Part shown: piece by piece, positions 1-41,991 of the stretch
How positions within the stretch are numbered: position 1 is the stretch's first letter
How the letters are laid out: every line of letters begins with the position of its first letter
Source: an uncultured Verrucomicrobia subdivision 3 bacterium
GTDB lineage: Bacteria > Verrucomicrobiota > Verrucomicrobiia > Limisphaerales > UBA11358
DNA: 41,991 bases
Assembly: GCA_903865745.1 (NCBI GenBank)
Contig: CAIPKV010000001.1
Location: 1-41,991, forward strand
Direction: 5' to 3'
Program-made: the position numbers and the translations under genes
The notes under the pieces: generated by a model
Databases searched by the model: none
Seen by the model: the letters and a program-made list of their open reading frames with translations, nothing else
What the model was told of the DNA's origin: nothing

Positions 1-58
1 AAACTGAAACCACCGGAAACTGTCTCATCACAAGTGGTCTAATGAACGGGGTCCAAGC

Positions 59-124
59 ACCGTTTTCCTCACTTCCTACCTTCATTATTAAAAAAGTTCT
101 GAGTTTTGGGTTTTGGGTTGAGAG
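59..124. repeat. Left direct-repeat copy flanking array 1
   Basis: This stretch reads roughly accgttttcctcacttcc, then a run of A, then gttctgagttttgggtttt. The same order of words recurs at 589-650, so the two copies bracket the 21-nt array between them. The second half belongs to a low-complexity gagttttggg family that is also seen, in complementary form, inside the gene at 7054-8403. No gene is visible from 1 to 269. Confidence 0.65.
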
Positions 125-269
125 GCAGGACCAACCGGAGCGGGCAGAGGTGGTCGATAAACTCCAGTTGAACAGGTCTTAGACTAAAACGACCAAATAT
201 GCCACGCCGCACCCCGCATTCCGCGCTCCGCACTTCAAACTGTCCCGTAATGGGTCAAAATAAACCATT

Positions 270-540
270 TTTCTTACCGACACAGTGAACGTGTCGGTAA
301 GCAAAGCGTCTTAGCAGCGCTGCAAAGTCATCGTGTCGGTCTGCAAGCTCACTTTGCTTACCTGCAAAGTGTCTTTGCAGGTAAGCAAAGTCTCTTTGTT
401 AGTAAGCAAGGCGACCGTGTCGGTCTGCACGGTCAACGAGCAGGTCTGCAAAGTGTCTGAGCAGGTCTGCACGGTCACCGTGTCGGTCTGCAAAGTCGCT
501 TTGCTTACCGACACGTTGTCTTAGCAGGTCTGCAAAATGG
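270..540. repeat. Array 1: 21-nt modular tandem repeat, about 13 units
   Basis: Units of exactly 21 nt run without indels from 270 (unit starts 270, 291, 312, 333 and so on to 522). Each unit is built from a small vocabulary: a first word such as gtgtcggt, gagcaggt, ttgcaggt or ttgcttac; a second word such as ctgcaaag, aagcaaag or ctgcacgg; and a five-base variable tail. Some units are the reverse complement of others, so 352-369 and 373-390 form a perfect 18-bp inverted repeat with a 3-nt loop. Positions 273-283 and 291-301 form an 11-bp hairpin with a 7-nt loop. Both strands stay open in a frame because 21 is a multiple of three (plus 333-524, minus 311-514). The predicted peptides are only heptad repeats with no start signal or domain, so I treat the array as noncoding DNA or RNA. 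Confidence 0.85.
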
Positions 541-588
541 CTCCCCACCCCGCTTTTGCCCGTTCGCGTATTTAGTGTATTTCGCGGT

Positions 589-650
589 AAGCACTCCCGT
601 TTTCCTCACTTCCTTAAAAAAGTTTTGAGTTATGGGTTTTGAGTTGGTTG
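589..650. repeat. Right direct-repeat copy flanking array 1
   Basis: This copy reads aagcactcccgttttcctca, then cttcct, six A, gttttgagttatgggttttg. It parallels 59-124 in the same orientation, with a gap where the left copy has a short insertion. The pair suggests that array 1 sits inside a duplicated or inserted segment. Confidence 0.65.
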
Positions 651-677
651 GAAGACTACCCACACCCGGCTTTGCCA

Positions 678-742
678 CCCTCTCCCGTTCCCACGGGCGA
701 GGGACCTGAACGGAGAGGGAGGAGCAAAGCCTCTCTCCGTTC
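678..742. repeat. REP-like double hairpin
   Basis: There are two adjacent hairpins in gene-free DNA. Arms 678-688 and 693-703 (ccctctcccgt / acgggcgaggg, one mismatch, 4-nt loop) are followed by arms 708-717 and 733-742 (gaacggagag / ctctccgttc, perfect). Neither is followed by a U-rich run on the strand of the neighbouring minus-strand gene. A dispersed palindromic element is therefore more likely than a terminator. Confidence 0.6.
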
Positions 743-750
743 CGCTTGCG

Positions 751-780
751 TCCTGGCTCCTCCGTGCCTTGGCGTTAAAT
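751..780. repeat. Copy of the tcctggct...gccttggcgtt repeat
   Basis: This 30-base stretch closely matches 38157-38186: both read tcctggct, about seven variable bases, then gccttggcgtt and an AT-rich end. It is a dispersed intergenic repeat lying just past the 3' end of the acetylesterase gene. Confidence 0.6.
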
Positions 781-817
781 TTCCCACTGCGCACTTCCAG
801 ACTGTGCCTGATAATGA

Positions 818-2365
818 TTATTGCAACGGGGCAGACTTCGGGGCATCCGTCCGAAAGGGGACGGCGGGCAGACCGGCGGCGTTGTAAAAATTAAAACCGT
901 CCGGGAAATTCACCCACGCATAACGCACATTGACCGGCGCAGCCACCAGCGGGCTGCTCACCACGACGGTGTCGCCGTCCAGCTTCGCTTCAGCAGGAAC
1001 AAATTTCTGGTCCGCGCCCGCGATGACAAACCATTTGAGCGGTTCGCCACCCTTCGCCACCAAGCCCCCACCGAGATGGGTAAACTTGAGTCGAATCGTG
1101 CCGCCCGCAATCTGCATGGATTCGTAGACCGGCCCGGAATATTCGATGGGGCGGTCATAAACTTTGGCCAGCGCGATGCGCGCCAATCGGTCCCCCACGT
1201 CTTGCTTATTTTTGGGATGAACATTGTGCGCCTCGCCGATGTCGGCGGCAACCGCCATGCCCGTATTGGGCAGCGATAGCACCGTGGCTTGCGCCTCGCG
1301 CACTTGCGGGTTGTTGCTCGCGGCGGCCTGACCGGCGAGCTGGACGATGTAAAAGGGAAAATCGCCTTCGCCCCACAGCTCGCGCCAGTTGCGGATGAGC
1401 GCCGCCTGCACGCGCGGATAAAGCGCGATGCCGGCGCTGCCGCCGAGGATGGATTCGCCCTGATACCAGATGACGCCGCGCAAGGCGAACGGGATGACCG
1501 GATTGATCATGCCATTGAATAAGACGGTCGGGTTGTGCTGATCTTGGACGGGATCGCGCACGCCCTGGCTTTTGCGATGGCGGCCCGACGGCGCATTGGT
1601 GGCCGCGACGTCTTCGGAGCGCACGGGCGCAATTACCGGTGGCGGATTGGTGTGGAAGGCGGTGACGGCCGCATCAAAGCGGTCCAGCAGCGGCGACAGC
1701 TTCGGGTCAGCGGCCAGGGTATCGCGGCTAATCCACGCCTCCGCCGTGCTCGCGCCAAAGGCGAGCGTGAGGATGCCCACCGGCACCTGAATTTCCTTTT
1801 GGAGATCGCGCGCAAAGAAATATGCCACAGCCGAAAAGGCCGGAGCATTCTCAGGCGTACAGACCTTCCATTCGCCACCGACATTCGTTTGCGGGGTGTA
1901 AGCCTTGGCGGCCGCGCCGGTGAACATCCGGATCAGCGGCCAGTTCGCCGCCGCGATTTCCTCCGCCTCATTCGTGACGCCGGCAAAATACTTCACCTTT
2001 TTGGACAGGGAAAAATCCATGTTGGACTGACCGGAGGCGAGCCACACTTCGCCGACCAGCACGTCGTCCAGCCGGACCGGTGCGATGGTTTTCGAACCGG
2101 TAACCACCAGCGTGCGGCTCTCGGCGGAGGCGGGCAACGGCGCCAACTCAACGCGCCAATGACCGGCGGCGTCGGCTGGCGCGGAGACTTTTTGACCGGC
2201 AAATTCCACCGTCACGGTCTCGCCGGGACTAGCCGTGCCCCATACGGGAATCTTTACAGCCCGCTGCAAAACCATGTGGCTGGTGAACGGGCTGGCCAGT
2301 TGAACCTCCGCGTGTAAAGACACCGCCAGAGAAAGGAGCCCTATGCCCAGTAAGAGTGTTTTCAT
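818..2365 (-). CDS. Secreted sialate O-acetylesterase family protein
   Basis: This 515-residue SASA-family (SGNH-type) carbohydrate esterase is predicted to remove acetyl groups from sugars. The hydrophobic N-terminus (residues 1-19, ending LHAE) is a signal peptide, so it acts outside the cytoplasm. Diagnostic blocks are ASGQSNMDF, with the presumed nucleophile Ser114, and GVIWYQGES in the middle of the protein. A beta-sandwich segment (about residues 20-105) precedes the catalytic part. The gene lies downstream of a pectate lyase and a glycoside-hydrolase-like gene on the same strand, so pectin or hemicellulose acetyl esters are likelier substrates than sialic acid. The family name does not settle the substrate. 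The 155-bp gap before it means it may have its own promoter. Confidence 0.9.
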   Translation of the reverse strand: MKTLLLGIGLLSLAVSLHAEVQLASPFTSHMVLQRAVKIPVWGTASPGETVTVEFAGQKVSAPADAAGHWRVELAPLPASAESRTLVVTGSKTIAPVRLDDVLVGEVWLASGQSNMDFSLSKKVKYFAGVTNEAEEIAAANWPLIRMFTGAAAKAYTPQTNVGGEWKVCTPENAPAFSAVAYFFARDLQKEIQVPVGILTLAFGASTAEAWISRDTLAADPKLSPLLDRFDAAVTAFHTNPPPVIAPVRSEDVAATNAPSGRHRKSQGVRDPVQDQHNPTVLFNGMINPVIPFALRGVIWYQGESILGGSAGIALYPRVQAALIRNWRELWGEGDFPFYIVQLAGQAAASNNPQVREAQATVLSLPNTGMAVAADIGEAHNVHPKNKQDVGDRLARIALAKVYDRPIEYSGPVYESMQIAGGTIRLKFTHLGGGLVAKGGEPLKWFVIAGADQKFVPAEAKLDGDTVVVSSPLVAAPVNVRYAWVNFPDGFNFYNAAGLPAVPFRTDAPKSAPLQ

Positions 2366-2520
2366 GTCGTCCCAGACGCTCGCTTGTCACGGCGGGTTTC
2401 AGACTAAACCGGATAACGGATAAATACGACACGCCGCACTTACGAAGACCCCTGCCAGCTTGAAAGCCAGGATTAAGCAGACCATAGCCGCGGTGTTTTA
2501 TAATCTGAGAGCCTTGGCCG

Positions 2521-4236
2521 TCAGATTTTCCGGTAACGATTGACGGCCTGGCCCAGACCGGGTTTGTAGTCGAAACCAACATCGTTGTAAATATCAGCAC
2601 AGCATGCATGCTGTTTAGCCAGCGCCCGCCACTCATCCCAAAGCGCATCGTAGCGGGTAATCGCGGTGTGAATTTTCTCCCGTTCGTATTGCCCGGATTT
2701 ATCGCCCAGCTTGCCATAGAATAATACCGTCCAGGCCTGCTCAATTATTTCGTATTTGATACGGCCGTAAGCGGCTGACACCTCGACGAATTCCTGCGTG
2801 CCGGGGTCGGCAAAATGTATTTCCCGGGCCAGCTGCTCGATGCGTTTCCACATGGCCACGGACTCGGCTTTTTCCGTCAGCGCCTTTTCAACCAGTCCTT
2901 TTTTGATGAAATCCGCGAGATCCGGCTCGTCAAGAAAATGGTCGCGCGCCCACCAGACGTTGATCCTAGCCCCGAGCGTGGTGAGTTGGCCGCGCAAGAC
3001 CGCCTTCGTTGATAGCAGATTCAACTCGCGGAATTTAAGCACATCGGGGTCAGACAGTTTTAATTTCTCGCGCGCGTACGCGTTAAAGATCGCCGCCTCG
3101 CCGCGCGCCGGATCCTCCGCAAACTTCGCGATGACGTAGGCATTCAATTCGCACCATAATTCATTCTTGATATACGGGCCTTCCCAGCCGCCGCCACGCG
3201 ACCAAGTCCAGACGCCGGCGCAGAGTTTATTCGTAATCACATCGCGCAGGCCCTGAGGTGCGCCGGGCTTCATCAACCAGGCGTATTCCTCCCAACCATT
3301 GATGACACCGTCGCCGATGTAGTACGGATGCGCCCCCTTCCCATAAGCCTCGCGCTGGCATTGCACCTCGATGATTTGCCGTTGCTGGCCAATCATCAGC
3401 GTGGGATTGAAAGCTGTAAGCTGGTGAAAATCACCTTGCTGGTGCTTGATCGAAAAAATCAGATTAGGGTGCGGCGCGATGGCATCCGTGACCTTGAGAT
3501 AATACTTCGGGCTCTCGTGAAAGTTTTGCGGCCCGAAACTCCAGGTTCGATAAATCACCATTTTATTCAATTTCACACAAACCTCTTCGCGAAAGATTTT
3601 CAACAACTCGATATGGCTCTGTTCCCCATGAATAATCGCCGAGCCGCCCTGCCGTTTGGTATCGGAGAAATTTCCGCTGGCGGCATGATAGGGGAAATCC
3701 TGTAGATAAACCTCCCCGGTGCGGACGACGATCCCGTCCAGTTCCGGCACGCGCTGGAAAGTTTCAGAAAGCAGCGCGCGGAAAATCTCCCGGGTTTTCG
3801 GGCGTTCGATGTCGATCCGCCCCTGTTTATCGCAAATCTCATCCTTGAATTTTGCAATCAGCTTTTTCGGCAGCACAAACATGTCGGTGCCGGCAAAACA
3901 TTTCAGCCCGGCGGCGTGTGCCAGCTTTACCCTTTGGCGCAATGCCTCCACGTGGTTTAGGGCCCAGATGCGCTCAGGACTGCCGGGCGGCAACAATCCG
4001 GGGGCCAGCTCGTCAAAGGTCTGGATACCGCCAATCGACCCGATCACCTGGCCGTTGTAGCCCCAGCTGGCGAGAAACTGCGGACTCACAAACTCTGAAG
4101 CCGGATAATCTTCGCCCGGATTTTTGTGGGTCATGTCCAGCAGGAACTCCGGCGCGGCCAGCAGCGAACCTCCGCAGCCAAACCAGAAGGTCACCGTCAG
4201 CAGCGGCAGCAATAAGATTTTGAATAGGGCTTTCAT
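2521..4236 (-). CDS. Secreted glycoside-hydrolase-like protein (alpha-glucuronidase-like)
   Basis: This is a 571-residue exported protein with an N-terminal hydrophobic segment ending near residue 28 (SLLAAPEF). The segments DGIVVRTGE, YRTWSFGPQ and the block EVQCQREAYGKG followed by AHPYYIGDG resemble the TIM barrel and substrate region of GH67-type alpha-glucuronidases. The C-terminal third is helical and rich in Lys, Glu and Trp. I recognise the resemblance but cannot assign catalytic residues with certainty. It sits 65 bp downstream of the pectate lyase and upstream of the acetylesterase, which fits removal of uronic-acid side chains from hemicellulose or pectin. An alternative is another uronic-acid-specific TIM-barrel hydrolase. 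Confidence 0.6.
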   Translation of the reverse strand: MKALFKILLLPLLTVTFWFGCGGSLLAAPEFLLDMTHKNPGEDYPASEFVSPQFLASWGYNGQVIGSIGGIQTFDELAPGLLPPGSPERIWALNHVEALRQRVKLAHAAGLKCFAGTDMFVLPKKLIAKFKDEICDKQGRIDIERPKTREIFRALLSETFQRVPELDGIVVRTGEVYLQDFPYHAASGNFSDTKRQGGSAIIHGEQSHIELLKIFREEVCVKLNKMVIYRTWSFGPQNFHESPKYYLKVTDAIAPHPNLIFSIKHQQGDFHQLTAFNPTLMIGQQRQIIEVQCQREAYGKGAHPYYIGDGVINGWEEYAWLMKPGAPQGLRDVITNKLCAGVWTWSRGGGWEGPYIKNELWCELNAYVIAKFAEDPARGEAAIFNAYAREKLKLSDPDVLKFRELNLLSTKAVLRGQLTTLGARINVWWARDHFLDEPDLADFIKKGLVEKALTEKAESVAMWKRIEQLAREIHFADPGTQEFVEVSAAYGRIKYEIIEQAWTVLFYGKLGDKSGQYEREKIHTAITRYDALWDEWRALAKQHACCADIYNDVGFDYKPGLGQAVNRYRKI

Positions 4237-4301
4237 GTTTTTTTAGAGCGATGGCAACAACCGGATGTTTGAAGAATAAATCATAACAGCATTGAAAAAT
4301 C

Positions 4302-5891
4302 TCATAAGTGATCACAGACAAGCAAGGCACAGGTTTGTTGCCATGAACTGCCAACACCGTCGGTCACAGTGAAAACAAATGTGGCACGGCCAGTGTAATT
4401 TAAGGCCGGCGTGAAGGTGACAAGGCAGCCGCCAGCACCGCTTTGACTTGCCGTACCGCCACTCACGGCAGAGACCTTGAAGACCGGCGCCACCGTAAAA
4501 CCAGAAGTAAATGTGCGCAAGTCTATCTGAACATCACTTGGCGCGCGCGCCGTGTTTTTAGTCACGATGAAATGCGGGATGCTAAGAAAATACAAATACT
4601 CATCCAAGCGCGTGTAACCGGCGGGGGTCTGCGGCGGAAAAAATGTCGGCTCGCTGATAAAACCGCCCCGACCCGGTAATTCTGCAAGGTGATCATTGCG
4701 GTTCGGATTATCGCCGAGCGTTTGCTCCCAATAATCCGGCATTCCGTCTTGATCGCTATCAATCGGGGTGGCACCGCCGTTGAGTTTTCCATAGCCGAAA
4801 TCAGGCAATCCGCTTTGCAGCTGGTTCGTCCAGATGAAACCGGCTTTGCCGAACGAAGCCACTTCACCAATCGTCTGCAAATCCAGCGCATCACGCTGAA
4901 GCGAACAGCCCGCGCCCGAAAGTACGTACGAAACTGCCGCGGCGGCGCTAACAACCGGAAGATTCGTCGTCACCGCGAACCATGGGGCTTTCAAATACGT
5001 CACCGATTTCCCCGGCGTGACCGGCACCCCGTCTAGCTTTCCATCCTTGTTGCCGTCAAGCCAGTTTCCCGCAACGTAAAACAGCTGATCCGGGTTCACC
5101 TGAAAAAAACAATTGGAGGGCCGGCTGGTCGCGGGACCGGCCATGAAATAGTTGTTCACCAGATCATGATGAAACGGCGCATGCGTCGTCGTCGTGTAGC
5201 CAGCTTCGTAGTCATAGACGAGGTTATTCACGAACACGGTGTTAGCGCGCGCCATCGGCTGACGGTTGTGCGCGTTGGCCCAAAGATTACGATACCAGCA
5301 AAACGGCCCCCCCTCAGTGTGCGCATTGAAACGCTGTCCGACCGGGTCGGCGATGAGACAATTCTGGACGGTGATATTTGTTGCCCCAACAGCATCAATG
5401 TTGTTCCACTGTCCAAACGAAATTGAAACATGATCAAGGATGATATCGCGGGCGTGCCACATTCCGACCGTGTTACCGGCACGATGTCCGTCCAACATTC
5501 CCTGGCGGAAATGAATATAACGGCAAATCACGTTTGTCGCCGTACTGAAGGAAACTTCGCGACCCATCACGCCAAAACCGTCGCCCGGTGCCGTCTGCCC
5601 GGCGATGGTAATATTGTTATGAACCTTGATCGCGGCGTTGACCGTGCGGTTCGTGGCAACCGGCGCGGCATAACCGCCGACATCAAACACCACGATGCGA
5701 TTGTCCTGACTGACCGCATCACGAAACGAGCCGGGTCCGGAGTCATGCAAATTTGTCACATGATAGACCGTCCCGCCGCGGCCGCCCGTGACAAACGCAG
5801 CAAATCCTTCCGCACCGGGAAAAGCCGGAATGTGTGCTACAGCCGTGGAGGCAAGTAACAACAGCAGACCAATGATGCGAGCGAAGTTCAT
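4302..5891 (-). CDS. Secreted pectate lyase-like protein (PL1 type)
   Basis: This 529-residue protein has a signal peptide (residues 1-19) and then the classic start of the parallel beta-helix lyases: AFPGAEGFAAFVTGGRGG, followed by VYHVTNLHDSGPGSFRDAV. Repeated N-x-I/V turns such as HNNITIAGQTAPGDG and TNITVQNCLIAD follow. Near residue 380 a calcium-binding motif of thrombospondin type 3 style is visible (DSDQDGMPDYWE). The C-terminus (about 440-529) looks like a cadherin/Ig-like fold. It probably cleaves polygalacturonan by beta-elimination outside the cell. It is the first gene of a possible three-gene polysaccharide-degradation group on the minus strand. Confidence 0.88.
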   Translation of the reverse strand: MNFARIIGLLLLLASTAVAHIPAFPGAEGFAAFVTGGRGGTVYHVTNLHDSGPGSFRDAVSQDNRIVVFDVGGYAAPVATNRTVNAAIKVHNNITIAGQTAPGDGFGVMGREVSFSTATNVICRYIHFRQGMLDGHRAGNTVGMWHARDIILDHVSISFGQWNNIDAVGATNITVQNCLIADPVGQRFNAHTEGGPFCWYRNLWANAHNRQPMARANTVFVNNLVYDYEAGYTTTTHAPFHHDLVNNYFMAGPATSRPSNCFFQVNPDQLFYVAGNWLDGNKDGKLDGVPVTPGKSVTYLKAPWFAVTTNLPVVSAAAAVSYVLSGAGCSLQRDALDLQTIGEVASFGKAGFIWTNQLQSGLPDFGYGKLNGGATPIDSDQDGMPDYWEQTLGDNPNRNDHLAELPGRGGFISEPTFFPPQTPAGYTRLDEYLYFLSIPHFIVTKNTARAPSDVQIDLRTFTSGFTVAPVFKVSAVSGGTASQSGAGGCLVTFTPALNYTGRATFVFTVTDGVGSSWQQTCALLVCDHL

Positions 5892-6127
5892 GGGCTAATC
5901 AAATCCATAATAAGGCAAACAGAAAAACTATACCAGTCGAGGATTGCAGGGCCGCAACGGATGCTGAAGGCGATTAGGCGGTAACCCAGAAAACCAACTT
6001 ACCAAGCCTGCCTCGTGCCATCGGCCTAAGCGCTTTACAGCAGCCTGTCATTTTTAACATCAAATCTGGCAAATCCTTGTGCATTGATGTGCCGTGCAGA
6101 GTAATAAATTCTGATGGTGATAAAAAA

Positions 6128-6154
6128 AACGCGCCGGAAAAAATCCGGCGCGTT
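6128..6154 (-). terminator. Rho-independent terminator of the gene at 6178-6840
   Basis: An 11-bp perfect stem (6128-6138 / 6144-6154, aacgcgccgga / tccggcgcgtt) has a 5-base loop. Read on the minus strand it is followed by a run of T. It lies 24 bases past the stop codon. Apart from this hairpin I see nothing distinct between 5892 and 6177. Confidence 0.9.
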
Positions 6155-6177
6155 CGTTTAGATTCTGCAGGCTCGCT

Positions 6178-6840
6178 TTACTGTCCAGCCGGCGCGGGCA
6201 GCACGGGCGAAAGGGCCGTGCTCAGTTCCGTTAAGTTCTTCTGGAGTTGCTTGATGGAGTCGCGCAGCGGTAACACTTCCAACTTGGCTTTGTTGACGGT
6301 GTCCTTGACGGAGGCCAGGCCGGCGGCAGTCAAATCCGTGCCGAGATAGGTCTGAATGTCTTTTACGTTGGTCGAGAAGGCTTGAAGCTGGGATTTCACC
6401 CCTTGATAGCTGGTGGTGACATCGTTCAACTCATTGGCAACGACACCATTGCGCTGCAGGCTTTGCTGGCGCAAATCGGCATTCTGGATGGTGGCCACCC
6501 GGTTCGTCCAGTCGGCAAGATAATTAGTGGTCGCACTCTGGAGCGCGATCACTTTGGCGTCTAATTTGGCCGTGGCTTTGTCCAGCTTGCCGGCGGCTTT
6601 TACAAAGGCATCATAGCGACCGCGCAAATCGCCTTGCGAAGTGGTGGCAAGCATGTTCAGAGTGCCCAGCACATCGTAGATTTGAGTCGAAGCCTTGGCG
6701 GCGGCTTCCGAGGATGCGCCCAGGGCATTGGCCGTGGCCGCACCTTTGTCATAGCTCTTGGACGCGCAGCCCGCCAGCACGGCCAGCGCGGTGATTAAAG
6801 CGCCGCGGGTGAGAAAGTTTTTCAACGTGGACGTTTTCAT
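6178..6840 (-). CDS. DUF2959-like lipoprotein
   Basis: This 220-residue protein has a lipobox at residues 22-25 (LAGC, acylated Cys25), so it should be anchored to a membrane. The rest is Ala/Lys/Asp-rich and strongly helical, probably coiled coil. The segments YLADW, IQNADLRQQS and DIQTYLGTDLTAAGL resemble the DUF2959 family, whose function is unknown. It has its own terminator and lies alone on the minus strand, 213 bp downstream of the beta-barrel gene. That gap is AT-rich next to the start codon, consistent with a promoter. Confidence 0.75.
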   Translation of the reverse strand: MKTSTLKNFLTRGALITALAVLAGCASKSYDKGAATANALGASSEAAAKASTQIYDVLGTLNMLATTSQGDLRGRYDAFVKAAGKLDKATAKLDAKVIALQSATTNYLADWTNRVATIQNADLRQQSLQRNGVVANELNDVTTSYQGVKSQLQAFSTNVKDIQTYLGTDLTAAGLASVKDTVNKAKLEVLPLRDSIKQLQKNLTELSTALSPVLPAPAGQ

Positions 6841-7053
6841 GGTCTTAACTTTTTTAATTTGTGGTTAATTGGTTTGATTTAATTGGCATCCGCCCACCAG
6901 CCCATCCGGCAAGCCGAAGATGGTTTGATTAAACACCGAACCGAAAGGGAGTAAAGCCAATTCATTCAGGCCAACCACGAGTCACCGGAAGTTTTACGGC
7001 GTGAGCTTTCATTGAGGGTACGGAGGGCGACGGGGGCTGGCGGTTAGGCCAGC

Positions 7054-8403
7054 TTAAAACCTTACGCCGAAGCCGACGTTCAGGTAAACATCGCTGTTCT
7101 GCGGGATGGTGCCATCGGACTTGGTCTGGGGAAACTGGAGGTAATCCCACACGAGCGATACGTCGAGGTTCAAGTGCCGTTTGATCTCGAACTCCAGCGT
7201 GGAGACGGAGTGATGGGTGTATTGGCCCGATTCGCGGTCGGTCACAAAGCTTTGCCAGGATTGGATGAAGGTCACGCGGTCGGTGATGTCGGCCTTGAAC
7301 TTGGAGTTTAACACGCCGGCCGGGGTGCGGGAATCGCCACTCTGGCTGGCTTCGACGTTGGCGAACTGGGTGTACTGGTAACCGGGGCCGGCGGAGACAT
7401 CCCATTCCAGCCCGGTCCGGTCAAAGATGTAATAGCCGGCGCTGGCGCTGGCGGTGACCCGATAAGAAATGTTGGCCAGATCATCCTGATAAATTTCAAT
7501 CTGAAGGGGCCGCACAAACCAATTGCGATTGAGCCGGAGGTCGTAACTGCCGTTGAAGCGGTTGTTATTGGCGGTCTCGACGCCATTGGCCACGCCATAG
7601 TTGCCTAGATAATTCAGCAGTAAGGTGGTGGCGGGCGTGCGACGGGCCAGCTCGGCAGCGCTGCTAAAAGTGGTTTGATGCTGGTTGCCGGACTGCATGC
7701 TCAAGCCGAAATTGGCACTGCCCGACCAGTCGCGCACCCCGGTAATGCCGCCGCTGGGGGTAACGCCAATAAGCAGGTCGCGCGTGAGCGAGAACGGGTC
7801 GTCGCCGAGGACGTTCACGACGTCGTTACTGATTACAACCTTGCCGTAGGCGGGCTGACGATTTTCGAACTGGGTGAATACGCGGTGCGCGGTATAGACC
7901 TGACTGACGTCCTTGAGCTTGAGGGTTTGAATCTCCATTTCTTCGCTATCAAACTCAACCTCCTTGTTCTGGATGTATTTCAAATCGCCCCGCAACCATT
8001 CGCCGGATTTCAGCCGCACCCAGTCCGAGCCGTCGGTGCCCACGCCGGGCGGCTTCCAACCTGAGTTAAGAGTTGAGGTTTGAGCATTGAGCGTTGCGGG
8101 CAGGTTAGTGGTCGCCACGGAAACGGCGGGAGTGCTATGGGTCACGAGTGAACCTTGATTCGATGCGGGCGGCGGAGTGCGCTCGAGGCTGAGGATTTTA
8201 ACTTGGGGAAAAGTGAGCCGCCCGGCCAGCTCGGAATCGAAGACAACATTGGTGGCGGTTTCTTCAATGATGGTGCCGACGAAGCGCTCACCATTTTTGC
8301 CGGTCAGAACATCGGCGCAGGCAGGCAAATCAATTGCCAATAGCAACCCAAACAAACTGAGGGCGGCCACCGTGCGGCTTAGAAATGTTTTTGGGATTAC
8401 CAC
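7054..8403 (-). CDS. DUF481-type outer-membrane beta-barrel protein
   Basis: This 449-residue exported protein starts at a GTG codon and has a signal peptide ending near residue 30 (PACADV). The first part contains two small beta domains of the type GERFVGTIIEE and LKSGEWLRGDLKYIQ. From about residue 215 to the end it forms alternating amphipathic strands (SANFGLSMQSGNQ, ELARRTPATTLLLNYLGN) and ends in Phe, as outer-membrane barrels do. This matches the DUF481/YdiY type. Residues 101-114 (LPATLNAQTSTLNS) interrupt the linker and derive from a low-complexity DNA repeat at 8061-8100. It faces the divergent gene at 8560. Confidence 0.8.
   Translation of the reverse strand: MVIPKTFLSRTVAALSLFGLLLAIDLPACADVLTGKNGERFVGTIIEETATNVVFDSELAGRLTFPQVKILSLERTPPPASNQGSLVTHSTPAVSVATTNLPATLNAQTSTLNSGWKPPGVGTDGSDWVRLKSGEWLRGDLKYIQNKEVEFDSEEMEIQTLKLKDVSQVYTAHRVFTQFENRQPAYGKVVISNDVVNVLGDDPFSLTRDLLIGVTPSGGITGVRDWSGSANFGLSMQSGNQHQTTFSSAAELARRTPATTLLLNYLGNYGVANGVETANNNRFNGSYDLRLNRNWFVRPLQIEIYQDDLANISYRVTASASAGYYIFDRTGLEWDVSAGPGYQYTQFANVEASQSGDSRTPAGVLNSKFKADITDRVTFIQSWQSFVTDRESGQYTHHSVSTLEFEIKRHLNLDVSLVWDYLQFPQTKSDGTIPQNSDVYLNVGFGVRF
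8061..8100. repeat. Low-complexity ctcaa-type repeat inside a coding sequence
   Basis: On the minus strand this stretch is a series of short words: aacgctcaatgctcaaacct followed by caactcttaactcagg. The same flavour of DNA occurs outside genes at 91-124 and 613-650. Here it is translated in frame as the linker LPATLNAQTSTLNS of the beta-barrel protein. Confidence 0.55.
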
Positions 8404-8559
8404 GGCTTCAATCGGGCGTTAGACTAATGAAAAAACGTTGGAGTGGGAAAACTTTTCCATCACCCGGCGGCAGAACTTGCATTCACCATTGACAAAAGGG
8501 ATTTCAAACCGGATTTATCTATACCATTAATTCCGATGTGACTAAATGAGGGCCCGCAC

Positions 8560-9252
8560 TTGAGAATCAAAATATTCATCAGTTTAGCCATGCTGCTGCT
8601 AGCCAGCGGGCTGGCCTTGCGGGCGGAAGATACCCCAGCCCAGGCCGCCGCCCGGGCTGCCTTGGAGAAAAAACTGCAACAACTGGACGCGTCCCCTGCT
8701 CAACCGGCCGTGGCCGCACAACCCGCAGTGGTGGCCGCACCGGTTGCCACATCCGCGGCATCCGCCCCGGCAATTGCGACTGCGCCCGCTGTGGTGGTCG
8801 CTCCGGCGGTTGTTTTTGCTCCGGTTGTTGCTCCGGTACCAGTGGTTACGACTGCGCCGACGAATGTAATAACTCCGGTCAAGGTGGCAGCACCCGCAGT
8901 GGTAGTGGCTCCAGACGTTGCGGCCCCGGTAATTAATAGCACAAAGACCATAGCCATCGCAGCTCCGGCACAATCGACACCTGCTCGCCCCATGGTGGTG
9001 CCTTTGACCAAAATACCGACACCGGCGAAAGCGCCCGCCTACGAAAAACCTTCCGATCAAATTGTGACCATCTATGGCACAATCTATCGCCACGTCGAGG
9101 TGCAGAAGGTGGGGTCGGATGGATTGACCATCAGCTATTGGGCGACGGACGGTGGATTTGAGGTAACCAAGCTGGATTATCAATTACTGCCACCCAACCT
9201 CCGAAAGCAATATGAGCCCCGGAAGTTAAACGTGGAAACCCCTAGTAACTAG
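8560..9252 (+). CDS. Secreted Ala/Pro/Val-rich protein with a small C-terminal beta domain
   Basis: This 230-residue protein starts at TTG (8560), chosen because it gives a complete signal peptide (residues 1-22, LALRA) and follows a gaggg sequence (8548-8552) at good spacing. Residues 40-155 are a low-complexity Ala/Pro/Val linker of the PAVVVAPVV type. Residues 168-230 form a compact domain with IYGTIYRHVEVQKVGSDGL and then a LDYQLLPPNLRKQY segment. That resembles a small domain common in verrucomicrobial exported proteins, where 'Y-x-x-V-x-V-x-x-V-x-x-DGL' recurs. Its function is unknown. The gene is convergent with the next one, 26 bp away. Confidence 0.75.
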   Translation: MRIKIFISLAMLLLASGLALRAEDTPAQAAARAALEKKLQQLDASPAQPAVAAQPAVVAAPVATSAASAPAIATAPAVVVAPAVVFAPVVAPVPVVTTAPTNVITPVKVAAPAVVVAPDVAAPVINSTKTIAIAAPAQSTPARPMVVPLTKIPTPAKAPAYEKPSDQIVTIYGTIYRHVEVQKVGSDGLTISYWATDGGFEVTKLDYQLLPPNLRKQYEPRKLNVETPSN

Positions 9253-9278
9253 CCTACTCGCTGGGAAGCCAACGGCGG

Positions 9279-10409
9279 TCAGTGCCCGCTGTCAGGGGTA
9301 AAATCAATACCACGGAAAGCAATATTGTCGCTCCCGGATTGCGCCACGGTGGAGACTGTGGCCGTGGCGTTCGTATCAACAATACGAATCACGCGATTGG
9401 AATTAACAGTTCCATTGTAGCCCTCAGTCGTGGTGGCGTAGATCACTGGAGCGGGACCTTTGAAATCCACTACCAGACCAAAACAACCGGCGGCATGGTT
9501 ATCGTTCGTCGAGATGGTTTGCGGAATCGCAAAATTATAAGCGAATTTCCATGCACCGCCCGTATTGACGTATTTTTGAACGCCGGCCACGGTGTCGGCC
9601 GTGTAGGCGACGGTCTTGTCCGGGCTGATGTCAAAGCCGGCAATCTTGGTGTAGTTAGCCGCCGCTGGAACAACCAGTTTCAATGCGACATCCGGCGTCT
9701 GCGGCAATGCTACCGAGGCACCCGTTTTGTCCACGAATTGATAAATCCCCGCCGGCTGATCGATCACCGTTCCATCGGGTCCGTTCAAAGTCGTATAAAG
9801 CACATGGTTAATGATTTTTACGGCCCGGGCGCTTTGAACGGATTCAAACACAACCACGCTGTGACCGGGACCGGCATTGTAATATAAGTTTGCATTGGCG
9901 TTGCCGCAGCCCCAGAAATTATTGTTCCCATCAGTCGCGGCACCCCGGGGGTTCATCTTGTCATCAACATTAGCCGGCTCATACTGAAGCGTATGGAGGT
10001 TGCCGGCGACATCCACCGTGCAAAAACCGCGCTTGATATCCAGCATCGCCGGCGTACCCGGCTGCGCCAGCAGATTCACTCCGCCGTAACCGGCAAAAAC
10101 CAGTTGACGACCGTCAACGGACCGGGACAACATGCCTTCCGTGGCTGCATGGCCATTGAAAAAGAAGGCATTCGCCCCGTTGGTGGGCACTGCCACCGAT
10201 ACTGAAGGTGCGCCGTTGGAAAGATTGGGATCAAACTGGTCAATAAACACCGGCGACTGCTTAAGCTTTAATGGCACAGAGCCGTCACCCGCGCGCAAGA
10301 CGGCCAAATGTCCCGGTAGGAATTGAGAATTTTGTGCTTGGCTGGCGCTGAGAGAAGCCGCGATTAAAACCAACGTCCAAATTATTTTTTTCATTTTGTA
10401 TTTATCCAT
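9279..10409 (-). CDS. Secreted beta-propeller-like protein, function unknown
   Basis: This is a 376-residue exported protein. The ATG at 10409 gives MDKYKMKKIIW; the internal ATG at 10394 would give a more typical signal peptide starting MKKIIW, and I cannot decide between them. The signal peptide ends at about ASQAQ. The mature part has repeating beta motifs such as DGRQLVFAGYGG, DISPDKTVAYTADT and NRVIRIVDTNATATV. These look like blades of a propeller ending in GIDFTPDSGH. No catalytic motif is recognised. It is a single gene with a long upstream region shared with the divergent nifJ gene. Confidence 0.7.
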   Translation of the reverse strand: MDKYKMKKIIWTLVLIAASLSASQAQNSQFLPGHLAVLRAGDGSVPLKLKQSPVFIDQFDPNLSNGAPSVSVAVPTNGANAFFFNGHAATEGMLSRSVDGRQLVFAGYGGVNLLAQPGTPAMLDIKRGFCTVDVAGNLHTLQYEPANVDDKMNPRGAATDGNNNFWGCGNANANLYYNAGPGHSVVVFESVQSARAVKIINHVLYTTLNGPDGTVIDQPAGIYQFVDKTGASVALPQTPDVALKLVVPAAANYTKIAGFDISPDKTVAYTADTVAGVQKYVNTGGAWKFAYNFAIPQTISTNDNHAAGCFGLVVDFKGPAPVIYATTTEGYNGTVNSNRVIRIVDTNATATVSTVAQSGSDNIAFRGIDFTPDSGH

Positions 10410-10804
10410 TGGCTCTGGATTATCCGGTTATTGCCAAACTGGAATGGCGGAAAGATTAGCCCAAAGGCGGTCACGATAATGTGACATTCAGGTGACAATT
10501 ACACCTTTAAGGCGGCCATTTAAACCGGATTTACACGCCAGCTCCAAGCGCCCATATCTAGTTAGAAAGCGTTCATTTTCAAATTTTCCAATTCGTGAAG
10601 AAAGTCTGATTGAAGACCAGCTTAAGGAATAAAGTGAGCTAAACGACTGCGTTACTGAAAAATCGGTTTAACAACAAAGGATTTGCCTTTGACAAAAAAG
10701 GGTAAGTCCACAGCCAGCTTCGCCGCTAAGGTTTCACTGACGCTGGCAGATGAATACAGTGTGAAACAATTTAAGCCAACCAACCAACAACGAATTAATC
10801 CGAC
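10410..10804. other. 395-bp divergent intergenic region upstream of nifJ
   Basis: The region separates the propeller-like gene (minus) from the pyruvate:ferredoxin oxidoreductase gene (plus), so both promoters should lie here. It contains a short inverted repeat, aggtg-acaatta-cacct, near 10492-10508. A ttgaca hexamer lies near 10687 without a convincing -10 partner. No small gene or RNA is recognised. Confidence 0.5.
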
Positions 10805-13800
10805 ATGAATACCAAGCCTGTTTTTAAAACCATCGACGGCTGCGAAGCCGCCGCCTACGTCGCCTACCGCCTGAATGAGGCGATGGCGATTTACCCCATC
10901 ACGCCATCCTCCCCGATTGCCGAGTGGTGCGATCAATGGGCGTCGGAGGGTAAAAAGAATCTCTGGGGCACCATCCCCGGCATCGTCGAGATGCAGAGTG
11001 AAGGCGGCGCGGTCGGCGCGGTGCACGGGATGTTACAGACCGGCTCAATGAGCACGACGTTTACAGCGTCGCAGGGCTTGCTGTTGATGATTCCGAACAT
11101 GTTCAAGATTGCTGGCGAGCTACTGCCGACAGTATTCCACGTCACGGCGCGCACGGTGGCCACGCACGCGCTCTCCATCTTCGGCGACCACGGGGACGTG
11201 ATGGCCTGTCGATCTACGGGTTGGGGTATGATTGCCGCCAACTCGGTGCAGGAGACGATGGACTTTGCGCTAATTGCCCAGGCATCCACGCTGCGGTCGC
11301 GCCTGCCGTTCATCCATTTCTTTGACGGCTTCCGCACGTCCCATGAGGTTTCCAAAATTGAGATGCTCGACGCGGCGGTGATGCGCGCACTGATTGATGA
11401 TAAGCTCATCACCGAGCATCGCAAACGCGCGATGACGCCGGATCGGCCGGTGCTGCGGGGTACAGCGCAGAATCCCGACGTGTTCTTCCAAGGGCGCGAG
11501 GCGGCGAATCATTTTTATTCGGAGTGCCCCGATATCGTGCAAAAAGTCATGGACGAATTTGCGGCACAGACCGGGCGCAAATATAACCTGTTTGATTATG
11601 TCGGTGCGAAAGACGCGGAACGCGTCATCGTGCTGATGGGTTCCGGCTGCGAGGCTGCGGATGAAGCGGTGGAATATCTCGTCGGCCAGGGCGAGAAGAT
11701 TGGCATGATTAAAGTACGGCTGTATCGGCCGTTCGATGGCAAACGCTTCGTCGCCGCCCTGCCCGCTTCCGTTAAGAAAATTGCCGTCCTGGACCGCACC
11801 AAGGAACCGGGCGCGACGGGCGAACCACTCTATCAAGACGTGGTCACAGCGCTGATGGAAGAAACCGCCGCCGGTCGCTCGCATCTGAAATCCGTTCCGG
11901 CAGTTTTGACGGGACGTTACGGATTGTCCTCAAAGGAATTCACACCCGCGATGGTCAAGGCGGTATTCGACAATCTTTTGGGAGCGCCTAAGAACCATTT
12001 CACAGTCGGCATCAACGACGATGTCTCGCACACGAGCCTTAAATATGACGCGGAATTTTCCACAGAATCCGACAAGGTGGTGCGCGCATTGTTTTACGGG
12101 CTCGGTGCAGACGGCACCGTGGGCGCAAATAAGAATTCCATCAAGATCATCGGTGAAGAGACAAGCAACTATGCCCAGGGCTATTTTGTATACGACTCGA
12201 AGAAGTCCGGCTCGATGACGGTGTCGCACCTGCGCTTCGGCCCCCAACCAATTCGCTCGACGTATTTAATATCGCGAGCCAACTTCGTGGCCTGCCATTT
12301 GCCAATGTTTTTGGACCGGTTTGAAATGCTGCGCAGCTTGGTACCGGGCGGGACATTTCTACTCAACACGCCATTTGGCCAAGACGAAATCTGGGCCACC
12401 TTGCCGACGCCGGTACAGCAAAGCCTGGTGACCAAGAAGGCGAAGTTCTTCGTGATTGATGCCACGAAGGTTGCCCGCGAAAGTGGCATGGGCGGACGCA
12501 TTAACACCATCATGCAAGTTTGCTTTTTTGCGTTATCCGGCGTGTTGCCAAAAGACGAGGCCATCGAGGCCATCAAGAAATCCATTAAGAAGACGTACGG
12601 CAAAAAAGGTGAGGAAGTGGTAAAGATGAATTTGCAGGCCGTGGATAACACATTGGCACACCTGCATGAGGTGGCATTTAATGCCAACAAATTAAACGGT
12701 GCCGGCCCGCTGTTGCCGCCAATAACGCCGAACGCACCGGATTTCGTGCGCCATGTGCTCGGCACAATCGCCGCTGGCGATGGCGACGAACTGCCCGTAA
12801 GTGCCTTCCCGAACGACGGCTCATTCCCGACGGGTACGACGCAATATGAGAAGCGTAATCTCGCGCTGGAAATCCCAGTGTGGGACGAGAAGACTTGCAT
12901 CCAATGTTTGAAGTGTGTGGCCATCTGCCCGCACGCCACCATCCGCGCGAAGGTTTATGACGCGGCGGAATTGAAAGAGGTTCCACCCACGTTCAAGAGC
13001 TGCGATTCGCGCGTGCCGGAATTCAAGGGTATGAAGTTTACGCTGCAGGTTGCGGCGGAAGATTGCACCGGCTGCAATATTTGCGTGGAAGTCTGCCCCG
13101 CAAAAAACAAGAGCGAAGCCAAACTGAAGGCTATCAACATGCGCCCACAGCCACCTTTGCGCGCAACCGAGGCAGTCAACTGGGATTATTTTCTGAAGCT
13201 ACCGGAGTTCGACCGACGCAAGATCAAGAACAGCTCACTACGGCAACAGCAGTTGCTCCAACCGCTGTTCGAGTTCAGTGGCGCGTGCGCGGGCTGCGGG
13301 GAAACCCCCTACATCAAGATGCTCACCCAGCTATTTGGTGACCGCGCGGTCATCGCAAATGCGACTGGCTGTTCTTCGATTTACGGCGGCAACCTGCCAA
13401 CCACACCCTACACGACGAATAAATGCGGCAAAGGACCTACATGGTGCAACTCGCTATTCGAAGACAATGCGGAATTCGGCCTGGGCTTCCGCGTCTCGAT
13501 TGATAAACAGAAACAGTTTGCTGAAGAATTGCTCAAGAAAATCTCCGCGCAGGTCGGCGACGATTTGACCATCGGCATTCTTACCGCCGACCAAAGCGAT
13601 GAGGCGGGCATCTACGACCAACGTGAGCGCATCGCGGCATTGAAGCAGAAATTGCAAACGCTTAATTATCCGGAAGCGAAGCTCCTGATTCCACTTGCCG
13701 ACCAACTCGTCAAGAAAAGCGTGTGGATTCTCGGTGGCGACGGTTGGGCTTACGACATCGGCTACGGCGGCTTGGATCACGTACTTGCCAGCGGCCATAA

Positions 13801-14410
13801 AGTAAACGTGCTGGTCATGGATACGGAGGTCTATTCGAACACCGGCGGACAAATGTCAAAGTCTACACCGCGCGGTGCGATTGCGAAATTCGCGGCCGGT
13901 GGCAAGCCGGCCGGTAAAAAAGACCTCGGTCTGATTGCCATGAGTTACGGCAACATCTATGTCGCCAGCGTCGCGATGGGCGCGAAGGACGAACACACGC
14001 TCAAGGCCTTTATTGAGGCGGAGTCGTATCCTGGACCGTCGCTCATCATCGCCTACAGCCATTGTATCGCGCATGGCATCGCACTCGACACGGGCATCGG
14101 TGCGAAACAACAAAAGCTCGCAGTCGAATCCGGTCAGTGGCTGCTCTACCGCTACGACCCGCGGCGGGCGGAACGCGGCGAAAATCCGCTGCAATTGGAT
14201 TCTACAGCCGCGAAGTCCAAAGTCTCTGATTTCATGATGTCCGAAAACCGGTTCAAGATGCTTACAAAGAGTAAGCCGGACGACGCCAGGAAATTCTTTT
14301 CTCAGGCACAAGTGGATGCAGACCGGCGCTGGAAGTTCTATCAATACATGGCGCAACCAACAGTCAAACCGGCTGTCATGCCTGAAACAAAAGCCACAAC
14401 CGGCCTCTAA
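10805..14410 (+). CDS. nifJ: Pyruvate:ferredoxin (flavodoxin) oxidoreductase, single chain
   Basis: This 1201-residue cytoplasmic enzyme converts pyruvate and CoA to acetyl-CoA, CO2 and reduced ferredoxin. The domains follow the usual order. The pyrimidine-binding domain I is at the N-terminus (AMAIYPITPSSPIAEW). A domain II/III core and the gamma-type domain follow. A two-cluster ferredoxin domain has Cys698 (CIQCLKCVAICP) and Cys754 (CTGCNICVEVCP). The TPP domain contains CAGCGETP, ATGCSSIYGG and the Mg-TPP motif near residue 978 (GDGWAYDIGYGG). The length is normal. The dihydroorotate-dehydrogenase-like gene follows after 39 bp, a common pairing. There is no clear Shine-Dalgarno sequence. 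Confidence 0.97.
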   Translation: MNTKPVFKTIDGCEAAAYVAYRLNEAMAIYPITPSSPIAEWCDQWASEGKKNLWGTIPGIVEMQSEGGAVGAVHGMLQTGSMSTTFTASQGLLLMIPNMFKIAGELLPTVFHVTARTVATHALSIFGDHGDVMACRSTGWGMIAANSVQETMDFALIAQASTLRSRLPFIHFFDGFRTSHEVSKIEMLDAAVMRALIDDKLITEHRKRAMTPDRPVLRGTAQNPDVFFQGREAANHFYSECPDIVQKVMDEFAAQTGRKYNLFDYVGAKDAERVIVLMGSGCEAADEAVEYLVGQGEKIGMIKVRLYRPFDGKRFVAALPASVKKIAVLDRTKEPGATGEPLYQDVVTALMEETAAGRSHLKSVPAVLTGRYGLSSKEFTPAMVKAVFDNLLGAPKNHFTVGINDDVSHTSLKYDAEFSTESDKVVRALFYGLGADGTVGANKNSIKIIGEETSNYAQGYFVYDSKKSGSMTVSHLRFGPQPIRSTYLISRANFVACHLPMFLDRFEMLRSLVPGGTFLLNTPFGQDEIWATLPTPVQQSLVTKKAKFFVIDATKVARESGMGGRINTIMQVCFFALSGVLPKDEAIEAIKKSIKKTYGKKGEEVVKMNLQAVDNTLAHLHEVAFNANKLNGAGPLLPPITPNAPDFVRHVLGTIAAGDGDELPVSAFPNDGSFPTGTTQYEKRNLALEIPVWDEKTCIQCLKCVAICPHATIRAKVYDAAELKEVPPTFKSCDSRVPEFKGMKFTLQVAAEDCTGCNICVEVCPAKNKSEAKLKAINMRPQPPLRATEAVNWDYFLKLPEFDRRKIKNSSLRQQQLLQPLFEFSGACAGCGETPYIKMLTQLFGDRAVIANATGCSSIYGGNLPTTPYTTNKCGKGPTWCNSLFEDNAEFGLGFRVSIDKQKQFAEELLKKISAQVGDDLTIGILTADQSDEAGIYDQRERIAALKQKLQTLNYPEAKLLIPLADQLVKKSVWILGGDGWAYDIGYGGLDHVLASGHKVNVLVMDTEVYSNTGGQMSKSTPRGAIAKFAAGGKPAGKKDLGLIAMSYGNIYVASVAMGAKDEHTLKAFIEAESYPGPSLIIAYSHCIAHGIALDTGIGAKQQKLAVESGQWLLYRYDPRRAERGENPLQLDSTAAKSKVSDFMMSENRFKMLTKSKPDDARKFFSQAQVDADRRWKFYQYMAQPTVKPAVMPETKATTGL

Positions 14411-14449
14411 GCGTGATTCACCAGATTAAACAATCAACGAACTAAAATT

Positions 14450-15451
14450 ATGGATCTCTCCACCAAGTATCTCGGCTTAAAATTGCGCTCGCCGCTCGTT
14501 GTCTCGGCCTCTCCGCTGTCCGAGGACATCGACAACCTAAAACGCATGGAAGACGCGGGCGCATCGGCCATTGTATTGTATTCGCTGTTCGAGGAGCAGT
14601 TGCGGCAAGAGCGGCTGGAGTTAAATAGCCGGCTCGAGTCCGGCACGGAAAGCTTTGCCGAAGCACTCACATATTTTCCCGAGCCAGAAGAATTTCGCCT
14701 AGGCCCGGAAGAATATCTCCGCCACATCTATCGCGCTAAAGAGACGACCAATATTCCCATCATCGCCAGTTTGAACGGCTCGTCGGTCGGCGGCTGGACG
14801 GAATATGCCAAACAGATTCAGCACGCCGGCGCTGATGCATTGGAGCTGAACATTTATTATATCCCGACGGATATGAATCTCACCGGCACAGAAATCGAAC
14901 TGACCTATCTCGACATCTTAAAGGCGGTTAAATCTGAGGTAACAATTCCGGTTGCGGTGAAATTAAGTCCGTTCTTCAGCAATTTTGCCAACATGGCTAA
15001 GCGCCTGGATCAAGCTGGCGCCAACGGATTGGTACTGTTTAACCGGTTTTACCAGCCGGACATCGAGCTGGAATCACTGGAGGTTAAACCGAACATACTA
15101 TTGAGTACGCCGATGGCCATGCGCCTGCCGCTGCGCTGGATTGCACTGCTCCATGGCAAATTGAAGGCCAGCCTCGCGGCGACCAGCGGCATCCACCGTG
15201 CTTCTGATGTGCTAAAGATGCTTATGGTTGGCGCTGACGTAACCATGCTCTGTTCGACGGTCATCCGCCACGGCATCCCGCAGATTGCCATGATTGAACG
15301 TGAACTGACGGATTGGCTGGTGGAGCACGAATACGAATCAGTTAACCAGTTGAAAGGCAGCCTGAGCCAGAAAAACTGTGCGGAACCGGCGGCCTTCGAG
15401 CGTGCACAATATATGAAGGCGCTTACCGGCTTCGAACTACCGCGCACCTGA
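14450..15451 (+). CDS. Dihydroorotate dehydrogenase-like protein
   Basis: This 333-residue FMN-binding TIM-barrel protein resembles PyrD. Visible segments are LGLKLRSPLVVSASPL at the N-terminus, IPIIASLNGSSVGGW, PVAVKLSPFFSNFANMAKRL and the late phosphate-binding region ATSGIHRASDVLKMLMVGAD. Genes of this kind are often placed directly behind single-chain PFOR genes, as here. Because of that neighbour I would not assume a role in pyrimidine synthesis. It may use FMN for an unidentified redox step linked to ferredoxin. It probably forms an operon with nifJ, closed by the hairpin at 15480. Confidence 0.88.
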   Translation: MDLSTKYLGLKLRSPLVVSASPLSEDIDNLKRMEDAGASAIVLYSLFEEQLRQERLELNSRLESGTESFAEALTYFPEPEEFRLGPEEYLRHIYRAKETTNIPIIASLNGSSVGGWTEYAKQIQHAGADALELNIYYIPTDMNLTGTEIELTYLDILKAVKSEVTIPVAVKLSPFFSNFANMAKRLDQAGANGLVLFNRFYQPDIELESLEVKPNILLSTPMAMRLPLRWIALLHGKLKASLAATSGIHRASDVLKMLMVGADVTMLCSTVIRHGIPQIAMIERELTDWLVEHEYESVNQLKGSLSQKNCAEPAAFERAQYMKALTGFELPRT

Positions 15452-15479
15452 CCCACTTTGATAGCTGCCAGAACAATAA

Positions 15480-15517
15480 AACAACCAGCCGCCAATTTGC
15501 TTTGGCGGCTGGTTGTT
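15480..15517. terminator. Bidirectional terminator between convergent genes
   Basis: A perfect 15-bp stem (15480-15494 / 15503-15517, containing caaccagccgcca) has an 8-base loop. It lies between the convergent genes ending at 15451 and 15536. On the minus strand it is followed by a T-rich stretch (ttttatt), and on the plus strand by a weaker one (catttc). Confidence 0.85.
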
Positions 15518-15535
15518 CATTTCGATGAAACCAAA

Positions 15536-16453
15536 TCAAAAAACCTCGGCACGCAGCCCAGCGGTCTGCCGCACAGTCTGGGCAATCTGCGATAGCACTC
15601 GCAATGGCACGTGTCCCCAATCGGTGTTCACACCAGGGCGCGCGGCAGAATAGATTTGCACCGTAGAAATCTGGGCACCGCCAGCCTTAAGTTCCTTTAG
15701 TCGCTGCGCAAATTCATTGATTTCTTCGAACGGCGGCTCGTCGCCTTGAATAGCGGGGAATAAGCTTTGGATTACTACCGGACGCTGGCGACCGATTAGC
15801 AGGATATTGGAGAGGATTTTTTCCAACGGCACGGTCGCGCGATTCACCTTGTCAATAAATGCCTGCGTCCCACCGTCAAGCTTGATCCAAACCTCGTCCG
15901 ATTTTGTGAGAAATTCTACTCCGCGCAAAACGGACGGGGTGTCGAGACCGGTACCGTTGGTGTAGAGCACAATCTTAAAAAATCCGCCCAGTGCACGCAC
16001 GCGCACGACAGCTTGAACAATGTCAGAAAAGTTTTCAGCTAATGTCGGTTCGCCATCGCCGCTCAGGGCAACTTGACGCAACTTCAGTAAATCGGACGTC
16101 AACGAGTGAAAAGCCGGCAGCTCCGCCAGTTTGCCGCGTTGGATGTAAGCAATGGTTTTATGGAGTTCCGTTGCCATAACCTCCACATCCAGTCCGGTTT
16201 CCAACGCCAACTCGCGCCGGTCCACCTCACAATAAGCACAGTCAAAATTGCATTTCTTGTCGGGATTCACATTGACACCGAGCGACAGTCCGCGTGCCCG
16301 CGAAGAAATCACGGCATAGACAAACCGGTTGCCGAGCCAGTCCCGAGGCCGGTCAAACGCCGTTTCTCGCGCCGGCACATGCTGATAGGAAGTCACCGGC
16401 TTCCGTTTGATTGCTGGCACAACGATCACTGGATGGAGGGCTGACGATACCAT
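15536..16453 (-). CDS. Radical SAM protein
   Basis: This 305-residue radical S-adenosylmethionine enzyme has the cluster-binding motif at Cys68, Cys72 and Cys75 (CNFDCAYC). It is followed by a SAM-binding GEP motif (ALSGDGEPTL) and YTNGTGL. The sequence around NVNPDKKCNFDCAYCEVD resembles the stand-alone radical SAM proteins grouped with wyosine-type enzymes (COG0731-like). No C-terminal accessory cluster domain is obvious. It is on the same strand as the hyp genes, 187 bp past hypE. A link to hydrogenase maturation is possible but not shown. The substrate is unknown. Confidence 0.85.
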   Translation of the reverse strand: MVSSALHPVIVVPAIKRKPVTSYQHVPARETAFDRPRDWLGNRFVYAVISSRARGLSLGVNVNPDKKCNFDCAYCEVDRRELALETGLDVEVMATELHKTIAYIQRGKLAELPAFHSLTSDLLKLRQVALSGDGEPTLAENFSDIVQAVVRVRALGGFFKIVLYTNGTGLDTPSVLRGVEFLTKSDEVWIKLDGGTQAFIDKVNRATVPLEKILSNILLIGRQRPVVIQSLFPAIQGDEPPFEEINEFAQRLKELKAGGAQISTVQIYSAARPGVNTDWGHVPLRVLSQIAQTVRQTAGLRAEVF

Positions 16454-16640
16454 AATCTTCCCATAAGTTTAACGTCCACGCGCGGGAATTCACCACACGG
16501 CTATTGTTTAATTCTTAACATATCTTGGCACCCCTAATGGACAACTTTTTGCCGATTAATGAGTTTGAAAACATCGTTCCGAGTTAATTCTATGGTTTTG
16601 TGAAGCCCTTAGAAATCATGGTGCCTGCCAGATTGACCAG

Positions 16641-17693
16641 CTAGCAGATGCGCGGTAACTGCTCACCGGTTGGCATATCCAGAATCCGGCTAACACCTAA
16701 CCCACTTTTAATCGTCACCAGTGGCGTGGACTTTTCAACCACTGCACCGATAATCTCGGCATTAAATGAAACTTCGCATCCTCGGAAGATTTGCAAAACA
16801 CGGGCCGCATCCCTCACCGCAACGAAGGCAACAAATCTGCCTTCGTTCGCAACATGCAGCGGGTCTAGTCCCAGTATTTCGCAGGCGGCGTGGACATCCT
16901 CACGCACAGGAATTAGTTTCTGCTCAATCGCGATTTTTACCCCGGCGGATTCAGCTATTTCATTCAAGGCACTTGCTAGTCCGCCGCGCGTTAAATCGCG
17001 CAGGCAATGGATTTCAACTCCTGCGTTGATTAATTTCAAAACCGCCTCATGAACTGGCGAGGAGTCGCTTTCAATCGTGCTTTCAAATTGCAAACCTTCA
17101 CGGACAGCCATAATTGCCATACCGTGCCGACCCAAGTCGCCACTCACAATCACCGCATCGCCCGGCTGCACACTTTGCGGCGTAATTTTTTGCCCGTGCT
17201 CAATGACCCCGATGCCCGTGGTGTTGATGAATAGCCCGTCGCCCTTGCCCTTGTCTACGACTTTCGTGTCGCCGGTTACAATCTGCACTCCGCAGTTTTT
17301 TGCTGCGTCGCGCATGGAGCAAACCACACGCCAGAGTGACTCCATCGGCAACCCCTCCTCGATGATGAATCCGCAGCTCAGATATAGCGGCAGCGCACCG
17401 CTCATCGCCAAGTCATTTACTGTACCGTAAATGGCCATCGAACCAATGTCTCCGCCAGGAAAAAAAATCGGCCGCACCACGTAGGAATCAGTCGTCATTG
17501 CAAGACGTCCGGCGGGAACATTGAATTGGGCAGAATCGTGGCGCGTGTCGAGAATCGGATTGCTGAACGCTTTGCCAAAAACATCTGCGAGCAGTCGGTG
17601 CATGAGTTTGCCGCCGCCACCATGCGCCATCATAACGTGCGGATATTGCGAAAGCGGCAGCGGACAGGCCGCATTGAAATTTGGCGCCTTCAT
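16641..17693 (-). CDS. hypE: Hydrogenase maturation protein HypE
   Basis: This 350-residue PurM-like ATPase dehydrates the carbamoylated C-terminal cysteine to a thiocyanate, the source of the CN ligands of the [NiFe] site. The C-terminus is intact and canonical (GEQLPRIC, modified Cys350). N-terminal [12 protein letters not shown] and the [16 protein letters not shown] segment are the nucleotide-binding parts. Its ATG overlaps the hypD stop codon (TAATG), so the two are translationally coupled. It is the last recognised gene of the hydrogenase locus. Confidence 0.96.
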
Positions 17694-18802
17694 TAGGCCA
17701 CCGTCCTTTCTTTTACATCACGCCGTCGGTAGCGATAGTAGGCAGCACACGCACCTTCGCTCGAAACCATCGTCGCGCCGAATGGATGTTCCGGCGTGCA
17801 TCGGGCGCCAAACGCCGGACAATCGTTCGGCTTTTTCATACCCTGCAAAACCAGCCCCGCGATACACTCCGCCGATTCATCGATACAATGAACCGTTAGT
17901 TTGAATTTCCTCGAGGCATCAAATGCCGCGTAAGCCGCCCGCAAGCCCAGTCCGCTCTGCGGAATTTCCCCAATGCCTCGCCATTTGCGTGGCACTACCT
18001 GAAAAACTTTCCCAATCAAATCCTGCGCCGGCCGATTACCTGCGCGTGTGACGGCGCGCGCGTATTGATTTTCGACTTCCGCACGCCCTGATTCAAGCTG
18101 TTGCACAGTCATCAAAATGCCGTGCAAAATGTCCAGCGGCTCGAAGCCGGTGACAACAATCGGCACCCGGTATTTTTTTACTAGCGGAAAATATTCCTCG
18201 TAGCCCATCACCGCACAGACATGACCGGCGGCCAGAAATGCCTGCACCCGGCAATTCGGTGATGACATCAACGCTTCAATCGCCGGCGGCACAAGCACGT
18301 GCGAGATCAGCATCGAGAAGTTATCTAAACCCTTTTGTGTCGCCTGGAAAACTGCCATCGCCGTCGCCGGTGCAGTCGTTTCAAAACCAACACCAAAGAA
18401 TACCACCTCGCGCGTCGGGTTTGCTACCGCCAGTTTCACTGCATCCAGTGGCGAATAGACAATGCGCACATCGCCGCCATTGGCTTTGACCGAAAGCAAA
18501 TCCGCCGTACTTCCCGGCACACGCAACATGTCGCCGAACGAGGTGAAAATCACTTCCGGACGCGCGGCGATTTCCAACGCCTGATCAATCACCTCCAAGG
18601 GCGTCACACACACGGGACAACCTGGCCCGTGGATGAGTGTGATTTGCTTTGGCAACAGCTGATCAATTCCAAATTTAACAATCGCGTGCGTCTGACCACC
18701 GCAGACTTCCATGATCGTCCATGGTTTTGTCGTGACCCCGTGGATTTCCGCCGCGAGTTTTTGCGCGAGGTTGCCGTCGCGGTATTCGTCGAGATATTTC
18801 AC
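17693..18802 (-). CDS. hypD: Hydrogenase maturation protein HypD
   Basis: This 369-residue iron-sulfur scaffold works with HypC to assemble the Fe(CN)2CO group. Conserved cysteines are visible at Cys34 ([10 protein letters not shown]) and Cys62/Cys65 ([11 protein letters not shown]). The C-terminal cluster cysteines lie in [18 protein letters not shown] and [10 protein letters not shown]. The length is typical. It overlaps hypC by four bases upstream and hypE by one base downstream, as expected for a coordinated hypCDE block. Confidence 0.96.
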
Positions 18803-19053
18803 GGCGATTTTTCTTCCAGTTCACCCAGTTCGCCCATCTGTCTGAGATACTCAAAGACTTTTTGCGCTTCAAGCTCGTCCACCTTGCTCAACGCAAAGCC
18901 CACATGGACGATGACGTAGTCGCCAACGACGGCTTCTGGTACGTAAGCCAAACTCGCCTGCTTGATGATACCAGAAAAATCAATGCGCCCCATGCGCGTC
19001 ATCTGGTCACCACCGCTGATGCTCAAAACTTTTCCAGGAATGGCCAGGCACAT
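18799..19053 (-). CDS. hypC: Hydrogenase assembly chaperone HypC
   Basis: This 84-residue OB-fold chaperone begins MCLAIPGKV. Its Cys2 is the residue that binds the iron ligand and the hydrogenase precursor. The middle [17 protein letters not shown] is characteristic of the family. It starts three bases after hypF ends and overlaps hypD by four bases. The acidic C-terminus is slightly long (ending [10 protein letters not shown]), which is unremarkable. Confidence 0.95.
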
Positions 19054-19056
19054 AAA

Positions 19057-21426
19057 TTATTTTAAGCTAAGGTTGTTTCTGGCCGCATAAATCTGTCCGA
19101 GTGCAATACCACCATCGTTCGGTGGCACGCGTTGATGCCAATAGGGTTCAAATTTCTCCTCGCGCAGCCGCGCCACCGTGCGTTCGGTCAGATACCGATT
19201 TTGAAAACAACCACCGCTCAAGGCAACCCGTGTTTGCCGAAATTTCTGGGCGATTCCAACCACAGCCTCGACTAGCGCATTGTGAAACTTTGCGGACATT
19301 TCCGCCACAGAAACGCCGGCACGCACATCCGTAGATATTGCCGGAATCATCCGCGACCAATCTAAGATTATCGACGAATGACCAGTTACCAGCGGTAGAT
19401 CATAACGAGAATCCGCAGCAAATCCACCAATCGCAAATTCCAGTTCCATCGCCGCCTGGCCTTCAAATCGCATTTGCTGGCGCAAACCCATCACGGAAGC
19501 AACTACATCAAACAAACGCCCCATGCTGGAAGTTAGCGGTGAATTGAAACGACGTTGCAGCATCCCTTTCAGGGTAATCATCTCGACCGGCGGCATTTCC
19601 CGCAGCGGTGCCAGATGATCCATTTCAAAAACCGACTCGCCGTACAATTGATAGAGCAAACCCAGCGCGGCGCGGCGCGGTTCCTTTACCGCTTTGTCAC
19701 CACCCGGCAACCGAAACGGGCGCAGATGCGCAACTCGCTCAGCTTTTTCTTCATTGATGATAAAAAACTCACCGCCCCAAATGGAACCATCCATGCCGTA
19801 GCCGGTGCCGTCCCACGCCACGCCGAGTGCAGGTAGTTGAATTTCATTTTCTGCGATGCACGACAGAACATGTGCAACGTGGTGCTGAACCCCGATGACC
19901 TTTCTACCGGAGACTTCGGCAAAATTGGTAGAGAGATAATCCGGATGCAAATCGGCAATCACCAAACCCGGTTGTGCGGAATAGAGTTTCGGCAAATCGA
20001 TGGCAACTTGCCGAAATGCACGATGGGCAGCTTCGGTCTCCAAATCGCCGATGTGCTGGCTGATAAAAACATTCTCGCCAACGGCGAACGCGACGGAGTT
20101 TTTTAAATGCGCACCGACCGCGAGAATAGCTTTGGACTTTTGGCTTTGGACCTTGGACTTCAGCCGTATGGGCAGCGGCGCATATCCCCTCGCCCGCCGC
20201 AAAATCATTTCGCGGCCAAGCATTACGCGAACGAATGAGTCGTCCACGTGCCGGACAATCGGGCGATTATGGACTAGAAAAACATCAGCGATGCCGCGTA
20301 GACGTTCGAGTGCCTCATGTTCGTCGGTACAAATAGGTTCGTCGCTCACATTGGCGCTCGTCGCAACCACAGGGAAATCCAATTCCAGCAGTAGCAAATT
20401 ATGCAATGGGTTGGATGGCAGCAGGACGCCGAGATTCGGATTGTTGGGAGCAACAGAATTTTCGATGTCCGGTTTGCGATTTGCGATTTTTCTCAGCAGG
20501 ACGATTGGCGCTTCCGGCGAAAGCAGCAACCGCTCTTCCAACACCGAGACTTCGCAGACGTCTTTCACCGATGAAATGGTAGGGAACATCAAGGCGAACG
20601 GCTTTTCCTCGCGCTGCTTTCGTTCACGCAGGCGGTGGATGGCTTTTTCATTGCGCGCGTCCACGAAGAGATGGAAACCACCGATGCCCTTAATCGCGAC
20701 AATTTTTCCACGCCGGATCGCCTGCGCGGTGGCGAGCAGAGCCTGGTTACCGCCAAATATTTTTTCACCGGCGGAGTTCCATAACTCAAGTCGGGGGCCG
20801 CAAACCGGACATCCGTTCGGCTGCGCGTGAAATCGGCGGTCGCGAGGATGATTGTATTCAGCCTGGCACGCGGCACACATCGTGAATTTTTTCATTGAGG
20901 TGTTGGAGCGGTCGTAAGGCAGCGCCTTGATAATGCTGAAACGCGGGCCGCAGTTCGTGCAGTTCGTGAACGGATAGCGGAAGCGCCGGTTGGCCGGGTC
21001 AAAGATTTCGCGCAAGCAGTCCGGGCAAGTCGCAAGGTCCGGCAGGACCAGCGCGGACTTATCGCCGGCACTGTCGCTCGGCCGGATTTCAAATTTTTTC
21101 AAGCCAACGGCATCGAACCACAACGGTTCGAGGCTTTGAATAAAGCTGCGCGCCGGTTTTTCGGCGGGGATGCGGAGGAGAAATTTTTCCATGGCCGCGC
21201 GCGGTCCCTCGACCTCGATGAAAACACCCTGCGGCGAATTATGCACCGCGCCGGTGAGTTTTAATTCTTCGGCCAGACGGAAGATAAACGGTCGGAAGCC
21301 AACGCCCTGCACTGCGCCCCGGACAGCCAGCTTGAGCCGGACTTTGGGGGCAACCGGAAGATTTGAAAGAAACCCCCGGCCAAACCGGGTGCGACCGGCA
21401 AAGTTGGAGAGAGTGTTCGACTTCAC
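19057..21426 (-). CDS. hypF: Carbamoyltransferase HypF
   Basis: This 789-residue protein uses carbamoyl phosphate and ATP to carbamoylate HypE. Domains appear in the usual order. The acylphosphatase domain starts at about residue 31 (VRGAVQGVGFRPF). Two zinc fingers follow (CPDC / CTNCGPRFS and CAAC / CPVCGP). The YrdC-like domain contains KIVAIKGIGGFHL. The Kae1-like carbamoyltransferase domain has the metal motif HHVAH and a late VALSGGCFQNRYL. The start is GTG. It is the first of the four hyp genes, 60 bp after the protease gene. Confidence 0.96.
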   Translation of the reverse strand: MKSNTLSNFAGRTRFGRGFLSNLPVAPKVRLKLAVRGAVQGVGFRPFIFRLAEELKLTGAVHNSPQGVFIEVEGPRAAMEKFLLRIPAEKPARSFIQSLEPLWFDAVGLKKFEIRPSDSAGDKSALVLPDLATCPDCLREIFDPANRRFRYPFTNCTNCGPRFSIIKALPYDRSNTSMKKFTMCAACQAEYNHPRDRRFHAQPNGCPVCGPRLELWNSAGEKIFGGNQALLATAQAIRRGKIVAIKGIGGFHLFVDARNEKAIHRLRERKQREEKPFALMFPTISSVKDVCEVSVLEERLLLSPEAPIVLLRKIANRKPDIENSVAPNNPNLGVLLPSNPLHNLLLLELDFPVVATSANVSDEPICTDEHEALERLRGIADVFLVHNRPIVRHVDDSFVRVMLGREMILRRARGYAPLPIRLKSKVQSQKSKAILAVGAHLKNSVAFAVGENVFISQHIGDLETEAAHRAFRQVAIDLPKLYSAQPGLVIADLHPDYLSTNFAEVSGRKVIGVQHHVAHVLSCIAENEIQLPALGVAWDGTGYGMDGSIWGGEFFIINEEKAERVAHLRPFRLPGGDKAVKEPRRAALGLLYQLYGESVFEMDHLAPLREMPPVEMITLKGMLQRRFNSPLTSSMGRLFDVVASVMGLRQQMRFEGQAAMELEFAIGGFAADSRYDLPLVTGHSSIILDWSRMIPAISTDVRAGVSVAEMSAKFHNALVEAVVGIAQKFRQTRVALSGGCFQNRYLTERTVARLREEKFEPYWHQRVPPNDGGIALGQIYAARNNLSLK

Positions 21427-21486
21427 CCTGCCAGCCTAAGCCGGAAAGTTGTTAAATGCTTTGCGTAAGTTGCCGACAGCTTAGCT

Positions 21487-21984
21487 TTAATTGGCGGCTT
21501 TCGGACAGAAATTGTCCGCCAACCGCCGGATTTCAACGACCGCCTTGTGAAAGCCAGCTTCCGCCTCGGGCGAATAATCGGTGCCGAAACCCATATGAAG
21601 CGCGGGGATGGTGAGCCACCAGGCTTCCGGCACTTGGCCGAAAACGTCGCGAGCGAGCGCCAGCATCGTGCGCGGGTCGGCGGCGTGGGCCATTAGTTGG
21701 GAAGTTTCGCCGGGTTCCAGCTTACGGAAATGGACACCGTCGGCCTCGTCCACGGCGGCATCCACGAATATCACGCGGCGGGCGCGAGCGATGGGGTCGG
21801 CAAATTCAGGCGTCAGCAACTGGCAGATGAGCGTGCGGACGCCGGGCAATTGCAAATCCTCAATTGCCTCCGCCACGCGCGGACCGACCCCGTCATCGCG
21901 GCGCAGGGAATTGCCGTAGCCGATGACGAGCAGCTCGGCTTCAATGGGTACGGCGGGAACCGGATTCATTTGTTTTTTACACAC
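21487..21984 (-). CDS. hoxW: [NiFe]-hydrogenase maturation protease
   Basis: This 165-residue endopeptidase of the HybD/HoxW family is predicted to remove the C-terminal extension of the hydrogenase large subunit after nickel insertion. The family start LVIGYGNSLRRDDGVGP is present, with the metal-binding Asp in RRDDG, followed by VIFVDAAVDE and a late HMGFGT segment. The annotated start is GTG; the ATG five codons in (21969) is an alternative. Its position between hoxH and hypF supports HoxH as its target. The symbol is inferred from context. Confidence 0.85.
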   Translation of the reverse strand: MCKKQMNPVPAVPIEAELLVIGYGNSLRRDDGVGPRVAEAIEDLQLPGVRTLICQLLTPEFADPIARARRVIFVDAAVDEADGVHFRKLEPGETSQLMAHAADPRTMLALARDVFGQVPEAWWLTIPALHMGFGTDYSPEAEAGFHKAVVEIRRLADNFCPKAAN

Positions 21985-22201
21985 TTTGCACAGGTGGACA
22001 AGGAAAAGAGATGATTTTTGCTGGTTTCAGAGGATTTCCCACTGGAAGCCGCGCGATATAATGATTTTCGGGTGCGGTAGCCTGCTCTGCCCTACTACAA
22101 AAGGAGCCGACCGGGCGGTTGGATGGTTTGGCTGGACGCAAAGCTGCTTCAACCTTTAGGAGAAAATACACAGTTGCGCGCAGAAGCCCTCAATCAAGCA
22201 A
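21985..22201. other. 217-bp gap inside the hydrogenase locus
   Basis: This is the only sizeable gap between hoxE and hypE. On the plus strand it contains a short hairpin (ccgacc-gggc-ggttgg, about 22112-22127). The string ggacgcaaagc (about 22133-22144) resembles part of the c-di-GMP-I riboswitch core. The strand is opposite to the genes and the other conserved riboswitch parts are missing. It may hold an internal promoter for the protease and hyp genes. Confidence 0.35.
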
Positions 22202-23626
22202 TCAGCCGCGCATCTTTTCGTCCAACACCCGACCGTCCAGCGCAATCATCTGGACGTGCAACGGCATCTGGCCCACGGCATGCGTAGAGCAGCTCAAGCA
22301 CGGGTCGTAGCAGCGGATGCCGTGTTCGACGCGGTTGAGCATGGCTTCAGGAATATCGTTGCCGCGCACGTAGTGCCGCGCGATTTGGGCGACGGTCTGG
22401 TTCATGGCCAAATTGTTTTGGCCGGTGGCGACGATGAGGTTGACCTTTTGCAGCAAGCCGTCGCGATCCACGGTGTAGTCGTGAAAGAGGGTGCCGCGCG
22501 GGGCTTCGCTGGCACCGACACCGTGCAGACTATTGATGCCGGCATCGGCCCGCAGATAATCACTGGAGAGTTCGGGGTCGGCCAGGTAACGCTCAACATA
22601 TTCGAGGCTCGCCAGAATTTCGATGAGCCGCGCGTAGTGATAGAGAAACGATGACGTAACCGCGCCGCGACCGAGCTTCTTAAATTTCTTAAGCTCCTCA
22701 TCGGCCTGTGGCACGCCCATCTGTTCGGCGATGTTCAGACGCGCAAGCGGGCCAACGCGATAGATGCCTTCGGGGAAACCGAGCGGCAGATAATACGGGG
22801 ACTTGAGATAGGAGGTGTTCTGTACGGCTTCGCCGATGTAATCCTTGTAATTTGCCGGGTCAATTTGGTCGGCGAGGATGCTACCGCTGCTGTCGGTGAA
22901 GCGGAGTTTGCCGCCGTGATGTTCCCAAGTGCCATCGGGTGCAACCAAGCCCATGAAGAGCGAGGGAAAATTGCCGAAGATCTGGATTTCGCGACCATGA
23001 GTCTTCATGGTTTTCTTCCAGAGGTCAAACGCCACCTTCGTCGTGGCGAACGCCTCGGGCAGCCAGGCACGAATTTTGGCGCGGCCTTCCTCACTCAGCG
23101 AACTGCGCACGCCGCCGGGTACGGCCCAAGCGGGATGAATCTTTTTGCCACCGAGAATCTCGATGATTTCCTGACCAAACTGGCGGAGGCGGATACCGGC
23201 GCGGGCGAGTTCCTTGTTGGCAGCGATGATACCAAAGACATTGCGGCTGGCGGGCGGCGTATCCCAGCCTAATAAAAAGTCCGGCGCGCTCAGGTGGAAA
23301 AAGCTCAGCGCGTGCGATTGGATCATCTGGCCGAGATTTAGCAAGCGGCGCAACTTGTCGGCGGCGGGCGGAATGTTGACAGCCATGATGGCATCACCGG
23401 CCTTGGCAGACGCAAGCGTGTGACTAACCGGGCAGATGCCGCAAATGCGCTGCGTGATGCCGGGCATCTCGGAGTATGGGCGGCCTTCGCAGAATTTCTC
23501 GAAGCCGCGAAACTCGACGACGTGAAACTCGGCATCGGCGACATTACCGGCGTCGTCCATGAATATGCTGATTTTAGCGTGACCCTCAATGCGGGTCACA
23601 GGATCGATGACGATGCGTTTTGCCAT
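22202..23626 (-). CDS. hoxH: NAD-linked [NiFe]-hydrogenase large subunit HoxH
   Basis: This 474-residue catalytic subunit binds the NiFe(CN)2CO site. Nickel ligands are visible in the L1 motif ([10 protein letters not shown], Cys62 and Cys65) and the L2 motif (DPCLSCSTH, Cys443 and Cys446). About 25 residues follow the L2 motif, so the protein is made as a precursor needing a protease, which is encoded next door. The N-terminus [11 protein letters not shown] and [13 protein letters not shown] match the soluble bidirectional (group 3d) type. It should form a cytoplasmic complex with HoxE, F, U and Y, coupling H2 to NAD(H). It lies 10 bp from hoxY. Confidence 0.96.
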
Positions 23627-23635
23627 AAAATGAAT

Positions 23636-24184
23636 TCAACCAAACTTCAACTGCACGCCTTCGAGTTTGGGCGTCTGGCCGGCGAGCACTTGAATCATCA
23701 AAGCCTTGATGCGATCCGCCGGTGGCGGACAGCCGGGCAGAAAAAATTCGACATGGACGACTTCGTGAACCGGTTGCACGTTTTCAAGCAGCGCGGGCAC
23801 AATGCCGTCGGCCTTGGGAATGACGGGATTGTATTGGGCGTTTTCGATGTAGGCGCGCTGCAACACGCTTTCGCTGTTAGCGAGGCCGAACTGATTGCGC
23901 ATTGCGGGCACGTTGGCGGTCACGGCACAGTCGCCGAATGAGACAAGCACTTTGGTCCGCGCGCGGATTTTGTGAATGAGTTCAAGATTATCCGCATTGC
24001 AAACGGCGCCTTCGATGAGGCAGACATCTACACCTTCGGGATACTCCTTCACATCCGCGATGGGGCTGAAGACGACTTCAATCTTGTCCGCGATATCAAT
24101 GAGGAACTCATCGAGGTCGAGGAATGACATGTGGCAGCCGGCGCAACCGCCAAGCCAGACCGTGGCAATTTTTAAGCGTTCCAT
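23636..24184 (-). CDS. hoxY: Hydrogenase small subunit HoxY
   Basis: This 182-residue protein carries the proximal [4Fe-4S] cluster that takes electrons from the HoxH active site. Cluster cysteines are visible at Cys14 and Cys17 (WLGGCAGCHMSFLD), in FGDCAVTANVP and in FLPGCPPPADR. The short length, with no signal peptide or second cluster domain, is typical of group 3d small subunits. Its ATG lies inside the end of hoxU (13-base overlap), with a gggagaa sequence ahead of it, so translation is probably coupled. Confidence 0.95.
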   Translation of the reverse strand: MERLKIATVWLGGCAGCHMSFLDLDEFLIDIADKIEVVFSPIADVKEYPEGVDVCLIEGAVCNADNLELIHKIRARTKVLVSFGDCAVTANVPAMRNQFGLANSESVLQRAYIENAQYNPVIPKADGIVPALLENVQPVHEVVHVEFFLPGCPPPADRIKALMIQVLAGQTPKLEGVQLKFG

Positions 24185-24888
24185 TGTTTTTTCTCCCGGG
24201 CGTTGACGATGAATTCGAGTTTGTCGCGGTCGCGAACTGATTCGCCCACCGCCGAGCCTTTCTTAAACAGCGCGCCGGTCGGGCAGGACATGACACACTT
24301 GCCGCACTCGGTGCAACTTTCAGAATCGCCCCACGGCTGGTTGAGATCGGTGATGATTTTAGATTTTGTGCCGCGTCCGGCGACGTTCTTGGTCCCCGCG
24401 CCTTCAATGTGCCAGCAGGAACGAACACAGCGCGTGCAAAGAATGCAGCGGTTGTGATCCATGCCAAACAGGCGGTGGGTGTTGTCTACGTCCCATTTCG
24501 GGAAAATATAATCGTAGCGGACGTGATCCATGCCCAGGCTGTAGGCGAGCGTTTGCAGCTCACAATGGCCGTTCGCCACACACACCGCGCAGACGTGATT
24601 CCGCTCGGCAAATAAAAGTTCCAGCGTCATGCGCCGGTATTTGTTAAGTCGTTCTGAATTGGTGGAAACTTCCATGCCCTCCGCGACACGCGTGGTGCAG
24701 GCCGGGAGCAGCTTGTTCACGCCCTTCACCTCAACGAGGCAGAGCCGGCACGCACCAACATCATAGACTCCTTCGAGATGACAAAGCGTCGGAATCTTGA
24801 TGCCAGCCTCGGTCGCCGCCTGCAAAACCGAGGCCCCCTTCTCCGCGCTAATCTGTTTCCCATCGACGGTCAGTGTTCTGGCAGACAT
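24172..24888 (-). CDS. hoxU: Hydrogenase diaphorase subunit HoxU
   Basis: This 238-residue electron-transfer subunit resembles the N-terminus of complex I NuoG. A plant-type [2Fe-2S] domain has cysteines in PTLCHLEG, VGACRLCLVEV and LLPACTTR. Next comes the His-Cys3 cluster (NHVCAVCVANGHCELQ). Two [4Fe-4S] motifs follow (CILCTRCVRSC and CTECGKCVMSCP). It connects HoxF to HoxY. It follows hoxF by 10 bp and overlaps hoxY. Confidence 0.95.
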   Translation of the reverse strand: MSARTLTVDGKQISAEKGASVLQAATEAGIKIPTLCHLEGVYDVGACRLCLVEVKGVNKLLPACTTRVAEGMEVSTNSERLNKYRRMTLELLFAERNHVCAVCVANGHCELQTLAYSLGMDHVRYDYIFPKWDVDNTHRLFGMDHNRCILCTRCVRSCWHIEGAGTKNVAGRGTKSKIITDLNQPWGDSESCTECGKCVMSCPTGALFKKGSAVGESVRDRDKLEFIVNAREKKQWNA

Positions 24889-24898
24889 AAATATTATT

Positions 24899-26530
24899 TC
24901 ATTTCATTGCGGTTACACCGGGACCAAACGTGTCTGGCTGGAGCAGTTCCTCGTATTCGTTGCGGAAATATTTCAGGGTACTCAACACCGGATTCGGCGC
25001 AGTCTGGCCAAGGCCGCACAGACTGGTGTTTTTCACCATATCGCAAAGCTCCTCCAGCTTGGCAAGGTCGCGCCGCGTGGCCTGACGGGCGATAATTTTG
25101 TTAAGCAGATTTTCCATCTGGGTCGTGCCAGCGCGGCAGGGAATGCACTTGCCGCAGGATTCGTCCTTGCAAAACTCCATGTAGAACTTGGCAATCTCCA
25201 CCATGTTCGTGGTGTCATCCATCACGACCATGCCGCCTGAGCCCATGATGGAGCCCAACTTCATCAGCGATTCGTAGTCCACCGGCGTATCGAGAAATTC
25301 CGCCGGAATGCAACCACCGGATGGCCCACCAGTCTGCACCGACTTAACCTGTCGACCGTCCGGGGCACCGCCGCCCATTTCCATGACAATCTGACGCAGT
25401 GGAATCCCCATCGGCACTTCAATGAGACCGGTGTTTTTGATTTTGCCGGTGAGCGCGAATACTTTGGTGCCTTTGCTTTTCTCCGTGCCAATGCCGGCAT
25501 ACCAGTCGCCACCTTTTTTGATGATGGCGGTGATATTGGCAAACGACTCCACGTTATTTATGAGTGTCGGACAGCCGAACAACCCACTTTCCGCCGGAAA
25601 CGGCGGACGCGGACGCGGCGTGCCACGCTTACCTTCAACGGACATCATGAGCGCAGTTTCTTCACCACAGACAAACGCACCGGCGCCGATACGAATGTCC
25701 ACGTTAAAATTAAACGGTGTTTCAAAAATGCCGGAGCCGAGCAAGCCCAACGCCTTCGCCTGCTTGATGGCAATCTGTAAACGTGAGATCGCTAGTGGAT
25801 ACTCCGCGCGAACGTAAAGAAATCCTTGATCTGAACCGACGGCGTAAGCAGCTATCGCCATGCCCTCAAGAACGAGATGCGGATCGCTTTCCAAAACACT
25901 TCGATCCATGAACGCACCCGGGTCGCCTTCGTCACCGTTGCAGATGATATATTTTTTGGCACCAGGAGACTTGGCGACCGTGCCCCATTTCAGTCCGGTT
26001 GGGAAACCCGCACCGCCGCGTCCGCGCAAGCCGCTCTTCGTCACTTCATCGACAACCTGCGCCGGCTGCATTTCGGTCAGTGCGTTGTGCAACGCTTCGT
26101 AACCGCCGACGGCAATGTAGTCCTCAATTTTTTCCGGATCAATAATGCCGCCGTTTGCGCGGACAATTTTTGTCTGCTTGGCAAAGAAGGGATGGTCAGG
26201 ATCACCGATTTCTAGATTTGTCTGCATACCCTTGAGCGAAGCAATGATGGCTTCGGCATCTTCGGGTTTAATGTGCTCAAACAAGATTTCCTTTTCCTTA
26301 ACGCCATCAATTCCAACCAGCGGACCTTGGCCGCAAAAGCCCATGCAACCAACCCGCCGCACTTCCACATCGGCGTCCAATTGTTGCTCGATCACAGCTT
26401 TTTCCAGATTAGCTTTGATGGCGTCGGCACGGGAAGACATACAGCCCGCTGACATGCAGGTGCGGACGATGATTTTCTTGCGACTGGCAATGTGCTTTTC
26501 CGCGATGGCGTTGAGATCTTCAATTTGCAT
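24899..26530 (-). CDS. hoxF: Hydrogenase diaphorase subunit HoxF (NAD, FMN)
   Basis: This 543-residue NADH-binding flavoprotein is homologous to NuoF. An N-terminal thioredoxin-like [2Fe-2S] domain (Cys25, Cys30 and GCMGFCGQGPLV) precedes the core. The core contains the NAD-binding LRGRGGAGFPTGLKW, the FMN-binding NGDEGDPGAFMDR and GAGAFVCGEETALM. The C-terminal [4Fe-4S] motif is CGKCIPCRAGT with a later Cys in LCGLGQ. It oxidises or reduces NAD(H) for the bidirectional hydrogenase. It sits 9 bp after hoxE. Confidence 0.96.
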   Translation of the reverse strand: MQIEDLNAIAEKHIASRKKIIVRTCMSAGCMSSRADAIKANLEKAVIEQQLDADVEVRRVGCMGFCGQGPLVGIDGVKEKEILFEHIKPEDAEAIIASLKGMQTNLEIGDPDHPFFAKQTKIVRANGGIIDPEKIEDYIAVGGYEALHNALTEMQPAQVVDEVTKSGLRGRGGAGFPTGLKWGTVAKSPGAKKYIICNGDEGDPGAFMDRSVLESDPHLVLEGMAIAAYAVGSDQGFLYVRAEYPLAISRLQIAIKQAKALGLLGSGIFETPFNFNVDIRIGAGAFVCGEETALMMSVEGKRGTPRPRPPFPAESGLFGCPTLINNVESFANITAIIKKGGDWYAGIGTEKSKGTKVFALTGKIKNTGLIEVPMGIPLRQIVMEMGGGAPDGRQVKSVQTGGPSGGCIPAEFLDTPVDYESLMKLGSIMGSGGMVVMDDTTNMVEIAKFYMEFCKDESCGKCIPCRAGTTQMENLLNKIIARQATRRDLAKLEELCDMVKNTSLCGLGQTAPNPVLSTLKYFRNEYEELLQPDTFGPGVTAMK

Positions 26531-26539
26531 AAGTCAGAT

Positions 26540-27073
26540 TCACATCCACGATTTCACCTTGGCAATTGCATCGTCTGGTGATTGCTTGGCCGCAACCTGT
26601 CCATCGTAAGTCACTGCTGGCGCGATTCCACACGCGCCAATGCAACGCGCGGTAAGCAGCGATAACTTGTTGTCAGCTGTAGTTTCGCCGGGTTTGATTT
26701 TGGCGAACTTCTCGAGCGCGGCGACGACCTTATCCGCACCCTTGACGTAACACGCCGTGCCCATGCAAACAACGCAAGTGTGTTCGCCCTGCGGCTTCAG
26801 CGTGAAAAAGTGGTAGAAAGTCGCCACGCCATATACCCGGCTCGGCGGCAGCTTGAGATGATGCGAGACGAACAGTAATACGTCGTCTTCAAGGTATCCA
26901 AAAAGCTCCTGCGCCTTATGCAAAACTTCAATCAAGGCATCCTGTTTAAATTGGAGCTTCTTCATGTGAACCTCCAAAATCTTGAAACGCTTGTCGCCAC
27001 TGGGATGCTTGATGCCAACTGCTGGTTTTGGCGTTACCGGCGGCTTTTCAGCGGTGTTTAATATGGCGCTCAT
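26540..27073 (-). CDS. hoxE: Hydrogenase diaphorase subunit HoxE
   Basis: This is a NuoE-like thioredoxin-fold [2Fe-2S] protein. I chose the ATG at 27073 (178 residues, MSAILNTAEKPP), which matches the usual family length. The frame stays open to 27250, but those extra 59 codons are AT-rich and look like upstream DNA. Cluster cysteines are in VCMGTACYVKGA and ARCIGACGIAP. LFGYLEDDVLLFVSHHLKLP and ATFYHFF are family landmarks. It is the first gene of the hox operon, probably an electron port beside HoxF. Confidence 0.93.
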   Translation of the reverse strand: MSAILNTAEKPPVTPKPAVGIKHPSGDKRFKILEVHMKKLQFKQDALIEVLHKAQELFGYLEDDVLLFVSHHLKLPPSRVYGVATFYHFFTLKPQGEHTCVVCMGTACYVKGADKVVAALEKFAKIKPGETTADNKLSLLTARCIGACGIAPAVTYDGQVAAKQSPDDAIAKVKSWM

Positions 27074-27444
27074 ATAAGATGTCAGCAGCTGCAATAATGA
27101 CGTATTGGCTAAAGACATCTCAAAATTAGGCTTTTTTATTAATATTACATTACCAGAATTGCTAAATACACACCCTCCTTTGGCATCTTTGGGATTGATC
27201 GCCAATTTTTTCTCAAATGCAGCGTTTCTCCTGACTATATTTGTCGGCAATAAATCTTTAGCCGCTGCGAATATACAAACTGGTCCATTTGCGAAGCCAA
27301 AGATGAGTACTTCTGCAGGTTATCGAAGTTTGCCAGCCGTAATTGGTTCTGGCGTTAAGGGATCATATTAACACCTGGAATAATATACTTAGCCGCACAC
27401 GTTATATCGTGCGTGTCTGCGTATATTGCCAGAACTGTCGAAAA
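27074..27444. other. AT-rich upstream region of the hox operon
   Basis: This 371-bp gap is clearly richer in A and T than the genes on either side and lies before the first hox gene, so it should contain the operon promoter and control sites. Possible sites are weak. There is a cacg-ttatat-cgtg palindrome near 27399-27412, and several TATA-like words on the minus strand around 27380-27390. I see no convincing FNR or sigma-54 site. The upstream end lies past the 3' end of the kinase gene. Confidence 0.5.
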
Positions 27445-28278
27445 TCAGACGTAGAGCGCGTTCTGCAGTTCGCGCAGAAGCACGCCGGTGAACGGATGCC
27501 GCCGTTCCGGCTCGCGTTCGAGGCACTTCAAGACCACTTTTTCCAGAGCGGGCGGCACATCGCGATTCAACTCGCGCAGCGGGATGGGTCCGTCCGGCTG
27601 CAATTGCGCCGCGAGGATCTCCCCGGGCGATTCGCCAGGAAACGGCTTCTTGTTCGTGAGCAGTTCATACGCCGCCACCCCAAAGGCAAAGATGTCCGTG
27701 CGCCCATCAATCCCCTGGCGCTGCAATTGTTCCGGCGCCATGTAGCCGGGCGTGCCGGGATTCTTCGCGAATTTCACCGGCTTCTCCGGCAGCGGCTGCG
27801 CCATGTCAAAATCAATCAGCCGCACCGCGCCGTTGCGCGAGACCAGCACATTCTCCGGCTTGAAATCGAGATGCATATAACCGCCCTCGTGGACATCGTT
27901 CAGGCCGGCAGCCATATCAATCAGGATTTGTGCGACATTCTCCGTCAGCACCGGATCATGCCGCGCGAACAGTAGCTTTAAATTCTCCGCCTCCACATAA
28001 TCCATCAAGAGAAAGTCACTGCCGTGTTCGACATAGGCAACGATGTTCTGGCAATCGGAGAGCGAGGCCAGAATCTCGTTACCGCGTGTGAAGCGACGAC
28101 GAGCGGTAAAGTTGAAGCGAAATTCTTTTTTCAGCCGGCGTAAGGCGTAATTCTTACGGCGCTCGTCGGATACCAACCAAATGTCCGCCATGCCGCCGCT
28201 ATTGAGCAGCTCACGCAGGTAAAACCGGCCGAACTTTTCCGGTTCCACCAATTTGTTATCGTTCAGGCTGCGCGCCAT
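27445..28278 (-). CDS. Serine/threonine protein kinase with variant motifs
   Basis: This is a 278-residue cytoplasmic kinase domain. I chose the ATG at 28278 (MARSLNDNKL) because the longer open frame up to 28587 runs into the divergent comF gene and lacks kinase sequence. Visible motifs are a Gly loop (LLNSGGMADIWLV) and a catalytic loop HLDFKPENVL, in place of HRDLKPEN. The magnesium motif is IDFDMAQ, where DFG is usual, and the activation segment is GTPGYMAPEQ. The usual VAIK lysine appears as Arg47 (YALRRLK). It ends ALYV soon after the domain, with no membrane or sensor part. The substrate is unknown. Confidence 0.88.
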   Translation of the reverse strand: MARSLNDNKLVEPEKFGRFYLRELLNSGGMADIWLVSDERRKNYALRRLKKEFRFNFTARRRFTRGNEILASLSDCQNIVAYVEHGSDFLLMDYVEAENLKLLFARHDPVLTENVAQILIDMAAGLNDVHEGGYMHLDFKPENVLVSRNGAVRLIDFDMAQPLPEKPVKFAKNPGTPGYMAPEQLQRQGIDGRTDIFAFGVAAYELLTNKKPFPGESPGEILAAQLQPDGPIPLRELNRDVPPALEKVVLKCLEREPERRHPFTGVLLRELQNALYV

Positions 28279-28372
28279 TAAAATTACAATGGCACAGGTG
28301 CCGCACCGTCGCGACCAAAAATTATCCGCCGATTTAGCTTCTCGCAAGCGCCAGACAAAATAGATTCCCACC

Positions 28373-29095
28373 ATGCTCGGAATCCTGACCGGCGGCCTGA
28401 ACCTGCTGTATCCACCGGTCTGCCAACTCTGCCGCGCCCAGCGCGCGGAGGCTCGCGAAGGTTTCGTGTGCGAGCAATGCCGGTCACGCGTCCGTTTCAT
28501 CCGCGCACCGTTTTGCCAACGTTGCGGTCTGCCCTTTGACGGCGACCTGACCACCACCTTCATCTGTACTAACTGCAACGACCTCAAGCTCTACTTCACA
28601 TCCGCACACGCAGCCGTCGTCGCCAAGACCGTTGTGCTCGAGGCCATCCACCATTTCAAGTATTCCCACGCGCTTTGGTTTGAGAACTTTCTCGCCGGCC
28701 TGCTCATCCAAGTGGCCGCACCGATTCTAGCCAGCGGCACGTGGCATCACCTTGTCCCCGTACCGTTGCATCCCGTCAAATTGCGGGAACGCGAGTTCAA
28801 TCAAGCCGCGCTCCTCGCCGCCCAATTATCACGCGCCACCAAGATTCCCATGAGTGAGAATATCCTCCGGCGCGTGCATCCCACCGCCACGCAAACCCTG
28901 CTCACGCGAACGGCGCGCGCGGCGAATATGAAGAACGCCTTTGCGGTTCGCCAAGGCACCCGGCTCGATGGTCAAAGAATCGTGCTCGTGGACGACGTCT
29001 TCACGACCGGCGCCACCACCAACGCCTGCGCGCGGGCGTTGCAAGCTGCGGGCGCGGCGGAGGTCTGTGTCTGGACAGTTGCGCGCGGGCTTTAA
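28373..29095 (+). CDS. comF: ComF family phosphoribosyltransferase-like protein
   Basis: This 240-residue protein is linked in other bacteria to DNA uptake and replication-fork work. An N-terminal zinc-finger region has paired cysteines (CQLC, CEQC, CQRCGLPF, CTNC). It is followed by a type I phosphoribosyltransferase fold with the PRPP loop VLVDDVFTTGATT near the C-terminus and the VPVPLHPVKLREREFNQA segment. It is divergent from the kinase (94-bp gap) and 21 bp ahead of accD. The exact role is not established by sequence alone. Confidence 0.9.
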   Translation: MLGILTGGLNLLYPPVCQLCRAQRAEAREGFVCEQCRSRVRFIRAPFCQRCGLPFDGDLTTTFICTNCNDLKLYFTSAHAAVVAKTVVLEAIHHFKYSHALWFENFLAGLLIQVAAPILASGTWHHLVPVPLHPVKLREREFNQAALLAAQLSRATKIPMSENILRRVHPTATQTLLTRTARAANMKNAFAVRQGTRLDGQRIVLVDDVFTTGATTNACARALQAAGAAEVCVWTVARGL

Positions 29096-29116
29096 ATTTC
29101 ATAGTATCAGGCGTTC

Positions 29117-30058
29117 ATGGATACCACTACGTTCCTGAAGAAAACCATCGGTGGCGTGACGCAAGTCGAACCGGCTCTGACGCCGCCGCCCGCTTCCACC
29201 GAGCAAAAGAGCTTTGTCAAAAAAACCAAGCTCGGCAGCAGCAGGTCGAAGAAGCGCGAGATTCCCGAAGGCCTCTGGATTAAATGCCCGGCCTGCGACG
29301 CGCTGGTCTTCGACAAGGAGCTCGACGAGAATCTCCAAGTCTGCCCCAAGTGTCAGCAACATCTTCCGATCGCTTCGCGTGAGCGGATTCACTCCCTCGT
29401 CGAGACCTGCACCTTTCAAGAGATGGATGCCGAGATGGTCAGCGTGGATATCCTTAAATTCGCGAGCTATAAGAGCAAACTCGATCGCGACCGCAAAGCC
29501 ACCATGCTCAAAGACGCCGTGGTCACCGGCGTTGGCAAGATTGGCACCCACACCGTCGCGCTCGGCGTGATGGATTTCCGGTTCATGGGCGGTTCCATGG
29601 GCGCCGTCGTCGGCGAAAAACTCACGCGCCTCATCGAACGCGGCACCGAAGGCGGCTGGCCCGTCGTCATCATTTCCACCAGCGGCGGCGCGCGCATGCA
29701 GGAAGGCGCTTTCAGCTTGATGCAGATGGCCAAGACCTCGGCCGCCCTCGCCTACCACGCGAAACATCGGCATCCCTACCTGAGTGTCCTCACCAACAAC
29801 AGTTATGGCGGGGTCATGGCCAGCTATGCCGCCCTTGGCGATTTGATTCTCGCCGAACCGGGCGCGATGATCGGTTTCGCCGGCCCGCGCGTCATCAAGG
29901 ACACCACGCATGCCGATTTGCCGCCGCGCTTTCAGACCGCGGAATTTCTCCTCGACCACGGGCTCATCGACGCCATCGTCCCGCGCAAAGAGATGAAGGC
30001 GCGCCTGATTACCTACCTCGATTACTTCGCCGCTGGCAAAAAATACGCCGCCGCTTAA
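29117..30058 (+). CDS. accD: Acetyl-CoA carboxylase carboxyltransferase subunit beta
   Basis: This 313-residue subunit transfers CO2 from carboxybiotin to acetyl-CoA, giving malonyl-CoA for fatty acids. The N-terminal zinc ribbon is complete (Cys57, Cys60, Cys76 and Cys79: CPAC ... CPKC). The crotonase-fold core has VVGEKLTRLIERG, STSGGARMQEG and AGPRVIKDTTH. The first 45 residues are a Pro/Lys-rich extension. It follows comF closely and precedes acs. The alpha subunit is not in the window. Confidence 0.96.
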   Translation: MDTTTFLKKTIGGVTQVEPALTPPPASTEQKSFVKKTKLGSSRSKKREIPEGLWIKCPACDALVFDKELDENLQVCPKCQQHLPIASRERIHSLVETCTFQEMDAEMVSVDILKFASYKSKLDRDRKATMLKDAVVTGVGKIGTHTVALGVMDFRFMGGSMGAVVGEKLTRLIERGTEGGWPVVIISTSGGARMQEGAFSLMQMAKTSAALAYHAKHRHPYLSVLTNNSYGGVMASYAALGDLILAEPGAMIGFAGPRVIKDTTHADLPPRFQTAEFLLDHGLIDAIVPRKEMKARLITYLDYFAAGKKYAAA

Positions 30059-30154
30059 TCTCCGTCAGCCCCCACTTTCTTCTGTCCAGCGCATGACCGC
30101 GATTGACACCGCGCGCTTATTTTCGGAAATTCACGACTTAATTTCACCACACCC

Positions 30155-32170
30155 ATGAGCGACCACGCCATCTCCACTGAATCTTTGCAACAAGCCGGAC
30201 GCACCTTCCCGCCGTCTGCCGATACCGTCAAACGCGCCCACCTCAATGCCGCGCAGTACGATGCCTTGTATCGCCGCTCGATTAGCGAACCCGACGCGTT
30301 CTGGCTCGAACAGGCGAACACCCTCGACTGGTTCAAGAAACCAACGGTCGCCGGCAACTATACGTGGGACACGGCGGCGCGGAAGATCGAGCATACGTTT
30401 TTCGCGGATGGCCAACTCAATATCACGACGAATTGCTTAGACCGCCATCTGGCAACGCGCGGAAATCAAACCGCCATCATCTGGCAAGGTGAGCCGGAGG
30501 ATGAAGTCAAACACATCACCTACGCCGAACTCCACGCCGACGTCTGCAAATTCGCGAATGTCCTCAAATCCCTCGGTATCAAGAAGGGCGACCGCGTGGC
30601 CATCTATCTGCCCATGATTCCCGAGGCCGCCGTCGCCATGCTTGGCTGCGCGCGCATCGGGGCGATTCATAACGTCATTTTCGGTGGGTTCAGCTCGGAC
30701 GCGCTCGCCGGCCGCATCAATGATTCCGAATGTAAACTCCTCATCACCGCCAACGTCTCCCTGCGCGCCGGCAAAATCATCCCCCTCAAAGAACTCGCCG
30801 ATACTGCGCTCAAACACACGCCCAGCATCGAACACGTCATCGTCGTCCAGCGTAATGCCGAGCCTTGCAACATTGTTCCCGTTCGCGACAAGTGGTATCA
30901 CGAATTGATGAACGGTGGGGCGAGTGTCCTCACGAGCCGGCTCGCGGGGACGCTCGCCCCACCAGATAAATGCCCGCCGGAACCGATGAACGCCGAGGAT
31001 TATCTTTTCATCCTTTACACCAGCGGTTCCACCGGCAAGCCCAAGGGCGTCGTCCACAGCACCGCCGGTTATCTGCTCTGGAGCGCGCTCACGCACAAAT
31101 ACGTTTTCGACATCCACCCCGGCGACGTCTATTTCTGCACCGCGGATATCGGCTGGGTCACCGGCCACAGCTACGTCATCTACGGCCCGCTCTGCAACGG
31201 CGGCACCACCCTCATGTTCGAAGGCGTGCCCACCTATCCTGACGCCGGCCGTTTCTGGAAAATTGTCGAGAAGTTCAAGGTCAACTCCTTCTACACCGCC
31301 CCCACCGCCATCCGCGCGCTCATCCGGCTCGGCGATGAATGGCCGGCCAAATACGATCTCTCCTCCCTCCGCGTCCTCGGCTCCGTCGGCGAACCCATCA
31401 ATCCCGAAGCGTGGATGTGGTATTACAAACATATCGGCCACGAACATTGCCCCATCGTGGATACCTGGTGGCAGACCGAGACCGGCGGTCACCTCATCAC
31501 GCCTTTGCCCGGCGCGCACACGCTCAAACCCGGCAGCGCTGGCCGCCCCTTCTTTGGCGTCGAGCCGGTCGTCTTGCGCGATGACAGCAGCGAATGCAGC
31601 CCCAACGAAGGCGGCAAACTCTGCATCAAGAAACCCTGGCCCGGCATCATGCGCACCACCTGGGGCGACCATCTGCGCTTTGTGAACACCTATTTCTCCA
31701 CCTACAAAGACATGTATTTCACCGGCGACGGCTGCCGCGTGGATGCCGACGGCGATTACTGGCTGATGGGCCGGGTGGACGACGTCGTCAACGTCTCCGG
31801 CCATCGCATCGGCACGGCCGAAGTCGAGAGCGCCCTCGTGAGCCACGCGAAGGTGGCGGAAGCCGCCGTTGCGCCCATGCCGCATGACATCAAGGGCCAG
31901 GCCCTCTACGCCTTCGTCACGCTGAAGGACGGCGTCGCCGAGAGCGAGGAATTGAAGAAAGACCTCGCCGCGCATGTCCGCAAGGAAATCGGCGCCATCG
32001 CGGTGCCCGACAAAATTCAATTTGCGCCCGGGCTGCCGAAGACGCGCTCCGGCAAAATCATGCGGCGCATCCTGCGGAAGATCGCCGAGAACCACACCGA
32101 CCAGATTGGCGACACCTCCACGCTCGCCGACCCCGGCGTCGTGGACGCCCTCGTCAAGGGGAAGCAATGA
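30155..32170 (+). CDS. acs: Acetyl-CoA synthetase
   Basis: This 671-residue AMP-forming ligase makes acetyl-CoA from acetate, ATP and CoA. The P-loop [11 protein letters not shown] is near residue 287, followed by [28 protein letters not shown] and the C-terminal SGKIMRR with Lys634, the residue acetylated in other Acs proteins. Residues 254-270 ([17 protein letters not shown]) are unusual: they are encoded by a 50-bp palindromic repeat inserted in frame between WYHELMN and [10 protein letters not shown]. The insert lies in a surface loop region upstream of the P-loop, so the enzyme is probably still active. Confidence 0.96.
30914..30963. mobile_element. 50-bp palindromic repeat inserted in acs
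   Basis: The two halves are near-perfect inverted copies. The outer 11 bases (ggtggggcgag / ctcgccccacc) match exactly, and 24 of 27 match over the half-element, centred on ccgg. Length and phase keep the acs frame open. On the other strand it reads [10 protein letters not shown], a peptide typical of interspersed verrucomicrobial repeats as I recall them. This is probably a REP-like element spread by unknown means; no transposase is nearby. Confidence 0.75.
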
Positions 32171-32245
32171 ACTCAAAAGCTTTCCAAACTAGATAAAGGA
32201 TAGTATGCAATCCCTAGAGCCTACTATCTATCGGCGCGTTTAAAT

Positions 32246-32593
32246 ATGTCTCGCAACATAACCATACTGGCGTTGATTCAGTTGTTGGTTGTGATATTGG
32301 GATACTTTGCGCTCGGTATTGTTCTCAAAGCTAGTGGTTACCCGCATGATCCACCATTCTTTGCCAGTTTAAGTCGAGTTGTTTGGAGTCCGCTTGCTTT
32401 ACTCTTGCGGGCCCATGGGTTGACATTGTTGTTAGCTCCAGTTGTCTGGACAGTTTTAACTTCTCTCACACAGAATCGGCGGATTATTTTTTCGCAGGAT
32501 ACATGGCTTGTTATCGGATTCGCTATACCCGTCACTATTATCACCCTTTTTATCTACGCTTGCATCCATCGATACGCGGTTGTGCCAAATTGA
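32246..32593 (+). CDS. Small hypothetical membrane protein
   Basis: This 115-residue protein has three predicted membrane helices, at about residues 6-27, 50-72 and 86-108 (WLVIGFAIPVTIITLFIYAC). It resembles no family I recognise. Base use is more AT-rich than acs, which ends 75 bp upstream. No clear ribosome binding site is visible before the ATG. The hydrophobic pattern with basic loops (TQNRR) supports a real protein, but chance cannot be excluded. Confidence 0.5.
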   Translation: MSRNITILALIQLLVVILGYFALGIVLKASGYPHDPPFFASLSRVVWSPLALLLRAHGLTLLLAPVVWTVLTSLTQNRRIIFSQDTWLVIGFAIPVTIITLFIYACIHRYAVVPN

Positions 32594-32631
32594 TTATACG
32601 ACTAATCCAAAGGCAGGCTGCGACCAAGTCA

Positions 32632-32693
32632 GCGCCGTAGGCGCGGCATCATTGTAGCCACCCCAGCCACCGTTAGCCCGCCCCGTCGGGGCG
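32632..32693. repeat. REP-like pair of GC-rich hairpins
   Basis: There are two short perfect hairpins, gcgcc-gta-ggcgc (32632-32644) and cgcccc-gtc-ggggcg (32679-32693), separated by gcatcattgtagccacc. The first has the look of dispersed gcgccgtaggcgcggcat elements seen between genes of planctomycetes and verrucomicrobia. It lies downstream of acs and the small membrane-protein gene but has no T run, so it is not a clear terminator. Confidence 0.55.
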
Positions 32694-32761
32694 ACAGCTT
32701 CCCCGTGCCGCCACCGGCTTAGGCCATATTCACCCCCAAATGGACGCCAACTACCGCAAAA

Positions 32762-33075
32762 CCGGTCACAAATCGTCCAGTGTTTGTCATAAAGCGTGGA
32801 GGAAACGTCGCATTGCGTGGAGGGAACGTGACATTCCGTGCAGGGAACGCCTCAATGCGTGCTGCGGTACCCCCTGGCGTGCAGGGAAAGTGACCAAGCG
32901 TCCAGCGTTTGTCGCAAAGCGTGGACGATTTGTAACAAAGCGTTTAGCAGTTATCGCAAAGCGTCCAGCATTTGTGACAAAGCGTGCAGGAAACGGGGCA
33001 AAGCGTGGAGGGAATGTCACATTCCGTGGAGGGAATGAGGCAAAGCGTCCAGGGAACGTGGCATTGCGTGATGGA
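32762..33075. repeat. Array 2: 21-nt modular tandem repeat, about 15 units
   Basis: Units start at 32762, 32783, 32804, 32825, 32846, 32867 and then 32887 to 33055 in steps of 21. The common form is [tttgt or aacgt/aatgt] + [cgc, gac or cac] + [aaagcg, attgcg or attccg] + [tgg, tcc or tgc] + [aggg, agga or agca]. The unit at 32867 is 20 nt, which shifts the frame of any protein, yet the DNA pattern continues unchanged on both sides. An open frame (32740-33258, plus) spans it without any domain. I therefore regard the array as noncoding. The sequence vocabulary differs completely from arrays 1 and 3. Confidence 0.85.
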
Positions 33076-33096
33076 AATGCGACGTTTCCATCGCGC
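33066..33096. repeat. Hairpin closing array 2
   Basis: Arms 33066-33077 (gcgtgatggaaa) and 33085-33096 (tttccatcgcgc) pair over 12 positions with one G-T type mismatch and a 7-base loop. The left arm is the last clear unit of array 2. The 7-base loop is the same size as that of the hairpin at the start of array 1. Confidence 0.6.
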
Positions 33097-33237
33097 ATTA
33101 TGACGTCAACCGTAGTAAAAACGACGTTGGGAGGGCGAAAAACGTCAAAACCGACGGCTTTGACCGTTTCCAATGGGGAAGCTGTACAAAAAATGACAGT
33201 TGAGACCGGCATTCGTCCGGTTGCCAGCGTTCTGGCC

Positions 33238-33468
33238 TCACTCGGACTTGGTACCTAAATTGGCCGGGTCGGGATAGCAACGGAAGTTTTTGTTACCGTG
33301 GCCGCCGCCGTAGGTAGAACCCGTTACCCCCGCCGTCGTGGCCGCGAGTTCGGCATAAGTGGCGTTGACCTCTGCCTCAGACGACGCGTGATCATACCGA
33401 CTCACCTCGTAAATATCGTAAATAAAGAGGAAGTTGAAGTGCCGATGATTGGACGCGGAGCCGCTGAC
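33238..33468 (-). pseudogene. Possible C-terminal gene remnant behind hemA
   Basis: Directly after the hemA stop codon, the same frame stays open for 76 codons to a TGA at 33238. The translation is Gly/Tyr/Asn-rich (FLFIYDIYEVSRYDHAS, then TTAGVTGSTYGGGHGNKNF and RCYPDPANL). It does not look like the GluTR dimerisation domain. It has no start codon of its own and overlaps the tail of the frame running through array 2. It may be the end of a lost gene, perhaps a surface or phage-type protein. Chance openness is possible. Confidence 0.3.
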
Positions 33469-34506
33469 CTAGATGTTCACTTGAAAGGCGGTCGGACGAT
33501 TCGCGGACAACAGGGCGGCGACTTTTTCGGCGATGATCTGTTCGCAGCGGGCGACTTCTTCCTGGCGCAGGCTCAAGTATTCGTTCGCAATGCTCTGGAG
33601 GTCGTCCACGTTGTAGAGATAGACGTTGTCGAGTTCGCTGACGGTCGGGTCGATGTCGCGCGGCACGGCAATATCTATGAGCAGCAATGGCCGGTGCTGG
33701 CGGCGGCGCATCAGGGGTTCGAGGGTGGCGCGGTCAAGAATGGCTTTGGTCGCGGCGGTGCTGCTGATGGCGATGTCAATGCGCTCAAACTCTTCCGGCC
33801 AGTGTTCCCACGGCACGGTGCGGGCGGCGAGTTCAGCGGCCAGGGCCGTGGCGCGTTCGGGTGAGCGGTTAGTGACGGTGATGCGCTGGACGCCGCGCGA
33901 TTGCAGGGCGCGCGCGGTCTTCTCGCTGGTCTCGCCGGCGCCAATCACGAGGACTTCGTGTTCGGCCAGCGTGGTAAATATCTTCTCCGCCAGCTCGACG
34001 GCAGCGGACATGACGGAGACACTGCCGCGCTGGATGTTGGTCGCGGTGCGAATGTGCTTGGCCACGTTGAAGGCGCGCTGGAAGGCTTTGTTGAGCCTTG
34101 CGCCGGTGTGCTTGTGGGTGAAGGCGAGCTCGTAGGCGGCCTTGAGCTGACCAAAAATCTCGGTCTCGCCGATGACCATGGAGTCGAGCCCGGCGGCGAC
34201 CTTGAAGAGATGCTGCAAACTATGCGGCTCGGCGATGGTATATAACTCGTCACCGAGCGCACCATCGTAGGCGTGATGCGCGATGAGGAATTTTTTGAAT
34301 TCAACGAAGGCGGCGTCCGGCGCTAGCGTGGTGGCGGCGTAAATTTCTACGCGGTTGCAGGTGGAAAGGATGGTGGCCTCGGTGGCAAGACCGGCGGCGC
34401 GCAAGGCAGCCAACGCTTCGGGAATCCGGCTTTGATCAAAGGCGAAGCGTTCGCGCAATTCGACAGGCGCGGAGCGGTGGCTCAAACCGATAACGACGAC
34501 GCTCAT
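33469..34506 (-). CDS. hemA: Glutamyl-tRNA reductase
   Basis: This 345-residue enzyme reduces glutamyl-tRNA to glutamate-1-semialdehyde, the first step of tetrapyrrole synthesis. The catalytic Cys50 lies in STCNRVEIY. The AGLDSMVIGETEIFGQ segment is present, and the NADPH domain has VLVIGAGETSEKTARAL. The protein stops soon after CEQIIAEKVAALLSANRP, so most of the helical C-terminal dimerisation domain (usually another 70-100 residues) is absent. Its ATG directly follows the stop of the hemX-like gene. Confidence 0.93.
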   Translation of the reverse strand: MSVVVIGLSHRSAPVELRERFAFDQSRIPEALAALRAAGLATEATILSTCNRVEIYAATTLAPDAAFVEFKKFLIAHHAYDGALGDELYTIAEPHSLQHLFKVAAGLDSMVIGETEIFGQLKAAYELAFTHKHTGARLNKAFQRAFNVAKHIRTATNIQRGSVSVMSAAVELAEKIFTTLAEHEVLVIGAGETSEKTARALQSRGVQRITVTNRSPERATALAAELAARTVPWEHWPEEFERIDIAISSTAATKAILDRATLEPLMRRRQHRPLLLIDIAVPRDIDPTVSELDNVYLYNVDDLQSIANEYLSLRQEEVARCEQIIAEKVAALLSANRPTAFQVNI

Positions 34507-35325
34507 TTAATTATGCAGGCCGGAGTAGTAATTAGTGATGCCGAACGTCAGCAGCAGGAAGACGAACACGAGGATAACCCCGATGGCGAAGCGCCGGCTG
34601 GAGCGGCCAAACTTCTTATAGGCAACGAGCGCCTCCAGATAGGCGAGCCACAGGAGCGCAGACCAGAGGACTTTGGTGTCAGACCAGTAGGGCTTGCCCG
34701 CGTGCCGGGGGAGTTGCGAGCCAGCGGCGAGGCCGATGGTGAGCAGGACGAAGCCGACAGCAACAAGCCGGAAGGTGATGTATTCCAGCCGCTGGATGGA
34801 CGGCAGGAGGGAGAGGAGCGCACGGAGTTTGTGGAATTTTAGATCATGACGTTGCATGAGGAACATGCCAGCCGCAACCGCCGCGAGGCCAAAGGCGCCG
34901 TAGGATTGCAAAATGGTGGCGGCATGAATGCTGCGCAGCGCGCCGGAGAATTCGGGCTTGGGGCCGTGCGGCGGATCGAGCGATGGCATCAGGGCAAACA
35001 CGCCAATGGTGAATAGCACCGGCGCGGTGAACGCGGCGAGGAACTTGAAACGCGGCAACAGCGAGTAAACGAGACACGCGAGGCCGAGGGCCCAGAGCAA
35101 AAAGGTGGTGGCTTCGTAGAGGTTGTTGACGGGGCAACTGTGCAGGGTCATGCCGCGCTTGGCCATGGCGAGGGTGTGCAGCGCGACGCCGGCGACGAGT
35201 AGAAAGTAGTTAACCCATTCGTCCCGGCGGAAACCTTTGCGCCAAAGAAAGACGGAGTAGATCGTTGCCAGACCATAAAAGGTCACGGCAAGCATGAAGC
35301 AGTGCCGGTCGGTGAACCAAGCCAT
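34507..35325 (-). CDS. HemX/CcsA-like membrane protein
   Basis: This 272-residue polytopic membrane protein of the cytochrome c assembly (CcsA/HemX) family has about eight helices. It contains the family blocks CPVNNLYEATTFLLW and KPYWSDTKVLWSALLWLAYL. Placement immediately before hemA with no gap is the arrangement known for hemX, where the protein influences GluTR levels. The alternative is a role in cytochrome c maturation; no ccsB is in the window. It starts 36 bp after the comB-like gene. Confidence 0.82.
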   Translation of the reverse strand: MAWFTDRHCFMLAVTFYGLATIYSVFLWRKGFRRDEWVNYFLLVAGVALHTLAMAKRGMTLHSCPVNNLYEATTFLLWALGLACLVYSLLPRFKFLAAFTAPVLFTIGVFALMPSLDPPHGPKPEFSGALRSIHAATILQSYGAFGLAAVAAGMFLMQRHDLKFHKLRALLSLLPSIQRLEYITFRLVAVGFVLLTIGLAAGSQLPRHAGKPYWSDTKVLWSALLWLAYLEALVAYKKFGRSSRRFAIGVILVFVFLLLTFGITNYYSGLHN

Positions 35326-35361
35326 GTGAACAGGCTAAAGGTAAAGCGGTCGAGCGGCAAT

Positions 35362-36114
35362 TCAAACCGACCGGAGCTTGCCATCGGCATCGAGTCGCGC
35401 CACCAGCTTGAATACATCGCGCCGGGCGCAGAAGGCAACGTCGTCGCGCAGTTCGGTAATGCCGAGCAGGCGGCGACCATTCTCGGAATTGCTAATGGCG
35501 TTGGCGAGATTGGTGAGCACGGCCTGCACATAGGCAGCGCGGGCGGCTGTTGAATTGGCGGATTTGTTGATCTGCGTGGTCTTGCCGGTAGCCAGCGCTT
35601 CCACCACCGCACCGGCGGCGAGGATGTCTTCCGACGCCGACTGCTCGCCCGTGCCAGCGCAGATGAGGAGAATCTCTTTTTCCTCGCGCAAATAATCCAC
35701 CGTGGCTCCGAGGTTCAGGAATGACGCGGCCAGAACCGTCTTCGCATTCGCACAAGCCCGCAAGGCGCGCGTGCCATTCGTGGTGGTGCTGACAATGATA
35801 TTGCCGCGCACCTTCTCGGCGGAAAACTCGCGCGGGGAATTGCCAAAATCGAAATCCACGCCACCCGCTTGCGCGGCGCGGATGCGCACGCCATCACGCT
35901 CGCCAGCGAGCAGAACTTCGGGGTTGCGCTGGCGGAGGGCGACGGCTTCGGCGATTTCGCAGACGGGGATGATGGCGCTCGCGCCGTTGTGCAAGGCGGT
36001 AACGAAGGTACTCGTCGCGCGCAGAATGTCGAACACCACGCAAACCGTGCCGCGCAAATCACGCTGGGCGAGCGCCGGTAAATCCGCCGGTGTCAGGATG
36101 GTTTCAATAGTCAT
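35362..36114 (-). CDS. comB: 2-phosphosulfolactate phosphatase family protein (ComB-like)
   Basis: This 250-residue protein matches the ComB family, named for hydrolysis of 2-phosphosulfolactate to sulfolactate. Visible signatures are VVFDILRATSTFVTAL, LAGERDGVRI, FDFGNSPREF, TTTNGTRALRAC and CAGTGEQSASEDILAAGAV. No ComA, ComC or other sulfolactate genes are nearby. The real substrate may differ. It probably starts a comB-hemX-hemA transcription unit on the minus strand. Confidence 0.88.
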   Translation of the reverse strand: MTIETILTPADLPALAQRDLRGTVCVVFDILRATSTFVTALHNGASAIIPVCEIAEAVALRQRNPEVLLAGERDGVRIRAAQAGGVDFDFGNSPREFSAEKVRGNIIVSTTTNGTRALRACANAKTVLAASFLNLGATVDYLREEKEILLICAGTGEQSASEDILAAGAVVEALATGKTTQINKSANSTAARAAYVQAVLTNLANAISNSENGRRLLGITELRDDVAFCARRDVFKLVARLDADGKLRSV

Positions 36115-36201
36115 GTCAGATATTCTTCAAGTGCCGTAAAAAACTATTCCACGCGCAGCACTGAGCCATGCGCGCATGCCCATGTCAACCGCCAAAGAAA
36201 A

Positions 36202-36228
36202 ACGGCGCGTACTTTTGGTACGCGCCGT
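36202..36228 (-). terminator. Rho-independent terminator of glnII
   Basis: An 11-bp perfect stem (36202-36212 / 36218-36228, acggcgcgtac / gtacgcgccgt) has a 5-base loop. On the minus strand it is followed by tttttc. It is located 37 bases past the glutamine synthetase stop codon. Confidence 0.92.
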
Positions 36229-36264
36229 CCCCCAATTCCTCCGTAGCCGGGGTTTTTGGAAGGA

Positions 36265-37302
36265 TTACTTCTTGGATGACTTCTTGGTCGGCACGGTCGC
36301 AATGGTCTGGAGGATGCGGCCGGCGATCTTGTAGGGGTCGCCCTGGGAGTTCGGACGGCGGTCTTCGAGGTAACCTTTGTAGCCGTTGTTCACAAAGCTG
36401 TGCGGGACGCGGATGGACGCGCCACGGTTCGCAATGCCGTAGTTAAACTTGTCGATGGACTGCGTTTCATGCAGGCCGGTGAGGCGCAGATGATTGTCCG
36501 GACCGTAGACGGCGATGTGCTCGTTCTTGTACTTGTCGAACGCGGCCATGAGCGCTTCGAAGTATTCCTTACCGCCGACTTCACGCATGTAAGTCGTCGA
36601 GAAGTTCGAGTGCATGCCGGAACCGTTCCAGTCCACATCCACGCCGAGCGGCTTGCAATGCCAGTTCACGTCCACGCCGTATTTTTCGCAGAGGCGCATC
36701 AAGAGATAACGGGCAACCCAGACCTGGTCGGCGGCGTTTTTGGAGCCTTTGCCGAAGATTTGGAATTCCCACTGGCCCTTCGCCACTTCGGCGTTGATGC
36801 CTTCATGGTTGATGCCCGCATCGAGGCAGAGGTCGAGGTGCGTGTCCACAATTTCGCGGGCGATGCAACCAACATTGCGGTAGCCGACACCGGTGTAATA
36901 TTCGCCCTGCGGATAGGGAAAACCGCTATCGGGGAAGCCCAGTGGCTTGCCGTCCTTGTAAAGGAAATATTCCTGCTCGAAACCGAACCACGCACCCGCA
37001 TCATCCGGAATCGTCGCGCGGCCATTGCTCGGATGCGGGGTCTTGCCGTCCGGCATCATGACTTCGCACATCACCAGCACGCCATTTTTCTTGGTCGAGT
37101 CAGGATAGACGGCGACGGGCTTGAGCATGCAATCCGAGCTGCGGCCTTCGGCCTGCCGGGTCGAGCTGCCATCAAAGCCCCACTGCGGAAGTTCAGAAAG
37201 CTTGGGGAAAGCTTTGAATTCTTTGACCTGGGTTTTGCCGCGAATGTTGGCGACGGGTGAATAACCGTCCAGCCAGAGGTATTCCAATTTGTATTTTGCC
37301 AT
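36265..37302 (-). CDS. glnII: Glutamine synthetase type II
   Basis: This 345-residue enzyme forms glutamine from glutamate, ammonia and ATP. Length and sequence match the eukaryote-like GSII class, not the 470-residue GSI. Visible segments are [17 protein letters not shown] near residue 42, [13 protein letters not shown], the glutamate-binding [11 protein letters not shown], and [10 protein letters not shown] near the end. The C-terminus is a short Lys-rich tail (TKKSSKK). It is a single gene with its own terminator and a sigma-54-like promoter upstream, consistent with nitrogen control. Confidence 0.95.
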
Positions 37303-37393
37303 GTGCGTGTTGTGTGTTTTGAATGTATTTTCGGTTTAACTAATGCAATCCAACTGACACCGAGGCATCAGTTGAACAACGGTGGCAGAGTTT

Positions 37394-37410
37394 GAGCAGG
37401 GACGATGCCA
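37394..37410 (-). promoter_or_regulatory. Sigma-54 (-24/-12) promoter candidate for glnII
   Basis: On the minus strand the sequence tggcatcgtccctgctc fits the rule GG-N10-GC, with GG at 37409-37408 and GC at 37397-37396. A start site near 37384 would give a leader of about 80 bases before the glnII ATG at 37302. Nitrogen-assimilation genes are often under NtrC and sigma-54. The rest of 37303-37575 is AT-rich with no other gene seen. Confidence 0.5.
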
Positions 37411-37575
37411 GACCGCAAGATTTTTATTTAAATAAGCGTCCAAACTCATTCCAGCCACGTTTTCCAATGGTTTTAAGGCGCAAATAAATTTAGCCAGCGT
37501 CCGCCCACACCCCGCGCGAGCAGTCATTTCTGTGGGAATTTAATCACGCTGAATAAATTTATTCTTTTTTCTGCA

Positions 37576-38016
37576 ATGCCCCTTTGCATCCCAGCCGAGA
37601 TGCGCGATATTCGCAGCGGGATGCTGAAGGTCAAAGATACATTGCGCGCCACCGTGCATTTAAGTTTCGACGGGCGCGTCTTCAAAGCCTATCACGGGCC
37701 GCAGGCGCAGGCGCGCTTCGACAACGAAGTGCGCGTCCTGCGTCACCTCAAAGCGCGCGGCTGTGATTTTGTCCCCCGCCTGCTCGGGGCCGACGCCGAC
37801 CAACTCCGCATCATCACCACCAATTGCGGCACCCGCGTGGAGCAGCTCGATGAAAAGCGCCGCGCGGAACTGTTCGCCGAGCTGGAGAAGTTCGGCGTGC
37901 GCCACGACGACCCCGACATCCGCAACGTGACCTACCGCTTTAGTGACGGCCGCTTTTGCATCATTGATTTCGAGTTCGCCACCATTTTGGACGATGACAA
38001 AAAGGAATCCCCATGA
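37576..38016 (+). CDS. Minimal protein-kinase-like protein
   Basis: This protein of at most 146 residues contains only the core of a kinase-like fold. It has a strand pair with a lysine (SFDGRVFKAYHG), a helix (ARFDNEVRVLRHLKARG), VPRLLGAD, and a catalytic-loop-like HDDPDIRNVTY followed by CIIDFEFATIL, in place of DFG. The start is uncertain: ATGs at 37576, 37600 and 37621 are all possible. It precedes a PP2C phosphatase gene on the same strand, and the two may act together. It could bind ATP without being an active kinase. Confidence 0.75.
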   Translation: MPLCIPAEMRDIRSGMLKVKDTLRATVHLSFDGRVFKAYHGPQAQARFDNEVRVLRHLKARGCDFVPRLLGADADQLRIITTNCGTRVEQLDEKRRAELFAELEKFGVRHDDPDIRNVTYRFSDGRFCIIDFEFATILDDDKKESP

Positions 38017-38026
38017 GTCCGGCTTT

Positions 38027-38186
38027 TAACGCCAAGGTGCCAAGGTGCCAAGGCGCAATAGATGAATATGTTTTGGCTGACAATGCTTGTCGCCGCGCTT
38101 GGATAAGTTCGGACTGGCATCCATCTCCGTTTGAGTTTTATCGTCCTCACCTTGCATCCTGGCTACTTTGCGCCTTGGCGTTTAAT
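38027..38186. repeat. Inverted-repeat element between kinase-like and PP2C genes
   Basis: The left end has ttaacgccaagg and three copies of gccaaggt/c, ending in ccaaggcgcaa (38027-38059). The right end (38168-38186) is the inverted form, ttgcgccttggcgtttaa. Positions 38157-38186 also match 751-780. This element explains why the open frame of the next gene extends upstream of its real start. Confidence 0.65.
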
Positions 38187-38208
38187 TCTGATTGAGTTTT
38201 TCCCACCC

Positions 38209-39057
38209 ATGAAAAAGCCTGCAACCAAATCTAAAGCCACCGCGCCCCTCACCCTCAAGTGGTCCGGCTGTTCGGACATCGGCAAAGTTCGCAAGAATAA
38301 CGAAGACGCCTTTCTCGGCCTCCGCTTTGATGCGCACGACGTCCACCGGCTCGGCAAATTCGGTGCGGCGTCCACCGCCAAGCACGATTTCACCTTCGCC
38401 GTATGCGACGGCATGGGCGGCGCCAAGGCCGGCGAATATGCCAGTTCCATCGCGGTCGATAAAATCACCACCCTGCTCCCGCGCGCCTTCAAAAGTTCTG
38501 CCACCGGCCTGGACGCGGGTGTGGCTGACGTGCTCGCCGAGCTTTACGAGCAGATTCACCGCGCCCTCGCCTATCTCGGCAGTTGTTATGACGAATGCCA
38601 CGGCATGCAAACCACCATGAGCCTCTGTTGGTTCACGCCTGGCTGGATGTATTTCGGACATATTGGTGACAGCCGCATCTATCATCTGGCCGCGAAGCAG
38701 AAGATCATCCGCCAGCTCACGGCGGATGATACCCACGTCGGCTGGCTATTCCGCAGTGGCCAGATTAACGAACGCGAGGCGCGCAACCATCCCCGTCGGA
38801 ACGTCCTGCAGAAGGCGCTCGGCGGCGAGAATCAATTCGTGGATCCGCAAGTGGGCGCGGTCCCCTGCGAACGCGGCGATATCTTTCTGCTGTGCACGGA
38901 TGGTTTGATTGAAGGGCTCTACGACCATTACCTCGTGGATATATTACGCGCGTCGGCCAAGAATGAAGCCATCAATCCCGCCCAACTGCTGGTGAGTGAA
39001 TCCGTGAAAAACGACGGCCGCGACAACACCACCGCGCTCGTCGTGCAAGTGCTATAA
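38209..39057 (+). CDS. PP2C-family protein serine/threonine phosphatase
   Basis: This 282-residue metal-dependent phosphatase starts at the ATG at 38209 (MKKPATKSKA). An earlier in-frame ATG at 38131 would translate repeat DNA, so I reject it. Metal and catalytic motifs are present: KVRKNNEDAF, VCDGMGGAKAGEYAS, GHIGDSRIYHL, LLCTDGLIEG and GRDNTTALVV. It is soluble, with no sensor domain. It probably reverses phosphorylation by a Ser/Thr kinase; the kinase-like protein just upstream is a candidate partner. Confidence 0.92.
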   Translation: MKKPATKSKATAPLTLKWSGCSDIGKVRKNNEDAFLGLRFDAHDVHRLGKFGAASTAKHDFTFAVCDGMGGAKAGEYASSIAVDKITTLLPRAFKSSATGLDAGVADVLAELYEQIHRALAYLGSCYDECHGMQTTMSLCWFTPGWMYFGHIGDSRIYHLAAKQKIIRQLTADDTHVGWLFRSGQINEREARNHPRRNVLQKALGGENQFVDPQVGAVPCERGDIFLLCTDGLIEGLYDHYLVDILRASAKNEAINPAQLLVSESVKNDGRDNTTALVVQVL

Positions 39058-39075
39058 GATCAGAGGTGGATCGCC

Positions 39076-39882
39076 TTAAACCTTAGTGCCCGGCGGCGAC
39101 AAATAGTCTGGGGCGGTATAGAACGGCGACGACAACTTTAATACCTGCTCGAACTCAGCGGTTCTCTTTTTATCCAGCACCACAATATGAGAACCATAAT
39201 CCCGGCTCAGCCCGGCATGAAGCGCTAAGTTAAAATCATGAAATAGCACCGCGTCGGGCGGATCCATCACCACCCCCGTCGTGTAGCCGGTACGACCGGC
39301 CGCATCAAGTAGCCAGATCCAGGCGGCGCGGAAATTTTTATGCCGCCGCATGAAATCAAACGCATTCTGCACCAGTTCCGTCGGATAATCCGCCGGATCC
39401 AGCGCCTTCATGGTTCCCGTTATGTTCGGTATCGGGTCATTTTCCGTTGGCTTGAGCACCTTACCGCTGGCGAGGTCGCGAATCAGTTCCGCCCGGATGG
39501 CGATTTCGCCCGTGACACAGCCTTTGTTGATGATCGCGCCAAATGAGGTGACGCCGAGCATGCCCAGCAATTGTTTCGCCGGCAGCGTGCCGGGCAGATA
39601 GGTAAGCATCGGCACATTGCCGGCGCGCATACCCTCCTCCGCGCGCGCCTCGGAAGTAAACAATGGGGTGAACTTGCCGTCCGCATCCTCCAGCAAGGCG
39701 AGCGGAAATATCTCGCCTTTCTTTATCACCAACGGCTCGTCCTCAACACCGACATGATAATTCCGGAGGAAGCACAAGTCACCCTTGACTATCGCGCGCA
39801 GAAAGTCCGGGAAGGCAGCCCGAGACCGGACCATCGCGGCGATGGTCTGGTCCAGTTCGTTCATTGGCAGGTCAGTGTTCAT
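39076..39882 (-). CDS. SseB-like protein
   Basis: This 268-residue cytoplasmic protein resembles the SseB (enhanced serine sensitivity) family. The N-terminal domain has the family-like segment FLRNYHVGVEDEPLVIKKG, then LPLALLEDADGKFTPLFTS-type text and LLGMLGVTSFGAIINKG. The C-terminal domain (about residues 150-268) includes AWIWLLDAAGRTGYTTGVV and ends SPPGTKV. The start could be 39882 or 39864 (MNELDQ). The function of the family is not well defined. It is convergent with the PP2C gene, 18 bp away. Confidence 0.7.
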   Translation of the reverse strand: MNTDLPMNELDQTIAAMVRSRAAFPDFLRAIVKGDLCFLRNYHVGVEDEPLVIKKGEIFPLALLEDADGKFTPLFTSEARAEEGMRAGNVPMLTYLPGTLPAKQLLGMLGVTSFGAIINKGCVTGEIAIRAELIRDLASGKVLKPTENDPIPNITGTMKALDPADYPTELVQNAFDFMRRHKNFRAAWIWLLDAAGRTGYTTGVVMDPPDAVLFHDFNLALHAGLSRDYGSHIVVLDKKRTAEFEQVLKLSSPFYTAPDYLSPPGTKV

Positions 39883-39933
39883 GATGTTGTTCAGTGTACC
39901 GTATAATTTAAAATCCTCCTAATTATCCGCCGG

Positions 39934-40641
39934 TCAGCCGCAGACGGTGAGGCTCACGGGGGCGCTCCACAAACCGGCTTGCGCCTCATCTATGCGATAG
40001 ATCGCCTTATAAGTCCATTTGGCCGCCACGGCCGGGAGCGTCTGGGTATCGGTGTAGTTGGGGGTGGTATCAATGGTCAGGAACCCAAAACCTTTGCCGT
40101 CGCCGCGATCCACCCAGATTTCGCAACTTGTCAGGTAGGCGGCAAATCCTTGCCAGCTCCATTTGATCACCACCTGCCCGCTCAGCAGCAAAACGTGGAT
40201 GAGCGGCAGCAGTAAGGTTAAATCTGGCGCAACCATCACTGTGCCGACGACGCCCAATTCGGTGGCGGTGGGCTCATCGCATTTCCCACTCATCTTGATT
40301 TGCTGGATGAAGGCGAAAATACGGGTGAGAGAGCCGGGCGGTTGGGGGACGACGCCGGTAGGCATCGCCGGAGCCACGTGGGTATGGAGCACCAAGGGGT
40401 CACTGCCGATGCCGGTTTGCGCGGCGGTGGTGGTCTTCGAGCAACCGGAGGCGAAAGTGGTCACCGAATCAGCCCAATGCTGGAGCACGTAGGCCAGCCA
40501 AAGACACTCCGCCACTATCGCTGCCACCTGCGCGGCGGTCAGACCGAGCAACACAGATTTAGCCGGCAACTTATCGGCAAAGTTCAATAGCCAGGCAATG
40601 CGGTCACCAATGCGGCGTGGATAAAAGTTTTGATGTTTCAT
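39934..40641 (-). CDS. Unrecognised protein with fibronectin-III-like C-terminus
   Basis: This 235-residue protein begins MKHQNFYPRRIGDRIAWLLN. A helical N-terminal half contains LGLTAAQVAAIVAECLWLAYVLQHWAD. A Pro/Thr-rich middle part follows (VAPAMPTGVVPQPPGSL). Residues 165-235 look like a fibronectin type III or purple-acid-type beta domain (CEIWVDRGDGKGFGFLTID, then WTYKAIYRIDEAQAGLWSAP). There is no signal peptide. I recall similar proteins of unknown function in environmental Verrucomicrobia. Array 3 begins about 85 bases upstream, so the array may lie in its promoter or leader region. Confidence 0.75.
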   Translation of the reverse strand: MKHQNFYPRRIGDRIAWLLNFADKLPAKSVLLGLTAAQVAAIVAECLWLAYVLQHWADSVTTFASGCSKTTTAAQTGIGSDPLVLHTHVAPAMPTGVVPQPPGSLTRIFAFIQQIKMSGKCDEPTATELGVVGTVMVAPDLTLLLPLIHVLLLSGQVVIKWSWQGFAAYLTSCEIWVDRGDGKGFGFLTIDTTPNYTDTQTLPAVAAKWTYKAIYRIDEAQAGLWSAPVSLTVCG

Positions 40642-40725
40642 ATTATTATTTGTTTTTGTGTGTTTGTTGTTTGTTTTGTGTTTCGGGTTGACTGTCAGGA
40701 TAAGCTGGCTGGCTTCACGGCATCC

Positions 40726-41040
40726 AAAATCAGCTTCCGCGTTTTAAAAATAGGCTCAAACGGACTCCTTATTGGCTCCAACGGCACCTTTATACACTCC
40801 AACGCCAGTAAAGTTGGCACCGACGCTGGTAAAGTTGACGCCGACGGCAGCAAGGTTGACCCCAACCTTGGAAAAATAAAATCCACCGGTGAAAATATAG
40901 TCGCCAACGCGGACAATGTTGGCTCCAACGGAGGAAATATTGACCTTAACTTTGACAAAGTTGGCGCCAATATGGGGAAAATTCGTACGGACAAAGACAG
41001 TGTTCTTAAGCCAAATGAGGACGTGGGCGTGGAAAAACGT
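40726..41040. repeat. Array 3: 21-nt modular tandem repeat, about 14-15 units
   Basis: Units run in steps of 21 from 40726 or 40747 to about 41040 without indels. The common form is aaagttggc-n-ccaacgg-n3, with variants such as aatattgaccttaac. The plus-strand frame 40630-41214 reads it as heptads of the type KVGSNGx after a hydrophobic start, and the minus strand is open too (40695-41195). The plus start overlaps the start of the minus gene at 40641. I judge the array noncoding, or at most uncertain, because the other two arrays share the period but not the peptide. Nothing else is seen in 40642-41352 except the terminator. Confidence 0.8.
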
Positions 41041-41296
41041 GACGGCGGGCAGTTTTTTAAGAAAAAGGGCGTGGCACTAACTGCGAAGGATGCCGCCGAG
41101 GAAGAAGTTATTTCCGAGTACCACTGTAGCGGGGGTGCGCCGACGCGCGATAAAGAAGTCTCACCCGAAACCCCATGTTCCCTGACCCGCCCCATAAATT
41201 ACTCCGCCCATTAAAGCAACGACCGGAGAGAACTTCTCCCCCTTTCTTGTCTTTCTTCAACCGTCCATTGCTCGCGCCCTCTGTAAAAAAGAAAAG

Positions 41297-41320
41297 GGCG
41301 GGCGACTTGCGTCGCCCGCC
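41297..41320 (-). terminator. Rho-independent terminator of amt
   Basis: A 10-bp perfect stem (41297-41306 / 41311-41320, ggcgggcgac / gtcgcccgcc) has a 4-base loop. On the minus strand it is followed by cttttcttttttac. It lies 33 bases past the amt stop codon. Confidence 0.92.
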
Positions 41321-41352
41321 GTGAAACTCCTCCTGACCGTTGGGTCTATTGC

Positions 41353-41991
41353 TTAGTCGTGGTAAGCGATTTCGCCGTGTTCGGATTCGTCGAGACCGAT
41401 CATTTCGACTTCCTCGGTCGGACGCAGACCCACGAGAATCTTGGTGATGTAGGCGATGATGACCGTGCCAATCACACTCAAGATGATCGTGATGACGACG
41501 GCCTTGAGCTGTTCCTTGAGCAGCGGTTGGAACAAGGTGTCGGTGACGTAGGCCTTGAGGTTGGTGGCGAAGTTCGCATTCACCGCGTTACGGGCAAGCA
41601 TACCGGTCATGATGGCACCGGTGGTACCGCCGATGGCGTGCACGCCGAAGGTGTCGAGCGCGTCGTCATAGCCGAACCAGCCTTTGACCTTGTAGCACAT
41701 GAACCAGCAGATGGTACCAGCGGCGATACCGATCCAGATGGAACCCTGGGGCGTGACGTAACCGCAAGCGGGCGTAATCACAACCAGACCAGCGACGGCG
41801 CCGGAGCAGAAACCGAGCACGCTCGGCTTGCCCTTGACGATCCATTCCCACATCGGCCAGACGAACGAGGCAATCGCGGTGGCGATGGTGGTGGTGGTGA
41901 AGGCGTTGGCCGCGATCACGTCGGCCGCCACGGCGGAACCGGAGTTGAAACCGTACCAGCCGACCCACAGCATGCCGGTGCCGATATAGGT
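41353..41991 (-). CDS. amt: Ammonium transporter (C-terminal part, cut by window edge)
   Basis: At least 212 C-terminal residues of an Amt/Rh-family channel are present; the gene continues past 41991. Visible family blocks are WVGWYGFNSGSAVAAD, VLGFCSGAVAGLVVITPACG, IWIGIAAGTICW, and DALDTFGVHAIGGTTGAIMTG with the pore His in FGVHAIGG. The cytoplasmic tail ends ESEHGEIAYHD, matching tails that bind PII proteins. No glnK is seen on this side. With glnII, about 4 kb away, it points to ammonium assimilation. Confidence 0.95.
   Translation of the reverse strand, partial: TYIGTGMLWVGWYGFNSGSAVAADVIAANAFTTTTIATAIASFVWPMWEWIVKGKPSVLGFCSGAVAGLVVITPACGYVTPQGSIWIGIAAGTICWFMCYKVKGWFGYDDALDTFGVHAIGGTTGAIMTGMLARNAVNANFATNLKAYVTDTLFQPLLKEQLKAVVITIILSVIGTVIIAYITKILVGLRPTEEVEMIGLDESEHGEIAYHD

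Follow-up and report, generated by a model that had tools for sequence, protein, structure and literature searches.

Plasmid iterons and partition-site repeats are tandem protein-bound sites spaced by whole helical turns, and 21 bp corresponds to two turns of B-DNA. BrickBuilt of Porphyromonas gingivalis is described as a minisatellite/MITE with a 23-nt unit, one family being present at 19 loci with a leader, a tail and inverted ends (PMC4596501). Direct repeats of the heptamer TAACTGA, all of one sequence, are reported from Beggiatoaceae, Cyanobacteria and five Bacteroidetes (PMC4679880). The SPADE article contains intergenic heptamers and gives the sizes of CRISPR repeats and spacers as approximately 23-55 and 25-60 bp, respectively (PMC6344855). 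Template-switch loop inversions are described for the stem-loops of RNA genes; they occur by reverse-complement copying between the arms, and the stretch concerned is changed in place (PMC8794818). In a literature search that had most subscription papers and preprints outside it, no description of 21-bp arrays such as those reported here was found.

The window analyzed here is the whole stretch of 41,991 nt, from an uncultured Verrucomicrobia subdivision 3 bacterium. Array 1 (positions 262-542) consists of 13.4 units of 21 nt in a single register, with a dyad-symmetric consensus of approximately TTTGC-AGGTCT-GCAAA-GTCnC. This consensus, TTTGC-AGGTCT-GCAAA plus a five-base linker, is near its own reverse complement. 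The similarity to its reverse complement is 0.85, compared with a mean of 0.39 for permuted columns, and none of 200 permutations gave a value as high. Since the consensus is nearly its own reverse complement, a reverse-complemented unit falls on the same columns. Tandem Repeats Finder returned eight rows at three places in the whole window, six with period 21 and two with period 42. Imperfect direct repeats of about 50-60 nt flank array 1 (60-120 and 597-646); they are 77% identical, and CCGTTTTCCTCACTTCCT is found exactly in both.

The longest perfect inverted pair of array 1, which is absent from the earlier note on this DNA, is formed by the asymmetric whole unit at 288-308 (+ strand) and its exact reverse complement of 21 nt at 497-517 (- strand), inverted in phase. 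An inverted repeat previously placed at 352-369 and 373-390 is real, though its length is 19 bp, not 18 (351-391, arms 351-369 and 373-391, with a 3-nt loop). The 11-bp hairpin noted at 273-301 does have 11 perfect pairs (273-283 and 291-301), which are the inner part of a 15-nt, 93% inverted pair at 269-305. A longer pair of 35 nt at 461-533 is 74% complementary. Eight perfect inverted pairs are 9 nt or longer, and all eight have axis sums congruent to 7 modulo 21; these pairs are therefore in phase, as the earlier note had claimed for units of both orientations. The symmetric consensus is not the whole story. The multi-base departures from it recur in both orientations, with z values of 4.6 for in-phase inverted sharing (0/150 permutations as high) and 4.1 for direct sharing. 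Because these variants recur in phase and in both orientations, beyond what independent columns would give, point-mutation decay of a uniform direct repeat, which the note had named as the finding that would speak against it, does not account for array 1.

Array 1 is a member of a mostly intergenic minisatellite class with a 21-bp unit. The view of it as a local oddity is thus abandoned, as the class is genome-wide. We scanned 762,850 bases, including the window, of the 3,626,501-base genome for periods of 8-60. In this 763-kb sample, 50 periodic segments were found, 43 of which have 21 or 42 as the best period. Among the intergenic-labeled segments the periods are 21 or 42 in 34/38 (25 and 9, respectively), and the remaining four have periods of 14 (two), 18, and 41. 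Coding-labeled segments have period 21 or 42 in 9/12 cases. Array 1 is outside the 34/38 count, being labeled as coding owing to an ORF at 311-514 (- strand) that is open within the array and was accepted by the simple ORF caller with a low score of 29.6. Within the stretches sampled from this genome, an array occurs approximately every 18-22 kb. Arrays are also present in sampled stretches of G014, G034, and G026. From 53 segments of period 21 or 42, 50 arrays of four species (41 from this genome and 9 from the others) were retained for detailed analysis after L017, L025, and L171 had been removed by hand. The tests of hairpin complementarity, substitution types and 10.5-bp share were performed with 22 arrays, the coding or simple-repeat segments L017, L020, L025, and L028 being left out. 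According to the ORF-caller labels, 41 of the 50 arrays are intergenic, and the nine that overlap an accepted ORF (array 1, array 3, L022 12020, L024 2418, L143, L149 3537, L157 4738, L163, and L164) were kept.

The unit length is shared throughout most of the class. The median array is 290 nt long with 13.8 units. Over the 50 arrays, the lag profile peaks sharply at 21 and its multiples, a spacing of whole helical turns. The mean excess identity is 0.294 at lag 21 and negative at lags 7, 10, and 11; a heptamer sub-repeat is rejected, as identity at lag 7 is below expectation. The excess is little reduced with distance (0.294, 0.324, 0.291, 0.292, 0.264, and 0.275 for one to six units). The sequence of the unit is mostly locus-specific, with some consensus types recurring: 17/1225 consensus pairs exceed the 99.9% null level (about 1 expected) and 55/1225 the 99% level (about 12 expected). 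Notable examples are L034/L145 (0.96), L045/L169 (0.92), and L147/L148 (0.87) and, between species, array 1 with an array of G014 (0.78). A search of its own genome with array 1 gave the array itself, in both orientations, plus five weak matches of short length and no second array.

Two other arrays of the window belong to the same class with other consensus sequences. Array 2 (32791-33152) lies between convergent acs-like and hemA-like genes, and array 3 (40710-41004) overlaps a weakly scored ORF at 40630-41214 (+ strand). Elsewhere, in each 21-nt unit of L153 (13356-13552), 12 nt (AAGCGGGAGCTT) are nearly invariant and the other nine bases vary freely. L150 (6817-7149) and L152 (13963-14390) show an apparent alternation of two units to give a 42-nt repeat. 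The same genome also contains a heptamer array, (ATTTTGA)n, at L020 (8401-8557), which is a known kind of intergenic repeat. Along the contigs, the arrays look regularly spaced against uniform placement (CV of 0.54 versus 0.90, 30 gaps). Against intergenic placement, the P values over five thresholds are 0.125, 0.127, 0.100, 0.015, and 0.095, and regular chromosomal spacing is rejected as not robust (P 0.015-0.13).

The consensus is dyad-symmetric in 38/50 arrays at p<0.05 and in 31/50 at p<0.01; the symmetry is missing (p<0.05 test) in 12/50 arrays of the genus. A different, earlier measure gave 16/22. A dyad-symmetric consensus allows a unit or half-unit to be inverted without leaving the register. 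Multi-base variants are shared directly in 25/50 arrays and in inverted form in 19/50 (both p<0.05), counts that internal single-base shifts, such as those in L033 and L137, may inflate. The other 25/50, where direct sharing is nonsignificant, agree with independent columns. Over the 50 arrays, inverted sharing does not favor neighboring units. Conservation is more uneven between columns than expected from uniform decay in 42/50 arrays. Of the differences between units (22 arrays), 38% are transitions, 35% are exchanges of A with T or of C with G, and 27% are the remaining transversions; base composition predicts 33, 34, and 33%, respectively. A 10.5-bp AT/GC component exceeds that of permuted columns in the 50 arrays (z 4.8) and is not found in the nine other-species arrays (z -0.2). 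Its share in array 1 is almost nil (0.02), and intrinsic curvature is rejected as a common cause because array 1 is without this component.

Arrays of the same unit length are found in a distant lineage. Exact-pattern scans gave one isolated match (L182) among 387 genomes of the phylum, none in viral contigs, and three in the genome contig collection; of these three, L037 and L038 are isolated and only L039 is an array. L039 is a locus of a Chitinophagales MAG, with a unit, TTTGCAAGTCTGCAAAGTCAT, that is nearly that of array 1 and is found at two loci there. This genome and P. gingivalis both belong to Bacteroidota. Over 278 kb of it, the period is 21 or 42 in 12/14 intergenic arrays, most of which have unrelated and more uniform units, and L197 (5162-5496) is an array with a 22-nt unit, not 21. 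The dyad-symmetry test is positive for 4/12 of these arrays, and one of the four (L208) has a negative similarity value. We tentatively suggest that young arrays are direct repeats and that symmetry grows by in-place inversions. When array 1 was used as the DNA query against 97 genomes, five including its own matched: G014 has a real array, G022 has a pair of similar palindromes, and the matches in G025 and G038 are short and lie in coding-like sequence. On the 3-kb locus of G022 that carries the palindrome pair (about 1500-1536), there is also an array of 14-nt period (L012, 62-306).

For the sampled stretches, the existence of the class, the unit length and the dyad symmetry have been shown. 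Among tandem repeats, unit length is normally variable. In these two distant bacterial genomes it is instead constant, with a mostly free sequence, and therefore a physical cause is called for. The explanation that we favor, with a little less than an even chance, is that the arrays are helically phased minisatellites acting at the DNA level, whose units are also spread in inverted form and which have a probable protein partner. According to this explanation, arrays would begin as direct 21-bp duplications. The units, in either orientation, would then be mixed by exchange and template switching, which may keep the consensus locus-specific and make it symmetric. The fixed 21-bp length suggests that the double-stranded array is read from one face of the helix. 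The putative reader would most likely be a protein that is dimeric or wraps DNA and has loose sequence requirements. The arrays, if they act at all, would do so as DNA, and repeated half-sites for a protein are one possibility. In favor of this explanation are the prevailing period of 21 or 42, the dyad symmetry, the sharing of variants, the uneven conservation of columns, the equal unit length in the Chitinophagales genome, the 10.5-bp component over the 50 arrays (z 4.8) and the lack of local compensation in hairpin arms. A consensus that mostly differs locus by locus is awkward for a sequence-specific protein. Further points count against the DNA-level reading: the 10.5-bp share of 0.02 in array 1 and z of -0.2 in other species, the 12/50 arrays without dyad symmetry and only 4/12 Chitinophagales arrays with it, the 25/50 arrays without significant direct sharing, the 9/50 labeled as coding, and the spacing that is not robust.

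A neutral origin is nearly as likely as the DNA-level reading, yet neutrality leaves the fixed 21-bp unit unexplained. The arrays could well be minisatellites produced by slippage and template switching with no selected function, 21 bp being a mutational bias. Relatives support it, since no array was found in them at the same place: in loci that extend at most about 1.5 kb past the match, arrays are found in 0/29 beyond the hemA stop, in 0/11 (10 genomes) upstream of the recC-like gene, where some have only 430-630 nt upstream, and in 0/19 by the SASA gene, where L077 is without the 3' flank. At the hemA and recC-like loci, alignment with relatives is confined to the genes, the intergenic array DNA being unaligned. 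Other signals were observed at two of the relatives' loci. In L091 (G026), a different array lies roughly 1 kb off, on the opposite side of hemA, and in L062 (a SASA locus), the far side of the gene gives a weak 12/21-nt signal. The density of arrays varies widely among the sampled species, in agreement with neutrality. The samples from a further 20 species of the genus ranged from 15 to 86 kb (mostly near 20 kb), and those from five genomes of other families in the order ranged from 31 to 40 kb; none of them showed an array, which is weak evidence at these small sizes. The neighboring genes also fit, being of unrelated function and in all orientations. A gene is present on both sides of 19/22 arrays (7 divergent, 9 codirectional, and 3 convergent), with Pfam assignments including hemA, acetyl-CoA synthetase, tRNA nucleotidyltransferase, a recC-like protein, and 8-oxoguanine glycosylase; the 20 neighboring proteins scanned have no common function and include no obvious array-binding candidate. 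The lack of significant direct sharing in half of the arrays (25/50) points in the same direction. Against neutrality, slippage should spread unit lengths, whereas one length prevails in 34/38 and 12/14 intergenic arrays of two distant genomes, and conservation is uneven between columns.

Another reading is that transcripts of the arrays function as tandem RNA hairpins or as the alternative hairpin sets suggested in the earlier note. We consider this improbable, even though both strands of 265-545 fold strongly. The folding energy of the + strand is -141.1 kcal/mol, with shuffled sequences averaging -84.5 (z -12.3), and that of the - strand is -130.0, with an average of -79.1 (z -11.4). Arrays fold better than their column-permuted versions (arrays longer than 420 nt were trimmed to 20 units), with mean z values of -2.01 (+) and -2.07 (-) over the 50 arrays. 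The value is below -2 in 20 (+) and 25 (-) arrays and above 2 in none. However, this excess does not differ between the strands, which is what inverted DNA copies would give. The Watson-Crick fraction within the hairpin (mean of 0.482, 22 arrays) is equal to that with partners one to three units off (0.478-0.487); for array 1 alone, the values are 0.60 and 0.53-0.60. Bases that depart from the consensus are compensated nearby (0.257) in no local excess over those further off (0.263-0.296, 50 arrays). Thus, neither maintenance of the hairpins nor selection on each of them is supported; the data leave room for half-sites that change independently of one another, as they could for a dimeric DNA-binding protein. 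Moreover, no Rfam family matches the window at gathering scores, and gene orientation around the arrays is inconsistent.

An origin of the arrays from mobile palindromic elements such as REPs/BIMEs or MITEs is likewise improbable. Consensus sharing by L034/L145 (0.96) and L045/L169 (0.92) is in their favor, but the consensus mostly differs by locus. One flank is shared in two array pairs, over 82 nt at 77% and over 45 nt at 91%. The former is that of L034 (6608-6863) and L145 (14309-14548) and looks as if it had been co-copied. However, an all-versus-all comparison of 81 array flanks (up to 250 nt) gave no common leader, tail or terminal repeat, and MITE ends are rejected on this basis. Next to array 1, at 556-592, lies a dispersed sequence of about 30 nt with nine matches in the 763 kb, itself included; five lie within 300 nt of four arrays, but four are at least 2.7 kb from any array. 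Y1-transposase genes are present (two matches in this genome and 0-10 in 48 relatives), yet their counts do not track arrays and show no excess: G001 has seven, and no array was seen in its 86-kb sample. A single dispersed palindromic family of the REP/BIME type does not agree with a consensus that mostly differs, nor with the search in which array 1 matched no second array in its genome. BrickBuilt is rejected because the unit is 21 nt, not 23, and a leader and tail with inverted ends were not found. Repeats made by a reverse transcriptase (DGR, retron) are rejected as well, with no RVT_1 match in this genome (G000, 96.95% complete) at E<=1e-5. CRISPR arrays are rejected because the whole unit, 21 nt, is below repeat and spacer sizes.

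Genes, intact or degenerate, for heptapeptide repeats are a very improbable source: 21 nt equals seven codons, arrays 2 and 3 have open frames, and 9/50 arrays overlap an accepted ORF, including 311-514 (-) in array 1, but every one of the six frames is stopped in array 1 (5, 1, 2, 1, 2, and 7 stops, with none open across the whole array), in L022 2447-2841 and in L023, the best-frame coding score is negative in 16/22 arrays, and single-base shifts occur within some arrays.

A broader reading of the arrays is more doubtful than the DNA-level explanation itself. The arrays might be a class of chromosomal elements defined by geometry, not by sequence, and present in two lineages. Each would comprise about 14 units, two helical turns long, whose half-sites work either way and whose consensus is mostly locus-specific, and the resulting nucleoprotein arrays would organize the chromosome or insulate neighboring genes. 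If a protein reads the arrays, they would represent a new way to mark bacterial chromosomes. If there is no protein reader, a mutational process with a step of two helical turns would also be a novelty.

Among the known systems, BrickBuilt resembles the present arrays in having short tandem units at many loci per genome; those loci are intergenic, as are, by ORF-caller label, 41 of the 50 arrays here (PMC4596501). The present arrays differ from that description in their 21-nt unit, their mostly locus-specific consensus, and the lack of common ends. Heptamer repeats are likewise abundant, intergenic and tandem, with one fixed period and a patchy distribution over phyla, and their function is at most suggested (PMC4679880, PMC6344855). 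Their period is 7, and the present arrays are without a 7-nt sub-period. REPs and BIMEs (PMC3733652, PMC2817692) share intergenic palindromic units with the arrays. The orientation alternates in BIMEs. REPs are one sequence family per genome, whereas the present arrays mostly are not and have a fixed 21-bp step. Template-switch loop inversions are similar in that reverse-complement copying alters a stretch in place (PMC8794818). The inverted sharing in the present arrays differs from the process described there in showing no preference for neighbors. Iterons and partition sites resemble the arrays in their tandem sites at whole-helical-turn spacing. Those sites, however, are of one sequence at one locus, whereas the present arrays occupy many loci with mostly different sequences.
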